DNA of 64,000 nucleotides, from NCBI RefSeq assembly GCF_031851795.1, contig NZ_CP134696.1:2775001-2839000 (forward strand). Reading direction: 5' to 3'. The DNA comes from Pontibacter sp. G13. Lineage in GTDB: Bacteria > Bacteroidota > Bacteroidia > J057. The notes under the pieces are model-generated. The model searched no databases and was not told the origin of the DNA. It saw only the letters and a list, made by a program, of their open reading frames with translations. The position numbers and the translations under genes are program-made. Of this stretch, positions 1 to 64,000 are shown piece by piece (the first letter of the stretch is position 1; the number at the start of each line of letters is the position of its first letter).

Positions 1-57
1 TATCTGCTTGTACATGCCGATCAGTGATCAAGGGATGAATGCGGCTGTTCAAAATGA

Positions 58-99
58 CAGACCGCTGAATGCAGCGCAAAGGTAGCATTCAGCGGTCTG
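58..99 (-). terminator. Hairpin downstream of the redoxin gene
   Basis: A perfect 15-bp inverted repeat (58-72 with 85-99, outer arm CAGACCGCTGAATGC) lies just past the stop of the reverse-strand redoxin gene at 126. The tail in the reverse direction is only moderately T-rich (TCATTTTG), so termination is inferred from position and stem strength. Confidence 0.5.
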
Positions 100-125
100 G
101 GAATAAAGTTTTGAAGAGAAATGGA

Positions 126-722
126 CTATTTCCATTTGATATTGCAACCATTGGGGGTCGTCTGTTCTTCGCCGGGTTCTTTTCCTAAAATGACGCAATC
201 CAGTGCATCCTCCAAATAATGATGTTTGACAAGTGAGGCATCTAGGGGATTATCATCGATTTTCCCTTGATAGATAATCTTAAACTTCCCTCCATCAGGT
301 CGGAGGACGAACACCTCTGGATTCTTGGTGGCACCAAACTGCTTGGCTACCGCTTGATCTCCGTCTTTGAGATATTGAAAGCTATAGGAGGAGTTTCGCG
401 TCATTTGGGATGCTTCGTCCCGGCGACTCATAGAAGCATCATTGCTATTGATAGCAATGAATGCGACATCCTTGGTTTTGTACTTGTCATACAGCATTTG
501 CAATCGGCCTTCGTATTTGACTGCCCAAGAACAGTGAGAACTTGTAAAAACGACAACTACAGCCTTCTTCCCTTGAAAATCAGAAAGAGAAACAGAGGTC
601 TCTGCACCATCGGTCAGGGTGAAGTCCGAAATATATCCTTTGTTTTGGGCGAGGAGCGGGTGTGCCCAGATGAGCATGCCCAACAACATGCCTGTAAACA
701 AGCTGAATGTGGTCTTGACCAT
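126..722 (-). CDS. Secreted thioredoxin-fold redoxin (AhpC/TSA-like)
   Basis: A 198-residue protein with an N-terminal signal sequence (hydrophobic stretch about 5-25, ending LLAQ) and a thioredoxin/redoxin fold. The active-site region reads SSHCSWAVKY with one cysteine (C64) rather than CxxC, followed by the family-typical YEGRL and FIAINSND segments. The C-terminal NGCNIKWK ending is also common in this family. This resembles peroxiredoxin-like thioredoxin-family proteins of Bacteroidota, which act outside the cytoplasm. Substrate and electron donor cannot be read from the sequence. It follows a TlpA-like lipoprotein gene on the same strand (11-bp gap), so the two probably share a transcript and a redox role. 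The start at 722 is directly followed by the signal peptide. Confidence 0.8.
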   Translation of the reverse strand: MVKTTFSLFTGMLLGMLIWAHPLLAQNKGYISDFTLTDGAETSVSLSDFQGKKAVVVVFTSSHCSWAVKYEGRLQMLYDKYKTKDVAFIAINSNDASMSRRDEASQMTRNSSYSFQYLKDGDQAVAKQFGATKNPEVFVLRPDGGKFKIIYQGKIDDNPLDASLVKHHYLEDALDCVILGKEPGEEQTTPNGCNIKWK

Positions 723-732
723 GAAGATCGGA

Positions 733-1239
733 TTAACGATGAAACATTTGATCCTGATGAATGATCATTCGGATCTCGCTTGGGTTGGTCATTCCGGTCT
801 TTTCCACCAGTCTCCCGCCTTGGGTGAAAATGAGATTGACAGGAATGCTTCGATCCCAATCCGGCACGTATTTCACCATAAATTCTTCCGCGAGGGTAGG
901 ATCAAGGTGATAAGTGACGAAGTCTACGCCACATCGTTCCAGATATTGTGCCAGAAACAATTTGGAAACTGCGGGTTCATCCATTGATACAAGTAGAACG
1001 TCCGCTTCCCGATCGGAATCTTGCTGAAATTTGGCCAATTCGGGAATTTCTTCAAGGCAGGGCTTGCAGTAGGTCGTGTAGAAATTGACTACTACATAGG
1101 ATTGGGGATGGTCGGAGATCAATTTGTCCAGCTCCGAGGGAGACACCTTCTGTACTTCTGGTCCTTCACCGCCGCTGCTACACGCAAGTTGCAGCATAAG
1201 TAAGGACAAAATCTGGACGTATAAGGTAATGGATCTCAT
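733..1239 (-). CDS. TlpA/ResA-like thioredoxin lipoprotein
   Basis: Starting at the ATG at 1239 gives 168 residues with a short hydrophobic signal ending LQLACSS, so C20 is a probable lipid-anchored cysteine. The thioredoxin domain carries a CxxC site (C58-K-P-C61, context TTYCKPCLEEIPEL). Proteins of this type reduce periplasmic disulfides or assist cytochrome maturation; the partner here is unknown. The reading frame stays open upstream to 1341, but that would remove the signal peptide. The chosen start lies 62 bp inside the 3' end of the preceding phosphopantetheinyl transferase gene, suggesting coupled translation. The redoxin gene follows after 11 bp. Confidence 0.75.
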   Translation of the reverse strand: MRSITLYVQILSLLMLQLACSSGGEGPEVQKVSPSELDKLISDHPQSYVVVNFYTTYCKPCLEEIPELAKFQQDSDREADVLLVSMDEPAVSKLFLAQYLERCGVDFVTYHLDPTLAEEFMVKYVPDWDRSIPVNLIFTQGGRLVEKTGMTNPSEIRMIIHQDQMFHR

Positions 1240-1834
1240 AACGCTGGAATAGGTCGTCCTTTTGTACGAAGGCAGGAAGAATTCCGTTTCCTTCCAACTG
1301 AAATCCTGCCAAATCCATACCCAAGTTATGCTTAAATGCATGCCCTTCTCCTACGATTTTGTATAGAGTCTCCTTGGCACTCCAAATCAACAAAAACAAT
1401 TCGAAGGATTCGGTCTGGTCATAAAAAGCCAACTCTTCATCGTTCATGAAGAGGAACCGAGTACGGATATTTCTTTTTCTGTGTAAATCTTCAATATCAA
1501 TCCCCACCTCCAAGTTGGGTGATGCAATAGCGGCAGAAAATCCCCCAGAATGAGAATATGATATCTGATTGGTATTGTTGGTCAAGTAAGGCTTCCCAGA
1601 ATGCGTATTGAGCGACTCCACTCGGGAAGTATTGGCAATCTTTAACAGTTCCTTGAGACAAAGCCTACTAGATAGCCATTCCAATCTTTTTTGGGGATGT
1701 ACGATATCCGCCAATCGAGTCCACTCGTTTTCATATAGCTTCACCCGTTCTAAAAAGAACAGCTCGTCTTCCTCAATGTTCCACAAACCAAGGGAGGTGT
1801 TTGGGATGGTGCTTTCGAAGGGGATAAATGGCAT
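1178..1834 (-). CDS. 4'-phosphopantetheinyl transferase superfamily protein
   Basis: A 218-residue protein with the signature motifs of the Sfp/AcpT superfamily: GIDIE at 111-115, where acidic residues bind magnesium, and WSAKETLYK at 151-159. These enzymes move the phosphopantetheine arm of coenzyme A to a serine of a carrier protein, making it the holo form. The length fits Sfp-type rather than the shorter AcpS-type enzymes. No polyketide, peptide-synthetase or carrier-protein gene lies nearby, so a housekeeping acyl carrier protein may be the substrate (inference). The gene overlaps the following TlpA-like gene by 62 bp. Confidence 0.88.
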   Translation of the reverse strand: MPFIPFESTIPNTSLGLWNIEEDELFFLERVKLYENEWTRLADIVHPQKRLEWLSSRLCLKELLKIANTSRVESLNTHSGKPYLTNNTNQISYSHSGGFSAAIASPNLEVGIDIEDLHRKRNIRTRFLFMNDEELAFYDQTESFELFLLIWSAKETLYKIVGEGHAFKHNLGMDLAGFQLEGNGILPAFVQKDDLFQRYEIHYLIRPDFVLTYAATCV

Positions 1835-1889
1835 AGATGTAATATCTGTTCAATGAATTTAACAATATTTAAGTGATTGGGCAATGAAA

Positions 1890-1926
1890 AAAATGGCCAT
1901 CTCGGAATCACCGAGATGGCCATTTT
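1890..1926 (-). terminator. Strong intrinsic terminator
   Basis: A perfect 16-bp stem (1890-1905 with 1911-1926) and 5-nt loop, flanked by A-runs on one side and TTTT on the other. It lies just past the stop of the reverse-strand SPOR-like gene at 1946 and separates it from the phosphopantetheinyl transferase gene. Confidence 0.8.
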
Positions 1927-1945
1927 GAGGGATTATATATAACAA

Positions 1946-2593
1946 TCAATCCGTAAGGAAGGATGATTGCCCTTGATTCTGCAAATATTCGTTGGCTTCA
2001 TCGATGGTCACTCGCACGCCATCAATGTAAGGAACCACCCACGGATCTTCGAGACCCATTTTCTTTAGACCATCTCGGAACGTATTGGCCTCATCGTGGG
2101 TACGGAAGCTGCCAATCACATACTTGTTGAAACCGTCAGATCTTTCTGCCACAAAGTCAGCACTGGCAGTCGGCGCTCCTTCCATTTCATAGAACACATA
2201 AGCACCAATCTGTACGCGGTAGACCAATCCTTCCACCACCCCCATACTAGAGACGGTCTTGAGGCTGGAATACGCACTCTGGAGTTTCTGCGATTGAGCT
2301 TGTTCCGATTGAAGTTTCCCCTCCAATTGCACCAATTCCCACTTGAGGCTATCCACCAAGTCCGTATTGGATGCATTGGCCAATTCTTCCATCAGCGTTT
2401 TGTTCCGATTCTTCAGATCCGAAATTTGCTCTTGCATATTTTCAAACTCCGCTTTCAGAGACAACGGATTCTTCTTGTACATTTTGGCCTTCTCTTTCCA
2501 AAATTTTTCCTCCTCTTTGGAAACCTGGCCGATTACGTTCAAAGAGCTGACACAGAATGCACACAACAGAATGACGACAGACAAATACCTCAT
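1946..2593 (-). CDS. Secreted coiled-coil protein with SPOR-like C-terminus
   Basis: From the ATG at 2593 this is a 215-residue protein with a signal peptide (MRYLSVVILLCAF...), then a charged helical segment predicted as coiled coil (roughly 30-110, many Glu/Lys/Gln and heptad leucines), then a C-terminal region of alternating strands and helices. That last part (YRVQIGAYVFYE ... YVIGSFRTHDEANTF ... MGLEDPWVVPYIDG) resembles SPOR-type domains, which bind peptidoglycan stripped of peptides. Similar Bacteroidota proteins are often labelled ezrin/radixin/moesin-like because of the coiled coil. A cell-wall role is inference. The longer frame starting at 2644 would bury the signal peptide and is not used. 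Confidence 0.65.
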   Translation of the reverse strand: MRYLSVVILLCAFCVSSLNVIGQVSKEEEKFWKEKAKMYKKNPLSLKAEFENMQEQISDLKNRNKTLMEELANASNTDLVDSLKWELVQLEGKLQSEQAQSQKLQSAYSSLKTVSSMGVVEGLVYRVQIGAYVFYEMEGAPTASADFVAERSDGFNKYVIGSFRTHDEANTFRDGLKKMGLEDPWVVPYIDGVRVTIDEANEYLQNQGQSSFLTD

Positions 2594-2974
2594 AGCGCGG
2601 TTAATCTTGTGAATGACAATTCCAAAATTACAAAATATCCACACTTCACAAAACTCAAAATCAGAACAACCAACACGCTCTAACGAAAGGTGGATAGACT
2701 TCCTGGCAAGTTGAGCAATAAACTCTTATCAGAATGCTTGCTCACAAATAAGCAAGTTTTGTGCCTTAGTGACCACCCCCATTCGTTAGACCATCCACGC
2801 AGGTAAGATTTTCCAAAAAAATGCACCATTTGGGACTTTCCTGATATTCTGATTTCTCGTCTAGACTCCAAGAAGACTAGATTGGGGAAATGTGTTTGAA
2901 ATTGGCTGCATAAGAAACTAATTTTAGCCACTAAATATTTTTCCATTAACATCTGACAACAAAAGCATAAACGC
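2594..2974. other. Divergent intergenic region upstream of mdh
   Basis: This 381-bp gap lies between the reverse-strand SPOR-like gene and forward mdh and must hold promoters for both. I see no convincing gene: the open frames in it lack family features and run into mdh in antisense. A promoter for mdh is listed separately; no clear reverse-strand promoter could be picked. Confidence 0.5.
2895..2926 (+). promoter_or_regulatory. Candidate mdh promoter
   Basis: TTTG (2895-2898), 20 nt, then TAATTTTA (2919-2926) matches the Bacteroidota sigma-ABfr pattern TTTG-N19-22-TAnnTTTG except for the last base. It leaves a leader of about 40 nt before the mdh ATG at 2975. Confidence 0.5.
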
Positions 2975-3904
2975 ATGTCTAAAGTAACCGTCGTCGGAGC
3001 AGGAAACGTGGGAGCAACATGTGCTGAAAACGTTGCTCGCGCTGAAGTCTGCAACGAAGTGGTCATGGTTGATATCAAAGAGAACTTTGCCGAAGGTAAA
3101 GCACTCGACCAATGGGAGACTTCTCCTGTAAACTTCTTCGATACTCGCATCACTGGCTCTACCAACGATTACAGCAAAACTGCTGACTCTGACGTAGTAG
3201 TCATCACTTCTGGTGTACCTCGTCGTCCTGGCATGAGCCGTGATGACCTGATCGCAACCAACGCTGGTATCGTCAAGACCGTGACCGAGAATATCATCAA
3301 ATATTCTCCCAACGCGACCATCATCGTGGTTTCCAACCCGTTGGATGTTATGACTTACCAAGCATACTTGACTGCCAAATTGCCTTCCAACAAGGTGATC
3401 GGTATGGCTGGTATCCTGGATACAGCGCGTTACCGCTCCTTCCTCGCTTTGGAACTGAACTGCTCCCCTAAGGACATTCAGGCTGTGTTGATGGGCGGTC
3501 ATGGTGATACCATGGTACCACTACCTCGCTACACCACTGTTGCTGGTATCCCTGTAACTGAAATGCTCTCCATGGAGCGCATCAACGCCATCGTTGAGCG
3601 TACCAAAAAGGGTGGTGGCGAAATCGTCAACCTCCTCGGCGTTTCTGGATGGTATGCTCCCGGTGCAGCTGCTGCACAAATGGTGGAAGCAATCCTCAAG
3701 GATAGCAAGCGCATTTTCCCATGCTGTGCTTACTTGACTGGCGAGTACGGAATCAACGATCTGTACCTCGGTGTTCCTGTCAAATTGGGTAAGGACGGTG
3801 TTGAAGAAATCATCGAATTGCAACTTACCGATGATGAAATGGAATTGTTGAAAGGTTCTGCTGAAGCAGTTCGCAGCGTTGTCAAAGTTTTGGACAACCT
3901 GTAA
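2975..3904 (+). CDS. mdh: Malate dehydrogenase
   Basis: A 309-residue NAD-dependent malate dehydrogenase of the lactate-dehydrogenase-like (LDH-like) class, which converts malate and oxaloacetate in the citric acid cycle. Visible features are the Rossmann glycine motif GAGNVG (8-13), the NAD-selecting aspartate D33, the malate-specific substrate loop RRPGMSR (83-89), the catalytic pair D149/R152 in LDTARYR, and the proton-relay histidine H176 in GGHGDTMVPL. The length is normal for the family. The gene has its own promoter-like sequence and a strong terminator, so it is probably transcribed alone. Codons favour the C-ending, efficiently read forms, as expected for an abundant enzyme. Confidence 0.96.
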   Translation: MSKVTVVGAGNVGATCAENVARAEVCNEVVMVDIKENFAEGKALDQWETSPVNFFDTRITGSTNDYSKTADSDVVVITSGVPRRPGMSRDDLIATNAGIVKTVTENIIKYSPNATIIVVSNPLDVMTYQAYLTAKLPSNKVIGMAGILDTARYRSFLALELNCSPKDIQAVLMGGHGDTMVPLPRYTTVAGIPVTEMLSMERINAIVERTKKGGGEIVNLLGVSGWYAPGAAAAQMVEAILKDSKRIFPCCAYLTGEYGINDLYLGVPVKLGKDGVEEIIELQLTDDEMELLKGSAEAVRSVVKVLDNL

Positions 3905-3927
3905 GATTCAACCCATTTCACGCACAA

Positions 3928-3962
3928 AAAAAGCCACGCATTTCTATTGCGTGGCTTTTTTG
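3928..3962 (+). terminator. mdh terminator
   Basis: A 13-bp stem (3928-3940 with 3948-3960; core GCCACGCA/TGCGTGGC) with a 7-nt loop, followed by a T-run. It begins 24 bp after the mdh stop. Confidence 0.9.
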
Positions 3963-4125
3963 TTGGGACGCCTGATGCGCCAATCTTTTACGTAATGGTA
4001 GTCGTATCCTTTTTCCTTATCTCTATCATGAAACATCAATTTCCCGCTTTTTCCCTCCTCCCCTTAACATAGTTTTCAATCAACTACTCGCCCTGAATCA
4101 CCAAGGATTTGTCCGCCTCCCCGAA

Positions 4126-4635
4126 TCAGTAGGAAACCTCGGACTGAATCCACTTGACAAACTGACGCTTCTCGATCTTGATGCGGACAAATCCTCTGCA
4201 ATTTCCTTCCTGAGGCTCATGCCACTGAAAGGTCCCCTTGCACCGACTCAATGGATGATCGCGGAGGACTTCGCGTGGTATGCCGCTTACGTCATATTGA
4301 TAAATGCTGATCTGGGTGGGATTCGGTAAGGAATAACTCAACTGCATCACCCCTCGACCGCAATGACGCACTCGAAAGGAATATTTACGAACAAATGGCC
4401 AGGCAATCTTCGGTAATCGAAATGATCCCTTGGGCAAGGTATTGACAAACAATCGGTAAACCATACCTCCCCTAAACCAATAATGATACCAAGCAATGAA
4501 TATTTTTGACACAAGTTCAAAATTCATCCTCCCATAACCTTCAAATCCCAGAAAACGAGATTCCAGCAATCCGAATCCCTCTTCCACAGAAGCCCACCCG
4601 TGTTCATCTCTGTACAGAATCCGATTCAGCTCCAA
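4126..4635 (-). CDS. Orphan frame with a T9SS sorting-domain-like C-terminus
   Basis: A 169-residue frame of uncertain status. Its second half reads like a type A T9SS C-terminal domain: LSYSLPNPTQISIYQYDVSG, then an FQWH segment, then RGFVRIKIEKRQFVKWIQ. This matches the usual order of strands, the DVSG turn and the final lysine-rich strand. The first half (W/Y/F-rich, no classical signal peptide, no known domain) does not look like normal cargo. It could be a degraded remnant of a longer secreted protein, or a small protein starting at an internal ATG (for example 4527). It sits alone in an 866-bp gap between mdh and yceI. I do not recognise a function. Confidence 0.4.
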   Translation of the reverse strand: MELNRILYRDEHGWASVEEGFGLLESRFLGFEGYGRMNFELVSKIFIAWYHYWFRGGMVYRLFVNTLPKGSFRLPKIAWPFVRKYSFRVRHCGRGVMQLSYSLPNPTQISIYQYDVSGIPREVLRDHPLSRCKGTFQWHEPQEGNCRGFVRIKIEKRQFVKWIQSEVSY

Positions 4636-4770
4636 ATTCCCCGTACTTAGCTCCCGAATTCCCTGATTCCATAATCATTGTTCAAACTTCAATGTTTAAA
4701 CATCGTTATTTGAATCATCCATTCGGACCACAGGGGTCTGGATGTGGAATCAGAATAACCCACACTGACA

Positions 4771-5364
4771 ATGAAATTTCTCCAGACTATCACAGCAGCC
4801 GCCTTCTTGGCAATCGGAGCAGCATCTGCTCAAGCTCAAACTTGGGCCATCGATCCTTCCCACACCGAGATCGGATTCAACGTAACTCACTTGGTGATTT
4901 CTGAAGTACACGGTGAATTCACTGATTTCCAAGGATCACTCACCTCATCTTCCGAGGATTTCCAAGATGCTTCCATCGAATTTACCGCCAAGGTTGGCTC
5001 TATCAATACAGGCGATGAAAAGCGCGACGGGCACCTGAAGTCCCCTGATTTCTTCGACGTGGCCAACCACCCCGATTTGACCTTCAAAAGCACCTCCTTC
5101 AAAAAAGTGGGTGACAAGACATACAAATTGACAGGTGACCTCACCATCAAAGGAGTGACCAAATCTGTGACACTCGACGCGACATACCGCGGTACCGTGA
5201 CCGATCCATGGGGCAATACCAAATCTGGCTTCAAGATCATGGGGGGCATCGACCGCCAAGACTTCGGCTTGACTTGGACTGCTTCCACTGCCGCTGGTGA
5301 GTTGGTGGTAGGAAATGAAATCGAATTCGACATCTCCGTCGAGCTGAACAAGCAACAAGGCTAA
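4771..5364 (+). CDS. YceI family periplasmic lipid-binding-fold protein
   Basis: A 197-residue exported protein with a clear signal peptide (about 1-22, ending SAQAQ). The mature part has the YceI pattern: WAIDPSHTEIGFNVTHL at the start, a GEFTDFQGSL strand, TFKSTSF, LTGDLTIKGVTKSVTL and FKIMGGIDRQDFGL. YceI proteins form a lipocalin-like barrel that binds an isoprenoid such as a polyprenyl quinone in the family members studied. The physiological role is usually unclear, with stress response and isoprenoid transport proposed. The start is fixed by the signal peptide. A hairpin terminator follows, and the gene is convergent with the protease gene ctpA. Confidence 0.9.
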   Translation: MKFLQTITAAAFLAIGAASAQAQTWAIDPSHTEIGFNVTHLVISEVHGEFTDFQGSLTSSSEDFQDASIEFTAKVGSINTGDEKRDGHLKSPDFFDVANHPDLTFKSTSFKKVGDKTYKLTGDLTIKGVTKSVTLDATYRGTVTDPWGNTKSGFKIMGGIDRQDFGLTWTASTAAGELVVGNEIEFDISVELNKQQG

Positions 5365-5392
5365 TTCATCTTAGAAAGGTTTCGAATACAGA

Positions 5393-5426
5393 AAAGGGAC
5401 TGTCTCCACAAAGAGGCGGTCCCTTT
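5393..5426 (+). terminator. Probable terminator of the YceI gene
   Basis: AAAGGGAC (5393-5400) pairs with GTCCCTTT (5419-5426) around an 18-nt loop, followed by TGTCTTTG. It begins 29 bp after the stop codon. Confidence 0.55.
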
Positions 5427-5441
5427 GTCTTTGATTGGGGA

Positions 5442-5631
5442 GATTTGGGCGTGTCCCGGCGGGCTGGCACCGGGTTCCTCGCAGGACAGGAAAGTCGCCG
5501 GGTCGCTCCCTTCCATGCTCGTTGGCACTCGGTCTGGGATCTGCGGGCGATAGATCGCCACCCGCAGATCCCAGACTCCGCCTAAGGGCGGCCATTCCAG
5601 GCAGCTCACGCCTCACCAACCAGCCGCACAT
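5442..5631 (+). repeat. Dispersed structured element, copy 1
   Basis: First of six copies of a roughly 200-bp intergenic element. It starts GATTTGGGCGTGTCCCGGCG and ends in CAGCCGCACA. Two stems are visible: CCCGGCG (5455-5461) with CGCCGGG (5496-5502), and a perfect 16-bp hairpin (5532-5547 with 5561-5576) around the near-conserved loop CGATAGATCGCCA. The conserved bases GCTCG and CGGTC precede this hairpin and GACTCC overlaps its end. No coding potential is evident. Multicopy structured intergenic elements of this sort are known in Bacteroidota; membership of a named family was not tested. Confidence 0.8.
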
Positions 5632-5653
5632 TTACCCATATTCATCCAAAGCA

Positions 5654-5680
5654 AAGAGCCACCTAAGATAGATGGCTCTT
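5654..5680 (-). terminator. Probable ctpA terminator
   Basis: AAGAGCCA (5654-5661) pairs with TGGCTCTT (5673-5680) around an 11-nt loop, 25 bp past the reverse-strand protease stop. The trailing GCTTTGG is only weakly T-rich. Confidence 0.5.
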
Positions 5681-5705
5681 CATTTTACTGTATGTCCTTG
5701 GGGAA

Positions 5706-7382
5706 TTACTCCTCTGTCTGTAACGTCGTCTGGTACTTGGCTGGATCATTCAGCACCTTGAGTGCAGCCTGAATATCCGCATCAAATGTAAAACCAGATT
5801 CCAGCACTCCCTGCTTGTAGAAGTAGCGGTTCACGATTTCTTTACGGATCAGATCCGAAATTTCCACGCGACGCTCTACCAAGTCCTGAGACTTCTGACG
5901 ATTCAGCTTATCCCGAAGAGCCGCCAATTCGTCTGCGAGTGCCTCCTGATAGGATTCCTTCTCCAGACTCTTGGCAAATACATCCAACTGACTCTCAGTC
6001 GCAGTCTGGAAAGCAAAGTCTTTCCCCTGCGCGAATGCCACAAACGAATCATAATCCGCATCTGACAATTCAAAATCGCGAGGCCCAGCGATGGAGTCAT
6101 GGGACAGACTGTACTGAGTCGCAAAATCAAATATCATATTCTGACTCACCAAAGCTTGCGTAGCGGGGTGCAAGGCGGGCTTTTCGACGATTACATCTGG
6201 ATAGATTCCTCCGCCATCGAATACAGGACGACCATTTCGGGTCTTGTATTCTTGGAACAGACTATCTGGCACGCGACCTGCCGTCCCATCTTCTTTCCGA
6301 TGGAAATAGTCGATTGCCTGAATGCAGCGACCGCTTGGGATGAAGTACCTCGCAATCGTGATCTTCATCTGGGTGTTGTAGCTCAGCGGACGTACATTCT
6401 GCACAAGGCCTTTACCAAAACTCCGACGCCCCACAATCACTCCCCGATCCAAATCTTGAATAGCGCCAGAAACAATCTCGGATGCACTGGCACTTTTGGA
6501 ATTCACGATGACCGCAAGGGGAATTTCAGGATCTATGGCAGGAAAACGCGTAGGGAAGGTCTGCTGAGATTCCTTGGTACGGCCTCGCATTTCCACGATA
6601 CGCTCATTGGCTGGTACAAATACATTGACCACATTCACCGCCTCGTCCACACGTCCACCGGGATTTCCTCTCAAATCGAGAATCACCCCATTCAGACCCC
6701 CTGCCTCTTTTTTCATTTCTTGGAGAGCTTCGGCCACTTCCTTGCCTGCATCTTGAGTAAATCCAGACAACAAAATATACCCGATACGCTCATCGACGCG
6801 CTTGAAAAAAGGCACATTCTCTTGGCGTCCTTCAGTACCACCACGCTTCACATCGATGGTTTGCTCGATTGCTTCACTTCCACGGGTGACCGTAATCGCG
6901 ACCTGAGATCCTTTCTCGCCGAGGAGAAGGCTCATGACTTGATCTTGATCCAGAGATTCTGGGTCGAGGGATTCACTATCAATCTTGATGAGCATATCTC
7001 CCACTTTCAATCCCGCAAGATCGGCAGGTCCTCCACCGAACAATTCGGAGATTTGATAGCCCTCATCGGTCTTGCGGATTTCAGCACCGATGCCAGAATA
7101 TTGCCCAGAACTCAACAGCTTGGAATACTCGATTTGGCTTTCTGAATAGTAGTTGGTGTAGGGATCGAGGGAAGTGAGCATGGCATCGATTCCCGTCCGC
7201 ATCAGTTCTGTGGGATTGGTTTCGTCCACATACACCTTATTCAGCTCAGAATAGACGTTTCCGTAGATTTCCATGTTTTTGGAGATCTCGAAAAAGTCGC
7301 CAGCGATGTTGGTCACAAACCCTACGGAAAAGAAAAGCAGCCCCACCAAGGCGCCTTTCCACAGATATTTTCTTTGCATCAT
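5706..7382 (-). CDS. Carboxy-terminal processing protease (S41)
   Basis: A 558-residue periplasm-facing serine protease. An N-terminal membrane anchor or uncleaved signal lies at about 8-28. A PDZ domain spans about 95-175 (SGIGAEIRKTDEGYQ, GPADLAGLKVGDMLIKID), then the S41 catalytic core has LDLRGNPGG (236-244), the catalytic serine in SASASE (297-302), and the general-base lysine K324 in SFGKGLVQ. Tsp/CtpA proteases trim C-termini of envelope proteins and remove damaged ones. A helical C-terminal extension of about 150 residues (400-558) follows the core and is common in Bacteroidota members. Two adjacent ATGs at the start make either plausible. A shared intergenic repeat lies downstream. 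Confidence 0.92.
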   Translation of the reverse strand: MMQRKYLWKGALVGLLFFSVGFVTNIAGDFFEISKNMEIYGNVYSELNKVYVDETNPTELMRTGIDAMLTSLDPYTNYYSESQIEYSKLLSSGQYSGIGAEIRKTDEGYQISELFGGGPADLAGLKVGDMLIKIDSESLDPESLDQDQVMSLLLGEKGSQVAITVTRGSEAIEQTIDVKRGGTEGRQENVPFFKRVDERIGYILLSGFTQDAGKEVAEALQEMKKEAGGLNGVILDLRGNPGGRVDEAVNVVNVFVPANERIVEMRGRTKESQQTFPTRFPAIDPEIPLAVIVNSKSASASEIVSGAIQDLDRGVIVGRRSFGKGLVQNVRPLSYNTQMKITIARYFIPSGRCIQAIDYFHRKEDGTAGRVPDSLFQEYKTRNGRPVFDGGGIYPDVIVEKPALHPATQALVSQNMIFDFATQYSLSHDSIAGPRDFELSDADYDSFVAFAQGKDFAFQTATESQLDVFAKSLEKESYQEALADELAALRDKLNRQKSQDLVERRVEISDLIRKEIVNRYFYKQGVLESGFTFDADIQAALKVLNDPAKYQTTLQTEE

Positions 7383-7591
7383 GATGGCAGCAATAGGTCA
7401 GATAACCAACATACACATTTCCTGACGGATTTCCTTCCCGCATCCTTCAATTCCCTTTCCCAATCGTGCATTTCGGAGGTCGGAATATATTCCACAAAAA
7501 CCCTCACTTTCATGAGATGAATCCAAGAATTTCAATCATCTTCGCCGCATCGTGTGTTTATCATTTACGATTGAGCTAACCCTTCTCACAC

Positions 7592-7843
7592 ATGGACTGG
7601 ATACAAGTGATGGGAATTGTGGCAGGTATTTGCACCACCGCCGCGTTTCTCCCGCAAGTCATCAAAACCTGGAAGACTAAATCCGCCGAGGATCTCTCCT
7701 TGGGCATGTTTTTGCTTTTTGTCATCGGCATCTTGCTGTGGCTGTCTTATGGAATCATCTTGGAAGACATCCCGCTGATTCTGGCCAACTCACTCACCTT
7801 GATCCTCGCGAGTACCTTGCTGTACTTCAAGATCAGGTATTGA
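7592..7843 (+). CDS. SemiSWEET-type small sugar transporter
   Basis: An 83-residue membrane protein with three predicted transmembrane helices (about 5-25, 37-56 and 60-79) and the PQ-loop dipeptide P21-Q22 in the motif AAFLPQVIKTWKTKSAEDLS. This is the hallmark of bacterial SemiSWEETs, which dimerise to form a sugar uniporter. The transported sugar cannot be read from the sequence. The size is typical (85-100 residues). The gene stands alone, divergent from ctpA, with an imperfect terminator hairpin downstream. Confidence 0.88.
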   Translation: MDWIQVMGIVAGICTTAAFLPQVIKTWKTKSAEDLSLGMFLLFVIGILLWLSYGIILEDIPLILANSLTLILASTLLYFKIRY

Positions 7844-7877
7844 CAAAATCATTCCGCAACATGATATAAATCAATAC

Positions 7878-7913
7878 AAGGCGTCCTTGGGGTCATACCA
7901 AAGGGCGCCTTTT
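7878..7913 (+). terminator. Imperfect terminator after the SemiSWEET gene
   Basis: AAGGCG at 7878-7883 pairs with CGCCTT at 7907-7911 plus flanking T's, with partly paired inner arms (TCCTTGG/CCAAAGGG), followed by TTTT. It begins 35 bp after the stop. Confidence 0.5.
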
Positions 7914-8045
7914 CCATTCATTTTGCAAGTCATAGAAGGGAGAATCCGATCTCCTACTTTGCGAAATTGTTTGAATTGATCGTGGGAGGATGTAATCAGG
8001 CCCTTGACAGTTCAACAAAGACTTTTAGTGATTAACAAGGAATCC

Positions 8046-8966
8046 ATGTCATCTTCCAAAATTGCCTTCCGACCCTGGTTCAACGCTTCTGACCAAGAAC
8101 AGACGCGCATCCTCGTCGCTACTGATTTTTCGGAGCCCGCCAAGAATGCGCTGCGTTATGCAGTTCAATTGGCCGAAGACATGAATGCTGACATCAATCT
8201 CATCCATGTAGGTCATGTAGGACAACAATATCACGACCGAATCAGTGAACCGTTTGCTGAGCTTTTGTCAGCGGGCAAGTTGCAAGAAGCATTTCCTTTT
8301 TTTGAGAGCTACGTCTCTCAATTGCTGGATGAGTTCGAATCCGATATTGAATTGGATTTGACCCTCTCTTCAGGACCATCGGCAACTGGGATCATTCAAG
8401 AAAGCGATGATACGGATACTGCGCTCATCATCATCGGCGCACAAGGGGTGAACATGTTCTCCAAGCAAGGAATCGGAAGTGTCGCGCTCGAAGTATTGGA
8501 TCAAGCACATTGTCCCGTGCTGGCAGTGCCCATTGATGCCAAATACGAACCCATCAACCACATGATGTATGCGACTGAATTTTCGCAGGAGGACTTTTCC
8601 ATCATCGATCAATTGCTGGAATTCGCTTCGCAATTCAACGCCAAGCTGTCATGTACACATGTGCGGGACGAAAAGGCGCATTGGGAAGAAGCCGAGTTGA
8701 GCCTTTTTGAAAAGAAGTATCAGGATGAGCATTCAGACCGAATGATCGACTTTTTCATCTCTACCCATGAAAATGTCGTGCACGGTCTGTACGAATTTGT
8801 TACTGAATATAAAGTAGATCTGATAGCTTTGCTTCACCATCATCGCTATGCCAATGGCCACAGCGTCACCAAGCAGATGTCGATGTACACAGATATTCCG
8901 ATGTTGGTATTCGGAACGGATTCTATGCGCGCCGAATCTGCATTGGATGCTCCATCAGCCTCTTAA
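8046..8966 (+). CDS. Universal stress protein, tandem Usp domains
   Basis: From the ATG at 8046 this is a 306-residue protein. The frame extends upstream to a TTG at 8004, but the ATG has an AAGG-like site just before it. Two Usp domains are visible. The first begins TRILVATDFSEPAKNALRYA and ends with the nucleotide-binding segment IIGAQGVNMFSKQGIGSVA plus CPVLAVP. The second (YEPINHMMYATEF onward) is shorter and lacks a clear glycine motif. Cytoplasmic Usp proteins bind ATP or AMP and act in stress survival, but their molecular task is rarely defined. A second Usp gene follows after 23 bp, so the two are probably co-transcribed. Confidence 0.87.
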   Translation: MSSSKIAFRPWFNASDQEQTRILVATDFSEPAKNALRYAVQLAEDMNADINLIHVGHVGQQYHDRISEPFAELLSAGKLQEAFPFFESYVSQLLDEFESDIELDLTLSSGPSATGIIQESDDTDTALIIIGAQGVNMFSKQGIGSVALEVLDQAHCPVLAVPIDAKYEPINHMMYATEFSQEDFSIIDQLLEFASQFNAKLSCTHVRDEKAHWEEAELSLFEKKYQDEHSDRMIDFFISTHENVVHGLYEFVTEYKVDLIALLHHHRYANGHSVTKQMSMYTDIPMLVFGTDSMRAESALDAPSAS

Positions 8967-8989
8967 TTCTCGCTAAAAACTTTTCTGTC

Positions 8990-9868
8990 ATGGACCCCCA
9001 AAACCATTCTGCCCTAGCCACAGCTGTCAAGACCATCCTCTTTCCGACGGATTTCTCTCCCTCGGCCCACCATGCCATGAAGCATGCAGTCCGGATTGCG
9101 GAAACATGGGATGCCAAGTTGATCATGGTACACGCCTATCATTATTCAGCGGTGGGATCATTCTATGTGACTCCTGAGTTGATTCACATGGTCAACAACA
9201 ACCGAAGAGACGAGGCCGAATCCGCCATTCAAAACTATATCGAAACCATCAAGGAGGAGACTGGTGGTAAAATCGACATCGCCTACCAGTTGGTGTATGG
9301 ATTTCCCGAAGACGAAATCCTGACCATTGCCAAGGATCAGGATGCCGATCTCATCGTCATGGGAACCAAGGGTGCGGGTAATTTGGCGGAGAAGTGGATT
9401 GGCAGCATTACCTCTCGAATTATCGAGCGGTCTGAGGTTCCGGTCTTGGCGATTCCAAGCGAAACGGATGTACAAAGTGTAAAACGCATCGCTTATGCCA
9501 CCAATTTTGAGGAAAAAGACCTGAGACTCCCCGAATTCCTGCTTGCAGTCACCGAAAAATACGAGGCGACCCTCACCTGCATTCACATCAATAAAGAGGA
9601 GCAAGACGAGTGGAATCAGCTGCAGCTCGCCATGCGTAAGCAAATGTTTGGGTTGGAAAATCGTGCCCCAAAGGTGGAATTCCACATTCTCCACAATGAC
9701 AACCTCCAGACAGGTTTGGAAGAATATGTGGAGGAAAACGAGATCGATGTCCTCGCGGTCCTTTCCAAGCAACATGGATTTTGGGACAGGCTCTTCATGC
9801 GGAGCGACACCCGTACACTAGCCCTTTCCAGCAAAATCCCCCTACTTGTCCTCAAACGCGACAAATAG
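8990..9868 (+). CDS. Universal stress protein, tandem Usp domains
   Basis: A 292-residue paralogue of the preceding gene. Domain one runs from TILFPTDFSPSAHHAMKHA to EVPVLAIP and contains the ATP-type motif GTKGAGNLAEKWIGSITSR (GxxG then GS/T). Domain two starts VKRIAYATNFEEKDL and ends IPLLVLK without that motif, so only the first half is likely to hold nucleotide. Pairs of tandem-domain Usp genes are common in Bacteroidota. The start follows the previous stop by 23 bp and a strong terminator lies 20 bp past the end, defining a two-gene unit. Confidence 0.9.
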   Translation: MDPQNHSALATAVKTILFPTDFSPSAHHAMKHAVRIAETWDAKLIMVHAYHYSAVGSFYVTPELIHMVNNNRRDEAESAIQNYIETIKEETGGKIDIAYQLVYGFPEDEILTIAKDQDADLIVMGTKGAGNLAEKWIGSITSRIIERSEVPVLAIPSETDVQSVKRIAYATNFEEKDLRLPEFLLAVTEKYEATLTCIHINKEEQDEWNQLQLAMRKQMFGLENRAPKVEFHILHNDNLQTGLEEYVEENEIDVLAVLSKQHGFWDRLFMRSDTRTLALSSKIPLLVLKRDK

Positions 9869-9887
9869 ACATAAAATCTGCAAAAAC

Positions 9888-9920
9888 AAAAGGGGCATCT
9901 CCAATGGAAGTGCCCCTTTT
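9888..9920. terminator. Bidirectional terminator between the Usp and T9SS genes
   Basis: AAAAGGGGCA (9888-9897) pairs perfectly with TGCCCCTTTT (9911-9920). It lies 20 bp after the Usp stop and 17 bp after the convergent reverse-strand gene's stop, so it can serve both. Confidence 0.85.
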
Positions 9921-9936
9921 GTCGATAGAAATAAGC

Positions 9937-11586
9937 CTACTTGGAGATCAGTAACTTTTCCGTTTGCTGGGTCCGAGCATCAGAAACAGTCAACACATAG
10001 GCTCCAGCACTTATTCCTGTAAGGGGAATGCGCATCTGACCGCTAGACTCGACTGTTTGAATGACCTTTTTCAATACTTGACGGCCACTTAGATCCATGA
10101 TGGTCACCACAAGTTTGCCGGGCTGATTTCCGCTGTAGGAAACCGATAGATCCTGAATGGCTGGATTGGGGAACTGAATCGAAAGGCCCTGTGAAGCAAG
10201 ATCCATTGATACTTCCACGATCTGGCTGAATTCTTGGGAACCATCGATGTCAATCATATTGAGTCGATAGAAAAGCCGCTCTTGGCTCGGGAGCGTCATT
10301 TTGGGATCGATAAATTGATATTGAGCTCCATTCGCGGCATCATTCGTACCAGAAACCTGCCCGATCGGCTGAAAGAACCTTCCATCTTCTGAACGCTGGA
10401 TATCAAAATGCGAAAAGTTCACCTCGATAAAGGTCTGCCAATCCAATTGGATTCCATCATCCGTCATTGAGCCATCAAAACCGCCCAAAACGACCGGTAG
10501 CTCTCGCAATATTACATCGGTACAGGTTGGGAAGGTCATGGTTGTCGAGGGCTCGGAGAATGCAGTGAAAGTCACCCTTGGATTCAAGGTCCCTGCCTGC
10601 ACATCAAATCCGCTTCCTCCCGCATCGTAGACATTCATTCCTCCACCATCTGTTCCAAAAGCCCCTAAATTGGCCGAGGTGCCTCTAATGAAGATATTTC
10701 CGCCGCCCATAACGATCCCATCATTGGTGAATTCATCTGCGACGACGATGCCCATCGTATCTTGGAAAAACAGTGCACCCGTTGTGAAGGTCCCCACATT
10801 GCCATTGGTACCGCAGTAGACCAATCCAAAATTGAAGAAATCGAAGGAGAAATTGACCAGAGATTGCTGGATCAGGATCGTACAGAAATTTTCTAGATCA
10901 CCGGTGCCATTAATCAGGAAATCCTCGCTCATCACGACAGGTCCTGAATTCATCCACATCCCCGATAGCGATACATCCTTGCTAAATGTACATGTACCTC
11001 CATTGGTGAAAGTAGTCCCGTATCCGATGCTCGCCGACTTCAAAAAAGTGGCGGTTCCTTGATTATCAAATAGGCCTCCAATATGTTCAAAACTGAATGC
11101 CTCGTTGAAATACAAGGTTCCTTTGAGTTGATTCGCGAGGCTCGTTACACCTGAAAAGGTGACAGCACCCGAAAACGTAAGAATCCCACGATTGATCAGG
11201 GTAAATCCATCCCACAATTCAGTTTCAGGCAACAGAGCAGTTCCTACCACTTCTAACATCCCAGCTGCTTGATCCATTTGAGCTGGCTGAAACATCGAAG
11301 CACTATCCACGACGATGGTCGCTCCCGCAGGAAAACTGGTAATTGTTCCCTGAAAATTGCTCCCTAATGGAATACACAATATATCTCCCGCAGAAAGGCT
11401 GATACTGGCAAGATCACCTGGATAAGCCACATTGCAAATCGAGGATGGGCTGCTGGATTGAGTCCAATACATCCATCCGAAGCCGATCGCTGCCAATGCG
11501 AGACCTGCTGCAGCCAGACGACCAGCCAGTGTTTGGAGTAGGGGTTTGTGTTCTGGTTGAGAACCGAGCTGATGCTTGGGTTTCAT
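9937..11586 (-). CDS. T9SS-exported surface protein, paralogue 1
   Basis: From the ATG at 11586 this is about 549 residues. An N-region of about 22 residues precedes a hydrophobic signal (LAAAGLALAAIGFGWMYW). The mature part opens with CNVAYPGDLASISLSAGD, a module shared with the next two genes. Then come repeated short strands rich in N, G, T and F (FTNGGTCTF, LINGTGDLENF), consistent with a parallel beta-helix. A fibronectin-like stretch follows (DWQTFIEVNFSHFDIQRS ... FYRLNMIDIDGS), and the end is a type A T9SS sorting domain (FPNPAIQDLSVSYSG ... DLSGRQVLKK ... GAYVLTV ... KLLISK). It is probably exported across the outer membrane and anchored on the surface. Ligand unknown. Confidence 0.82.
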   Translation of the reverse strand: MKPKHQLGSQPEHKPLLQTLAGRLAAAGLALAAIGFGWMYWTQSSSPSSICNVAYPGDLASISLSAGDILCIPLGSNFQGTITSFPAGATIVVDSASMFQPAQMDQAAGMLEVVGTALLPETELWDGFTLINRGILTFSGAVTFSGVTSLANQLKGTLYFNEAFSFEHIGGLFDNQGTATFLKSASIGYGTTFTNGGTCTFSKDVSLSGMWMNSGPVVMSEDFLINGTGDLENFCTILIQQSLVNFSFDFFNFGLVYCGTNGNVGTFTTGALFFQDTMGIVVADEFTNDGIVMGGGNIFIRGTSANLGAFGTDGGGMNVYDAGGSGFDVQAGTLNPRVTFTAFSEPSTTMTFPTCTDVILRELPVVLGGFDGSMTDDGIQLDWQTFIEVNFSHFDIQRSEDGRFFQPIGQVSGTNDAANGAQYQFIDPKMTLPSQERLFYRLNMIDIDGSQEFSQIVEVSMDLASQGLSIQFPNPAIQDLSVSYSGNQPGKLVVTIMDLSGRQVLKKVIQTVESSGQMRIPLTGISAGAYVLTVSDARTQQTEKLLISK

Positions 11587-11699
11587 AGTCAGTAATGAAT
11601 AGGCATTTGGCAACGATAATACCCACAGTACCATGAGCCTCTACGCTCCTTATCCCTGATTTCTCTCGGATGTAGGATAAAGCTCAAGGTTGTTCCTCG

Positions 11700-13349
11700 C
11701 TACTGCACCCTAAACTTCTGGCTTTGTATGGCGCCACGTTCATCCAACAAACTGAGCACATAGACGCCAGCGGCCATATCAGGCAATCTCAAGGATTGTG
11801 AGGTCGATGATTCCCAATTGACTGACTGATTCCAGATGGTGCGCCCAGCGAGATCCACCACACGTACATGCCTGACTCCTCCATTGAGGCCCGAATACGC
11901 CAATTGCCAATCTCCCGAGCCGGTATTCCAGAATCGAATATCAGCCACGACTTGGCGCGCAATGCGTACTTGCTGAATGTCAGAAAAGGTCTGAGTGCCG
12001 TCTAGGTCCACCATGTTCAATCGATAGAATCTGAAATCGCCTGAAGAAGACAGCGGGATCGGCTCGGAGAATTGATATGGAGCGCCCTGACCATCGGTTG
12101 CCATCCCCGGCACTTGGCCTATTTCGGAGAATTCACGACCATCCCAAGATGCTTGAATCTCAAAATGGCTGAAATTGACCTCGGAGGTGGAGATCCAATC
12201 CAAGGTGATTTCCCGATCATCCATTTCTACCTCAAATGCCGCTAAGACTACCGGAAGCGAGCCCGAATAATTGGAACAGCTCGCTGGATTATCGTCTGTC
12301 GTAGGTTCAATCAATGAGAAAGCGGTGACCGATGGATCGATATTCCCGCCCTGAGTATCGAAGATATTGGAGCCTGTGGGACTCGAATCCTGAAAATTGA
12401 TCCCTGACCCGTCCAAACCAAAATCTCCTGTATTGGAGGTATTCATAGAGAAAAAGAAGTATCCACTTCCGGTGACTGAGGAGGTATTGGTAAAATGCTT
12501 GCCTACGATGGAGGCATTGGTTCCATTGACGAGGGTTCCTTGATTGGTGAGATATCCCTTCCAACTTCCACCTGCACCTTCGAGAAACATATTCCCTTCA
12601 TTCACGAGACTCCCACTGTTCAAGATTCCATCAATGACGATGAGCTTACAGTTATTCTCCAAAATCCCTCCGGAGTTGATCGTTATGAGGTTTTTTACAT
12701 CAAAGGTCTCATAGTTTTCGAAGGTCCCCTCTACAATCACACTTTTGGCAGAAGTCATCTCTCCCACATTTTGGACAACGGTTCCAGTCCCAAATGTGAG
12801 CTCTTTCGATGCGGTTACAGTCCCCTGATTACTCCAAATGGACCCTGCTTGGGAAAAAGAAAATGCTTTTTGAATCTCAAGGGTTGCGTTTTCCGCCACC
12901 TCAATAGTGATCATCCCATTCACCGAGGCTGACTGTTGTAGAAAAACGTATCCACTTACATTCAATTCAAATCCTGCCGCAAAGGTCGGACTCTTCAATG
13001 TAGCATCTCCATCTACCTGCAAATATCCAGCTGCCCCCGAAAAAGAACTTGGATTGAAAGTGGCTCCCGTTTCTACCAGGATAGCTGCCCCATTTGGAAA
13101 AGAAGCAACCGACCCGCGATAGGTGTTTCCAGCAGGAATACATACCGTATCTCCAGAAGAAAGAGAAATAGAACCTCGATCTCCGGGATAGGAAACATTG
13201 CAGGAACTAGAATTATTTGCAGAATAATAACTCAGCCAAATCCCTAGTGCGCCAAGGGAGGCTAACAAAATAGAGACAAAAGATAGCCAATTACTTTTGA
13301 GCCACATTCCGAAGGTCTGGTTTGACCCTAGGAGTCTTTTCTGTTTCAT
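11700..13349 (-). CDS. T9SS-exported surface protein, paralogue 2
   Basis: A 549-residue protein with the same architecture as its neighbours: basic N-region, hydrophobic signal (WLSFVSILLASLGALGIWL), CNVSYPGDRGSISLSSGD module, beta-helix-like repeats (NQGTVTASKELTFGTGTVVQ), a strand-rich segment with NFSHFEIQASWDGREF, and a T9SS C-terminal domain ending GVYVLSLLDERGAIQS and QKFRVQ. A 90-bp stretch at about 12085-12176 matches paralogue 3 almost base for base, pointing to recent duplication or gene conversion. Function unknown; an adhesive or matrix role is only inference from the fold. Confidence 0.82.
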   Translation of the reverse strand: MKQKRLLGSNQTFGMWLKSNWLSFVSILLASLGALGIWLSYYSANNSSSCNVSYPGDRGSISLSSGDTVCIPAGNTYRGSVASFPNGAAILVETGATFNPSSFSGAAGYLQVDGDATLKSPTFAAGFELNVSGYVFLQQSASVNGMITIEVAENATLEIQKAFSFSQAGSIWSNQGTVTASKELTFGTGTVVQNVGEMTSAKSVIVEGTFENYETFDVKNLITINSGGILENNCKLIVIDGILNSGSLVNEGNMFLEGAGGSWKGYLTNQGTLVNGTNASIVGKHFTNTSSVTGSGYFFFSMNTSNTGDFGLDGSGINFQDSSPTGSNIFDTQGGNIDPSVTAFSLIEPTTDDNPASCSNYSGSLPVVLAAFEVEMDDREITLDWISTSEVNFSHFEIQASWDGREFSEIGQVPGMATDGQGAPYQFSEPIPLSSSGDFRFYRLNMVDLDGTQTFSDIQQVRIARQVVADIRFWNTGSGDWQLAYSGLNGGVRHVRVVDLAGRTIWNQSVNWESSTSQSLRLPDMAAGVYVLSLLDERGAIQSQKFRVQ

Positions 13350-13390
13350 CGTACCTAAAGATTATTGGAGAGTCCAGTGTGTAGAAGGAA

Positions 13391-15097
13391 TTATTTATGG
13401 CGAAATTTCAAACTTTGAGATTGATCATGCTTATCCGACAGCGTGAGCACATATATGCCGGTGGCCATTGCCGGAAGCTGTAATGCATTCGTCATGCTGG
13501 ACTCCCAGTGGACTTGTTTATTCCAGATGATACGACCGGATAAGTCCACAATCCGAATTTGACGTACGCCTCCTGAGATACCAGAATATTCCAACCTCCA
13601 ATTGTTTGCCTCAGTATTCCAGAATCGAACCTCTGCGGTAGCGTTTGGCACCATGCGTACTTGCTGAATGTCAGATAAGATCTGAGTACCATCCAAATCG
13701 ACCATATTGAGGCGATAGAATCGAAAATCTCCCATTGGGGAAATGGGAATCATCTCAGAAAATTGGTAGCGTGCACCCTGACCATCGGTTGCCATCCCCG
13801 GCACTTGCCCTATTTCGGAGAATTCACGACCATCCCAAGATGCTTGAATCTCAAAATGGCTGAAATTCACTTCAGAGGTAGATACCCAAGAAAGCGCAGC
13901 GTTTTCCTTTTCTCTTCGAACCTCAAATCCTGCCAGTACAACTGGCAAAGATCCTTTGTATTTCCCGCTACAGCTGGCGGCTTCATCTTCTTCCTCCGGC
14001 ATGACCAAGGTATGATCTGTCACACTGGAATGAGGAGAAGAACCCTCTGAATCAAATATCTGGTTGGGAGTAGGGCTGAAATCTCGAAAATTGATTCCTT
14101 GTCCATCATTTCCGAATGAGCCGTTGTTGGTCGTAACCCCAGAAAAAAAGAAATATCCACTCCCCGTTACGGTTCCCGAATTGATGATTCTATTCCCAAT
14201 GACTGAAGCATTTACCCCGTTGATGAATATTGAGTTATTGAGGAAGTACCGCGGTTGATAGCTAGATCTACCGACACTTTCTTCTACAGATTCCTCTACA
14301 TCGGCTCCCGAAAAGTCGCTATTGATAGTGGAAATGAACAAATGGCCATCATTCTCAATCCGTCCGCCATTAATCAATCCTCGCTCGATAACGATGGTGC
14401 AGGTATTGTTCAGAATCCCATTTCCGTTGAGTGTGGAAGTATTTTTGATGAAAAGGCTTCCATCATTTTGAAACGTTCCATCTAGCTCAAGACGTCGTCC
14501 GATATCGATAGTCCCAGTATTGTTGAGCTGAGTTCCATTCTGGATTCGAAGAAACCGAACCGCTTCGATAGTTCCTTCATTCGTCCAAATCGATCCCGAC
14601 TGGCTAAAGGAAAAATCCTGTTCGAAGATTATCTCCCCCTCCTCAGAGTTGTAAATCGTCACGGCACCATTCACATTGACCGTTTTGGAAAAGGTGAGAC
14701 TTCCTTGATTGAACACCGAAAACCCAGAACCAAGATTAGCATCTCCAATGGAAGCATCTCCTTCAATTTTCAAATAACCAGCTGGATTATTCAAGGTAGT
14801 TGGGTGAAATTCTGCTCCTTCCTCAACAAGAATGGCAGATCCACTCGGAAAATTAGACACATTTCCTACAAAAAATGCTCCAGCGGAAACGCATACCGTG
14901 TCACCGAAACTGAGATTGATGGTTCCTCTATCTCCAGGATAGGAGTAATTGCAGCCATCGGATGATCGAGAAGGTTCTCCAGAGAAAACCCAGACCGCAA
15001 TCGCGGCCAAAGCGCCTCCAGCTACGAGCCATTTCCAGAGATGAGATACGGTAATTTGGAATTCTTGGGAAGGACGAAGTTCTCGGCGGCCTTTCAT
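13391..15097 (-). CDS. T9SS-exported surface protein, paralogue 3
   Basis: The frame is open to 15295, but the ATG at 15097 (MKGRRELRPSQ) matches the MK starts of the other two paralogues and places the signal (WLVAGGALAAIAVWVF) near the N-terminus, giving about 568 residues. It keeps the CNYSYPGDRGTINLSFGD module and beta-helix-like repeats. It has an acidic insert absent from the others (DVEESVEESVGRSSY) and the NFSHFEIQASWDGREF segment. The T9SS domain ends GIYVLTLSDKHDQSQSLKFR. It is the first gene of the three-gene reverse-strand array, with spacings of 41 and about 113 bp. The CE2-like esterase gene lies upstream on the same strand. Confidence 0.8.
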   Translation of the reverse strand: MKGRRELRPSQEFQITVSHLWKWLVAGGALAAIAVWVFSGEPSRSSDGCNYSYPGDRGTINLSFGDTVCVSAGAFFVGNVSNFPSGSAILVEEGAEFHPTTLNNPAGYLKIEGDASIGDANLGSGFSVFNQGSLTFSKTVNVNGAVTIYNSEEGEIIFEQDFSFSQSGSIWTNEGTIEAVRFLRIQNGTQLNNTGTIDIGRRLELDGTFQNDGSLFIKNTSTLNGNGILNNTCTIVIERGLINGGRIENDGHLFISTINSDFSGADVEESVEESVGRSSYQPRYFLNNSIFINGVNASVIGNRIINSGTVTGSGYFFFSGVTTNNGSFGNDGQGINFRDFSPTPNQIFDSEGSSPHSSVTDHTLVMPEEEDEAASCSGKYKGSLPVVLAGFEVRREKENAALSWVSTSEVNFSHFEIQASWDGREFSEIGQVPGMATDGQGARYQFSEMIPISPMGDFRFYRLNMVDLDGTQILSDIQQVRMVPNATAEVRFWNTEANNWRLEYSGISGGVRQIRIVDLSGRIIWNKQVHWESSMTNALQLPAMATGIYVLTLSDKHDQSQSLKFRHK

Positions 15098-15206
15098 ATT
15101 GGACATGGATATTTCGACATTACAATATGCCTGAAACTCGCCCCAATATCGAGCGGGAGTACCCAAGAACGTTACGGTGAAAGAATGCTGGGAGAAGTGT
15201 AGACTA

Positions 15207-16304
15207 TTACGGCTTGAGAATCTGCCGGAGGAAATCCGCCAACTCTTGTCCATTGAGTTGATGTTGGGCGATATTTGGGTGCCAATTACAGCCATATCCC
15301 AATGCTCCCTGAGGCGTCAGGTCAAATCGGTGTACAGGTCCTGGCGTTTGATTGACGACCTCGTCCAAGTACCCTTGAAGGACCCGAAGACGTTGGCCTG
15401 TCATCATAGAGCCCGTCAAAAGGACGATATGAGCTTCCGGATAATATCTTCTGACTTTGGTGATCAATTCCAGATACCGCTCTACAAACATTGCACGTGG
15501 AGGGATCTCATGCGCAAAATCGTTTGTACCCAAATTGATGGTTACAATATCTGGCGACCAAGGTCCGGCCTCCCAAACGAGGCTTGGATCATCCGGAGAC
15601 ACACGGTCATACAGATCGGCCATGGTTTCTGGAATAGCCCGCTGATAATTCCAGCAAACCCCTCTCCCTGAATAACATACCGCCTGATAATCAGCATTCA
15701 ACTCACGAGCGGCAATGGCTGAATAGGCCTGATATCCATCCTCTGTTTCTGGCGAAAAATCGCAGGATTCATGGCTTCCCAGATTGCCATACCCACAAGT
15801 GATGCTATTCCCGATACTTTCGATCTGAAGGGGCTTGGCTTGATCCCAGGGCAGTAATTCCCCACCGGAAGGCAACTCTACCCCACGAAATTGACAGGTG
15901 CCAACAGAGGCTTCTGTGAGGAGAAACAGCCTGAATCGGTGTTCTGCCTCTGGAAGAGAATCGATGACAAGACCTTGGCTGGGATCTTCTGATGGTTGCC
16001 AAATCCTTGGAGATTGATCATCCACCTGCACCCGGAAAATAGGACCACCCACTGCGGGGTTATGGGCGGTTGCAGATAGGAAAATGGTGATCGATTTCCC
16101 TCTGAAACGGCCAGAAACCTGACTGGCAGTCCAAGCAAATTCGTAGGCGCTATCCGAGGTCAAGGTATGTTTTCCGAGGAATTGCAGATGGGGATGACCT
16201 GCTGCGAATCGATTCTTTCGTTGAATGCTTTCGTCAGATTGGTCGGTTTGGCAAGAAGACATCAGGAGCAGAATGAGGGAAAAAGCGGAGAAGAACCAAT
16301 TCAT
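15207..16304 (-). CDS. SGNH/GDSL lipoprotein esterase, CE2-like
   Basis: A 365-residue lipoprotein (lipobox LLLMSSC, lipidated C18). An N-terminal jelly-roll-like domain (about 35-150) precedes an SGNH hydrolase domain. The nucleophile is S167 in IGNSITCGYG. Block III is GTND at 259-262, and the catalytic histidine is H342 in GCNWHP. This two-domain arrangement is typical of carbohydrate esterase family 2, which removes acetyl groups from xylan or other plant and algal polysaccharides. Action at the cell surface or periplasm follows from the lipid anchor. No polysaccharide-utilisation locus surrounds it; the GH88 gene 2 kb away is the only other carbohydrate enzyme here. Confidence 0.85.
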   Translation of the reverse strand: MNWFFSAFSLILLLMSSCQTDQSDESIQRKNRFAAGHPHLQFLGKHTLTSDSAYEFAWTASQVSGRFRGKSITIFLSATAHNPAVGGPIFRVQVDDQSPRIWQPSEDPSQGLVIDSLPEAEHRFRLFLLTEASVGTCQFRGVELPSGGELLPWDQAKPLQIESIGNSITCGYGNLGSHESCDFSPETEDGYQAYSAIAARELNADYQAVCYSGRGVCWNYQRAIPETMADLYDRVSPDDPSLVWEAGPWSPDIVTINLGTNDFAHEIPPRAMFVERYLELITKVRRYYPEAHIVLLTGSMMTGQRLRVLQGYLDEVVNQTPGPVHRFDLTPQGALGYGCNWHPNIAQHQLNGQELADFLRQILKP

Positions 16305-16461
16305 GAGTAGACGTTACAAGGTCCTGAATATCTGGGAAAATCGCCATTTATACAACTTGACAACTTTCGCTACTCGGAAGGCTCGGAATGGTTATCCATT
16401 TACCAGAAGGGAGGAATTATTGATATTTTTTCAATAAATCATTGATTTAAATAACAATTTC

Positions 16462-16494
16462 ATTGTAAGGTAGTCCCAATAGTTTTTAGATTTG
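16462..16494 (+). promoter_or_regulatory. Candidate serBA promoter
   Basis: ATTG (16462-16465), 21 nt, then TAGATTTG (16487-16494), a perfect TAnnTTTG -7 box of the Bacteroidota type. The ATG of the fusion gene begins 22 nt later. Confidence 0.6.
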
Positions 16495-16516
16495 CAGTCA
16501 AATCTCACCAAATCAC

Positions 16517-18409
16517 ATGACTTCTACTGGATACCTCGTCATCGACTTTGACAGCACATTTCTGCAAGTCGAGGCATTGGAAGAGTTGGCGGATATCTCC
16601 CTTGGAAACGATCCGCAAAAAAAGGAGATTCTTGCCCAAGTCCAAGACATCACCAATCAGGGGGTGGACGGGAAAATTTCCTTCAATGAGTCCCTGAACC
16701 GGAGGCTGGCTTTGTTGCAAGCCAACGAGTCTCATCTCCCGGGCTTGATCGATCGGTTGAAGCGCAAAGTCTCCAAATCCTTTGAGCGAAATCGCGAGTT
16801 CTTTCAGGAGCATAAAGGGAGTGTGTTCATCATCTCCAATGGCTTTCGGGAGTTTATCGAGCCTGTTGTAGCGGATTATGCGATCAACTCAGCGCATGTG
16901 ATGGCCAATTCCTTCCGGTTTGATCCGGCAGGCAAAATCATTGGTGCAGACGAATCCAACCCATTGGCACACAGCAAGGGCAAATCCAAAACCCTCGCCG
17001 CCATGGAACTGGAAGGAGAAATCAGTGTCATCGGTGATGCATACACGGACTATGAGATGAAAGAAGCAGGTGTGGCGCATAAATTTTATGCCTTCACCGA
17101 AAATGTCCTACGAGAGAATATCCTAGACAAGGCAGATCACGTAATCCCTAGCTTCGATGAATTCTTGTATGTCAACCAATTGCCAATGGCAGTATCCTAC
17201 CCTAAAAATCGAATCAAAGTCCTGATCTTGGAGAATATCCACGATCTGGCCGAGCAGTCTTTCACCACGGAAGGCTATCAGATAGAAATCATTGGGCGAG
17301 CCCTCAGCGAGGAGGAACTCTGCGAGAAAATCCAGGGTGTCTCCATCATCGGAATTCGCTCAAAAACCAATATCACACGCAAAGTCCTTGAACACGCGAA
17401 TCGCCTGATGGCGGTAGGTGCTTTCTGCATCGGAACCAATCAGATCGATCTCGAAGCTTGCGCCGAAAAAGGAGTCATCGTCTTCAATGCACCGTACAGC
17501 AATACCCGATCCGTAGTGGAATTGGCGATCGGTGAGATCATCATGCTGATGCGTCGCATTCCTGCGATGAGCCAAGGCATGCATGTCGGTACCTGGAACA
17601 AGTCGGCGCTGAATAGCAATGAGATTCGCGGAAAGAAACTGGGAATTATCGGGTATGGAAACATCGGTGCCCAGCTTTCAGTGCTTGCCGAATCCATGGG
17701 TATGCAAGTCTATTACTACGATCTTGTAGAAAAGCTAGCCATCGGTAACGCCACCAAAGTCAACAGCCTCGAAGAATTGCTCGGGCTTGCGGATGTGGTC
17801 TCCCTCCACGTGGATGGACGACCTGACAACAAGATGATTTTCGGAGAGCAAGAGCTGAAAGCCATGAAGCCCGGCTCTATCTTGGTCAATCTGAGTCGTG
17901 GATTTGTCGTGGAAATCGAACCCTTGGTGGAAGCCCTCAAATCTGGACATCTGCGCGGAGCAGCTGTAGACGTTTTCCCATCCGAGCCTAGAAGCAATTC
18001 CGAAGAATTCATTTCTGAGCTTCGTGGCCTAGAAAATGTCATCCTGACCCCACATATCGGAGGCTCTACCCAGGAAGCACAGCGCAACATTGCCCAATTC
18101 GTACCGAGCCAGATCATTGATTACATCAATGCAGGGAACTCATTCTCAAGTGTGAACTTCCCGAACTTGCAGCTTCCCTTCCAAGGGAATTCGCATCGAC
18201 TTATTCACATTCACAAGAATGTACCGGGCATCTTGGCAAAAATCAACCAAGTGCTTGCCCAGCATGAAATCAACATCACAGGCCAATACCTCAAAACCAA
18301 TGAGCAGATTGGATATGTGATCACAGATATCAATGCCGCCTACAATCAGGCAGTATTGGCGGACCTAAAGCAGATCGAAGACACGATCAAATTTAGAGTC
18401 CTCTACTAA
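16517..18409 (+). CDS. Fused phosphoserine phosphatase / 3-phosphoglycerate dehydrogenase
   Basis: A 630-residue protein joining two serine-biosynthesis enzymes. Residues 1 to about 225 form a HAD phosphatase of the SerB type: DFDST with D10 and D12, FIISNG, then ISVIGDAYTDYEMKEAG for magnesium binding. A D-3-phosphoglycerate dehydrogenase (SerA type) follows at about 235-545, with the NAD motif GYGNIG near 378, arginine in NLSRGFVVE, glutamate in PSEPRSN and histidine in TPHIGGST. An ACT domain (about 555-630, HKNVPGILAKINQVL) is the usual serine-sensing site. SerA makes the first intermediate and SerB performs the last step; SerC is not in this window. Such fusions occur in some Bacteroidota. 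The gene has its own promoter and terminator. Confidence 0.92.
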   Translation: MTSTGYLVIDFDSTFLQVEALEELADISLGNDPQKKEILAQVQDITNQGVDGKISFNESLNRRLALLQANESHLPGLIDRLKRKVSKSFERNREFFQEHKGSVFIISNGFREFIEPVVADYAINSAHVMANSFRFDPAGKIIGADESNPLAHSKGKSKTLAAMELEGEISVIGDAYTDYEMKEAGVAHKFYAFTENVLRENILDKADHVIPSFDEFLYVNQLPMAVSYPKNRIKVLILENIHDLAEQSFTTEGYQIEIIGRALSEEELCEKIQGVSIIGIRSKTNITRKVLEHANRLMAVGAFCIGTNQIDLEACAEKGVIVFNAPYSNTRSVVELAIGEIIMLMRRIPAMSQGMHVGTWNKSALNSNEIRGKKLGIIGYGNIGAQLSVLAESMGMQVYYYDLVEKLAIGNATKVNSLEELLGLADVVSLHVDGRPDNKMIFGEQELKAMKPGSILVNLSRGFVVEIEPLVEALKSGHLRGAAVDVFPSEPRSNSEEFISELRGLENVILTPHIGGSTQEAQRNIAQFVPSQIIDYINAGNSFSSVNFPNLQLPFQGNSHRLIHIHKNVPGILAKINQVLAQHEINITGQYLKTNEQIGYVITDINAAYNQAVLADLKQIEDTIKFRVLY

Positions 18410-19653
18410 TGGATACCCGTTGTAACTGATGATAGGCCGCTCTCCGATTCGTGGGAGCGGCTTTTTTGATAAGTCCGCTGCTTGATCAACGCCTCCAAAA
18501 AGTAGTAATCGGCATAATTGAGAGGCTGGCTGACTTGGTGGCCTTGAGGGATGCTCGCCACAGATTCCGTCAACAGAAATCCGCCCAGCGCGTGGTCTCC
18601 GACCCAATAGGGTGGTTTTTGTAGATGCTCTAGAATCAGATCTGCCTGAGTCCGGAATTCATCTCCTTGCGAATGATCCACTATTTCCGCCAAATCATAC
18701 CATGCCGAAGCCATCACCGCGGCAGCCGAAACATCCCGAGGAGCATGGGGAATACCGGGTGCATCCAAATCCCAATAAGGCACTCCATCCGTAGGCATGT
18801 TCGGGTGTTGGAGTAGAAATTGAGAGATCCGCATGGCCACATCTAAAAATAATGAGTCTCCGGTCGCAAGGTAGCATTGGGTAAATCCATACAACCCCCA
18901 AGCCTGTCCCCGAGCCCATGCAGAAGAATCTGAAGCTCCTTGCCAAGTCTGTCGTTTCAATATTTCTCCGGAAATCGGATCAAAATCTACCACGTGGAAA
19001 CTGCTGTAATCCCCTCGAAAATGACTTTGAGCGGTCTTGCGGGCATGTAAAGTGGCGATATCTCTATACATCGTTTCCCCAGAAATCTCCGAGGCTGTGT
19101 AGAGCAATTGGAGGTTCATCATATTGTCTATGATGACCGGAAATTGCCATTCTCCCCAGTCCCAAGATCGAATCATTCCCACTCGTTCGCTGAATCTAGC
19201 AGCAAGGGATCGCGCCGCCTCTAGGATGACTTTCCGGTGGAGGTCAGAAGAATCTACCCGATACGCTTCCCCCACGCTATTGAGCACCATGAAGCCCAAG
19301 TCGTGGGTGCCGACATTGCCCGCTTGCCCATACATTTCCCGAGTCCAACCTTCCGCATGGGTTCGAATGGCAGGATCAGGATTCAATTGGTACAATTTCC
19401 ACAGGGTACCCGGAAAAAACCCTGACACCCAATGATGGGCTGGCACCGATTCCACCCCTGATTCGGAGGAATAGCTGTAGGGAAAAACAGCATAACTTTC
19501 CGACTGACGAATCAGATGGTTGTACTGCGCAGCCATCTGATTCCACTGCGAATCGGTAGATTTCGTAGCAGGGATGTCTGGTCCTTCAGTGGGTGTTTGG
19601 GAGGAACAGGCTGGTACCAAAAAGAGCATCAGGTAAATGGGCCAATACTTCAT
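18406..19653 (-). CDS. GH88 family unsaturated glucuronyl hydrolase, lipoprotein
   Basis: About 415 residues, with a lipoprotein signal (MLFLVPACSS). The GH88 alpha/alpha-barrel is evident from HHWVSGFFPGTLW, THDLGFM (D118), IIDNMMNLQLLY (D176), SAWARGQAWGLYGF and PRDVSAAAVMASAWYDL. The two aspartates correspond to the catalytic pair of unsaturated glucuronyl hydrolase. Such enzymes remove the unsaturated uronic acid left by polysaccharide lyases, so an ulvan-, glycosaminoglycan- or xanthan-like substrate is possible. The C-terminal tail (QKSRSHESESGLSSVTTGIH) is not family-like, runs through the neighbour's terminator and overlaps its stop by 4 bp. This suggests loss of the original stop. 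The start is 19653 or the adjacent ATG at 19656. Confidence 0.88.
   Translation of the reverse strand: MKYWPIYLMLFLVPACSSQTPTEGPDIPATKSTDSQWNQMAAQYNHLIRQSESYAVFPYSYSSESGVESVPAHHWVSGFFPGTLWKLYQLNPDPAIRTHAEGWTREMYGQAGNVGTHDLGFMVLNSVGEAYRVDSSDLHRKVILEAARSLAARFSERVGMIRSWDWGEWQFPVIIDNMMNLQLLYTASEISGETMYRDIATLHARKTAQSHFRGDYSSFHVVDFDPISGEILKRQTWQGASDSSAWARGQAWGLYGFTQCYLATGDSLFLDVAMRISQFLLQHPNMPTDGVPYWDLDAPGIPHAPRDVSAAAVMASAWYDLAEIVDHSQGDEFRTQADLILEHLQKPPYWVGDHALGGFLLTESVASIPQGHQVSQPLNYADYYFLEALIKQRTYQKSRSHESESGLSSVTTGIH
18436..18467 (+). terminator. serBA terminator, inside the end of the GH88 gene
   Basis: GCCGCTC (18436-18442) pairs with GAGCGGC (18455-18461), followed by six T's, 26 bp after the fusion gene's stop. 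It lies within the last codons of the convergent GH88 gene. Confidence 0.8.
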
Positions 19654-19689
19654 CATCGGGAATTGTCCCGACAATAAACGCCTTCTCCC

Positions 19690-20712
19690 CTATCCAAACA
19701 AGGTAGGAGCGCCTGAATCGGGGCTTTCGGGGGATCTTCCGAAATGTTGATATGCGCGTTCAGTCGCAACACGACCTCGGGCGGTTCGTTTGATGAAGCC
19801 TTCCATGACCAAATAAGGCTCATAGACTTCTTCAATGGTCTCGGCTTCCTCTCCGGCAGACGCAGCGATAGAATTAAGGCCTACAGGGCCGCCCTTAAAT
19901 TTGTCGATGATGGTCAGGAGAATCCGGTTATCCATTTCATCCAATCCCGCCTCGTCGACTTCCAAAGCCTCCAGGGTCATTTTGGCGATGTCCAGCGTGA
20001 TTGTACCATCTCCTTTGATCTGGGCAAAATCACGGGTCCGGCGGAGCAGTCGGTTGGCAATACGAGGCGTACCACGACTTCTGCGGGCAATTTCCAAGGC
20101 AGCTTGATCTTCAATGGGGACATTCAAGACACCTGAGGATCGGGTAACAATTTTGGCCAATGTTGGAGAATCATAATACTCCAGCCTGGCATTGATCCCG
20201 AACCGTGCCAACATCGGCGAGGTCAGCAACCCTGCACGGGTCGTGGCCCCAACAAGCGTGAAGGGATTGAGGCCAATTTCAATGCTTCTGGCATTGGGGC
20301 CCGTTTCCACCATGATATCGATCTTGAAATCCTCCATGGCCGAGTAGAGATACTCCTCGATCACGGGAGACATTCGGTGAATTTCATCAATGAAGAGTAC
20401 ATCCCCTTCTTCCAAATTGGTGAGCAAACCTGCCAGATCGGCGGGTTTTTCCAAGACGGGGCCAGAAGTGGTGGTGATATTGGCTTCCATCTCATGGGAG
20501 ATGATGTACGAAAGAGTGGTTTTGCCAAGTCCGGGGGGGCCATGCAGGATCACATGGTCCAGTGGCTCTCCTCTCAGTCGAGCTGCCTGAACGAATATCT
20601 TCAGATTTTCGGTAAGCTTGGGCTGTCCGGTAAAGTCTTCCAATGCCTGAGGGCGCAATTGCTTTTCCTCGTCATTGGGACCGGCCATGGGATTGAGCAA
20701 CTCGTTTCGCAT
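19690..20712 (-). CDS. ruvB: Holliday junction branch migration helicase RuvB
   Basis: A 340-residue AAA+ motor that, with RuvA, drives branch migration at Holliday junctions during recombination repair. Visible are [14 protein letters not shown], Walker A GPPGLGKT (58-65), Walker B DEIH (108-111), [18 protein letters not shown] with the arginine-finger region, and the C-terminal winged helix ([20 protein letters not shown] ... [20 protein letters not shown]). Length and motif order are normal. It lies downstream of the response-regulator gene on the same strand with a gap of about 105 bp. RuvA and RuvC are not in the window. Confidence 0.97.
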
Positions 20713-20817
20713 GGAGGATTGATGGAATTATGCCCATAATATTCGAGGAATTCGCCCAAAAAACCAAGCCATTGCTAAATAATTTGGGATCATCGCTCAA
20801 ATCATGCGCATTCCTCA

Positions 20818-21246
20818 TCAACTCGCTTTGGCTGGGGTAAATGGAAATGGCGCTCCTTCGAGATTCTCCAGGACTTTGGAAAGCACCTGTACAAGTCCTT
20901 CAAAATCCATGGGTTTCTCGACGATGGCGTCTGCTTGATAGCGGGTACATTGGTCTAGTTCAGTTTCACAGAATCCATTGGACAGCATGAATACCGGCAG
21001 CCGTTGGCTACGGTTCAACATGCGGATACGTCTGAGCGTCTCAATTCCTGCCATCCCCGGTAGATGCAAATCCAGAAATACGACCTTGAAAGCTTCAGGC
21101 TGCTGCTGAAGGATTTCTAGCGCCGCGTTGCCGGATTGGGCAGTAAGTATGGGATAAGGAATCTCCAGAATTTTCATCGCCTCTTGCATTAAGATCACGT
21201 CCCCAAAATTGTCGTCTACAATCAAAATGGTCGCATTTCTTTCCAT
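20818..21246 (-). CDS. Single-domain response regulator (Rcp1-like)
   Basis: From the ATG at 21246 this is 142 residues, a lone receiver domain. The acidic pair is in ILIVDDNFGD (D11, D12), the phosphorylated aspartate is D59 in VVFLDLHLPG, and later segments hold the conserved Ser/Thr and Lys (FMLSNG, VEKPMDFEG). There is no output domain, as in Rcp1/CheY-type regulators that work by binding partners. It lies 167 bp downstream of a large GAF histidine kinase on the same strand, so that kinase is the probable phosphate source. An extra 15 upstream residues in frame are unlikely to be translated. Confidence 0.85.
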   Translation of the reverse strand: MERNATILIVDDNFGDVILMQEAMKILEIPYPILTAQSGNAALEILQQQPEAFKVVFLDLHLPGMAGIETLRRIRMLNRSQRLPVFMLSNGFCETELDQCTRYQADAIVEKPMDFEGLVQVLSKVLENLEGAPFPFTPAKAS

Positions 21247-21413
21247 AAGGCTGACGGTTGAAAGGTGGGCTAACTGAATAAATTCATCCAACGGAAGGCA
21301 TATTCACACGCAATCCGTTTGATATCTCATTCATCCTAAATCTCGGTAACATTGACAATTTAACAGAATTCCGACAAGCGTCTATCCCCACAATATGGGA
21401 TATTGAGAAAATT

Positions 21414-23837
21414 CTAACTAGACACCCCCTCAGAATCTACGGAATCGAGATCAGGCACCTGACACAAGGGAAGTTTCACAAAGAAGCTTGCTCCTTCTCC
21501 TTCAACAGATTCCACCCAAATTTTACCGCCATGACGGTTGGCGATTTCTCTGCAAATAGACAATCCAACCCCATTTCCCGGATATTCATTTCGGGTGTGA
21601 AGTCGCTGGAACATTTCGAAAATGCGAGCTTCGTATTTAGAAGGAATCCCAATTCCATTGTCCTTGACCTCCACAATGGCGAAATCTCCCTCGATCTCAG
21701 CCCGGACGATCACGGTAGGAGAAAGCGTATCCGGCGAACTGAATTTTAGACCATTAGACACGAGGTTCTGAAAAATCTGGATCATTTGATTGGGGTCAGC
21801 CAATACCTCGGGTAGCTCAGACACGTGGACTTGTCCATTCTTGGTTTGGATCAACATCTCGAGGTTGGAGATAACGAAATCCATCACCTTGTTGAGTTCC
21901 ACCGGCACAAAAGGATCTGCCTTTCTATTGACTCTGGAATAAGCCAAAATTCCATCCAGGAGCTCCTTCATTCGTTTGGCACCTTCCACCGCATAATCCA
22001 AAAACTCCCGGTCCACGTCCGTAAGTCGATCCTCCACACGTGTTTCCAAAAGCTGTAGATAACTAATCACCATTCTCAAAGGCTCCTGAAGGTCATGCGA
22101 AGCCAAATACGCGAACCGCTCCAATGATTTGTTGGAATTGATGAGCTCACGAGTTCGAGCCTCCACCTCCCGTTCAAGGCCCATCTTTGTATCCAACAGC
22201 GACGCTTCGATCTCTTTTTGCTTTTTCCGGAAGGTGATTCGATCTAGCGCAACCGAGGCATATTGCCCTAGTTGTCTCAGGAATTGGACTTGCAGATCAT
22301 TCAGGCGAACCGGTTCCTGATTCGCAAATGCTCCAGCTCCGATCAAGCCCAAGGTATCACCCAAAATTTGAATGGGCACATGGACAAATGATCGCAACCT
22401 GAACAATTCTGCCTTTGCGCGGGCCTTATCCGGGAGATTTTGGATATCTCGAATCTCGATGACTTCCTCCGAGGAAAGGATCTTTTTCAGCACGTCATCT
22501 TCCTCGATCTCAAAATCTCTTGGAGGGGTCACTCCATGGGGTTTCTGGACCCCTTTTGCGCCAGCTACCTGAAGATGTTTTCGATCCTTCGAAAGGATCA
22601 GCAGCCAAATGGATTTATAGCCAGTGCAGGCCTCTATTGCAGCATACATGGCGGACAATACCGATTCGTAATCTGTGGCAAAATCCAATCTGTTGTTCGC
22701 CTCCAATAGGTGCTGAGTCTGCTTTTGGCGTGCGCGCTGATAAAGCTGACTCCGATGGCGCATCCATCCAAAAGTGACCAATTCAGTCGCCATTAGAATG
22801 AAATCCAATTCATCATCTTCCCACTCACGTACATGGTGGATGTTTTCCACGGATAGATATCCCACAACCTTATCTCCCAAAACGAGAGGGACTGCCACAA
22901 AAGATTTGACCTGAATAGCTTCCATAATCCTCCGGTCGTAGGTATCGGGAAGCTTGTGGACATGCACCACATGGGCAGTTCGTGCTTGGTCTACAACAGG
23001 GCTCATAATGACGAAATGATTTCGATTGAGTCCCTGAAAGACGGGCTTGGCACTCGGCATTCCTGCAGCGCGCCATTCATATCGGTTGTAGAGCAGAGCT
23101 TGATCCTCCTCGCCCAGTTCCAATAAAAAAATCCGATCCGCCCCAATTTCAGAAGCAATCAACCCAAAAACACTTTCCAGCTCCTGTTTGAAATTCCGAT
23201 CCTGGGCATTGATCAAACGAGCGGAGATCCGATTCATCGCCAAGCTGAAATCACCCTGTCGTTTGAGATATAAAAACCGTCTGGCATCATGTAGCAGCGT
23301 CCCGATCATATTCAAAACGGGCATGGAGGCAATCTGTCCATCTTCCCGTTCCGGCAATTCCTGAATCTCTGGCAACATCATTCCACCTACTATTCGACGC
23401 TCATGGTTGAATAGTGGGATCACCCTCAAAGTCTGCCAATTTTCTGGCAACAAAGTAAGATCAGGGAGTCTTCCGGATTCTTCCCACTCTTCCAGCCAAT
23501 CCACCCAGCAGATGGTTTCCTCAGAACCAGAAACCTTTCCGGATTGGAACATCCCCCATTCCATCTGACTCAATCCCGAGGTAGCCACCAATTGCCATCT
23601 AAGTGGCCGGGGGCCCTTCATCCAAATCGAGATCTTGTCCTGCTTTAAACGACTGGAAATTTGACCGATAAACATTCTCAGAGAGTCTCTAGAATGCAAC
23701 ATATTGGATACCCAAACCGCCCCTTCCACGAATGTGTCCGTGGTTTCAGCTACCTCAAATTCATGGCGATTGGAGGGAACATATGAATCGATGTAGGACC
23801 AAGGAGAGCGTAATGGGTCTTGGGATGATACTTCCAT
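21414..23837 (-). CDS. GAF-domain sensor histidine kinase
   Basis: An 807-residue cytoplasmic kinase without transmembrane helices. I read three GAF-like domains (about 30-165, 195-355 and 385-540), a short coiled coil, then HisKA with the phosphorylated H581 in AYLASHDLQEPLRM and a HATPase domain with VSNGLKFSS, VKDNGIGIPSKY and GNGVGLSICREI. This is the layout of phytochrome-like kinases, but I see no conserved chromophore-binding cysteine context, so the signal is unknown. The single-domain response regulator follows downstream. The start at 23837 is preceded by a 386-bp gap that should hold the promoter. Confidence 0.88.
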   Translation of the reverse strand: MEVSSQDPLRSPWSYIDSYVPSNRHEFEVAETTDTFVEGAVWVSNMLHSRDSLRMFIGQISSRLKQDKISIWMKGPRPLRWQLVATSGLSQMEWGMFQSGKVSGSEETICWVDWLEEWEESGRLPDLTLLPENWQTLRVIPLFNHERRIVGGMMLPEIQELPEREDGQIASMPVLNMIGTLLHDARRFLYLKRQGDFSLAMNRISARLINAQDRNFKQELESVFGLIASEIGADRIFLLELGEEDQALLYNRYEWRAAGMPSAKPVFQGLNRNHFVIMSPVVDQARTAHVVHVHKLPDTYDRRIMEAIQVKSFVAVPLVLGDKVVGYLSVENIHHVREWEDDELDFILMATELVTFGWMRHRSQLYQRARQKQTQHLLEANNRLDFATDYESVLSAMYAAIEACTGYKSIWLLILSKDRKHLQVAGAKGVQKPHGVTPPRDFEIEEDDVLKKILSSEEVIEIRDIQNLPDKARAKAELFRLRSFVHVPIQILGDTLGLIGAGAFANQEPVRLNDLQVQFLRQLGQYASVALDRITFRKKQKEIEASLLDTKMGLEREVEARTRELINSNKSLERFAYLASHDLQEPLRMVISYLQLLETRVEDRLTDVDREFLDYAVEGAKRMKELLDGILAYSRVNRKADPFVPVELNKVMDFVISNLEMLIQTKNGQVHVSELPEVLADPNQMIQIFQNLVSNGLKFSSPDTLSPTVIVRAEIEGDFAIVEVKDNGIGIPSKYEARIFEMFQRLHTRNEYPGNGVGLSICREIANRHGGKIWVESVEGEGASFFVKLPLCQVPDLDSVDSEGVSS

Positions 23838-24173
23838 TTCGTTTGTGCTTCAAAGTGCGGCTACGTCGATAAAATTGCATACCCATCACACCCACGGCAG
23901 GATATGCACTTGAAGAAGCCCTATTGCAAGATTTTGGGAGTGAGATTGAGCGTATATTCTGATTGAGAAAAGGGATTACCGTCAAATGTCTTGACATTCT
24001 TTTCCCTGAATATGAATCGCTTATTTATATCAATATAGGAATAATCTGAATGTATTGTTATTCCTCCAGCCCGGAAATGTCCCATACACCGGTCAACGGA
24101 ATCTCTCGACAAGGAGACATGCCTCTATCCACAACATCTCCATGAGTGAGTCAGGCTACCATTTTCTCCAAAC
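23838..24173. other. Intergenic region upstream of the histidine kinase
   Basis: A gap with no convincing gene. One 63-residue reverse frame (23921-24112) has no recognisable features. The promoter for the kinase gene must lie here, but I could not identify a good TAnnTTTG box on the reverse strand. Confidence 0.4.
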
Positions 24174-24200
24174 AAAAAGGGGATGCCTTGCGACATCCCC
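24174..24200 (-). terminator. Terminator of the acyltransferase gene
   Basis: GGGGATG (24179-24185) pairs with CATCCCC (24194-24200). Read on the reverse strand, the hairpin is followed by CCTTTTT. It lies about 24 bp past the stop at 24224. Confidence 0.8.
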
Positions 24201-24223
24201 AGAAAGATTAGATTGGTGATATG

Positions 24224-25594
24224 TTAGGCAGTTACCAGCTGCGAAATCTCTCGGTATCTACGAACCATCCCGGCACGCATTTTCTGAAGCTTTACCGCCA
24301 CAGGTTTTTTACTCAAGTGCATAAGGCTGTAGCGGGTACTGCCCCACCAGCGCTTGAATACATGAGAATAGTAAATGGCGAATTCGCCCGAAATAGCAGC
24401 CGTAGCCACTAGACCGAGCCCTATTTTCCAATCTGCGACCAACCAAGTAATCAGGAAGATCAGCAGGTACCATATCGGAAATAGCACCATCCCTCCAAGC
24501 ATCTGCACGGAGCTGTGGAAGTGATCATCCTTGAACATCTTCTTGGCAGCAACATCGGGAAGCTTGTAAGGCAGGTAGTTGATCAAGGTTCCCACTGCGA
24601 ATATCGGGGCTCCTACTGCCATGACTAAGCCTTTCAAGATCTGAACAAACAAGCTATTCGGCCCTTTGCGTACGACATCGTCCCGAAGTTTGGCTTCCTT
24701 CAGCGTTTTGTTGTAGTCTTCTACCTCATCGATGAGTTGCTGTGCTGCTGGTTGCTGAGCATCGAGCCCATCCTCTATCTTCTTGATGACGGCCTTCTGA
24801 GCTAGAAACTGGTTGTATAGGGTGCGATCTGACAGTCCCATTTCCTCTAATGACTCGTGCGTCAATATATAGCGGAGGCTGTCGATCTCATTTTGATATT
24901 CTTTTTTGGTGATATGGATCATCACCTTGATCATGCCTTCCTTGACCGCCTCTTTCACCTGCCCGAGGGTCCTATTGGGATTCTCGTGGTAGTTGTCATA
25001 GAATTGGTTTAGGTCGATCGGTTCACCATATACCACGAGGAAATTTTGGTGGTACTTGGTGTGATCGTTGTAATTCAGTCCGACCGGAACAATTTTGAGC
25101 GGGAAGTCAAAATTGTTGGCTTCGGCCGCTTGAAAGGCGATTCTGGACACCCCTTTTTTGAGTGGGCGCAAAAACGGCTTGCGGCCGTGATTCCCCTCGG
25201 GGAAAATGAGGACTTGCTCATTCGCAGTCAGGCGGCTTACGCACAAATCAAAAATCGGCTTATTCGCAGCAACCGTATCCACTCCATCCCTGGCCCGATA
25301 AATCGGGAGCATTTTGAAAGACTTGAGGACAGTTCCAGCAAATCCTTTGAATACATCAGAACGAGTGAGGAAACTTGGTCGCTGGAAAGGGTGGGCTGTA
25401 CACACCACGTTTACCGCGTCGATAAACGCATTCTGGTGATTCGGCGCCAAAATGACCGGATACTGGTATCCTTTGGGAAGATTTTCTTGGCGTTGCGCCT
25501 CTTCCATTCTCCGGTAGTATCTCTTCAGGGTAAAACGGACTGATACCCTGAGAAATCCATAGTATACTTTATGTAGCTCGTTTTTCCAGCTCAT
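24224..25594 (-). CDS. Glycerolipid acyltransferase (PlsC-like)
   Basis: From the ATG at 25594 this is 456 residues. The PlsC-type acyltransferase motifs are APNHQNAFID (motif I, catalytic H and D at 53-59) and FPEGNHGRKP (motif III, 131-140). After the catalytic domain come a helical region and two or three hydrophobic segments (VMAVGAPIFAVGTLINYL, GMVLFPIWYLLIFLITWLV, LGLVATAAISGEFAIYY), so the enzyme is membrane-bound. Family members acylate glycerol-3-phosphate or its lyso form in phospholipid synthesis; which step applies here is not decidable. Its ATG overlaps the stop of the upstream transporter gene by 4 bp (ATGA type), indicating translational coupling. Confidence 0.87.
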   Translation of the reverse strand: MSWKNELHKVYYGFLRVSVRFTLKRYYRRMEEAQRQENLPKGYQYPVILAPNHQNAFIDAVNVVCTAHPFQRPSFLTRSDVFKGFAGTVLKSFKMLPIYRARDGVDTVAANKPIFDLCVSRLTANEQVLIFPEGNHGRKPFLRPLKKGVSRIAFQAAEANNFDFPLKIVPVGLNYNDHTKYHQNFLVVYGEPIDLNQFYDNYHENPNRTLGQVKEAVKEGMIKVMIHITKKEYQNEIDSLRYILTHESLEEMGLSDRTLYNQFLAQKAVIKKIEDGLDAQQPAAQQLIDEVEDYNKTLKEAKLRDDVVRKGPNSLFVQILKGLVMAVGAPIFAVGTLINYLPYKLPDVAAKKMFKDDHFHSSVQMLGGMVLFPIWYLLIFLITWLVADWKIGLGLVATAAISGEFAIYYSHVFKRWWGSTRYSLMHLSKKPVAVKLQKMRAGMVRRYREISQLVTA

Positions 25595-26526
25595 ATCGTT
25601 TCTGCAACTTTCGGTTCGCGCTTGGCCCAGATAAAGGAAATAGTCAATCCAGACAGGATATGCCAGATTCCCCACATGGCGGCAATCATCGCCATTCCTC
25701 CCAAACCATCAAAAATATGAGAAAATATCAAGACCAAGGCCAAGCCAGAGTTTTGTATACCGGTCTCGATAGAAAGGGTCCTGCGGTCTTGCTCGGGCAA
25801 CTTGGCAGCCAGTCCGATCCCATAGCCACTTAGCAGGGCGATCAGGTTGTGGACAAAGACGATCAGGATAATGTAATGCACATACTGTAGGAAGAAATCG
25901 AAGTTGGAGGCTAAAGCTGCCACCACATATCCACCAAAAATGACAATCGAAGCCCTTCTGATCGGCTTGGAGATTTTCTTGGCAAATGCTTCGAATCGAT
26001 GTGCGGTAAACATCCCAGCCAAGAGCGGCAACCCGAGAATCATCACAATCTTGAGCACCACGTCCCAAGGATTCAGTTCGATTTCGCGAAGGAGCTCTGC
26101 TGCGGGGGGATATTTGGACGCCCAGAAGGCAAAGTTCAAGGGAGTCATCACAATGGCTCCCATCGTAGAGATTGCGGAAAGGCTGACGGACAGGGCTACA
26201 TTCCCCTTGGCAAGCGAGGCCATGAAGTTGGAGATATTTCCTCCCGGACAGGCCGCTACGAGGAACATCCCCAAAGCCATACTGGGACAGGGCTTCAATA
26301 TCCACACCAGGCCAAATGTCAATGCTGGCAAGACCAACCATTGGGACAAAAGGCCCAAGAGCGGTTTTTGGGGAGATTGAATCACACGGAGAAAGTCCCC
26401 TACGCGGAGATCCAACGCCACCCCGAACATGATGAAACACAGGGTGATGTCGAGAATAAAGAGTCCGGTAGGTGAAAAGTTGAGTTGAACTCCGTCAAAT
26501 GATTCGCATAAGGCTGTATCGTACAT
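25591..26526 (-). CDS. Bile acid:sodium symporter (BASS) family transporter
   Basis: A 311-residue integral membrane protein with about nine or ten hydrophobic helices. Family signatures are FIMFGVALDLRVGDF, the sodium-site segment VAACPGGNISNFMASLAKGN, and TLSIETGIQNSGLALVLIFS. BASS proteins move organic anions together with sodium; bacterial members carry diverse substrates, and bile acids are not implied here. It overlaps the following acyltransferase gene by 4 bp. A 12-bp palindrome lies upstream, between it and the VOC gene. Confidence 0.88.
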   Translation of the reverse strand: MYDTALCESFDGVQLNFSPTGLFILDITLCFIMFGVALDLRVGDFLRVIQSPQKPLLGLLSQWLVLPALTFGLVWILKPCPSMALGMFLVAACPGGNISNFMASLAKGNVALSVSLSAISTMGAIVMTPLNFAFWASKYPPAAELLREIELNPWDVVLKIVMILGLPLLAGMFTAHRFEAFAKKISKPIRRASIVIFGGYVVAALASNFDFFLQYVHYIILIVFVHNLIALLSGYGIGLAAKLPEQDRRTLSIETGIQNSGLALVLIFSHIFDGLGGMAMIAAMWGIWHILSGLTISFIWAKREPKVAETI

Positions 26527-26583
26527 GAAAATGGAGTAGATAATAGGACATTCAGGTAATCCCTGTTCAGCTTTCCGTATATG

Positions 26584-26615
26584 CGCAACCCGCCGAACCT
26601 AGCCGGCGGGTTGCG
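26584..26615. terminator. Strong hairpin between the VOC and BASS genes
   Basis: CGCAACCCGCCG (26584-26595) pairs perfectly with CGGCGGGTTGCG (26604-26615). It lies just past the VOC stop. No T-run follows, so it may stabilise the RNA end or partly terminate instead of being a standard terminator. Confidence 0.5.
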
Positions 26616-26628
26616 GAAGATTTCATCG

Positions 26629-27699
26629 TCAGTCTTTGACGCGATTGAATCGCAGAGCTTTCAGCATCCAGTCTGGAAGCGGCTTTTTGGGATCGCGCTT
26701 CTTCATGTCGAGATACCAGCCCAATTTTTTCAGAAGGGGCACCTTGTAGGTTTCCACGAATTCAATCAAGGTTCCGTCGGCATCTTCAATATACGAAAAT
26801 GATCCGGCAGCTTCTCCCATGTCGAAGTCTCCGCCCAAGGCTTTGGCACTGTCCACCGTGAATGCATATCCTTTGGCGGCACATTCGTCGCGCAATGCAT
26901 CCATGCCGATAATGTCAAAGCATAGGTGGATGTATCCACGGTCTCCCCAGAAGCGGTTCTCAAACATCTTCCTAGGCGTGCGATCTTGGGCAACCACCAA
27001 CTCGATTCGGGAAGGTCCAAAAATACGGCTGAATCCGCCTTGGCGGGGTTTGCTATGGGTTAGAAGCACCCGGCGGAATTGACCTTCGCCACCCGGAAGT
27101 GCCTTCAAGTCCTCAAAAGTATCGGTCTCGTCATACAGTACCGTATCGTACCCAAGGATGTCAGAGTACACCTCACGGGCCTTGTCGATATCGGATACGC
27201 CAATCATGACGCCCTCTGGTCCACCAGTCAGATGAGGGCCGGAGGTAAACCAATTGTCCCCCTCAATGATCTGGAAAATATTTCCGTAGGGATCTTCGAG
27301 GAAGAAATGCTTGCTACCGGAAGGATCGGTATGCACAGGACCAAGTACTTTGAGCCCTTTATCGGTGAACTGTTTGTGGGCAGCATCGACGTCTAGGCAT
27401 TTCATGCGGGCCACGTAAATGCCCAGATCTCCGAGTTGGATCTGAAAATCAGCCAATTCGGGCGTTCGGCTCGTATATTGCCAGATTTCAAATCCGCCAC
27501 CCCCCTGGAGGTTTACCGCCAAAATGGCGTGACGGCTCCGAGGTTCACCGCCTGTATATGGCAACATCAGCTCTGCATCTGCGGCTTCTTCGAAAATAGG
27601 CACATCCATGCCCAAGTTCTGGCGATACCACTTGAATGCGTCATGAACGTTGGGAATCCCGATTCCAACTTGCTGGATTCCACTGATGATCTTTTCCAT
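26629..27699 (-). CDS. VOC superfamily protein, two glyoxalase-type domains
   Basis: A 356-residue cytoplasmic protein with two vicinal-oxygen-chelate halves: the first from IQQVGIGIPNVHDAFKWY to PYGNIFQIIEG, the second from GGPEGVMIGVSDIDKAREVY to DADGTLIEFVETYKVP. Possible metal ligands include H76 or nearby, and the glutamates at the end of each domain (QIIEG, EFVET). The superfamily includes glyoxalase I, extradiol dioxygenases and antibiotic-binding proteins. The reaction cannot be assigned. It stands between an SDR gene and the BASS transporter gene on the same strand. Confidence 0.8.
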   Translation of the reverse strand: MEKIISGIQQVGIGIPNVHDAFKWYRQNLGMDVPIFEEAADAELMLPYTGGEPRSRHAILAVNLQGGGGFEIWQYTSRTPELADFQIQLGDLGIYVARMKCLDVDAAHKQFTDKGLKVLGPVHTDPSGSKHFFLEDPYGNIFQIIEGDNWFTSGPHLTGGPEGVMIGVSDIDKAREVYSDILGYDTVLYDETDTFEDLKALPGGEGQFRRVLLTHSKPRQGGFSRIFGPSRIELVVAQDRTPRKMFENRFWGDRGYIHLCFDIIGMDALRDECAAKGYAFTVDSAKALGGDFDMGEAAGSFSYIEDADGTLIEFVETYKVPLLKKLGWYLDMKKRDPKKPLPDWMLKALRFNRVKD

Positions 27700-27783
27700 A
27701 AATATCGATAGCTAGCTAGGTTTCAATGCGTTGGGAACTTTCAACTCCCAAAAGCGGAATGGCAAATATGCCAAAAAAATGCA

Positions 27784-28578
27784 CTAACGCGGGTCAATGT
27801 TTGAAGCGATCCTTCTAAACAGTCCTGGCACCCAACGTTTGAGGTACACCATCAACAGTTCTTTTCCGCCAATGTTGACCTCAGCGCGATTTTTCCGAAC
27901 TGCCTTGAGAATTTGTTGTGCGCAGGATTCTGGGGTAATACCAGCATCCAGACCGGCATCCATCGTACCTTGTGCAGTCCCATCGGCCTTGATCGCACTC
28001 AAAGAGATAGGCGTGCGCACTCGCCCTGGGTTGACAATCGTTACCCGGACACCAAATGGTTTCATTTCAAGCAATACCGTTTCGAAGAACCCATGGATCG
28101 CGTGCTTGGAGGCTGAATACGCTGAACGAAGCGGAAAACCAAACTTACCGGTGATGGAACTGATGGCAACGAGGTGTCCATTTCCCTGGGCTTTCATGTA
28201 GGGAAGGACGGCCTTGGTCAATGCTACTTGCCCAAAAAAATTGACCTCCATGATGCGGCGGTCATTATCTAGGGGGGTTTCATCCACTCGGGAGCGTTGA
28301 CTCATGCCTCCATTATTCACCAACAAGTCAATGTGCCCGAATTGATCATGCACCTCTTTGGCCCAGGAAGCGGCCTTCTCAGTTTGGGTAAGATCGAGCG
28401 GTAAGACATATACCTGATCGGCATGAGGTCCACAAGCTTCCTTGACTCGATTGAGTTCGCTCTCACGACGGGCGGAAGCCACCACTTGGGCACCTTCTTT
28501 CACGCAGGCGTAAACCAGTGCTTCTCCAATTCCAGAGGAAGCCCCAGTAATCCATACCACTTGATCTTTGAGTTGCAT
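27784..28578 (-). CDS. Short-chain dehydrogenase/reductase
   Basis: From the ATG at 28578 this is 264 residues, the classical SDR size. The dinucleotide motif TGASSGIG is at 11-18, NNGG at 88-91, catalytic S140/S141 in VAISSITG, and Y154 and K158 in YSASK. The basic residues after the second strand (SARRESEL) favour NADP(H). Substrate is unknown; a membrane-proximal C-terminus (LMVYLKRWVPGLFRRI) resembles lipid-active SDRs of the DhrS7 type. The upstream extension to 28677 has no family residues and is not used. Confidence 0.87.
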   Translation of the reverse strand: MQLKDQVVWITGASSGIGEALVYACVKEGAQVVASARRESELNRVKEACGPHADQVYVLPLDLTQTEKAASWAKEVHDQFGHIDLLVNNGGMSQRSRVDETPLDNDRRIMEVNFFGQVALTKAVLPYMKAQGNGHLVAISSITGKFGFPLRSAYSASKHAIHGFFETVLLEMKPFGVRVTIVNPGRVRTPISLSAIKADGTAQGTMDAGLDAGITPESCAQQILKAVRKNRAEVNIGGKELLMVYLKRWVPGLFRRIASNIDPR

Positions 28579-28756
28579 CGTATGCTCGTAATTCAAATTC
28601 CCGTAAAGATAGTAATTCTGCCAAATCCATTCTTCGTTCCGCCATTCTGTATGATCGGCATGACACAATGGCACCATTCCCTCCTAATTCGGCAGAAACC
28701 CACCTGTGGCATTGGGATTGTTTGCTTGCATGCAAAGGCTTAACACCAACACTCCC

Positions 28757-29212
28757 ATGCAAGATCAATTCAAAGGAGACGATTTGTTTCAGAACTTGAA
28801 AGACGGCTTCAGCGAAATCGGTAAGAAGGTTTCCGGATTCATGGACGATGTCATGAGCGGAGAACCCCTAGCTGGTGAATTGACTGTGCGTACCGATGTA
28901 TATCGGGCCTACGACCAGTATGTGATAGAACTGGAGCTTCCCGGCGTTCAGAAGAGCGACGTGAGCATCCAAGTACACGAAGGCGTTTTGATGGTTAAGG
29001 GGGAGAAAAAAGAGCCTGTTGGCAATGATCGAGTTTCTTATATCAAACAAGAACGCAAGTTTGGGACTTTTATAAGGAATTTTCCACTTCCTGTGAATGC
29101 GGAACTGGAGGGCATCAAAGCCAAATACGACTCTGGCGTGCTGACGATCCGTTTTGCCATGCCTCCTCTGGAGGAAGGCCAAGATCCAAGCACCAACATC
29201 AACATTGACTAG
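28757..29212 (+). CDS. Small heat-shock protein, Hsp20/alpha-crystallin
   Basis: From the ATG at 28757 this is 151 residues. An N-terminal amphipathic arm leads to an alpha-crystallin domain (about 50-140) with YDQYVIELELPGVQKSDV, VHEGVLMVKGEKK, FIRNFPLPVNAELEGIKAKY and GVLTIRFAMPP. Such proteins hold unfolding clients and pass them to DnaK. dnaK begins 47 bp downstream on the same strand, which fits that hand-over and suggests a heat-shock unit. No CIRCE-type inverted repeat was found upstream. A ten-base palindrome TTGCATGCAA lies within 50 bp upstream of the start, with unknown relevance. Confidence 0.9.
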   Translation: MQDQFKGDDLFQNLKDGFSEIGKKVSGFMDDVMSGEPLAGELTVRTDVYRAYDQYVIELELPGVQKSDVSIQVHEGVLMVKGEKKEPVGNDRVSYIKQERKFGTFIRNFPLPVNAELEGIKAKYDSGVLTIRFAMPPLEEGQDPSTNINID

Positions 29213-29259
29213 ACTTTGACTTTTGATATAAACAACAAGATTCATATTCCACGGACCGT

Positions 29260-31182
29260 ATGAGCAAGATTATCGGCATTGACCTTGGAACCACCAATTC
29301 CTGTGTTTCCGTCATGGAGGGGAATGAACCGGTGGTGATCGTCAACTCTGAAGGAAAGCGTACCACGCCTTCTGTCGTAGCATTTACCAAAGACGGTGAG
29401 CGTATCGTCGGTGAACAAGCGAAACGTCAGGCACTCGCCAACCCCACTCGTACCATTCGAAGCATCAAGCGCTTCATGGGTCGCAAATTCAGCGAGATCG
29501 GCGAGGAAAAGAAAGAGGTATCCTACGAAGTAGTCTCTGGTCGCAATAATATGGCTGTCGCTCAAGTCGACGACCGTACCTACACTCCGCAGGAGATCTC
29601 TGCCATGACCCTTCAGAAAATGAAGAAGACGGCAGAAGATTACCTCGGATACGAAGTAACAGAAGCAGTTATCACTGTTCCTGCATATTTCAACGATGCA
29701 CAGCGTAACGCTACTAAAGAAGCAGGCGAAATCGCCGGCCTCAAAGTTCGCCGGATCATCAATGAGCCAACTGCTGCGGCTTTGGCTTACGGCCTCGACA
29801 AGCAAGACAAAAACGTCAAAGTGGCTGTCTTCGACTTGGGAGGTGGTACTTTCGATATCTCTATCCTCGAGTTGGGGGATGGCGTATTTGAGGTACTCTC
29901 CACCAATGGTGATACACACTTGGGTGGTGACAACTTCGACCAGGTGATCATCGACTGGCTCGCTGAAGAATTCAAAGCTGAGCACGGCATCGATGCCCGC
30001 CAAGATCCAAAATCTCTCCAGCGTCTCAAGGAAGCTGCAGAGAATGCAAAGATCGAATTGTCTTCTACCACTTCTACTGAAATCAACTTGCCTTACTTGG
30101 CGATGGATGCTGATGGCCCCAAGCACTTGGAGCGCAGCTTGACTCGTGCCAAGTTCGAGCAATTGGCTGACAATCTCTTCGATCGCTGCCTCGAGCCTTG
30201 CCGTGGTGCATTGAAGTCTGCCAAGCTGACGGTTGACGATGTCGATGAGGTGATCCTCGTTGGGGGCTCTACACGTATCCCACGTGTGCAGACGATCGTT
30301 CAGGAGTTTTTCAAGCGTGAGCCTAACCGCTCCGTAAACCCTGACGAAGTAGTAGCTGTTGGTGCTTCTATCCAAGGTGGTGTACTCTCTGGAGACGTAA
30401 AAGGGGTATTGCTCCTCGACGTTACTCCGCTTTCCCTCGGTATCGAAACGATGGGAGGAGTATTCACCAAATTGATCGAGTCCAACACGACGATCCCAAC
30501 CCAGAAGTCCGAAACTTTCTCCACAGCTGCAGACAACCAAACTTCCGTGGAAATCCACGTGTTGCAAGGTGAGCGTCCAATGGCTGCGGACAACCGTACC
30601 TTGGGTAAATTCCACTTGGATCAGATTCCTCCTGCACCTCGCGGAATTCCGCAGATTGAGGTGACCTTCGATATCGATGCCAACGGTATCCTCAATGTTA
30701 CCGCGCGTGACAAGGCTACCGGCAAAGAGCAAAAAATCCGTATCGAAGCATCTACTGGTTTGACTGACAACGAGATCGACCGTATGCGTCGTGAAGCTCA
30801 GGAAAACGAGGAAGCGGATCAAGCTCGTCGTACAGAAGTTGAGACTCTCAACAAAGCAGATGGTCTGATCTTCAGCACCGAGAAGCAACTGAAAGACTTG
30901 GGAGACAAACTTTCCGATGGCAACAAAACTGCGATCGAGGAAGCGCTCAAGAATTTGAAAGAAGCGCACGCTGCGAAGGATCTGCCTACCATCGAAACTG
31001 CTTCTGAGACCTTGAACAACGCTTGGCAAGCTGCCTCTACCGAATTGTACCAAGCCCAGCAAGACGCTGAGGGTGCTGCGGCTGGAGCAGGTGCTGGCGC
31101 GGGAGCAGGAGCGGGTGCTGGTGCATCTGACGAAGCTGAAGTAACCGACGTCGAATACGAAGAAGTAGACGACAACAAATAA
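29260..31182 (+). CDS. dnaK: Chaperone DnaK (Hsp70)
   Basis: A 640-residue Hsp70. The nucleotide-binding domain has [57 protein letters not shown] and [15 protein letters not shown]. The substrate domain has [17 protein letters not shown] and [13 protein letters not shown], and the lid ends in a glycine/alanine run followed by [11 protein letters not shown]. It folds nascent and stress-damaged proteins with DnaJ and GrpE, which are not in this window. Strong codon bias produces long antisense frames that are not genes. A good terminator follows. The gene directly follows hsp20. Confidence 0.98.
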
Positions 31183-31209
31183 TCTCCGAATCCATTTCGG
31201 AATCAGTTA

Positions 31210-31240
31210 GCCCGTCCATTCAGTTGGATGGGCTTTTTTT
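31210..31240 (+). terminator. dnaK terminator
   Basis: GCCCGTCCA (31210-31218) pairs with TGGATGGGC (31225-31233, one G-T pair), followed by seven T's. It begins 27 bp after the stop. Confidence 0.9.
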
Positions 31241-31246
31241 ATCTGG

Positions 31247-31463
31247 AGTATTTGGGCGTGCCCCGGCGTGCTGAGTTGAATCGTTCCGCTTGGCAAAAGA
31301 GTCGCCGGGTCGCACCCTTCCGGTCTACGCTGGCGCTTCGGTCGGCGGCATCCATGAAAACCCGTCTCATGGTCGTACAGGCAGAATGATGGCCAAGGGG
31401 ATCTTTTCACGTCTCACCGACTACACCTTCAGGCTGCTCACGCCACACCCACCAGCCGCACAG
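31247..31463 (+). repeat. Dispersed structured element, copy 2
   Basis: It begins TATTTGGGCGTGCCCCGGCG and ends CACCAGCCGCACAG. The first stem is intact (CCCGGCG 31262-31268 with CGCCGGG 31303-31309). The GCTTCGGTCGG context is present, but the central hairpin of copies 1, 3 and 5 is replaced by an unrelated sequence of about 80 bp. It lies right after the dnaK terminator and points toward the five-unit array, opposite in orientation to copy 3 on the far side. Confidence 0.7.
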
Positions 31464-31593
31464 GTACATGGATGTTGACTTCTGCCGAGCTCAAAGCAGT
31501 CTGTCAAGTCCCGAGCGGGAACCGTATTACCCTCGTGCCGACGCAATGCCGACGAGGGGATTTTCAGGGAGGAGGAAAAAGGGGGCCTTGGGT

Positions 31594-33605
31594 GTCGATC
31601 GGGGATATCTTTAAGGCATGGTATCATAACATCTCCCCAAAATAATTCTGCGTCATCCCGTAAAATTTCGGAGGGCTGGGACCTGTGGACGGGGAAATTT
31701 ATACGGGATCTCAAGCCTCGTGCATGTCAGGGCTTGTCTTTTGGCTAGCGCGAGCATGCACTTCTTGTGGGCTCCTTGAATGAAAAAGAAGCCCACTCCA
31801 CATGCCCCCTTGGCGATTTTCCCGGATGCCAGCCAAGTTCGGGGAGATTCCACCTCTGCCCCCGACACGCGGGCCTCGGCCCATGGCAGGCTGGAATGAC
31901 GGTTCTTTTTTTCATGTGCTCAGCCCTCCGGGCGCCCAATCACGCATCCTGTTGCAGGGAGGTGAGATCCCTGACTAAATCCCGCTGCGCACCGATGCCA
32001 ACTCGGGGGCTTGGTTGTCGATCGGGGATATCTTTAAGGCATGGTATCATAACATCTCCCCAAAATAATTCTGCGTCATCCCGTAAAATTTCGGAGGGCT
32101 GGGACCTGTGGGCGGGGAAATTTATACGGGATCTCAAGCCTCGTGCATGCCAGGGTTTGTTTTTTGGCAAGCGCGAGCATGCACCTCTTGTGGGCTCCTT
32201 GAATGAAAAAGAAGCCCACTCCACATGCCCCCTTGGCGATTTTCCCGGATGCCAGCCAAGTTCAGGGAGATTACACCTCTGCCCCCGACACGCGGGCCTC
32301 GGCCCATGGCAGGCTGGAATGACGGTTCTATTTTTCACGTGGCCAGCCCTCCGGGTGCCCAATCGCGACTCCTGTTGCAGGGACGTGAGATCCCTGATAA
32401 ATACCACTGCGCACCGATGCCAACTCGGGGACTTGGGTGTCGATCGGGGCTCTCTTTAAGACTAGGTATCATGTCCCCAAAATACTTCTGCGTCATCCCG
32501 TAAAATTTCGGAGGGCTGGGACCTATGGGCGGGGAAATTTATACGGGATCTCAAGCCTCGTGCATGCCAGGGTTTGTTTTTTGTCAAGCGCGAGCATGCA
32601 CCTCTTGTAGGCTCCTTGAATGAAAAAGAAGCCCACTCCACATGCCTACTTGGCGATTTTCCCGGATGCCAGCCAAGTTCAGGGAGATTCCACCTCTGTC
32701 TCCGACACGCGGGCTTCGGCCCATGGCAGGCTGGAATGACGGTTCTATTTTTCATGTGCTCAGCCCTCCGGGCGCCCAATCGCGACTCCTGTTGCAGGGA
32801 CGTGAGATCCCTGATAAATCCCGCTGCGAACCGATGCCAACTCGGGGACTTGGGTGTCGATCGGGGCTCTCTTTAAGACTAGGTATCATGTCCCCAAAAT
32901 AGTTCTGCGTCATCCCGTAAAATTTCGGAGGGCTAGGACCTGTGGACAGGGAAATTTATACGGGATCTCAAGCCTCGTGCATGCCAGGGTTTGTTTTTTG
33001 GCAAGCGCGAGCATGCACCTCTTGTGGGCTCCTTGAATGAAAAAGAAGCCCACTCCACATGCCCCCTTGGCGATTTTCCCGGATGCCAGCCAAGTTCAGG
33101 GAGATTCCGCCTCTGCCCCCGACACGCGGGCCTCGGCCCATGGCAGGCTGGAATGACGGTTCTATTTTTCATACGCTCTGCCCTCCGGGCACCCAATCGC
33201 GACTCCTGTTGCATGGCAAGGTTTCATAACATATCCCCAAAATACTTCTGCGTCATCCCGTAAAATTTCGGAGGGCTGGGACCTGTGGACAGGGAAATTT
33301 ATACGGGATCTCAAGCCTCGTGCATTCCAGGGCTTGTCTTTTGGCAAGCGCGAGCATGCACTTCTTGTGGGCTCCTTGAATGAAAAAGAAGCCCACTCCA
33401 CATGCCCCCTTGGCGATTTTCCCGGATGCCAGCCATGTGCAGGGAGATTACACCTCTGCCCCCGACACGCGGGCCTCGGCCCATGGCAGGCTGGAATGAC
33501 GGTTCTATTTTTCATACGCTCTGCCCTGCGGTCGCCCAATTGCGACTCCTGTTGCAGGGACGTGAGATCCCTGATAAATCCCACTGCGCACCGATGCCGA
33601 CGCAG
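31594..33605. repeat. Tandem array of five ~420-bp units
   Basis: Five direct repeats start at about 31594, 32017, 32439, 32856 and 33213. The landmark TCTGCGTCATCCCGTA recurs at 31647, 32070, 32487, 32904 and 33247 (spacings 423, 417, 417 and 343; the short one reflects loss of the end of unit 4). Each unit contains strong hairpins: ATCCCGTAAAATTT (31655-31668) with the 31695-31709 arm; GTGCATGC with GCATGCAC (32153-32160, 32177-32184); GTGGGCT with AGCCCAC (32190-32196, 32213-32219). Both strands are open over 70-150 codons in most units, with no start-site signal, codon pattern or known domain, so I do not call genes. Identity between units is very high, implying recent expansion. Confidence 0.9.
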
Positions 33606-33636
33606 AGATTTTCAGAGATGAGGCAACGTACACTAG

Positions 33637-33829
33637 AGGTGCGGCTGGCAAGTGTGGCGTGAGGTGCCTGTAGTGGCCGACCATCGGGAGGAGTCGGTAA
33701 TCGGGTGGCGGCGATCTATCGCCACCCGATTACCGACCGAGCGATAGCGAGCACGCAAGGGACCGACCTCGCGAATATCTTGACTAAGCAGGACCCAAAT
33801 ACTTTGAACGCGGGGGCACGCCCAAATCA
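33637..33829 (-). repeat. Dispersed structured element, copy 3
   Basis: A reverse-oriented copy with the outer end GATTTGGGCGTGCCCCCGCG (reverse strand) at 33829 and the CAGCCGCACCTC-like end near 33637. The outer stem pairs CCTCGCG with CGCGGGG, and the central hairpin is a perfect 18-bp stem (33693-33710 with 33720-33737, arm GTCGGTAATCGGGTGGCG) around GCGATCTAT. Flanks match copies 1 and 5 although the stem sequence is entirely different. With copy 2 it brackets the five-unit array as inverted copies. Confidence 0.8.
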
Positions 33830-34011
33830 TGATCCAATGCATTGAATTCATGCTTGGGCCTGTGAAATCTGTGCTCGTTTCCGACTTTTCCACAATCCTC
33901 GATAGAATGCAACTCCTTCCATTTGTCGGGGGTCTCTCCCCTTAATTGCGCTTTGAATACGCACGCCATCCCTCGGCCAAAGTTGCGAAAGCACGCCCCA
34001 CCTCCCCTTAT

Positions 34012-34084
34012 TACGAACTTATTCGTAGATAAATTTGCAATTACGAATCCCTTCGTATATCATTGTATTACGAACTCATTCGTA
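34012..34084 (+). promoter_or_regulatory. Three BlaI-type operator dyads
   Basis: TACGAA-N4-TTCGTA occurs three times, at 34012-34027, 34042-34057 and 34069-34084 (spacings 30 and 27 bp, near whole helical turns). All have the dyad form expected for a dimeric BlaI/MecI-family repressor, and the last ends 17 bp before the regulator's ATG. Dyad 2 lies between the promoter boxes and dyad 3 over the predicted start of transcription, so bound repressor would block the polymerase. Confidence 0.85.
34034..34065 (+). promoter_or_regulatory. Promoter of the BlaI/M56 operon
   Basis: TTTG (34034-34037), 20 nt, then TATCATTG (34058-34065) fits the Bacteroidota promoter TTTG-N19-22-TAnnTTTG with one mismatch. 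It is interleaved with the three dyads, and the ATG is at 34102. Confidence 0.6.
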
Positions 34085-34101
34085 GATCAAATTTACGCCC
34101 C

Positions 34102-34497
34102 ATGGCCAAGTCAAAACCGACAGATGGAGAATTGGCGATCCTAAGGATCTTGTGGAAGAATGGCCCATCCACAGTCCGGACCGTCAACGACCGACTCAAC
34201 GATCAGCGCCCGGTGGGATACACCACCACGTTGAAAATCATGCAGATCATGTTTGACAAAGGGTTGCTCAGCCGCACGAAGGACGGCAAAACCCATGTCT
34301 ATGAGGCCATGATCACGGAGGAGGAGACGCAGAGCGCAATGGTCGGCAGCCTGCTGGACAAAGTATTCCAAGGATCTGCCATGAAACTGGTGATGCGCGC
34401 TTTGGGTCAAAAGCAATCCTCCCCAGAAGAACTTGCCCAAATCCGGGCCTTTTTGGATGAATTGGAAGATCAAGCGCCTAACGAAGAAACGTCATGA
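34102..34497 (+). CDS. BlaI/MecI/CopY family repressor
   Basis: From the ATG at 34102 (MAKSKPTDGELAILRILWKN) this is 131 residues. The winged-helix domain (about 5-75) includes TVRTVNDRLNDQRPVGYTTTLKIMQIMFDKGLLSR, and a helical C-terminus (85-131) would dimerise. In the beta-lactamase and methicillin systems BlaI/MecI represses its own operon and is cleaved after a membrane sensor is triggered. Here the sensor-like M56 peptidase gene follows with a 4-bp ATGA overlap. Three matching dyads overlie the promoter, so autoregulation is strongly suggested. No beta-lactamase gene is nearby, so the controlled response is unknown. Confidence 0.9.
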   Translation: MAKSKPTDGELAILRILWKNGPSTVRTVNDRLNDQRPVGYTTTLKIMQIMFDKGLLSRTKDGKTHVYEAMITEEETQSAMVGSLLDKVFQGSAMKLVMRALGQKQSSPEELAQIRAFLDELEDQAPNEETS

Positions 34498-37448
34498 ATC
34501 CTTTCGAATCTCTCATCCCCGAAAACCTCACAGAAGCATTGGGCTGGACGTTGATGCACTCCATCTGGCAAGGGCTCCTCATCGTGGTCACGCTGGCTGT
34601 CGTCCTGCACCTCGTCCCCAGAAAAGCTTCACACCTACGCTACGGCACGTCCTTACTCTCCCTATTGGCCATGTTTGGATGGATGATTTTTACATTCGCC
34701 CAATCCTATGAGCGTGTCCAATACCGAGAATATCAGGATCTGCATTTGGAGCCTGTGGTCGTCTTCGAACATGGTCAGCTGATCTCCGTGGAGGCAGCCG
34801 AGCCCACCTTCTTGGAAATGGTCTGGGAAAATGTGCAAGATCTAGCCGAACCGGTCATCCCATACACAGCAACGATCTGGCTGATTGGCTTCGCGATCTT
34901 CACGCTGCGCCTAATCACGGGATTTGCGTACCTCCAGAAGATCCGCACACAAGACAATCGCACACTCAATCGATCCCTGCAAGTGCGGGTAAACACGCTC
35001 GCCAAGCAGATGGGCATCCACAAAACCTTGTTGATGCTTGAGTCCACGAGGATTGATTCTCCCATGGTGATCGGTCACCTCAAACCTGTGGTCCTGATGC
35101 CCTTAGGCATGATCACTGGCCTGACCCCTGACCAACTCGATGCCGTACTTGCACACGAATTGGCTCACGTCCGTCGTCATGACTATCTCATCAATCTCGT
35201 CCACTCATTCATTGAAGCAGTCCTGTTCTATCACCCTGCATACTGGTGGATTTCTGCACGAATCCACGAAGAGCGCGAACATTGCTGCGATGACATCGCG
35301 GTCTCCGTCCATGGAGATGCCATGAAATATGCCAAGGCGCTCGCCGAGGTCGAAACCATTCGCCAAACTCAAATTATTCCTCAACTAGCCATGGAATTGT
35401 CTGGAAAACACGGAACCCTTATGGGCAGAATCCAACGATTGCTGCTCCAAGACAAGCGAAATCGCTCCTTTAGAGAGCGCATCGTATTTGCCGCGGTCCT
35501 GCTGATGACCACCTCGCTCATCGCATGGATCTCCCCCAACTCCTACGCCAAGGATCATTCGAGCAATCCGATTTCCTTCGGGAATACCGGCAAGCCTGAA
35601 TCCAATGATCAAGGCCTTCCCACTCCGATCACACCACCTACTCCTCCCGCGGCACCATTTGCCATGGCCGCTCCTGTAGCTCCTGATGTAGATCCCATGG
35701 TAGAATTTGTGCCAGTCGCTCCATACAATGACACGGACTGGTTCAACTTTGCGATTGTGGATACTCCCCCACCTGCTTCTCGCGACTATTGGGTGACGCC
35801 TGGAGGCAATGTGCTCATCTTGTCAGATGGAGTAAGAGAGATTCAAGCGGAGGAAATTCACTATATCGATGAATTGCCGCGTGGAGCTACCAGCTATCGG
35901 ATGACAGATGAAGGCACCATTGTGATCTCTCCTTACGAACAATTGGATCAATCTACCCTGAGAGAACTCAATGCGCCAAGAGGTAGCAAAGTCTTCATCA
36001 TTTCTCAAAATGGTCATAGCGGCCATCTGTTTGAAAACGCGGGAGACCAGAGCTTCACCTATCGCATATCCCGTGGCGGAGAGGAGGAGCCCTTTATCCA
36101 AAGCTATCACGAAGACGATTGGGACGAAATCTCAGAAGAGTTCGAAGACGCCATGGAAGACCTCGAGGATGCCATGGAAGAGATCGGAGATGCCATGGAA
36201 GAACTTGAGGACGCTTTCGAGGAAGGCATGGATGAATGGGAAGAAGGTATGGAAGATCTCGAAGACGAATTCGAAGATGCCAATGTCAATTGGGAAGGGG
36301 TTTCCAATCTGTTCGAAGGGCAAATCCAACAACAACTCGGTCAGCAGATCGCAGAATTGAATACCATTCACACACAAGAGATCGTCGCTTTGTCTATGGA
36401 ATTGGCCCAAGTGGAAATGCAAGCCAATCTCCGTGGAGGTCGTCCAAGTCCTCAAGAATTGAGACGAATTGAAGAACTCAAAGTCCAGATTGAGCATATT
36501 GGCGAGCAAATCGAAGTCGAAGCGGAAGCTATCGAAGAACAGGCGGAAGAAATGGTTCGCCAGATGGAATCCAACATCCAGCAGATGACGATTGGAAACG
36601 GACAGATCCGAATAGAGCTAGACAATGACAACAATTGGACCCGGGATTTCGGAAACGACCGTGAAGGAAGGATTGCCTACATCAATGTAGATGGCACTCG
36701 AATTGAAATCCGCTCCGAAGATGGCAACACCATCAGCGAAATCTACGAAGCTGACGACATCCAACGCCGCAAAGCGGAAATGCATCGCCGACGCGCCGAA
36801 ATGGAACGGGCTCGTGCAGAACAACATCGCGCACTTGCTGATCAGCGCAGACAAATTGCCGAGGAACAACGCCGCATTGCGCAGGAAAAGCGCCGTATCG
36901 CCGAGGAGCAACGCAGAATTGCTCAAGAACAACGCCGCGTGGTCGAAGAAAGACGCCAGAGAGAAATTGCTCCACGCAGAAGAGACTTGTCTCCTGAGCA
37001 GGTCGAGGAAATTCGTCGGCAGGCAGAAGAGTCCCGTGCACAGCGCGAAATCGAAATCGCGGAACGCAGAAGAGAGATCGAGGAACAAGAACGCATCCGC
37101 CAGATCGAGCTACAACAGCGCCAGAGAGAAATGGAAGAGCGTGAGCGTCAGCGCAGAGAGCGTATCCGCAGCGATCAGGATCAAATCGTCTACGAGGCAG
37201 AGCAGGAATTGGACAGAGAACAAGCTTCCCGAAATTGGGCGCAAATCGAAACGATTCTTGCCGACGAGCTCTATGAAGATGGCCTGATCAATGACAATGA
37301 AGACGAAGTCGTCATCCGCTTGTTTGACGAATCCATGCGCATCAACGGTCAGCGCGTGACTGGCGCACAATTCAGAAAATATTACGACATCATGAGCAGA
37401 AGCGGTCTCCGGATTGGCAGTGGCTCAAAAATAACCATCCAATTGTAG
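34494..37448 (+). CDS. M56 (BlaR1-like) membrane metallopeptidase with long charged C-terminus
   Basis: A 984-residue protein. Residues 1 to about 345 resemble the BlaR1/MecR1 protease part: several transmembrane helices (SIWQGLLIVVTLAVVLHLV, YGTSLLSLLAMFGWMIFTF, TIWLIGFAIFTLRLITGF, VFAAVLLMTTSLIAWI), the zinc motif HELAH (221-225) and the probable third ligand E262 in EEREHCCDD. The rest is not a penicillin-binding sensor: a proline-rich linker (about 365-400), a Glu/Asp-rich helical stretch (about 540-600), an M/E/Q-rich coiled coil, then a long Arg/Glu/Gln coiled coil (about 755-900, repeated RRIAEEQ units), and a compact C-terminal segment. Signal and target are unknown; cleavage of the co-encoded repressor is inferred from the family. 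Confidence 0.85.
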   Translation: MNPFESLIPENLTEALGWTLMHSIWQGLLIVVTLAVVLHLVPRKASHLRYGTSLLSLLAMFGWMIFTFAQSYERVQYREYQDLHLEPVVVFEHGQLISVEAAEPTFLEMVWENVQDLAEPVIPYTATIWLIGFAIFTLRLITGFAYLQKIRTQDNRTLNRSLQVRVNTLAKQMGIHKTLLMLESTRIDSPMVIGHLKPVVLMPLGMITGLTPDQLDAVLAHELAHVRRHDYLINLVHSFIEAVLFYHPAYWWISARIHEEREHCCDDIAVSVHGDAMKYAKALAEVETIRQTQIIPQLAMELSGKHGTLMGRIQRLLLQDKRNRSFRERIVFAAVLLMTTSLIAWISPNSYAKDHSSNPISFGNTGKPESNDQGLPTPITPPTPPAAPFAMAAPVAPDVDPMVEFVPVAPYNDTDWFNFAIVDTPPPASRDYWVTPGGNVLILSDGVREIQAEEIHYIDELPRGATSYRMTDEGTIVISPYEQLDQSTLRELNAPRGSKVFIISQNGHSGHLFENAGDQSFTYRISRGGEEEPFIQSYHEDDWDEISEEFEDAMEDLEDAMEEIGDAMEELEDAFEEGMDEWEEGMEDLEDEFEDANVNWEGVSNLFEGQIQQQLGQQIAELNTIHTQEIVALSMELAQVEMQANLRGGRPSPQELRRIEELKVQIEHIGEQIEVEAEAIEEQAEEMVRQMESNIQQMTIGNGQIRIELDNDNNWTRDFGNDREGRIAYINVDGTRIEIRSEDGNTISEIYEADDIQRRKAEMHRRRAEMERARAEQHRALADQRRQIAEEQRRIAQEKRRIAEEQRRIAQEQRRVVEERRQREIAPRRRDLSPEQVEEIRRQAEESRAQREIEIAERRREIEEQERIRQIELQQRQREMEERERQRRERIRSDQDQIVYEAEQELDREQASRNWAQIETILADELYEDGLINDNEDEVVIRLFDESMRINGQRVTGAQFRKYYDIMSRSGLRIGSGSKITIQL

Positions 37449-37491
37449 AAAAGCTCATCCGAGCTACTCAACGGATGCGGTCTTGAACGTG

Positions 37492-37518
37492 AGGTCGGCC
37501 TTGTGCCGGCCTTTTTTT
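37492..37518 (+). terminator. Terminator of the BlaI/M56 operon
   Basis: AGGTCGGC (37492-37499) pairs with GCCGGCCT (37505-37512, one wobble pair), followed by T's. It begins 44 bp after the stop. Confidence 0.75.
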
Positions 37519-37540
37519 ATGAAACTGGTTATGGCTCATC

Positions 37541-38350
37541 TCTTTGGCTGCAAACGCCCATCTTCAGAACCTCAATTGGCCATTTTTTCGGACATAGCCC
37601 CACTATGACCTGCAAAAATGGCGGCTTGAGAACCTGAAGCTGGACGCTTTCGCTTCAAAGATCCGAGCCATAACCAGTTTCCTAGAATATCAATTACCCA
37701 CCTCTTTGGCTGCAAACGCCCATTTGCAGAATCCCTCAATTGGCCATTTTTTCGGACATAGCCCCACTATGACCTGCAAAAATGGCGGCTTGAGAACCTG
37801 AAGCTGGACCCTTTCGCTTCAAAGATCCGAGCCATAACCAGTTTCCTAGATTATCAATTACCCACCTCTTTGGCTGCAAACGCCCATTTGCAGAATCCCT
37901 CAATTGGCCATTTTTTCGGACATAGCCCCACTATGACCTGCAAAAATGGCGGCTTGAGAACCTGAAGCTGGACCCTTTCGCTTCAAAGATCCGAGCCATA
38001 ACCAGTTTCCTAGATTATCAATTACCCACCTCTTTGGCTGCAAACGCCCATTTGCAGAATCCCTCAATGGGCCATTTTTTCGGGCATAGCCCCACTAGGA
38101 CTTGCAAAAATGGCGGCTTGAGAACCTGAAGCTGGACGCTTTCGCTTCAAAGATCCCAGCCATTACCAGTTTCCTAGAATATCAATTACCCACCTCTTTG
38201 GCGGCAAACGCCCATTTGCAGAATCCCTCAATGGGCCATTTTTTCGGACATAGCCCCATTATGACTTGCAAAAATGGCGGCTTGAGAACCTGAAGCTGGA
38301 CGCTTTCGCTTCAAAGATCCCAGCCATAACCAGTTTCCAAGAATATCCAG
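37541..38350. repeat. Tandem array of five ~164-bp units
   Basis: Direct repeats begin at 37541, 37703, 37867, 38031 and 38195 (spacings 162, 164, 164 and 164). Each unit holds a hairpin GCCATTTTT/AAAAATGGC (37743-37751 with 37778-37786 in unit 2) and a conserved tail GAGCCATAACCAGTTTC, with slight variants. The bases just before unit 1 (37521-37537) are the exact reverse complement of that tail, so the array begins with an inverted half-site. Short open frames in the array lack coding features. The units differ at only a few bases, which implies recent amplification. Confidence 0.9.
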
Positions 38351-38384
38351 CGTGCGCTTGTTGGGCTAATACCTACAGAGCGTT

Positions 38385-38608
38385 AATGTGCGGCAGGTTG
38401 TGCGGCGTAAGGGATGGGAATGGTGCTGCCCAAGCAGCAGTCCGAGGGAGGAGGATGATCGGAGGAGTAGGCTGTCCAGCGCTCAATATCTATTTTTTGA
38501 GCCTCTCACCCGAGGACGGAGCATCGCGAACCCATGGATCAGCCCGGCCCCGCGACGCAAATCCCGAGCGAGAAACGGAGGTTCCATTCGCGGGGATACG
38601 CCCTCCCA
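38385..38608 (-). repeat. Dispersed structured element, copy 4
   Basis: A reverse-oriented copy of a second subtype shared with copy 6. The outer stem is CCCCGCG (38548-38554) with CGCGGGG (38589-38595), where copies 1, 2, 5 and 6 have CCCGGCG/CGCCGGG, so two bases changed on both arms together. In element orientation it contains CTGATCCATGGGTTCGC, GCTCCGTCCTC, GGACTGCT and CACCATTCCCATCCCTTACG, then CTGCCGCACATT. It lies just past the 164-bp array. Confidence 0.7.
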
Positions 38609-38722
38609 CTCTAGCTTTCTATCCTAAGCTACTCCATGATTGATTGGAAATCATTTGTGTGAAAACCCTTGGCTTGATTGGAAAATCTTCCGTAAGATGG
38701 TCCAAACAAACTTTTCACAAGC

Positions 38723-39622
38723 ATGAAATCACTTCGTTGGCTCAAGGCCCTGTCTCTGGTTGCCATCCTTTCAGTCGCTGTTTGCTGGTACGTCCTACCC
38801 AGAACGATTATCACTCCTCGACGAATCCATGCTGCACATGTTTCCCCAGATGCTCAGACGCCCATCCAGCACCTGGAAATCGAAGGCGTAGGCGGTATCC
38901 TCCTCTCCGGCATCTTGGTCGAACCCGCAGGTGAAGCGCAGGCCAATATCATCTTGCTTCATGGAATCTCGGGCTCCAAGGAAAAGCAGCTTGGGTTTGG
39001 CCTGAGGCTTGCCCAAAGGGGTATTCGAGCGTTGGTGGTGGATCACCGCGCCCACGGGACAAGTGAAGGTACCTATTGCACCTATGGATTCTATGAAAAA
39101 CAGGATGTAAGTCTTTGGGTGGAGAAAATGGAGGCGCTGTATCCGGATGAATCGATTGGGGTTTGGGGGCATTCCTTGGGTGGGGCTATTGCTACCCAAA
39201 CACTCGCCATCGATCAACGGCTTGATTTTGGCATCATCGAAAGTGCATTTGCGGATCTTCCGACCATCGTGAATGACTATCAAGCAAGAATCTTTGGGTT
39301 TCCTCTGCCCTTCATTGCAGCATGGAGTCTGGATCGAGCAGGGGAAGTTGCGGCCTTTGATCCCCAATTAGTTTCTCCAGCGACAGATGCCAAGGAAATC
39401 ATCCAACCGGTCCTGGTGGTTCATGGAGATGCCGACCTCCATATTTCTGCGGAATATGGCAAGCGTATCTACGAGGCCATTCCCCATTCGCGGAAAGCAT
39501 GGATTCCCATCGAGGGAGCTTCACATTATGACGTTCAAAAAGTTGGAGGCCAGCCATATTTTGATAGATTGGTGGCATTCATATTGAGTCATAGAGCTAC
39601 TCAAGTCTATTCGGCTCCCTGA
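38723..39622 (+). CDS. Alpha/beta hydrolase, membrane-anchored
   Basis: A 299-residue protein with an N-terminal signal or anchor (LSLVAILSVAVCWYVL). The alpha/beta-hydrolase fold shows the oxyanion region LLHGISGSKEKQ, the HRAHGTSEG turn, nucleophile elbow GHSLGG, acid in VVHGDADLHIS and histidine in GASHYDVQK. It resembles the ABHD12/13-like or YfhR-like group that hydrolyses esters outside or at the membrane. The substrate is unknown. It starts well past the repeat region, and mqnB follows 16 bp after its stop, so the two may be co-transcribed. Confidence 0.85.
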   Translation: MKSLRWLKALSLVAILSVAVCWYVLPRTIITPRRIHAAHVSPDAQTPIQHLEIEGVGGILLSGILVEPAGEAQANIILLHGISGSKEKQLGFGLRLAQRGIRALVVDHRAHGTSEGTYCTYGFYEKQDVSLWVEKMEALYPDESIGVWGHSLGGAIATQTLAIDQRLDFGIIESAFADLPTIVNDYQARIFGFPLPFIAAWSLDRAGEVAAFDPQLVSPATDAKEIIQPVLVVHGDADLHISAEYGKRIYEAIPHSRKAWIPIEGASHYDVQKVGGQPYFDRLVAFILSHRATQVYSAP

Positions 39623-39638
39623 TATATCCAACGACTAC

Positions 39639-40316
39639 ATGAGTATATTGATCGTGGCGGCCACGCTGGCAGAGACGGCAGGCATTCGCAAAGAGCTCGC
39701 ACTTTATCCCCAAAGCAAGCGCCTTTTCACTGGAACCATTGGAGAGCAGGCGATTCATTTTCTGCATACAGGCGTCGGCATCGTCAACACCTCCTACCAA
39801 CTCGGCCGCTATCTCGCTTTTCATAGACCGGCTTTTGCATTAAATCTGGGCATTGCTGGTTCTTTCCAAGGTTCTCTCCCGATTGGAGCTACCGTTCAAA
39901 TTGGCACATCGGTATTTCCGGAAATGGGCGCGGAATCGCTTGAGGGATTTTTGGACATGGAGGCTTTGGGATTTCCGGTCATTGACACCCCAAGTGGTCC
40001 TATTTTCAACACATTGGAAAACCCTGCACCTATGAATTCAGAATTGCCCTTGGTGAAAGACCTCACGGTCAATACGGTTCATGGTCGTATTGAAAGCATT
40101 GAACAAACCCAGCATCGCTGGCACCCAGATATTGAGAGCATGGAGACAGGCGCATTTTTCCATGCTATGCTGGAAATCGGGATTCCATTTGCCGCTGTGC
40201 GGGCGATTTCCAATCGTGTAGAACCTCGCAATCGGGACGCCTGGAATATCCCGCTAGCGCTCAAAAGTCTTCATGCGTGGTTCTTGGAATCTTATTTGCA
40301 GAATGTGAATGCGTAG
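39639..40316 (+). CDS. mqnB: Futalosine hydrolase
   Basis: A 225-residue enzyme of the nucleoside phosphorylase/hydrolase fold: VAATLAETAGIRKEL at the start, HTGVGIVNTSYQLGRYL, ALNLGIAGSFQGSLPIG, then DIESMETGAFFHA with the ribose-binding Glu and ISNRVEPRNRDAWNIP. It splits futalosine into hypoxanthine and dehypoxanthine futalosine in the alternative menaquinone pathway, which implies that this organism makes menaquinone by the futalosine route. The start fits the family. No other mqn gene lies in the window. Confidence 0.87.
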   Translation: MSILIVAATLAETAGIRKELALYPQSKRLFTGTIGEQAIHFLHTGVGIVNTSYQLGRYLAFHRPAFALNLGIAGSFQGSLPIGATVQIGTSVFPEMGAESLEGFLDMEALGFPVIDTPSGPIFNTLENPAPMNSELPLVKDLTVNTVHGRIESIEQTQHRWHPDIESMETGAFFHAMLEIGIPFAAVRAISNRVEPRNRDAWNIPLALKSLHAWFLESYLQNVNA

Positions 40317-40529
40317 CGGTGTTTTGCATTTTTCCGATAAATGGGAAGGGACTTGAAAAGGTTGGCAAATTGGGGCAAACCTTCCTACCTTCGAAAAAAG
40401 GCATGGATTCGAATTGGGAGCAAACGGATTTCCGTACCTCCCATTTTCCTTGAACCGAAATCTTCCACACTTAGAGACATCTGGGGGGTTCCCGCCCTCA
40501 ACTTGTTATACACACAAACTAATCTGCAT

Positions 40530-41480
40530 ATGGCAGCAAGCAGCGATCAATCCCCGAATACCAGCAGAGCGATATTGCTCATTGTAGGTGTATTGGTGTT
40601 GTCCGCGCTGGGTTATTTTGGCTACAGCTACTTCACCGTGAGAGCCGAGAACTCGGAAGGGCAAACCATGATCAACAAATTGCAAACAGAGATCGAGGAA
40701 CTGGAAGAGGAAGTCCTCAATCTCACCACTGAGTTCCAGGATACCGTTAAGACTTTAGAGGACAAATCGGCGCGTCTTGTCGAAACCTCTGGCGAACTGG
40801 AATCTCTTCAAAAGAAACTCGCTATCTCCAAGCGCGACAATCGCAACTCGCTTGCCCGAATCAAGAAATTGGAGAGCAAGATGTCCGAGATGCAGAATTT
40901 GATCGAGCAATACGAAAAAGAATTGGAGTTTTTGCGATCGCAAAATTCTCTTCTCACCACGCAGGTTGACAGCTTACAATCGCTGGGTCAGATTCTGCTG
41001 GAGGAAAATACACGCTTGGAGACCAGCAATCAGGAGACCATGACCGAACTTGAGCGCACACGCAAAGTCGGTGGAATCCTTCGAACCACGAGCTACCAAT
41101 ATTTTGCCGTGAACAAAAAGGGCAAGGAGAAGGAAGGCGAAACGATGAAGCGAAGTGGGTTGAATGGCAACAAAGTCTGTTTCCGCATCTTGGAAAACTT
41201 GGTAACAGATCCTGGCGAGAAGGAAGTCTTCATGGTGATTGAGACTCCGGGCGGATCCATTTTGACGAACCAAGCTGGCGGCTATGGCGGTATCTTCACC
41301 TACAATGGCGCAGAAAAAACCTACAGTGCGAGTACTACCTTCAAGTATGCCAATCGCGAGCAGGACCTCTGCGTGATGTTCCGTGCTGAGGAAGCATACA
41401 AATATGAAAAAGGCATCTACTATGTGACTTTCTACTGCGACGGCGCAAGAGTAGGCCAAGGGAATTTCGAGGTGAAATAA
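40530..41480 (+). CDS. Membrane-anchored coiled-coil protein
   Basis: From the ATG at 40530 this is 316 residues: one transmembrane helix near the start (AILLIVGVLVLSALGYFGYSYF), a long coiled coil (about 40-200, LQTEIEELEEEVLNLTTEF and later heptads), then a C-terminal domain of roughly 110 residues with strand-like segments (GGILRTTSYQYFAVNKKGKE ... GGSILTNQAGGYGG ... GIYYVTFYCDGARVGQG). I do not recognise a characterised family; similar proteins seem confined to Bacteroidota (from memory, not searched). A role in the envelope is inferred from the topology. The frame upstream to 40341 is out of keeping with the anchor and was not used. Confidence 0.7.
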   Translation: MAASSDQSPNTSRAILLIVGVLVLSALGYFGYSYFTVRAENSEGQTMINKLQTEIEELEEEVLNLTTEFQDTVKTLEDKSARLVETSGELESLQKKLAISKRDNRNSLARIKKLESKMSEMQNLIEQYEKELEFLRSQNSLLTTQVDSLQSLGQILLEENTRLETSNQETMTELERTRKVGGILRTTSYQYFAVNKKGKEKEGETMKRSGLNGNKVCFRILENLVTDPGEKEVFMVIETPGGSILTNQAGGYGGIFTYNGAEKTYSASTTFKYANREQDLCVMFRAEEAYKYEKGIYYVTFYCDGARVGQGNFEVK

Positions 41481-41552
41481 GGAATTTGTAGAGCTCCATG
41501 TGGGTCTCTTCTGAATTTCCATTCCTCCCATTTTAGGCCTAGTACCTAACAG

Positions 41553-41585
41553 AAAAAAGCCATTCCGAGACGGAATGGCTTTTTT
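41553..41585. terminator. Bidirectional terminator
   Basis: A perfect 15-bp stem AAAAAAGCCATTCCG (41553-41567) with CGGAATGGCTTTTTT (41571-41585) lies between the forward coiled-coil gene and reverse rng and serves both. Confidence 0.9.
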
Positions 41586-41615
41586 CATTCATTGCTGGTT
41601 GCTCAACCTAGCTTC

Positions 41616-43169
41616 TTAAAACTTGATTTCTTCTCCCTCGCTGTTGTAGTATTTCACTTCGGTAAACGGGAGAGAGGTATCATCCTTGATTTTGACCCAC
41701 ACCCAATAATTGTGGAACCAAGTGAATTGAAAACTTTTGAGGAAACCACGGCGCAAGTAGGCCGAAACATAGGGGTTTGCCACGATGGTCAGTTTGCGTT
41801 CCTTGTTTTGTCTGATGAGGTAATCCAAGTTGTTGGAGATCTCGTCAGCGATCAAAATGGAAGCCTGAATTTTGCCGGTGCCGTTGCAACTCGGGCAAAC
41901 CTCTGAAGTTTGAATGTCAATCTGCGGCCGTACCCGTTGGCGGGTGATCTGTACCAAGCCAAATTTGCTCATTGGCAGGATCGAATGTTTGGCTCGGTCT
42001 TGTTTCATGACCTTCCGGAAATGATCGTTTAGGATCTTTCTATTTTCCGGTTTTTTGAGGTCGATGAAATCCACCACAATGATTCCGCCCATATCTCTCA
42101 GTCTAAGCTGGCGGGCGATTTCGGTAGCGGCTTCGAGATTGACCTTGAGGGCAGTTTCCTCGAGGGTGTTGTTGTTGAGATTCTTGCTACCACTGTTGAC
42201 GTCGATGACGTGCATGGCTTCGGTGTGCTCAATCACGAGGTACGCACCATTGGCCATGGAAGCAATTTTCCCAAAAGAAGCTTTTATCTGTTTTTCCAGA
42301 CCCATAGCCTGGAAAAGGGAGACCTTACCTTTGTAAAGTTTGAGGGCTTTGAGATACTCAGGCTGGTTGTTTTTCAGGTAGGTCTCAATATCCTGAAAAG
42401 CCTGTTTGTCATCCGTATGGATGGTATCAAAGCCTTGGCTCAACATATCCCGGAGGATACTGGTAGCCCGGTTGGATTCACTGAGGACTTTGGTAGGCGA
42501 CTTGGCTTTACCGAGCGCAAGGCTCATATCTTTCCATTTGTCGAGGATACCAAAGATGTCCTTGCCGAGGGTAGCGGCATCTTTGCCGGTAGCGGCAGTA
42601 CGTACGATGAGCCCAAAGTTCTTTGGGCACAGGCTCTCAGCCAACACACGAAGGCGTCGGCGCTCATCGGAAGACCGAATCTTTTTAGATACGGAGACGG
42701 ACTTGGCAAACGGGACAAGTACAACGTATTGTCCTGGCAGGGAAATTTCGCTGGAGAGTCGTGGGCCTTTGGTCGAGATAGGTTCCTTGACCACCTGAAC
42801 CAAGACATCTTGGTTGGGCTTCAGCACCTCCTCCATCTTGCCATGCTTGTTGATGTCGGGGAGGGGGCGGATCTTGTCGAGCTCTACGACCTGACCATTT
42901 CGGAAGCCCTTGGCGGCTTTCAAGTATTTCAACAGGGATCTCACTTGTGGACCCAGATCGAAATAGTGAAGGAAAGCATCTCGTGGATGCCCAACGTCCA
43001 CGAAGGCTGCATTGAGCCCTGGGACGATTTTTTTGACTTTTCCCAGAACGAGATCACCGACAGAGAATTCTTCCGAAAGTTTCTCGTGGTGAAGTTCAAC
43101 GATCTTTTTCTCCTGCAGAATTGCGATTCTGAGGCCGTCTTCACTTTTGCTTACAACTAACTCATTCAC
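41616..43169 (-). CDS. rng: Ribonuclease E/G family protein
   Basis: A 517-residue endoribonuclease of the RNase E/G family, which processes rRNA and starts mRNA decay. The N-terminal S1-type domain has GDLVLGKVKKIVPGLNAAFVDVG, and the catalytic DNase-I-like part has AMHVIDVNSGSKN and IIVVDFIDLKKPENR, whose aspartates bind magnesium. The Zn-link CPSCNGTGK is present. The length resembles RNase G with no RNase E scaffold tail. It follows HU, TPR and the 30-residue basic-protein genes on the same strand, a typical order in Bacteroidota. A bidirectional terminator lies downstream. Confidence 0.93.
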   Translation of the reverse strand: MNELVVSKSEDGLRIAILQEKKIVELHHEKLSEEFSVGDLVLGKVKKIVPGLNAAFVDVGHPRDAFLHYFDLGPQVRSLLKYLKAAKGFRNGQVVELDKIRPLPDINKHGKMEEVLKPNQDVLVQVVKEPISTKGPRLSSEISLPGQYVVLVPFAKSVSVSKKIRSSDERRRLRVLAESLCPKNFGLIVRTAATGKDAATLGKDIFGILDKWKDMSLALGKAKSPTKVLSESNRATSILRDMLSQGFDTIHTDDKQAFQDIETYLKNNQPEYLKALKLYKGKVSLFQAMGLEKQIKASFGKIASMANGAYLVIEHTEAMHVIDVNSGSKNLNNNTLEETALKVNLEAATEIARQLRLRDMGGIIVVDFIDLKKPENRKILNDHFRKVMKQDRAKHSILPMSKFGLVQITRQRVRPQIDIQTSEVCPSCNGTGKIQASILIADEISNNLDYLIRQNKERKLTIVANPYVSAYLRRGFLKSFQFTWFHNYWVWVKIKDDTSLPFTEVKYYNSEGEEIKF

Positions 43170-43288
43170 TCGCGGCAGAATTAAAAGCTGACTCCTTAAG
43201 TCAAACTATAAGCGATGTTGATGCTGAGGAGGAGCTTGAGCAATGATTTGGCACCAGCTGAGTGGGTAAGCAGGCATAAATGGAAAGA

Positions 43289-43314
43289 CAGGACTGAGAC
43301 ATTTCCCAGTCCTG
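43289..43314 (-). terminator. Hairpin between the small basic protein gene and rng
   Basis: CAGGACTG (43289-43296) pairs with CAGTCCTG (43307-43314), with a weak T-rich tail in the reverse direction (TCTTTCC). It lies 45 bp past the 30-residue gene and may terminate or attenuate transcription before rng. Confidence 0.5.
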
Positions 43315-43358
43315 ACTTTGACAATTCGTGTCGCTACTTTAGCCAAAAGAATGGGAAA

Positions 43359-43451
43359 TTACTTCTTCTTCTTGTGGCGATTCTTTCTCAGGCGCTTCTT
43401 ACGCTTGTGCGTAGCGATCTTATGTCTTTTGCGTTTTTTTCCACAGGGCAT
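43359..43451 (-). CDS. 30-residue basic ribosomal-type protein (AURKAIP1/COX24-like)
   Basis: Reading the reverse strand from the ATG at 43451 gives a 30-residue protein, beginning MPCGKKRKRHK and ending RKNRHKKKK before the TAA. More than half of the residues are lysine or arginine. This matches the short Bacteroidota protein family of the COX24/AURKAIP1 (DUF1713, bacterial bS22/mS38) kind, which binds the small ribosomal subunit. It is below the length cut-off of most gene finders, so it is easily missed. It lies between the TPR gene (stop at 43474) and rng. Confidence 0.8.
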   Translation of the reverse strand: MPCGKKRKRHKIATHKRKKRLRKNRHKKKK

Positions 43452-43473
43452 AGTGTCCTAGGTTTTTATGGTA

Positions 43474-44328
43474 CTATTGAATGGAATTGATCATCTCTCG
43501 AGCAGAGAGCGTGAGCTCGCTATCCTTAGATCCGGCAACCACCTGTTCCAACAATTGAAGGGATCCAGGTACATCTCCTTGCCGTGATTTGACGACAGCC
43601 AACTGATACATGGCGGGATAGTGATCAGGTGCCACTTCCAACACATGCAAAAATCTTTGAGCAGCTTTGTCGTATTGGCCCGTCTGGATAGAAAAAGTAC
43701 CCAGTCGGTAACCTGCTTCCACGTTGTCTGGATTCAACTCCAGAACTTTCCGAATCGTCAAGATGCCGTTCATTGGTTGCTTGCCGGTTACTACCAAGGC
43801 AAGACCATAGTGCAGCAATGCTTCTTCGTTGTTGGGATCAGATTCAACCAAAGGACCGAGCAACTCTACCGCACGACTTCCATACTTGGAAGCCATAGCC
43901 GTGTCGCTTGCCACATAGGACAACTCAGTCGCTTGCTGGCTCAATACACCCGCTCTCAGTCGTTTTTCAAAAGAACGATCCAGTTCAGCTGCCTCAAATG
44001 CATAATCTGCGGCATACGCAAACCGGTTTCTAGCCTGCAAAGCTACGACAATAGAGTCTAATAACCTTGACTTTTCCTCATCTTTTGCATCTGATAGTTG
44101 AGAAATCCAACCATCTAGCTGTGGATCAGGAGCCAATGCAGGCAATCCAGTGGTCTGTGAAGGGCCTGAAACCACCTCCCCAGCATTAAGCTGGGTAGGT
44201 TTTGTGGGTTCCAAATTGGTCTTGTCGGCAAAAAACAACAAGGTCAGGACCAATACTCCAGCGCCTACGATGCCCCAACGGAGTGGTGCTCCGGAGCGCT
44301 GTGAGGATGTATCGGGTCGGGTTGCCAT
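43474..44328 (-). CDS. TPR membrane protein
   Basis: A 284-residue protein: a short cytoplasmic head, one transmembrane helix (WGIVGAGVLVLTLLFF, about 18-33), then a helical domain with tetratricopeptide-like repeats: LLESDPNNEEALLHYGLAL, VLELNPDNVEAGYRLGTFSIQ and VLEVAPDHYPAMYQLAVVKSR. TPR domains hold protein partners; the partner is unknown. It lies between the HU gene (16 bp) and the 30-residue gene, so it is part of the HU-TPR-basic protein-rng cluster. Confidence 0.8.
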   Translation of the reverse strand: MATRPDTSSQRSGAPLRWGIVGAGVLVLTLLFFADKTNLEPTKPTQLNAGEVVSGPSQTTGLPALAPDPQLDGWISQLSDAKDEEKSRLLDSIVVALQARNRFAYAADYAFEAAELDRSFEKRLRAGVLSQQATELSYVASDTAMASKYGSRAVELLGPLVESDPNNEEALLHYGLALVVTGKQPMNGILTIRKVLELNPDNVEAGYRLGTFSIQTGQYDKAAQRFLHVLEVAPDHYPAMYQLAVVKSRQGDVPGSLQLLEQVVAGSKDSELTLSAREMINSIQ

Positions 44329-44344
44329 GTAATTTTCAGGTCGA

Positions 44345-44638
44345 TTAGGATACCTTGATGTCTGCGGTCTTCACCTTTTCAACGAACACCTTGGCAGGCT
44401 TGAAAGAAGGCACGTAGTGCTCAGGAATTACGATAGGTTGGTTGCGAGAAATGATTCGCCCTACCTTCTCCTTCCGATGTTTTACGACAAAACTACCGAA
44501 ACCTCTGATGTATACATTTTCTCCCGTAGCCAAAGAATTCTTCACAACGGCAAAAAATCCCTCAAGAGATGCGGAAACGTCTGCCTTGTCAATGCCCGTC
44601 TTCTGGGAGATCTCTACGATTACTTCTGCCTTAGTCAC
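44345..44638 (-). CDS. HU/IHF family DNA-binding protein
   Basis: A 97-residue histone-like protein. Typical features are MTKAEVIVEISQKTGID at the start, IRGFGSFVVKHRKEK, and the beta-arm region GRIISRNQPIVIPEHYVP ending SFKPAKVF. It bends DNA as a dimer and helps organise the nucleoid. The TPR gene follows within 16 bp; mutY is divergent on the other side. Confidence 0.93.
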   Translation of the reverse strand: MTKAEVIVEISQKTGIDKADVSASLEGFFAVVKNSLATGENVYIRGFGSFVVKHRKEKVGRIISRNQPIVIPEHYVPSFKPAKVFVEKVKTADIKVS

Positions 44639-44860
44639 GTTGTATCTAATTTACTAGTTAACAAACATTTACCCCGACTCTTAGGGGCTAGAATTGCCAC
44701 GCAAATTTAGCAGAAAGGAAACAATCACAAAACTTTTTAAGATAAAAAGCTCAGACTTATGGATTTGGAGGCCCTTCCAGAATAATTATTCCAAGCCATT
44801 TGGCCCCCTTTTAATACACGTGTTACTTTTGAGGAATATAATATCCCATTTCAAGTCAAA

Positions 44861-45892
44861 ATGCCCCAAATTGGTCCCCTCGTCGTCCAATGGTTTGCCC
44901 AAGCTGGTCGACACCTCGATTGGCGCGAAACCCGTGATCCTTACCGGATATGGGTGTCAGAAATCATTTTTCAGCAAACCCGAATCCAGCAAGGTCAAGG
45001 CTATTTCCATCGTTTCATGGAGCGCTTCCCTTCTCTGGAAATCCTCGCCGATGCAGACCTAGATGAGGTCCTCAAATACTGGGAAGGATTGGGCTATTAC
45101 AGCCGCGCAAGAAATATTCATGCTGCCGCCCATCAACTCATGGGAACCTTCGAAGGAGCATTCCCACAAACGGTCAAGGAACTTTTGGCCCTCAAAGGGG
45201 TCGGACCTTACACGGCAAGGGCCATTGGGTCATTTGCTTTTGACCTACCTGTCGGGGTTCTGGATGGAAATGTGATCAGAGTCGTAAGCCGGATGATGGC
45301 ACTGGATCTTCCAGTGGACAAACCGAAAGTAAGGGCGCTACTCCAAGAGCGAGTAGACGAATGGGCTAGTCAGGTAGACAGTCGTTCCTTCAACAACGGA
45401 ATGATGGACATTGGCTCGACCATCTGCACCCCGACCCAACCCAAATGTCCGGATTGCCCATTACTGGACCACTGCCAAGCAGCTTCTTTGGGTACCCAAA
45501 CCGAATTCCCCAAGAAGACCCCAAAGGCCAAACGGAAGGTGAAGTACTTCCACTTCTTTTTTGCCCCGAATCAGGAAGGGGAATTCCCGATCCGAAAACG
45601 ACCCGAGAAGGGATTATGGGGCGGACTGTGGGAAATTCCCAATGAAGAAGTGTCCAAAAAAGCATGGGAAAATCAGCAGACATCCATTCCTGCCGCGTAT
45701 CTCGGGCAACTCAAACACGCATTCACCCATTTTGACATGATGATCAACGTTTTCCACGTGACCCATCCAGATCATCAATGGGAGGCAGATACATTCATTC
45801 CTACCCAGAAAATTCCTATATTTGCTTTCTCCAAAGCGGTGTTGAACATCTTTGAGTTGGTAGAAAATCATGGCGAAATACGGCCTCAATAA
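44861..45892 (+). CDS. mutY: A/G-specific adenine glycosylase MutY
   Basis: A 343-residue base-excision repair enzyme that removes adenine mispaired with 8-oxoguanine. The catalytic glutamate is in VSEIIFQQTRI, the helix-hairpin-helix in LLALKGVGPYTARAIG, the catalytic aspartate in VLDGNVIRVVSRM, and an iron-sulfur cluster is bound by C189, C196, C199 and C205 (C-X6-C-X2-C-X5-C). The C-terminal NUDIX-like domain, which reads 8-oxoguanine, follows. The last 23 bp overlap the ssb start, so the two are coupled. The order mutY-ssb-gldE-gldD is known from gliding Bacteroidota. Confidence 0.95.
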   Translation: MPQIGPLVVQWFAQAGRHLDWRETRDPYRIWVSEIIFQQTRIQQGQGYFHRFMERFPSLEILADADLDEVLKYWEGLGYYSRARNIHAAAHQLMGTFEGAFPQTVKELLALKGVGPYTARAIGSFAFDLPVGVLDGNVIRVVSRMMALDLPVDKPKVRALLQERVDEWASQVDSRSFNNGMMDIGSTICTPTQPKCPDCPLLDHCQAASLGTQTEFPKKTPKAKRKVKYFHFFFAPNQEGEFPIRKRPEKGLWGGLWEIPNEEVSKKAWENQQTSIPAAYLGQLKHAFTHFDMMINVFHVTHPDHQWEADTFIPTQKIPIFAFSKAVLNIFELVENHGEIRPQ

Positions 45893-46421
45893 GGTTACCC
45901 TCATCGGTAATCTGGGCGCAGACCCCGAAATCAAATATCTCGATCAAGGCATTCCATTTGCCAATATCCGGATTGCTTGTACGGAATCCTTCCGCGATCG
46001 AAATGGCGGAAATCGTGATCACACAGAATGGGTCAACGTAACCGTATGGCGTGGACAAGCTGAAGTAGTGGGCAAATTTTGTCGCAAGGGTTCCACCGTT
46101 TGCGTAGAAGGGCGTCTTCGTACCAGAAGTTGGCAAACACCAGAAGGTGAAACTCGCTACCGTACAGAAGTGGAAGCTACGCGGGTGATCCTGCTCGACG
46201 GAAGACCACAACAACAGCCCTTCAATCAGCCAGTTGCCCAGTCCCAACCCACTCAACAGATGGGCTACCCACAACAGCAACCCAATACCCAGGTTCCTCC
46301 CACACAGCCACCTGCACACACGGGATACCAACAGCAACCTCCTGCGACGAATCATCCGTCCCAACCAAACACCCAAATACCCAATCAACATCTGGCCAAA
46401 GAAGAAGACCTCCCTTTCTAG
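45870..46421 (+). CDS. ssb: Single-stranded DNA-binding protein
   Basis: A 183-residue SSB. The OB-fold domain (about 1-110) has LNKVTLIGNLGADPE, TEWVNVTVWRGQAEVVGKF and GRLRTRSWQTPEG. Then come a proline/glutamine-rich linker (about 115-170) and the acidic partner-binding tip EEDLPF at the end. It coats single-stranded DNA during replication and repair. The ATG lies within mutY, overlapping by 23 bp, and gldE begins 42 bp downstream. Confidence 0.95.
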   Translation: MAKYGLNKVTLIGNLGADPEIKYLDQGIPFANIRIACTESFRDRNGGNRDHTEWVNVTVWRGQAEVVGKFCRKGSTVCVEGRLRTRSWQTPEGETRYRTEVEATRVILLDGRPQQQPFNQPVAQSQPTQQMGYPQQQPNTQVPPTQPPAHTGYQQQPPATNHPSQPNTQIPNQHLAKEEDLPF

Positions 46422-46463
46422 GAAGGCGCCAGAATTGGTAAGTTTCATTTAACCCAATCATCC

Positions 46464-47825
46464 GTGGACCCTGACCCTGGGAATTTTTTGCTTTCCTTCA
46501 CCATCCTCGATGCATGGCCACTCACTGGCCCGCAAATGCTACAGATCGGCGCTTTCATTGTGCTGATCGTGCTTTCGTTTATGGCATCTGGCGCCGAGGT
46601 AGCCTATTTCTCCCTCACCAAACCCGAAATTGACGAGTTCAAGGAAGCTGACAAACCAGAAGGCAAGCGAGTCTGGAACCTCATTTCCGAGCCTAAAAAG
46701 CTGCTCGCCACCATCCTGATTACCAACAACTTCGTCAACGTAGCCGCCATCTTGGTTGCTTCTGCCTTCCTCCGCGATCTTCCAGGAAGGGCAGATTGGA
46801 ATCCTCAATTTGCCGCGCTAATCGAAGTCGTAGTGATCACAGCCTTGTTGCTTTTCTTTGGTGAAATCATTCCCAAGGTATTCGCAGCCAAAAATAGAAT
46901 CACCCTCGTCAAGCTGCTTTCCTGGCCACTTTGGCTCCTCAAGAAACTCCTGTCCCCATTGGCACAAATGCTCATCCGGGGAACCAGCATCGTGGAAAAA
47001 AGGGTCAAACTCAAAGAGGAACAAGTATCACTTGACGACCTCAGACATGCGATTTCCTTGACATCGGGTGGAAAAGCAGAAGAAACGGAAGAAGAGGAAA
47101 ACGGCAACGATGAGATCCTCAAGGGCATCGTCAACTTCTCCAATATCGCCGTCAAAAGCGTCATGCGTGCTCGTGTGAATGTGATCGCAGTGGATATTTC
47201 CATGCCGTTTCAAGAGCTGCTGGACTTCATCCGCGAGAATAATTATTCGCGCTTGCCAGTGTACGACACTCATTTGGACAATATCAAAGGCTTGCTCCAT
47301 GTAAAGGATTTGCTCCCCTATCTCAAGGAAGACAGCAAGCCTTTCAAATTTGAAGATATTCTCCGGGATGCCTATTTCATTCCGGAAAGCAAGAAAATCG
47401 ATACGTTGCTGGAAGAATTTAAGACCCAGCATCTCCATATGGCCATCGTAGTGGACGAATTTGGCGGAACCGCTGGAATCGTGACGCTAGAAGATGTCAT
47501 CGAGGAAATCTTCGGGGAAATCAACGACGAGTTCGACAGCCAAGACTGGGTGTACTCCAAGCTCTCTGACGACACCTACATTTTCGAAGGGCGCATTTCC
47601 TTGAATGATGTCCGGAAAATTGTGGGATTGGACGAGGATGTATTTGAAGATGCCAGGGGGGACAACGATAGTCTCGGTGGTCTTATCCTCGAGCTTCACG
47701 GAAAGATCCCAGCGGTTGGTGAAATCATCACCTACAAGCATTATCAATTGCACGTAGAAGCCGTGAGCAAAAAACGTATCACCATGGTCAAGTTCGTGAT
47801 CATGGCCCAAGAACTCAGCGAGTAG
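46464..47825 (+). CDS. gldE: GldE, gliding/T9SS-associated CNNM-CBS membrane protein
   Basis: A 453-residue protein read from a GTG at 46464. A DUF21/CNNM membrane region (about 25-190) with several helices (FIVLIVLSFMASGAEVAYFS, LATILITNNFVNVAAILV, VVVITALLLFFGEIIPKV) is followed by two CBS domains (MRARVNVIAVDI; LVKDLLPYL-like; HLHMAIVVDEFGGTAGIVTL) and a C-terminal CorC/HlyC domain. GldE is required for gliding in Flavobacterium johnsoniae, and its location before gldD and after mutY-ssb supports the name. It is thought to support T9SS assembly or ion balance at the inner membrane; the exact task is unknown. Confidence 0.88.
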   Translation: MDPDPGNFLLSFTILDAWPLTGPQMLQIGAFIVLIVLSFMASGAEVAYFSLTKPEIDEFKEADKPEGKRVWNLISEPKKLLATILITNNFVNVAAILVASAFLRDLPGRADWNPQFAALIEVVVITALLLFFGEIIPKVFAAKNRITLVKLLSWPLWLLKKLLSPLAQMLIRGTSIVEKRVKLKEEQVSLDDLRHAISLTSGGKAEETEEEENGNDEILKGIVNFSNIAVKSVMRARVNVIAVDISMPFQELLDFIRENNYSRLPVYDTHLDNIKGLLHVKDLLPYLKEDSKPFKFEDILRDAYFIPESKKIDTLLEEFKTQHLHMAIVVDEFGGTAGIVTLEDVIEEIFGEINDEFDSQDWVYSKLSDDTYIFEGRISLNDVRKIVGLDEDVFEDARGDNDSLGGLILELHGKIPAVGEIITYKHYQLHVEAVSKKRITMVKFVIMAQELSE

Positions 47826-47830
47826 ATTCC

Positions 47831-48442
47831 ATGCCTACATTCTCCCAAATTCGCCCTTTGGCTATTTTTGGCCTTTTCATTCTGAGTGTCTCAGCCTTTT
47901 TCGGGTGCGAATCATACGAGCCTTATCCACGGCCTTACGGCTTTCACAGGATAGATCTGCCTGCTGTTGCGGATCGGGTCTACACTCAGTACAGCAGCAA
48001 AGATTGCCCATTTACCTTCGAATACCCCAGTTACGCGGTTCCCAAACAGAAGCATCGGGACTCCTGTGATGTAGATATTCGCTTCGAGGACAATCAATTG
48101 GATTGGTTCTTCACCTACCGATTCGATCCAGCGGGAAATGCACAGGGAAGGCAATATGAAGATTATCGCCGACTGATCTACAAACACAGCAAAAAGGCCA
48201 CGCAGATCACGGAGACGCCCATTCAATTGGGAAATGCCCAAGGCATCATGTTCGAGATTTATGGAAATGTCGGTACGCCTGCTCAATTATTCCTCTACGA
48301 TTCCACCCAGCAGCACTATCTCATGGTAGCCTGCTACTTCGAAACGGCCTTGAAAAACGACTCCCTGGCTCCGGTCATTCAATACATGAAGGAGGAGCTA
48401 CAGCACATGGCGGGATCAATTGATTGGGAACCGCAATCCTAA
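47831..48442 (+). CDS. gldD: Gliding motility lipoprotein GldD
   Basis: A 203-residue lipoprotein (signal LAIFGLFILSVSAFFGC, lipidated cysteine at about C26) with the GldD signature YEPYPRPYGFHRIDLPA right after the signal, then CPFTFEYPSYA and FFTYRFDPAGNAQGR. GldD is needed for gliding and T9SS-dependent secretion in Bacteroidota. It follows gldE by 5 bp and overlaps the convergent Fur-like gene by 4 bp at the end. The cysteine-rich start of the mature part could form disulfides. Confidence 0.9.
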   Translation: MPTFSQIRPLAIFGLFILSVSAFFGCESYEPYPRPYGFHRIDLPAVADRVYTQYSSKDCPFTFEYPSYAVPKQKHRDSCDVDIRFEDNQLDWFFTYRFDPAGNAQGRQYEDYRRLIYKHSKKATQITETPIQLGNAQGIMFEIYGNVGTPAQLFLYDSTQQHYLMVACYFETALKNDSLAPVIQYMKEELQHMAGSIDWEPQS

Positions 48443-48852
48443 CGGCATTTTGGGCAAAGGCCCTGAAGCAACATATTGACTTCTTGAAGCTGATACCCTT
48501 CCGGTAGGGCAACGGCGGGAATTTTCACCTCATCAACGCAGGTAGTATCTCCACATTGGAGGCATTTGAAGTGGACGTGATCGTGATGGTGAGATCCGTC
48601 AGAGCATTGCGGGGAGCAAATGGCATATTTCATCACGCCCTCATTGTCGAGGACTTTATGGATAATCCCTTTGTCCAAAAAGGAAGACAAGTTCCGGTAA
48701 ATCGTTACCCGATCACAAGGCCCCTTCATCGCAGATTCTATTTCCCGTTGGCTCATGGCATTGGAGTGTTGCATGAGCACCTGCAACATATCTGCGCGGC
48801 TCGGGGTGAATCTCAAAGCGTGGTGCTTCAGAAATTGTCTCAAATCCTCCAT
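48439..48852 (-). CDS. Fur-family transcriptional regulator
   Basis: From the ATG at 48852 this is 137 residues: a winged helix with RFTPSRADMLQVLMQHSNAM and CDRVTIYRNLSSFLDKGIIH, then a metal-sensing domain with HHHDHVHF (88-95). The structural zinc cysteines C97/C100 and C133/C136 (CPKC near the end) are present. Fur relatives sense iron, zinc or peroxide; the class cannot be decided here, although the histidine-rich motif is compatible with any. The frame extends upstream to 49107 but loses family similarity. It overlaps gldD by 4 bp in convergent orientation. hslU is divergent. Confidence 0.85.
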   Translation of the reverse strand: MEDLRQFLKHHALRFTPSRADMLQVLMQHSNAMSQREIESAMKGPCDRVTIYRNLSSFLDKGIIHKVLDNEGVMKYAICSPQCSDGSHHHDHVHFKCLQCGDTTCVDEVKIPAVALPEGYQLQEVNMLLQGLCPKCR

Positions 48853-48990
48853 GATACAAAGATAGTAATTTTTGAACCTAGAAGCTGAAAGGTGGTTCAA
48901 TCGTACGAACGAATCAGGAAAGATGATTCTGGCGCCTTTCCACAACTTACCCGGTAGCCTTACAGTAAGAAAAACTCTGTAGCAGATATT

Positions 48991-49024
48991 TTTGCACAAG
49001 ATGCATCCGTTTTTGCTACCTTTA
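48991..49024 (+). promoter_or_regulatory. Candidate hslU promoter
   Basis: TTTG (48991-48994), 22 nt, then TACCTTTA (49017-49024) gives a plausible Bacteroidota promoter with one mismatch, 27 nt before the ATG at 49052. A perfect TAnnTTTG (TATTTTTG) also occurs at 48987-48994 but has no good -33 partner. Confidence 0.4.
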
Positions 49025-49051
49025 AGATTAGCAATATTGATTAGCAGGTAC

Positions 49052-50449
49052 ATGGAAAATACCCTCACTCCAGCTCGGATTGTCAAGGAATTGGACAAGT
49101 ATATCATCGGTCAGGCAGAAGCCAAAAAGGCCGTGGCCATCGCCTTAAGAAACCGCTGGAGAAGACTCAACGCTCGCGAGGACATTCGCAAGGAAATCAT
49201 TCCCAACAATATCATGATGATCGGGCCGACCGGAGTCGGAAAGACAGAAGTTGCCCGAAGACTCGCACAATTGGCCCAAGCGCCATTCGTGAAGGTTGAA
49301 GCCTCCAAATTTACAGAGGTCGGATATGTGGGCCGCGATGTCGAAAGCATGATCCGCGATCTCGTCGAGCAGGCCGTCAATATGGTACGCGCCGAACAAA
49401 AAGAACAAGTCCGTGCGGCAGCTCGCGAAACAGCCGATGAGTTGATCCTCGATATCCTCATCCCACCTGTTGCACAGCCCCGCCCTACTTCTCCATTCAA
49501 TCGTGAGAAATCCGATGATATTGGATATAAAAGCGCTCAGGTAGAATCCTACTCGGACTCCGAACTGAATGAGCGAACTCGCGAAAAATTCCGCGAAAAA
49601 CTCAAAAACGGAGAACTCGAAGATCGCAAGATCGAAGTGGAAGTCACCATGCCTTCACACAATGTCCAGGTCGTAGGTCCCATGGGCATGGACGGAATGG
49701 ATGGCTTGCAGGACATGCTCAGCGGCATGATCCCCAAAAAGAAGAAGAACCGCAAAATGACCGTCGCCGAAGCGCGCGAGCATTTTGTCGAGGAAGAAGC
49801 CTCTCGGATGATCGACATGGATTCCGTCACCCGAGATGCCATCGAGCGGGCGTCCAACTCCGGTATCGTATTCATTGATGAGGTGGACAAAGTAGCGGTT
49901 TCTGCCGGTGCCAAAGGTGGCCCAGATGTCTCTCGCCAAGGCGTGCAGCGAGATCTGCTGCCCATCGTCGAAGGCTCGGTTGTGAATACCAAGCACGGGA
50001 GCATCAAGACCGACCATATTCTGTTCATCGCAGCAGGCGCATTTCATGTAGCCAAACCTTCTGACTTGATTCCAGAGCTTCAGGGTCGGTTTCCCATTCG
50101 GGTGGAACTGAACTCGCTGACCAAGGAAGATTTCGTCAAGATCCTCACTCAGCCGAGAAACGCACTCACCAAGCAGTACCAAGCGCTGCTGGAAAGCGAG
50201 GAAATCGAACTGCAATTCGAGGAGCCTGCGATTGACCTCATGGCAGAAATGGCTTTCTCCGTCAATCAGGAGGTGGAAAATATCGGTGCCCGTCGGTTGC
50301 ATACCATCATGAGCAATCTCCTTCAGGATATCTTGTTCGATGTACCAGACAACACGGATACGAAGAGCTTTACGGTGACTCGCGATTTCGTCGAGTCCAA
50401 ACTCAGCGGAATGGTCCACCGCAAGGATCTTAGCCAGTATATCCTGTAA
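49052..50449 (+). CDS. hslU: ATPase subunit HslU (ClpY)
   Basis: From the ATG at 49052 this is 465 residues. Features are VKELDKYIIGQAEAKKAV, Walker A GPTGVGKT (58-65), an inserted I domain (about 110-240), Walker B IVFIDEVDKV, and LIPELQGRFPIRVEL. The C-terminal tail DLSQYIL inserts into HslV. HslU unfolds proteins for the HslV peptidase. hslV is not adjacent on either side here, although in many bacteria the two are neighbours. A bidirectional terminator follows, and a promoter-like sequence precedes the start. Confidence 0.95.
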   Translation: MENTLTPARIVKELDKYIIGQAEAKKAVAIALRNRWRRLNAREDIRKEIIPNNIMMIGPTGVGKTEVARRLAQLAQAPFVKVEASKFTEVGYVGRDVESMIRDLVEQAVNMVRAEQKEQVRAAARETADELILDILIPPVAQPRPTSPFNREKSDDIGYKSAQVESYSDSELNERTREKFREKLKNGELEDRKIEVEVTMPSHNVQVVGPMGMDGMDGLQDMLSGMIPKKKKNRKMTVAEAREHFVEEEASRMIDMDSVTRDAIERASNSGIVFIDEVDKVAVSAGAKGGPDVSRQGVQRDLLPIVEGSVVNTKHGSIKTDHILFIAAGAFHVAKPSDLIPELQGRFPIRVELNSLTKEDFVKILTQPRNALTKQYQALLESEEIELQFEEPAIDLMAEMAFSVNQEVENIGARRLHTIMSNLLQDILFDVPDNTDTKSFTVTRDFVESKLSGMVHRKDLSQYIL

Positions 50450-50464
50450 TTCCATTCCTATCAT

Positions 50465-50504
50465 ACAAAAACGGCCATCTCCTTCCGGAAATGGCCGTTT
50501 TTGT
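50465..50504. terminator. Bidirectional terminator after hslU
   Basis: ACAAAAACGGCCAT (50465-50478) pairs perfectly with ATGGCCGTTTTTGT (50491-50504), 15 bp past the hslU stop. It also serves the convergent DUF4835 gene (stop at 50520). Confidence 0.9.
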
Positions 50505-50519
50505 ATCTATCTCGCAAAA

Positions 50520-51431
50520 TTAGTTATTCATGATCTTGTTGTAGTCTCCCATGTTTTGGGCATCCAGCTCTTGCATGATGGCGACGAATTCCTTCTTGTC
50601 ATTGGCAAATCCATTCTCGAAGACCTTGATCAACTCCTTCCGCTTGGCATCGAGGAAATTTCGACTCAGGATCAAAAGCGGATTCTGGAGGGTAAGGTTC
50701 TTCATGTCCTTCAAGGCAGCCAAAATCCCCTTTCTTCCACGACCGGGGTCAGACTCCATGAGATCCAAGCCCTGACGGTGATATTTGTACATCGCCGCAT
50801 GAAAAGCACTGTATCGGTTATTGGTCAGGTTTTCGGAAAGCCAGTAGCGATTTCGTTGGCTTTCATTGGACTTCCAGCCTGCTTCTGGAGATTGACTCGC
50901 AGCAAGCTGATTGATTTCCAACGCCTTCCGATAGAATGGATTCCCACCCGAAGCCAGATACGTGTCGTGATCGATTCCCACAATCACAAATGCATAGAAA
51001 TCCAGCAAAGCGGTCAAGTTGTCCGTAAAGGAATTCTCTGTGTAAATCAGGGAAGAATATGGGACGTAGTTGAAGTTGAAGCGATCGTCTGCCAAGTTGG
51101 CAATGACCGTTTCGTAGGTGCTATTGTAGGTAGGACGAAACACCTGCAGGTTCATCTGGCAGGTGAAATAGTCTGGCGAAGGGCGTTCCATGACGATGAT
51201 CTGCAGATTGCAGCGGATGCGTTCGTACGCCTCATAGCTATCATCCGTCCACTTGGTGAAATTCATGTAGTCCGAGATTACCTTCTGCATGTCTTCGAAT
51301 ACAGAACGGTCTCCGGATATCCGGCTTGCATCCACAGAGACATTGCACAGCAATTCCTGCGCATTCAACTGTCCCCAGCCCAACATCCATACAGTGAGTA
51401 TGGTCCAGCGTATCCAACCTAATTTCTTCAT
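50520..51431 (-). CDS. DUF4835 family secreted protein
   Basis: A 303-residue protein with a signal peptide (about 1-25, ending LNAQ) and no other known motif. The pattern LCNVSVDASRISGDRSVFEDM, MNLQVFRPTYNSTYETVIAN and FNYVPYSSLIYTENSFTDNLTALLDFYAFVIVG is characteristic of DUF4835, a Bacteroidota envelope family of unknown function. It lies directly after coaBC, as usual in this phylum. The bamD, omega and coaBC genes upstream on the same strand mark a conserved block. Predicted soluble periplasmic or outer-membrane-associated protein. Confidence 0.88.
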   Translation of the reverse strand: MKKLGWIRWTILTVWMLGWGQLNAQELLCNVSVDASRISGDRSVFEDMQKVISDYMNFTKWTDDSYEAYERIRCNLQIIVMERPSPDYFTCQMNLQVFRPTYNSTYETVIANLADDRFNFNYVPYSSLIYTENSFTDNLTALLDFYAFVIVGIDHDTYLASGGNPFYRKALEINQLAASQSPEAGWKSNESQRNRYWLSENLTNNRYSAFHAAMYKYHRQGLDLMESDPGRGRKGILAALKDMKNLTLQNPLLILSRNFLDAKRKELIKVFENGFANDKKEFVAIMQELDAQNMGDYNKIMNN

Positions 51432-51503
51432 GCGTTTCTCGGGTTATCTGAAGTTGAAATTCGAACATTCTGACTGGAATCGCAAGGGCATTCCAGTCCC
51501 CCC

Positions 51504-52715
51504 TTAAACTGATTCCTGCCCCACCATCCAAGCGATGGCCTGCTGGAGGATTCCCACGGCAATTTCCTGCTTGGAAGCCAAAGGAAGAGGCGTTTTCTTC
51601 AAATTGCGGTCGATTATGGTCACTTGATTGGTGTCATGCCCAAATCCAGCGCCCTTGTCGTTGAGGGAATTCAGGACGATGAGATCCAAATTCTTGCGCT
51701 TCAATTTCCCTTCGGCATTGGCCTGCTCATTTTGGGTTTCCAATGCAAATCCCACCAAAGTCTGATCTTCTCGCTTGATCGCACCAACGGATTTCAAAAT
51801 ATCATGGGTCCGTTTCAGTGGAATAGAAAGGTCCCCGTCCCCCTTTTTCATCTTCTGATCAGCTACGGTAGCCGGCGTGTAATCAGCCACAGCAGCCGAA
51901 AAAATCATCAAATCCTGATTGGCTGCAACTGCATGAACCGCTTGGTACATATCCTCTGCAGTTCTCGCAACGATCCGATTAACACCTCTCGGTTCTTCCA
52001 AATGGGTATAGCCGGACACCAGCGTTACAGTTGCCCCCATGTAGGCGGCCTGTTCTGCTAAAGCATATCCCATCTTGCCGGTCGAGCGATTGGTGAGAAA
52101 TCGAACCGGGTCGAGTGGTTCTTGCGTGGGACCAGCAGTAATCAGGACGTGTTTCCCTGCTAAAGGCTTTGGAAGTAAAGCGTCAAAATGAGCCGCGACA
52201 GCTTCCAGAATTTCCTCTGGTTCCAGCAGTCTTCCCTTTCCCAGCAAGCCACTTGCATGATAGCCTGAACCTGTGTCCAGTACAATCCGGCCATCGCCTT
52301 CCAGCACCTTGAGATTGGCTTGGGTACGAGGGTGGGAAAACATATCCACGTCCATGGCGGGTGCTACCATGACCGGGCATTTGGCAGCCATGTAGACCGC
52401 CAGCAAGGCATTGTCGCAAATCCCATGAGCCATCTTTGCGAGGGTATTGGTGGTAGCTGGTGCGACGACCATCAAATCCGCCCAATTTCCCCAATCGACA
52501 TGCTCGGACCAGTTTTCATCCCAGAGTCCCTTGAAGACCGGAGTCCCTGCAAGAGAGCTGAAAGTGAGCGATCCGACGAATTGCTCGGTTGAGGGCGTGA
52601 TCACGACCTTGACCTCTGCGCCAGCCTTTTGGAGGAGGCGGAGGAGAATAACGGCCTTGTATGCAGCGATGCTCCCGGATACTCCGAGGATGATGCGCTT
52701 TCCGTTGAGATTCAT
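51504..52715 (-). CDS. coaBC: Bifunctional CoaBC (phosphopantothenoylcysteine synthetase/decarboxylase)
   Basis: A 403-residue two-domain enzyme of coenzyme A synthesis. The N-terminal flavin-binding CoaC half (1 to about 185) has GVSGSIAAYKAVILLRLL, a catalytic-loop APATTNTLAKMAHGI and PAMDVDM, where E. coli has PAMN. The E. coli flap cysteine (ACG) appears as serine here (ASGLLGKGRL). The C-terminal CoaB half has VLITAGPTQEPLDPVRFLTN, SAAVADY and the KMKKG loop. It joins phosphopantothenate and cysteine, then decarboxylates the product. It lies downstream of the omega gene, separated by a hairpin, and upstream of DUF4835. Confidence 0.93.
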   Translation of the reverse strand: MNLNGKRIILGVSGSIAAYKAVILLRLLQKAGAEVKVVITPSTEQFVGSLTFSSLAGTPVFKGLWDENWSEHVDWGNWADLMVVAPATTNTLAKMAHGICDNALLAVYMAAKCPVMVAPAMDVDMFSHPRTQANLKVLEGDGRIVLDTGSGYHASGLLGKGRLLEPEEILEAVAAHFDALLPKPLAGKHVLITAGPTQEPLDPVRFLTNRSTGKMGYALAEQAAYMGATVTLVSGYTHLEEPRGVNRIVARTAEDMYQAVHAVAANQDLMIFSAAVADYTPATVADQKMKKGDGDLSIPLKRTHDILKSVGAIKREDQTLVGFALETQNEQANAEGKLKRKNLDLIVLNSLNDKGAGFGHDTNQVTIIDRNLKKTPLPLASKQEIAVGILQQAIAWMVGQESV

Positions 52716-52822
52716 TGCTCTTGTGAATTTGGCGAGGGGTAGTAGCAGACATTCCCATGTGGGCTTTCATTCGCCTAGTGAAGCTACTTTCGATTTTATA
52801 TGGAGACGAATACCCTAGATAC

Positions 52823-52848
52823 AAAAATAGCGAGCCCAACGGACTCGC
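52823..52848 (-). terminator. Probable terminator of the omega-subunit gene
   Basis: GCGAG (52830-52834) pairs with CTCGC (52844-52848). On the reverse strand it is followed by TATTTTTGT. It lies between the omega and coaBC genes, so coaBC may need its own promoter. Confidence 0.55.
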
Positions 52849-52875
52849 CAATTCAGTATGCATCAGGAATACATG

Positions 52876-53181
52876 CTATTCTTCGATCTCGTTAGGATCG
52901 CGCATGTAGACATCCCCGGCATAATATTCTTCAAGCGCCACCTGAGTGGGTTTTGGCTTGCGTTCGTAGAAACGGGAGATTTCGATTTGCTCCTTGTTTT
53001 CCATCACTTCTTCCAAGTTGTCATAGGAAGGAGCGAACTCCGCCAATTTGGATGCCAATTCATCCTTGAGCTGCAAAGTGTGCTGGTTGGCACGTTTTCC
53101 AACTACGACCAGTGATTTGTACAAATTACCGGTCATATCTCCGAGTCGCTTGATGTCCAGGGGCAAAAAAGAATCCTTCAT
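52876..53181 (-). CDS. rpoZ: RNA polymerase omega subunit (RpoZ/Rpb6 type)
   Basis: A 101-residue protein resembling the Bacteroidota omega subunit (Rpb6 family): LYKSLVVVGKRANQHTLQLK is the conserved core that fits around the beta' subunit, with an acidic tail (MRDPNEIEE). It stabilises RNA polymerase. It lies 50 bp after bamD on the same strand, in the conserved bamD-rpoZ-coaBC order of this phylum. Confidence 0.87.
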   Translation of the reverse strand: MKDSFLPLDIKRLGDMTGNLYKSLVVVGKRANQHTLQLKDELASKLAEFAPSYDNLEEVMENKEQIEISRFYERKPKPTQVALEEYYAGDVYMRDPNEIEE

Positions 53182-53230
53182 GGGAGAAAGTTACAAATTC
53201 TATTGAAAATCTATGCTATACGACGCATGA

Positions 53231-54061
53231 TCAGGAATTTTGTCCTGCCAGCATTTTGCCGTAATTCTTCTTGGTACGAACGTAGATACCCTCTGCTTGT
53301 TTGATGTACGCACTGTTGGGGTAGCGATCTACGAAATTTTCGTAGTACTCCAACGCATCTAGGTATCGGTTGCGCTTTTTGGCCTGCGTACTGACTTCCG
53401 CCAATTCTGCGGCAGACTCAAATTGCAAAAATTGTGCTTCTTCGCGATATCTCGAATCGGGAAACTGCCGGATCATTACATCGAAAGCTGTCACTGCCGC
53501 ACGGAAATTCCCCACACGGAGATAAGTTCGTGCCTGCTCGAAAGATTTCTGAGCAAGTCTTTCCCGCAATTCCGCCATCAACTTTTCTGCCTCAATCGCC
53601 TGCTCCGTTTCGGGGAAGCTATTGACATACAGCTGAAACTGGTCGATCGCCTTGAGCGTGTACTCCTGATCGAGATAGTGCGGAGCGGACTCGACATAGT
53701 AGCAATATGCCACTTTGAATGCACATTCCGACGCCAACTCATCATTGGGGTACAGACGTGAATATTGCTCGTAATAGTACGCTGCCACTACATAGAGTCC
53801 GTAATTGAACTTACTCTCAGCATAGTGATATAGTACCGTACGAGCTCTATCTTCACCCTTGTAGATGCTTTGAAGCTCTTCAAACAGCAAAGATGCCTTT
53901 TCATAGTCTCCCCGCTCGTAAAAATAGAATGCGGCCGAATCCTTTTCGGAGGTGGTTCCCTTTCGAGACCATTGGCTATATTGCCTGAATTCCTTGCTAC
54001 AGGAGGCAAGGCTCATACAGGCCATCAAGCCGATTGCGAAGCTAGCATACCACTTGTTCAT
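53231..54061 (-). CDS. bamD: Outer-membrane assembly lipoprotein BamD
   Basis: From the ATG at 54061 this is 276 residues. The lipoprotein signal ends ACMSLASC (C21). The mature protein is built of TPR-like helical repeats: AAFYFYERGDYEKASLLFEE, VAAYYYEQYSRLYPNDELAS, RVGNFRAAVTAFDVMIRQFP and LEYYENFVDRYPNSAYIKQA. BamD, with BamA, inserts beta-barrel proteins into the outer membrane. It is divergent from the LptF/LptG permease gene and precedes rpoZ. An upstream ATG three codons earlier (54070) is also possible. Confidence 0.9.
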   Translation of the reverse strand: MNKWYASFAIGLMACMSLASCSKEFRQYSQWSRKGTTSEKDSAAFYFYERGDYEKASLLFEELQSIYKGEDRARTVLYHYAESKFNYGLYVVAAYYYEQYSRLYPNDELASECAFKVAYCYYVESAPHYLDQEYTLKAIDQFQLYVNSFPETEQAIEAEKLMAELRERLAQKSFEQARTYLRVGNFRAAVTAFDVMIRQFPDSRYREEAQFLQFESAAELAEVSTQAKKRNRYLDALEYYENFVDRYPNSAYIKQAEGIYVRTKKNYGKMLAGQNS

Positions 54062-54197
54062 GGGGCACAAAGTTAATAAATCCCTTGTAATTCAACAGGG
54101 CCAAAAAATTTATAATTTTACCTTCGAAAACCAACGGAGAGACGACGATCCTGCCACTTTAGGTTGCATTCAAGGGCTCTCACAATAAGTCTGGGGT

Positions 54198-55271
54198 TTG
54201 AAACTAATCGATCGGTACATCATCCGCCAATATTTGTCCACCTTCGTCTTCATCATGGGGATTGTGTTGGTGATCTGCGTATTGGTAGATTTCGTGGAAA
54301 AGTTAGATGAATTCATCGACAAGAATCCACCTATGTCTGAGATAATCTTTGATTATTATCTCAATTTCATTCCTTTTTTCGGAAATCTCCTACTCCCGAT
54401 CTGTGTATTCCTCGCAGTGATCTTCTTCACCTCCCGGATGTCGGGCCGGACTGAGATGATCCCCATGCTCGGGGCAGGCATCAGTTTTTACCGATTGCTC
54501 GTCCCCTACCTCATCGCATCGGCCTTGATTGCAGGATTTTCTGGCTACCTCAAATCCTATGTCATCCCACAGGCCACAGCCGAACGGATGGTCTTCGAGT
54601 ACAAGTACTTCAAGAAAAAGAGGATTTCCAGCCGAAAACACATCCACAAGAAAGTCGCCAAAGACACCTACGTATACATCAGTTTCTATGATGACAAGCG
54701 CAAGGAGGGCCATACATTCGCCCTGGAGCGCTTCAAAGAGGGAGAGATCATCACCCGTATCAACGCCCGCAAAATCACCTGGGTGGACTCCACCCAATCA
54801 TGGACCATGCGCAAGGTCTATATCCGCGAGATCGATGGACTCTCGGAAAGCATGACCTACCACCAATCCATGGACACCACCTTCTTGCTCTCTCCCGACG
54901 ACATCTACAAAAAGGAGATGATGGCCGAGAGTATGCCCCTTCCTGAACTCCTCCGATACATCACCCTGGAGGAAATGCGGGGCTCGGACATTCTCCAAGA
55001 ACTGTACATCGAGCGACAACGAAGATTCTCCGATCCAGTCGCGGTGGTCATCCTTACCCTGATCGGCTTTGCCCTTGCTTCCCGAAAACGGCGAGGCGGA
55101 ATTGCACTCAACATCGGGCTGGGGCTGGTCCTCTGCTTTCTCTACATTGCGCTGCTCATCGGCGGTCAAGCCATGGTCGGTGAAGATGTCGAGCCTTGGG
55201 TGGCCGTTTGGTTCCCCAATATGATCTACCTCCCCATTTCGCTCTACCTGCTTTGGCTGGCTCCCAAGTGA
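54198..55271 (+). CDS. LptF/LptG family permease
   Basis: A 357-residue inner-membrane protein read from a TTG at 54198; the first residues (M)KLIDRYIIRQYLSTF match the family start. Six transmembrane helices are grouped as three at each end (about 15-40, 60-80, 100-120; then about 280-300, 305-325 and 333-353), with a large periplasmic domain between (about 125-275). LptF/LptG form the membrane part of the ABC machine that extracts lipopolysaccharide and passes it to LptC/LptA. LptB and the partner permease are not in the window. It is divergent from bamD, and an inverted pair of repeat elements follows. Confidence 0.9.
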   Translation: MKLIDRYIIRQYLSTFVFIMGIVLVICVLVDFVEKLDEFIDKNPPMSEIIFDYYLNFIPFFGNLLLPICVFLAVIFFTSRMSGRTEMIPMLGAGISFYRLLVPYLIASALIAGFSGYLKSYVIPQATAERMVFEYKYFKKKRISSRKHIHKKVAKDTYVYISFYDDKRKEGHTFALERFKEGEIITRINARKITWVDSTQSWTMRKVYIREIDGLSESMTYHQSMDTTFLLSPDDIYKKEMMAESMPLPELLRYITLEEMRGSDILQELYIERQRRFSDPVAVVILTLIGFALASRKRRGGIALNIGLGLVLCFLYIALLIGGQAMVGEDVEPWVAVWFPNMIYLPISLYLLWLAPK

Positions 55272-55285
55272 TCGTTCCTGATGGA

Positions 55286-55482
55286 GATTTGGGCGTATCC
55301 CGGCGAATCTGGGCCTAGACATGTCGCTTGGCACCAAGGTCGCCGGGCCGGTCCCGCTACATGGCTCGCTAACGCTCGGTCGAGAATCTGTGGGCGAGAG
55401 ATCGCCGCCCACAGATTCTCGACTCCTCCTGACGTCGGACCATTTCGGGCACCTTACGCCGCTGCAAGGCCATCCGCACCTG
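55286..55482 (+). repeat. Dispersed structured element, copy 5
   Basis: The outer stem is CCCGGCG (55299-55305) with CGCCGGG (55341-55347). The central hairpin is a perfect 18-bp stem (55379-55396 with 55406-55423, arm GTCGAGAATCTGTGGGCG) around AGAGATCGC. It begins GATTTGGGCGTATCCCGGCG 14 bp after the LptF/G stop and is the forward partner of copy 6. Confidence 0.8.
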
Positions 55483-55568
55483 TCTTCATCGGCAAGTCAA
55501 CTTAAAAACTGTAGAATCTGAAAGGGCTGCTAGGCGCTCCGATAGGCGTTTTCATGGAAAATAGCGCA

Positions 55569-55742
55569 TCAGATGTGCGGCAGGTTCGTGCGGTGTGAGG
55601 GATAGGAATGGTGCGACCCTGAGGGAGCAGTCCGGAGCTCGCGGAGGACGGAGCGCCAGCGAACCCATGGATTAGCCCGACCCGGCGACAGACCTGTCTG
55701 GAACGCACACATTTGCCAAGCTCGCCGGGACACACCCAAATC
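55569..55742 (-). repeat. Dispersed structured element, copy 6
   Basis: A reverse-oriented copy of the subtype seen in copy 4. The outer end is CGCCGGGACACACCCAAATC at 55723-55742 (reverse complement of the common start), with the stem CCCGGCG (55681-55687) and CGCCGGG (55723-55729). It faces copy 5, so the outer ends of the pair form a 20-bp inverted repeat over about 460 bp. The gap between them (55483-55568) holds no gene. Confidence 0.75.
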
Positions 55743-55821
55743 ATCTGCCACGCGCTCCAACTTCCAAGTCAGCGACCTGAAATTTGGGCAGTCCCCCAAT
55801 CCGGAAACCGCCCACCATGTT

Positions 55822-56994
55822 TTATGCCTCTACCGGAATCAATGCAAGCGCCTCCTCAAGATCCTTGATCAGCACGTCGGCATCTTCCAGCCCGATGTAG
55901 AACCGGACGAGATTCCAGGGGAGGGAGGTATTGCCATAGTTGGCCGAGCCATAAAGCGCTGCCATCGGAAACGCAAGAGACTCATATCCGCCCCAAGAAC
56001 ACGCCAAGAGGAAGTATTTCAGGTGATTGCAGAATCGCTCGACATCGCCAATATGGGCTGCCTGTAGCTCGATGGAGAACTGTCCGGTCGGAGCCTTCAT
56101 CTGCTGCTCGGCAAGTTCTCGTTGAGGGAAGCTGGCCGAAAACGGATAGTACACCTTCTTCACAGCAGGATGACTTTCCAGAAATTCCACAATCTTGGGA
56201 GTGCTTTGGGCCACGCGTTCCATCCGGATGGGCAACGTCCTCAATCCCCGCAACATCAACCACGCATCATTGGGGCTGATGATCCCCCCCAATGTCATGA
56301 ATTCCGACGCGAAGATCTGTGCAGTCCGTTCCGCAGACGCACACAATACTCCCGCCACAATATCGGAATGGCCATTGAGATACTTGGAGGCCGAATGCAC
56401 CACGATATCTACCCCCAAGGTGATGGGCTGTTGGTTGAGGGGGGTCGAGAAGCTGTTGTCCATGATGGTAGCAATCCCGCGGCTCTTGGCCAAGGTCGTG
56501 ATCGCCTCGATATCCTGCAGCTCAAAGGTCATGGAATTGGGAGACTCCAGCATGAAGAGCTTGGTATTCTCCCGGACAGCCTCGGCAAATTCTTGCGTAT
56601 TTCTCCCGTCCACATAGGTCGTCTCAATCCCGTACCGAGACAACATATTGGATAGCAGCTTGGCCGTCCATGAATAGGGTTTCTGAACACAGACCACATG
56701 ATCGCCAGATTCTACGCAGGACATGACCGCAGCACCGATCGCAGCGCTCCCGCTAGCAAATACCAGGCAATCTTCGGCAGCTTCAAGCGCGGCCAATTTC
56801 TTGCGCAGGATTGCCACGGTAGGATTGTGACCACGGGTGTAGAAAGGCGTTCCCATCTCATCGGTCAGCCCCTTTCGCATCTCATCCACCGTGGGAAATG
56901 CAAAATTGCTGGACTGCATGATGGGTGGAGCGGCCGCACCGAAGTATTGCTCTCGCTCTTCGCCGAGATGATTGATGATATAACTGAGATCCAT
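55822..56994 (-). CDS. Trans-sulfuration PLP enzyme (cystathionine synthase/lyase family)
   Basis: A 390-residue fold-type I PLP enzyme of the Cys/Met metabolism family. The lysine that binds PLP is K204 in HSASKYLNGHSD. Other family residues are FYTRGHNPT, FASGSAAIGAAV, D179 in IMDNSFSTP and the C-terminal VRFYIGLEDADVLI. The family contains cystathionine gamma-synthase, beta-lyase and gamma-lyase, plus O-acetylhomoserine sulfhydrylase, and the reaction cannot be fixed from the sequence. The RidA gene lies 17 bp upstream on the same strand, which fits an enzyme that releases an enamine (lyase activity). Confidence 0.88.
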   Translation of the reverse strand: MDLSYIINHLGEEREQYFGAAAPPIMQSSNFAFPTVDEMRKGLTDEMGTPFYTRGHNPTVAILRKKLAALEAAEDCLVFASGSAAIGAAVMSCVESGDHVVCVQKPYSWTAKLLSNMLSRYGIETTYVDGRNTQEFAEAVRENTKLFMLESPNSMTFELQDIEAITTLAKSRGIATIMDNSFSTPLNQQPITLGVDIVVHSASKYLNGHSDIVAGVLCASAERTAQIFASEFMTLGGIISPNDAWLMLRGLRTLPIRMERVAQSTPKIVEFLESHPAVKKVYYPFSASFPQRELAEQQMKAPTGQFSIELQAAHIGDVERFCNHLKYFLLACSWGGYESLAFPMAALYGSANYGNTSLPWNLVRFYIGLEDADVLIKDLEEALALIPVEA

Positions 56995-57011
56995 TCCTTG
57001 GGGAGGTTAGG

Positions 57012-57392
57012 CTAGCTGTAGACCGCGATTACGGAGATTTCCACATTTACGTCTTTGGGTAGACGAGCGACTTGGACGGTTTCACGCGCTGGGAAATCGC
57101 TGGTGAAATACTCGCCGTAGATGCCATTGATTTGGACAAAGTCATCCATATTCTTCAGGAAGATGGACGTCTTGACAATATGCTCAAAGCCTAGTCCTTC
57201 GGATTTGAGGATTCCTTCGATATTGGCCATGACCAGACGAGTTTCCACTTCGAGATCACCGAGCTTCAATTCGCTAGTTGCGGGATCGATGGCGATCTGT
57301 CCGGAAACGTAGAGGGTGTTGCCAGCTCTGACGGCTTGGTTGTAGGGTCCGATCGGCGCAGGGGCCTGATCAGTCTTGATGATCTGTTTCAT
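57012..57392 (-). CDS. RidA family enamine/imine deaminase
   Basis: From the ATG at 57392 this is 126 residues. Family residues are IGPYNQAVRAGNTLYVSGQ, SEGLGFEHIVKTSIFLKNM, ARETVQVARLP with the conserved arginine, and VEISVIAVYS at the end. RidA hydrolyses reactive enamines such as 2-aminoacrylate released by PLP enzymes. The next gene on the strand, 17 bp away, is a Cys/Met PLP enzyme, so a common purpose is likely. The start overlaps the preceding DUF6787 gene by 23 bp, suggesting translational coupling. Confidence 0.92.
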   Translation of the reverse strand: MKQIIKTDQAPAPIGPYNQAVRAGNTLYVSGQIAIDPATSELKLGDLEVETRLVMANIEGILKSEGLGFEHIVKTSIFLKNMDDFVQINGIYGEYFTSDFPARETVQVARLPKDVNVEISVIAVYS

Positions 57393-57705
57393 CTGAGTGA
57401 GAAGCATTGATGGGTGAATGCTGGCTCTGGGACCTACCACGACCGGTGATCCACCGCCAGATTTTTTTCTGCTTGTCCAAGAAGTAGGAGAACTTCCCGA
57501 ACAGGAAAGCATAGCCCAGCAACAAGACCTGATAGATCGGGGTAATCAGCAAAATATAGGCGACGACGTACCAGAAGGTCCCCTTGGGAATACCCGTCAG
57601 CGGCATGATCCATTTGGGGAGCAAGGCCGCAGTAGAACCCGTCACTGCGAACACCACCAGTATGATGGTTACATCCCATATCTTTTTCCAAGATTCTTGC
57701 TGCAT
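57370..57705 (-). CDS. DUF6787-like small membrane protein
   Basis: From the ATG at 57705 (MQQESWKKIWDV) this is 111 residues with two transmembrane helices (TIILVVFAVTGSTAALL and about 60-85, VVAYILLITPIYQVLLLGYAFL) and a basic end. The sequence FAVTGSTA and PIYQVLLLG pattern resembles DUF6787, a Bacteroidota family often loosely annotated as prolipoprotein-transferase-like; the activity is unproven. It overlaps the RidA start by 23 bp. The last 20 residues (QSQHSPINASHSDETDHQD) are outside the usual family end. Confidence 0.6.
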   Translation of the reverse strand: MQQESWKKIWDVTIILVVFAVTGSTAALLPKWIMPLTGIPKGTFWYVVAYILLITPIYQVLLLGYAFLFGKFSYFLDKQKKIWRWITGRGRSQSQHSPINASHSDETDHQD

Positions 57706-57881
57706 GGTGGCGATCACTTTCCTACAAAGCAACAATATCGCCATTCGTACCAACAAAAAAAACAGCCTCCCAATCATACGGGAAGCTGCCGAAGGTAATA
57801 GTTTAGTTCATATACATATCAGGGTTAAAAAGTAGTTGGACAACCATTCTAAGGGCTCTGGTCCAATCTCTTGGGGGTATG

Positions 57882-58556
57882 CTATTCTGGGATTGGTTGG
57901 AGTTTCCGCTGGTGCCGGGAACATTTGAGGATGCTGCTAGATGAACGCGAGAGCTGACTAGTGTCGCCCAATCTCATGAGCCCCTGAACCTCCAGCTTGC
58001 TGTATTTGAGCAGCTTAAAATTCCCTTCATTCACAAAGTCCTTTCCGACTTTGCATTGGCCATAATTGTCGAATTGGCCCTCGTTCTGAAGATTGGCCTT
58101 GCTGACTAGCATCGCTTCAGACATCACGATGGTTACCGCCAATGGAGCCGTGTAGAATCGCTCGACTTTGGTTTTAGCTCCCTTTCGGATGAACCAGCTC
58201 CCGAAATTGACGAGCTCTTGGAATCGCATTTCCCCATCGATATCCACGACGCCTCCCGGGTGCACTTGCACCATGCATTCAGGTCCCCAGAATCGCGCAC
58301 CTTTTCTCACTTCAAGCACACCGAAAATTTCCCACACATCGTCCAGTAAGATGACATCGTCTGTGAGGACCACGCGATCATTGGGACCTATCTCAAGGCC
58401 AGGGTAGGAAGGAAACCAATTGGGCTGGTGATCAAATTGCTGGTTTTGGGTACCAATGAAGTAGTAGACCTCTGCGAGGACTGATTGGGGAAACGAAAAG
58501 CAGGCGACGAATACACTGATATACAGAAGGAATCGGGCGGGGATGATTCCGAGCAT
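57882..58556 (-). CDS. Secreted beta-helix-like protein without sorting domain
   Basis: A 224-residue protein with a signal peptide (LLYISVFVACFSFPQSVLA). The mature part has repeating short strands (VHPGGVVDIDGEMRF, NFGSWFIRKGAKTKVERF, NEGQFDNYGQCKVGKDFVNEGNF, YSKLEVQGLMRLG) like the T9SS paralogues at 9937-15097 but lacks the CN-YPGD module and the T9SS C-terminal domain. The end is short and basic (SRHQRKLQPIPE). It may be a truncated relative, or anchored in another way. Its function is unknown. Confidence 0.65.
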   Translation of the reverse strand: MLGIIPARFLLYISVFVACFSFPQSVLAEVYYFIGTQNQQFDHQPNWFPSYPGLEIGPNDRVVLTDDVILLDDVWEIFGVLEVRKGARFWGPECMVQVHPGGVVDIDGEMRFQELVNFGSWFIRKGAKTKVERFYTAPLAVTIVMSEAMLVSKANLQNEGQFDNYGQCKVGKDFVNEGNFKLLKYSKLEVQGLMRLGDTSQLSRSSSSILKCSRHQRKLQPIPE

Positions 58557-58652
58557 GTTGCAATAAGTCGAAATTCCTTACATGATTCACATTTCGTAAT
58601 ATCCACCGTTGTTTTTACCTGTTTAAAGGCCAGATATGAGGGATAAATGGCA

Positions 58653-58687
58653 GACAGCCCCTCATCTGCAAAGGATGAGGGGCTGTC
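58653..58687. terminator. Hairpin between the FKBP and surface-protein genes
   Basis: GACAGCCCCTCAT (58653-58665) pairs perfectly with ATGAGGGGCTGTC (58675-58687) around a 9-nt loop. It lies 24 bp past the reverse-strand FKBP stop. No T-run follows, so it is a strong RNA-end hairpin more than a textbook terminator. Confidence 0.55.
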
Positions 58688-58710
58688 CAGCTAGTAAGTC
58701 TATATGTAGA

Positions 58711-59397
58711 TTACTTGATTTCGAGGAGTTCTACATCGAAAATCAACGTTTCGTAAGGTCCAATGGATGGTGGGGCTCCACGCTCTCCATACGCCAAGTT
58801 GTAGGGGATGAAGAAACGGTATTTGGCACCGGGGGTCATCAACTGTACCCCTTCAGTCCAGCCAGGGATTACACCACCGAGTGGGAACTCGATCGGTTCG
58901 CCACGCTTGATGGAGGAGTCAAAGATCTCACCATTGAGGAGCTTGCCTTCATAGTGTACCTTTACCGTGCTGGCAGCGGTAGGATGCTCACCCGCGCCTT
59001 CTTGAAGAACGAGATACTGAAGTCCTGAAGGAGTGGTCACTACCCCTTCCTTCTGGCCATTTTCTTCGAGGAACACTTCACCTTCGGCACGAGCTTTTTG
59101 TCCAGCTTCATCAGCTTTACGTCTTTGGGCAGCTGCTACTTCTTGCTGGAATGCGGCCAACAACGTTCTCATTTGCTCATCGGTCAAAGCAGATGCACCT
59201 TCTTCACCCAAAGCGTCCATCATTCCTTGATAGATCATTTGGCCGTTGACAGGAACTTCGATCCGGCTGAGGTTGGTTCCGACATCCATCCCGAGTGCAT
59301 AGGACATGCTATCTGTCCGGTTGGCGAGCTCATCCTGAGCCCAAGCGAGGTTGGGCAACGCCAAACAGGCAGCAAACACCCAAATTATCAGTCTCAT
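58711..59397 (-). CDS. FKBP-type peptidyl-prolyl isomerase (Mip-like), periplasmic
   Basis: A 228-residue protein with a signal peptide (LIIWVFAACLALPNLAWA). A dimerisation domain of helices (about 20-115, DSMSYALGMDVGTNL) precedes an FKBP domain with VHYEGKLLNGEIFDSS, GEPIEFPLGGVIPGWTEGVQLM, IPYNLAYGERGAPPSIGPYETLIFDVELL. It catalyses proline isomerisation in the periplasm, helping fold outer-membrane proteins, as FkpA and Mip do. It stands alone on the reverse strand. Confidence 0.93.
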   Translation of the reverse strand: MRLIIWVFAACLALPNLAWAQDELANRTDSMSYALGMDVGTNLSRIEVPVNGQMIYQGMMDALGEEGASALTDEQMRTLLAAFQQEVAAAQRRKADEAGQKARAEGEVFLEENGQKEGVVTTPSGLQYLVLQEGAGEHPTAASTVKVHYEGKLLNGEIFDSSIKRGEPIEFPLGGVIPGWTEGVQLMTPGAKYRFFIPYNLAYGERGAPPSIGPYETLIFDVELLEIK

Positions 59398-59511
59398 ACG
59401 TTCGTGAATTTGATTTTGATGGTCTAAGTTAATGCGAATCTACTGGAGAAAAAACCCTGATCCACAATCACAGGACAATTTGTACACAATCAGCAACTTG
59501 CGATTGGGCAT

Positions 59512-59549
59512 AAAAAAAGCTCCCCATAGCCCAAAGGGTGGAGGGGAGC
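59512..59549 (-). terminator. Terminator of the T9SS protein gene
   Basis: GCTCCCC (59519-59525) pairs with GGGGAGC (59543-59549). On the reverse strand the hairpin is followed by a run of T's. It begins 38 bp past the stop at 59587. Confidence 0.8.
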
Positions 59550-59586
59550 ATTATGAACACACAAGAGTTGCCGAAAGGAGGGGGAG

Positions 59587-60270
59587 CTAAGGCTTGACGA
59601 ACGAGGTCTGCCATACTCCAGAGGCGGATTCGATCCGCAGGGTGTACCAGCCTTTGCGAAGGCTTCTCACGTCCAATCTCCGCACTACCCGTTGGGCAGA
59701 CGGCGCAGCGACATATTGTCTAGCCACCCGTTGGCCACTGCGATTGTAGATCCCGATCTCGAATGACTCAAGCTGATCCATGTAAAAGGAATACATGGCC
59801 ACCTCTGAAACGGGGTTGGGATACATGGAAATCTGCTGGAATTGCGCTTCACTGCTGATACGGACCACATCTGAGAACAATTCCTTGCCGCTGTGGAATA
59901 CCATTTTGACACGATACTCTGCCAAGCGACCTTGAGGAATCTGGTCGTCCAAGTAGGAAAAGCCAGATGATTGGCGATCGTGGACACGAATTCCAGCAAT
60001 CATCTCGAATCGACTGCGGTCTTGGGAAGACCTGCGCTCGATAGTGAAGTAATGGACCCGATCCATATCCACCTCAGTCGACCATGAGAGGGCGATTCCC
60101 TGAGGATGTACCTCGGCTGACAAGGAAACTTGCGCCAAATCAAAGGATGACTGGCACGATAATTGATATGCGCCAATCCTTCCTTCCCCGACCGGCAACA
60201 TCAATGAAGCCTGAACGAGTTGAGGACATCCAATAAGCAAGACAATAGCCAGATACAGAATACGATTCAT
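59587..60270 (-). CDS. T9SS-sorted secreted protein
   Basis: From the ATG at 60270 this is 227 residues with a signal peptide (ILYLAIVLLIGCPQLVQA). The N-terminal half has a fibronectin-like run (QGIALSWSTEVDMDRVHYF, YLDDQIPQGRLAEYRVKM). The C-terminal T9SS type A domain has MYPNPVSEVAMYSFYMDQL, IYNRSGQRVARQY and GWYTLRIESASGVWQTSF, ending in VKP. It is exported by T9SS; function is unknown. The frame is open upstream to 60387 but the signal peptide fixes the start. Confidence 0.8.
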   Translation of the reverse strand: MNRILYLAIVLLIGCPQLVQASLMLPVGEGRIGAYQLSCQSSFDLAQVSLSAEVHPQGIALSWSTEVDMDRVHYFTIERRSSQDRSRFEMIAGIRVHDRQSSGFSYLDDQIPQGRLAEYRVKMVFHSGKELFSDVVRISSEAQFQQISMYPNPVSEVAMYSFYMDQLESFEIGIYNRSGQRVARQYVAAPSAQRVVRRLDVRSLRKGWYTLRIESASGVWQTSFVKP

Positions 60271-60753
60271 AACTTCCGAATTGGGAAATGATTGCTTGGT
60301 TCGGGTGGTGAAAATGGTAAGTTCCTTCGTTCTGAAACGGTTGTCAGACCTGAGAAATCTCACAGACACCGCACTACCAGTAGGCAAGCAAACGATGAAT
60401 AATCAGCGTTTTTTCTTTCCCCTTAGCGATTACTAAGTTACGACTAAAAGGGTACGAACTATTCCGTATGTAATATTTGCCGTAAAAATGAACCATTTTT
60501 TGGGCAGCCTAGTCCACTTTTTTAAACACCCTTTCTGAAATCCCGCATTTTATTATTTTCCTGCACGTAAGGATTGTCCAATTTGTCAATTCCGATTGTC
60601 CAATTTTCGCGAATCATCTATTTTCTTACAGGTAATTCTACCTATAACCTCGCCTATTTCAGTCATATTTCTCTCATTGAGGCAACGGATTAGACATAAA
60701 AAAACCGCCCCATGGAGAGGCGGATCTTACTTGATGGATGATGAAGGCAAGCA
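60271..60753. other. Intergenic region with a 22-bp-spaced direct repeat
   Basis: A 483-bp gap with no gene. GATTGTCCAATTT occurs twice in direct orientation at 60572-60584 and 60594-60606, exactly 22 bp apart, which puts both on the same face of the helix. This spacing resembles LytTR-type or other dimeric regulator sites. The region is upstream of the T9SS gene (ATG at 60270) and downstream of the cyclase gene, whose terminator is listed separately. Confidence 0.45.
60698..60723 (-). terminator. Terminator of the REC-cyclase gene
   Basis: CCGCC (60705-60709) pairs with GGCGG (60719-60723). The reverse-strand tail is a run of T's. It lies 30 bp past the cyclase stop at 60754. Confidence 0.7.
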
Positions 60754-61851
60754 TTAGCTCCCTTGGCCATTTCGGCCCATCACTTCGTATACCTGTATTT
60801 TGCTACGCTTCCCCTTGACCTCTATGGGATCCCAAGCCTTGGCTTCGATGAGATCTGATACCTTATCATATACCGGTTGGGAAATGAGAATGGAATTGGG
60901 ATGTTCCTTGGTAAGCGTTTCGATCCGTTTACCGGTATTCACCGTGTCACCGGTCACCGAGTAGGAAATCTGATCTTCGGACCCAAGGTTCCCGGCAACC
61001 GCCTCTCCCGAATTGATTCCGATTCCCATCTCGATTTCGCGGCCAACCCGATCCCGATACTTTTCATTGAGCTGGGCCCGCTTCTCCATCATTTCCAATG
61101 CACACAAAACCGCATGGCGCTCATTGCTCGTAGTGGCAATCGGTGCTCCGAAGCAGGCAAATATCTCATCGCCCACAAACTGATTGACGGTCCCTCGATG
61201 ACGCTTGACCACTTCGGTCATCATTGCATAGTAGTCATTGAGAAATGCGACCACTTCACGCGGAGATAGTTCTTCGGACATGGGCGTAAACCCACGAATG
61301 TCGCAGAACAGAACCGCAATCTCCAACTGCTCCCCTTCCAGCATCGACTCGGTGGATTCGTCCAAAGCACGCTCCACAACAGCTTGAGGGACGTAGCGCA
61401 TGAAAAGCTTGAGGGTTCGCTCTTGTTCTTCGACCTTGCTCTGCAACTGAGAGAGGAGGCGCTTATTGCCAATCCGGAGTTGGGAGATCTGGCGTGCATT
61501 TTCAATGGTCATGCGAAGCTCACTCTCATCCCACGGCTTCGTGATATATCTGAAAATTCGACCTGAATTGATCACATCTATGATCGCTTCCATATCACTG
61601 AATCCTGTGAGGACCATACGAATGATATCGGGGTATTCCTCCAAGGTTTTTTCCAGAAACTGGACTCCGGTCATGACAGGCATGCGCTGATCGGTGATGA
61701 TCAGGTCGATGCGCTCCTTTCGCAATATATCCAATCCCTCTGCTCCGCCCACTGCGGTAAAAATGGTGTACTCCCGGCGAAAGGTAGCCCGGAAAGAAAT
61801 GAGGTTCTGGGGTTCGTCGTCTACATATAATATGGAAAAATCCTTGGGCAT
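60754..61851 (-). CDS. Response regulator with class III nucleotide cyclase
   Basis: A 365-residue protein. The receiver domain (1-125) has phospho-acceptor D54 in ITDQRMP and K105 in YITKPW. A coiled-coil linker leads to a class III cyclase domain (about 175-335) with the metal aspartates D184 (FCDIRGFT) and D228 (FVGDE), and transition-state residues N305 and R309 in GDTVNTGKRIE. The residue usually lysine for ATP selection (as in DKFIGD) is Gln here (Q224, NQFVGDE), so ATP or GTP preference is unclear. It lies at the end of a three-gene run of signalling proteins, and phosphorylation by the neighbouring kinase is a reasonable inference. Confidence 0.87.
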   Translation of the reverse strand: MPKDFSILYVDDEPQNLISFRATFRREYTIFTAVGGAEGLDILRKERIDLIITDQRMPVMTGVQFLEKTLEEYPDIIRMVLTGFSDMEAIIDVINSGRIFRYITKPWDESELRMTIENARQISQLRIGNKRLLSQLQSKVEEQERTLKLFMRYVPQAVVERALDESTESMLEGEQLEIAVLFCDIRGFTPMSEELSPREVVAFLNDYYAMMTEVVKRHRGTVNQFVGDEIFACFGAPIATTSNERHAVLCALEMMEKRAQLNEKYRDRVGREIEMGIGINSGEAVAGNLGSEDQISYSVTGDTVNTGKRIETLTKEHPNSILISQPVYDKVSDLIEAKAWDPIEVKGKRSKIQVYEVMGRNGQGS

Positions 61852-62021
61852 GAGGGTCTATAAGTGTTTGGACGAAATAGGGTATTGGAAGGAGCAAAGA
61901 ATCTCTGTTCCATACTCAGGAATAAAAAAAGGGGGTTGCTGGGGCAAATCCCGCCTGACTGCTGACAGCCACCGGACCAAAACTCGACCCAAATCGCGGA
62001 TCAAAATTGGAGGCCCACTTT

Positions 62022-63041
62022 TTATACCTGATCCTCCAGCAATGGCACACGGGCTACATACTGATCTCCTTCCACGGCAAAGGCTGGCTGGCGATCCGAA
62101 AGGAAGGCGTACCTAGCTTTGAGATTGCTCAATCCAATCCCGGTCGAATCCACATGATCCTGACGAATCTGGTAATTGTTCTTCACCAGCAAATCCTTAC
62201 CCTCCACCAGAATCTCCAGTTTCAGCGGTTGCTCCCGAGAAATGATATTGTGTTTGATGGCGTTTTCCACCAGAAGCTGCAAAGTCAAAGGAGGAATACT
62301 GCGCTGCGTGGCTTCCGGGGGAATCTTCATCATCATCTGAAGATTGTCCCCAAACCGGATCTGATGCAAGAAAAAGTAACTCTTCAGAAACCGCAGTTCT
62401 TCTTGTAGGGGAACTATATGCTCATCTTTGAGTTCGAGCACATATCTATAAACTTTGGTCAGTTTGGCAATAAAGTCCTCTGCCAGATTCGCATCATCAT
62501 GCACCAAGGTGGACAAGGCATTCAGGCAGTTGAACAGGAAGTGGGGATTGACCTGATTCTTCAGGGTCTCAAATTGGGAGAGGATATTCTCCTTCTCCTG
62601 CTGTTCGGACTTGAGTTGTAGATCGGTGTTTTCGGCGTGAAGGGTGCGGTTCTCATTTTTGAGACGGTATGCTTCAATGCCTTGTTTGACGATCAGCTTG
62701 AGTTCTTCGAGCTTCCAGGGCTTAGTGATATAATAGTATATCTGCCCTTTGTTGATTGCATCGATAATTGCCTCCAAATCACTATACCCCGTCATCACCA
62801 TCCGGATGGGATCAGGATGTCCTTCTAAGATCTGTTCAAACAGCTCCACCCCCGTCATCTCGGGCATGCGCTGATCGCTGATGATCAGTTCGATCTCCGG
62901 GTGCTGATCCAACAATTGGATAGCATCTTTGCCACTTTGGGCAACATGGACCTGATAGAGTTTGCGGAATGACGCTTTGAACGCGGTGAGATTCTGGCGT
63001 TCATCATCCACATATAAAATATGGGCCTTCGATTGATCCAT
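62022..63041 (-). CDS. Response regulator fused to LytS-type histidine kinase
   Basis: A 339-residue protein. A receiver domain (1-125) with D56 in ISDQRMP and K109 in YITKPW is closely related to the receiver of the cyclase gene. It is followed by a coiled coil, then a LytS/YehU-type kinase with the phospho-acceptor H167 in NPHFLFNCLNAL and the ATP-binding LVENAIKHNI and GIGLSNLKARY. There are no transmembrane helices, so input must come through the receiver. Such kinases usually act with LytTR regulators; none is encoded in this window. The cyclase gene follows 170 bp downstream. Confidence 0.87.
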   Translation of the reverse strand: MDQSKAHILYVDDERQNLTAFKASFRKLYQVHVAQSGKDAIQLLDQHPEIELIISDQRMPEMTGVELFEQILEGHPDPIRMVMTGYSDLEAIIDAINKGQIYYYITKPWKLEELKLIVKQGIEAYRLKNENRTLHAENTDLQLKSEQQEKENILSQFETLKNQVNPHFLFNCLNALSTLVHDDANLAEDFIAKLTKVYRYVLELKDEHIVPLQEELRFLKSYFFLHQIRFGDNLQMMMKIPPEATQRSIPPLTLQLLVENAIKHNIISREQPLKLEILVEGKDLLVKNNYQIRQDHVDSTGIGLSNLKARYAFLSDRQPAFAVEGDQYVARVPLLEDQV

Positions 63042-63141
63042 AGCGAGTGATTCCTCCGAATGAGCCTGTAAATCTACAAGAATTATCCACCTGACGGAAT
63101 GAATTTACCCGCTAAATTGTGCCTTCCCCTCAAAATGCCGC

Positions 63142-64000
63142 CTAACTGGCCATTTCACCTACGGTTTCGGGGATATCTTGCTTGAAGGGCAAGGTGATCA
63201 CAAATTCGGTTCCCTGACCGGGTTCGCTATGGACGTCGATTTTACCATGATGGCGCTCTACAATCCCAAAGGAGATCGACAAGCCCAATCCCGTACCTTT
63301 TCCAACTTCCTTGGTGGTAAAAAATGGCTCAAAAATCTTGTCGCAGACTTTCTTGTCAATGCCGGTTCCATTGTCTCGGATAGAAATCTGCACGCAATCG
63401 GGACATTCGGGGTCCTCATTACGGGTGTGACGCGTGGTGATATAGATGTCTCCCAAAAATCCGTGGTGGCCTCCTCCTTCCTTTTTGTGACGAGCCTCGA
63501 TGGCATGAACGGCGTTGGAGATCATATTCATGAATACCTGATTGAGCTTGCCCGGCAGACATTCGACCATCGGCAATTCCCCATAAATGCGGTGAATCTC
63601 TATCCGATCCCGAATCAAGGTCGAAAGTAAGGTCAACGTCGAATCAAGCCCTTGATGGATGTCCACCAACTTGAAGTTGTCTTCATCCAAACGAGAGAAG
63701 GTCTTCAGCTCGTCCACAATGACTTTGGTGCGATTGGCCCCTTCCTCGATTCCTTTAAGCAATTGCTCCATTTCTACGAACAGATAGGGAGCGTCAATCT
63801 CGTCGGCGTATGCCCTGATCTTCTGAATGTGGCGAGGCAATTCGGGATCATCAGGGTCCAAGCCCACCATTTGCTCAAACATCTCACGCAATTCCACATA
63901 GTCTCGCTTGAGAGGACTGATATTCCCCTTGACGTAATTGATGGGATTATTGATCTCGTGGGCAATCCCCGCAGTAAGCTGGCCGAGGGAAGCCATCTTT
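63142..64000 (-). CDS. Sensor histidine kinase, C-terminal part (gene runs past window end)
   Basis: About 285 codons of a histidine kinase whose N-terminus lies beyond the window. The HisKA box is AGIAHEINNPINYVKGN, and ATP-binding motifs are NMISNAVHAIEA, IRDNGTGIDKKV and GKGTGLGLSISFGIVERHHG. It has the long HisKA-HATPase spacing of NtrB/AtoS-like kinases. The sequence at the window edge continues in frame (K before M in KMASLGQL), so the ATG at 63996 is not a true start. It is the first gene of the reverse-strand run with the REC-LytS and REC-cyclase genes and may phosphorylate one or both. Confidence 0.85.
   Translation of the reverse strand, partial: KMASLGQLTAGIAHEINNPINYVKGNISPLKRDYVELREMFEQMVGLDPDDPELPRHIQKIRAYADEIDAPYLFVEMEQLLKGIEEGANRTKVIVDELKTFSRLDEDNFKLVDIHQGLDSTLTLLSTLIRDRIEIHRIYGELPMVECLPGKLNQVFMNMISNAVHAIEARHKKEGGGHHGFLGDIYITTRHTRNEDPECPDCVQISIRDNGTGIDKKVCDKIFEPFFTTKEVGKGTGLGLSISFGIVERHHGKIDVHSEPGQGTEFVITLPFKQDIPETVGEMAS

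Follow-up and report, generated by a model that had tools for sequence, protein, structure and literature searches.

A dispersed, six-helix structured element in the genome of Pontibacter sp. G13 and its apparent kinship with the Flavo-1 motif

Among the described systems closest to the element reported here is Flavo-1, which Rfam lists as an sRNA. A table of PMC2864571 marks it as an RNA ('y') that is not cis-regulatory ('n'), and the table of abundant sRNAs in a review leaves its function blank (PMC9029176), while PMC9723704 places the Flavo-1 hits of F. psychrophilum sense and antisense to transcribed regions alike, with many hits outside them. Two kinds of mobile sequence are also comparable, namely the REP/BIME/REPIN group, in which a REP is a hairpin of 20-40 nt with a 5' GTAG/GTGG foot, and the MITEs of transposons with terminal inverted repeats (TIR). 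For the Bacteroidetes, the relevant portion of PMC6006769 describes a TnpA-REP subclass, 2.6, with atypical flanking structures. The element of Pontibacter sp. G13 resembles REPs, BIMEs and REPINs in being intergenic, multicopy, folded on one strand and arranged in inverted heterotypic pairs, but it is ~190 nt long, multi-branched with six helices, and without a GTAG/GTGG foot. Like a MITE it is short, non-coding and dispersed and has a sharp edge; its ends (TTTGGGCG.. and ..CCGCAC), however, are not terminal inverted repeats, and no target-site duplication was found in single copies (65 of the 78, those whose right end was recognised) or in 36 pairs. With subclass 2.6, as far as the description in PMC6006769 allows a comparison, it shares the phylum and atypical folds with dispersed copies, whereas among 32 Y1_Tnp loci it has a strong match near one and a weak match near another. 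The likeness to Flavo-1 lies in a GGGAU..AGCCC helix with an inner hairpin, present in the short type of the element and in relatives elsewhere, in the dispersal and in the occurrence in Bacteroidota. The differences are that the closing stem P1 and the hairpin P6 of the family lie outside the 76-nt Rfam model, that the long type has a remodelled centre, and that this one genome holds at least 150 copies.

The window, i.e., the whole stretch of 64,000 nucleotides that was analysed (contig NZ_CP134696.1, positions 2,775,001 to 2,839,000), contains six full-length copies according to R1, a covariance model built from 76 copies of the genome; E-values of R1 and of a second model, R2, are rough, coming from a short calibration. 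Three copies are of the long type and belong to the R1 training set: copy 1 (5443..5629, 187 nt, folded strand minus; 198.6 bits, E 7.6e-37), copy 3 (33639..33827, plus; 190 bits) and copy 5 (55287..55479, minus; 173.8 bits). Copy 2 (31250..31461, minus; 95.6 bits) is of a ~212-nt type with a different centre, and copy 4 (38388..38607, plus; 68.9 bits, R2 E 0.0044) of a ~220-nt type. Copy 5 turns its 5' end towards copy 6 (55575..55741, plus; 96.9 bits, R2 E 9.7e-8), which is of the short type with a Flavo-1-like core GTGTGAGGGAT...AGCCCGACCC and is the link between the window copies and the wider family. In copy 1, all parts of which are read on the minus strand, the closing stem P1 joins a 3' arm at 5447..5453 (GGGCGTG on the plus strand) to a 5' arm at 5607..5612 (CACGCC on the plus strand), both identified by sequence and by covariation over 76 copies. 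The P6 hairpin occupies 5455..5502, with a covarying stem (5455-5461 with 5496-5502) and a hypervariable loop (5462-5495); P4, at 5532..5576, has double changes in 12 of its 20 pairs; and a small hairpin CCGCC/GGCGG, P3, was recognised by eye at 5578..5591, where the alignment is ragged and it is unscored. Pfam identifies only ordinary proteins (YceI, S41 peptidase, LptF/G and a Cys/Met PLP enzyme) in four neighbouring genes of copies 1 and 5. In copy 1, the only copy checked, there is no intrinsic terminator, terminator-like sites lying outside it at 5393-5426 (plus) and 5342-5327 (minus). The 5' GTGCG of the element resembles a group II intron; a search of copy 1 against Rfam for domain V returned no group II row up to E 10.

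The fold was derived from an alignment (A1) of 76 of the 78 copies found with a pattern of conserved element parts, leaving out those at 3102949 (other centre) and 7333032 (insertion). The copies in A1, as well as the relatives in a second alignment (A2), were found by patterns, and columns fixed by a pattern are uninformative; the covarying columns were free. RNAalifold on A1 gives 44 pairs in six helices, namely the closing stem P1 (GGCGTR/YACGCC), P2, P2b, P4, P5, and P6 with a hypervariable loop of 36 columns. Standard pairs fill 98.8% of 3335 cells, compared with 84.7% in shuffles, double changes occur in 28 of the 44 pairs, and the covariation score is 0.394 against 0.121 in shuffled and at most 0.075 in slid alignments; a single pair of the P6 stem is G-C in 40 copies, C-G in 20 and A-U in 12. 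The analysis shows a closed multi-branch fold, kept by compensatory change, in which P1 encloses P2 with P2b, P4 and P5 inside and then P6. On the folded strand, G·T outnumbers A·C among non-standard cells by 64 to 10 (p 9e-11; one near-invariant G·T loop column is left out of this count), and by column pairs the ratio is 14 to 5 (p 0.06). This points to selection acting on one single strand, be it RNA or ssDNA, a claim that rests mainly on P4 because this helix supplies most of the excess (47 to 2).

The central hairpin is helix P4 of this ~188-bp folded element, on the strand opposite to the one initially taken as the element's sense. The initial annotation had drawn attention to it because its arms seemed unrelated between copies 1, 3 and 5 and were nevertheless perfectly paired. 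The three hairpins indeed lie at 5532-5576, 33693-33737 and 55379-55423, with 16, 18 and 18 uninterrupted Watson-Crick pairs, respectively, and the flanks (CGGTC/GACTCC) and the hairpin loop are conserved as it had described. The arms, however, are related, having GTC...GAC and frequently ATC in common and a mean identity of 0.57-0.74 (four similarity bins holding 2691 of the 2850 copy pairs, with at most 60 pairs sampled per bin), and the 'element sense' it adopted is the wrong strand for the fold, the folded strand being its complement. Genome-wide, a 45-nt hairpin with arms paired in register is present in 71 of the 78 pattern copies; it measures 44 nt in four and 46 nt in two, where a one-nucleotide bulge, seen by eye, breaks the simple register comparison, and the copy at 3102949 has no such hairpin. 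That the structure is under selection, one of the two readings originally offered, is strongly supported by the covariation across the 76 aligned genome copies, and for far more than a single hairpin. The other reading was a palindrome remade by the mobility mechanism itself; template switching, or gene conversion between the two arms, could do this without selection. The P4 arms, which vary greatly yet stay paired, are what such a process would leave, but covariation is also seen in P1, P2 and P6, whose strands come from separate parts of the element, and wobble intermediates are present, nearly all of them on one strand; this one-strand G·T excess argues for selection on a single strand instead of self-copying of a palindrome, which we consider very improbable.

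The conserved-part pattern matches 78 times in the 7.67-Mb genome and its reversed control not once, and the same pattern, which is that of the long type, has no match in 59 other genomes (one of 60 matching, the own genome). R1 finds at least 150 copies (best 150 of 1940 candidates scored), and the sampled stretches hold 198 distinct elements in three size classes, i.e., 109 long, 39 short and 50 of ~200-245 nt. Ten arbitrarily placed 20-kb stretches contain eight elements, from which perhaps ~300 copies per genome can be extrapolated. Three copies at three different sites are 98-99% identical outside the loop; on their 3' side identity ends sharply at TTTGGG, with unrelated flanks beyond, and two of them have a further dispersed repeat in common on the 5' side. 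At the one orthologous site tested, all three Flavobacterium species carry an element; in one (locus L304, ~1118-1501) it is enlarged by three loop inserts, recognised by eye, and the outer stem remains. Some copies are old, since this site is occupied in all three species, in one of them with loop inserts.

The arrangement of the copies follows a rule in the sample of 198: all 22 pairs less than 300 nt apart, and 14 of the 19 pairs 300-2000 nt apart, face each other 5' to 5'. Different size classes are joined in 19 of the 22 close pairs and in 32 of the 36 facing pairs of both distance ranges, an excess of mixed pairs that is approximate, since the sample used for the size classes was gathered around high-scoring copies. 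Among 152 unpaired copies, 37 have other dispersed repeats next to them on the 5' side and three on the 3' side; because repeats adjoin the 5' side far more often, and because of the 5'-facing pairs, copies tend to bound repeat blocks with their 3' ends outward. Several such repeats can be named. One of the CCCTGAtAAATCCC type lies directly 5' of three elements (in the window at 33566-33624, and beside the copies at 4754 and 6232 kb); when the flanks of 196 elements are compared, GCCGAAATCC is present on the 5' side of 14 and the 3' side of none, GATAAATCCC on the 5' side of five and the 3' side of none, and AGCCGGATTA on the 5' side of 14. Between some 5'-to-5' pairs lie long repeat arrays that are by chance open in a frame (e.g., C1 801.6-803.2 kb and 5725.2-5726.5 kb).

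With respect to genes, which were called by a crude codon-usage caller, 10 of the 198 copies run into a predicted gene, and 11 more could not be placed. Convergent gaps hold 83 of the 177 copies with two called neighbours (47%), compared with 15% of background gap length and 18% of gap number, and divergent gaps hold 14, against 21% of background gap length. For 122 of the 177 copies, the neighbouring gene on the 5' side of the folded strand points towards the element. The fixed orientation to a gene that a cis-regulatory RNA would have was not found, codirectional gaps holding 39 sense and 41 antisense copies. Nor was there a clear bias towards one replication strand (42 leading and 36 lagging among 78 copies, with the skew switch at ~3.5-4 Mb) or a common neighbouring gene: among 285 predicted proteins around the 78 copies, the largest cluster has six members from four regions, with at most 52% identity.

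Membership of Flavo-1 (RF01705), which the initial annotation had named as an example of multicopy structured elements in Bacteroidota, stands for relatives of the same architecture and not for the copies in the window. The window has no match at the curated gathering score, there is no Flavo-1 row up to E 10 around copy 1, and four short-type loci of the own genome (L139, L142, L145 and L148) give none at E 0.01; by the Rfam threshold, Flavo-1 comprises 10 of the 18 sites found with the family pattern described next and, among 12 further loci, three, of which L147 is one. A family pattern consisting of the short-type core, the closing stem and the second hairpin matches 13 of 395 genomes of the phylum (control 0) and at least 119 stretches in genomes of named species, its carriers including Flavobacterium, Aquimarina, Algibacter, Pedobacter, Mucilaginibacter, Segetibacter, Niabella, Algoriphagus and others. 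Family members also lie on contigs of two metagenome bins labelled Spirochaetales (L195 and L261), by contamination or transfer. A position of P1 that the pattern leaves free is complementary in 113 of 113 relatives (60 G-C, 46 T-A, 6 A-T and 1 C-G) and in all 97 aligned in A2, from which 16 were omitted because they exceeded 118 nt, nearly duplicated another relative or were truncated at an end. Four pairs of A2 have double changes, which is not above shuffles (454 of 500 reach it) because most columns are fixed by the pattern; other measures exceed shuffles. R1, built from long copies of the own genome only, matches 6 of 30 outside loci at E <=0.01, from 1.9e-8 (L137) to 0.0043 (L147), and misses the other 24 up to E 1. 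R2, built from these relatives and run with strict filters on the best 44 candidates per genome, matches 16 of 90 genomes, i.e., 15 of 22 of the same class (7 without a match) and 1 of 68 of other classes, with 0 to at least 27 matches per genome, and reaches only E 0.19-0.29 on the three long window copies. The link between the long type of the window and the Flavo-1 family is real but thin, and the element is best described as a lineage-specific, enlarged branch of a family, found mainly in Bacteroidia, whose core Rfam calls Flavo-1. The available excerpts of PMC9723704, PMC2864571, PMC9029176, PMC6006769, PMC3733652 and PMC12306157 mention neither P1 nor P6 nor the pairing rule, and no description of the extended element was found in the accessible text of the open-licence literature.

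These observations are best explained by a non-autonomous, dispersed, structured mobile element, BIME- or REPIN-like, that is recognised as a folded single strand, a reading to which we give a probability of about 0.5. The fold, the strand on which it forms (mainly through P4), the dispersal and the 5'-to-5' rule in the sample are direct observations; the mechanism joining them would be as follows. An enzyme or RNP acting in trans would recognise the folded single strand, ssDNA or RNA, and copy or insert it, such that only copies able to fold would leave descendants; inserted copies would persist chiefly where they fall at the 3' end of a gene, and a new copy would preferentially enter at the 5' end of one already there. 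Against mobility speak the lack of target-site duplications mentioned above, that no empty site was found (among the genomes compared, the genus is represented by this one alone, and the one Flavobacterium site is occupied throughout), and that a mobilising gene was not found, each of Y1_Tnp, RVT_1 and IS110 being absent from some carriers. Few decayed long copies occur among the R1 matches listed for the genome, as could also be expected if every copy were under selection where it stands.

Such in-place selection is the substance of an alternative in which the folded strand is expressed as RNA, either under a promoter of its own or as part of 3' UTRs, and each copy is kept for the function of that RNA. 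The six-helix fold, the conserved closing stem and the one-sided wobbles look RNA-like, genes mostly read into the 5' side of the folded strand, and among the 78 pattern copies, counted first, those in codirectional gaps were more often sense than antisense (17 against 9). This lean, however, vanished in the larger sample of 177, a sigma-70-type scan, which does not cover Bacteroidota promoters and was applied to copy 1 alone, detected nothing promoter-like near that copy, and the indifference of Flavo-1 hits to transcribed strands in the F. psychrophilum passage (PMC9723704) also speaks against it, so that we regard a functional RNA as unlikely. Less probable still is a BIME-like chromosome element acting at the DNA level, with copies serving as binding sites or barriers between convergent genes. 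The enrichment in convergent gaps and the inverted, mostly heterotypic pairs would suit it, but wobbles on one strand are left unexplained if the element acts as double-stranded DNA or as a cruciform, and the numbers vary widely, both for the long-type pattern (78 here and none in 59 relatives) and for the R2 counts across the 90 genomes.

The hypervariable P6 loop invites the idea of a guide that matches the insertion site in the manner of a bridge RNA. The loop is saturated with change: its identity is 0.63 in copy pairs that are 90-95% identical elsewhere and 0.62 in random pairs, and two copies identical elsewhere differ in 21% of it. Nevertheless, 7-mers common to the loop and its own flanks are not in excess (27 direct and 17 complementary, with ~28 and 22 expected from the flanks of other copies), and a position-by-position search for matches or complements between loop and flank gave no clear outlier, given the thousands of windows compared (largest z 4.5, 30 permutations); these tests covered 76-78 copies with ~30-60 nt of flank per side, and matches shorter than a few bases would escape them. 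A guide loop is the reading to which we attach the least credence.

A broader proposal, possible although on balance we doubt it, extends the preferred reading of a mobile, strand-folded element to a Bacteroidia-wide mobile class whose members would move in the form of one folded single strand, served by an enzyme outside the known HUH, group II and IS110 types, and would build blocks whose heterotypic outer copies stand 5' to 5'. If this were true, Flavo-1 would be the core of a mobile element and not an sRNA family, Flavo-1 annotations would change their meaning, and the mobiliser of a strand-folded element would become a new search target. The invariable 5'-to-5' orientation of close pairs and the one-strand wobbles are testable clues to the mobility mechanism.

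As general mobilisers, Y1_Tnp (IS200/RAYT) is absent from 7 of 18 carrier genomes, RVT_1 (reverse transcriptase) from 3 of 10 and IS110 from 6 of 10, counts in which draft assemblies could hide mobiliser genes. Reverse transcriptase and IS110 were rejected as partners, being not universal and having no R2 match at E 0.01 in 21 loci (two of them own); R1, run on own loci only, places one copy near the own IS110 gene (L438). Copies were not found flanking TnpA-REP genes in the manner of REPs and REPINs: R1 gave no match beside the two own Y1_Tnp genes, and R2, run on 32 Y1_Tnp loci (the two own and 30 of the 46 Y1_Tnp matches in carrier genomes), gave one strong match (L327) and one weak (L333, E 0.022). 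In L327, the only strong case, an IS200-like gene lies ~190 bp from the element L136. The own genome encodes a RAYT-like Y1 transposase of 181 aa (motifs NHIH and YIHQNP; L105:1258-1803, minus strand, ~5488.6 kb), and, unlike a REP with its RAYT, the element is not what borders this gene, which is flanked on both sides by a repeated hairpin, GCGGACTTCCGGACCGTGYGCCGGCCTGCCGCG-AGTCCGC, representing a second REP-like family in the genome.
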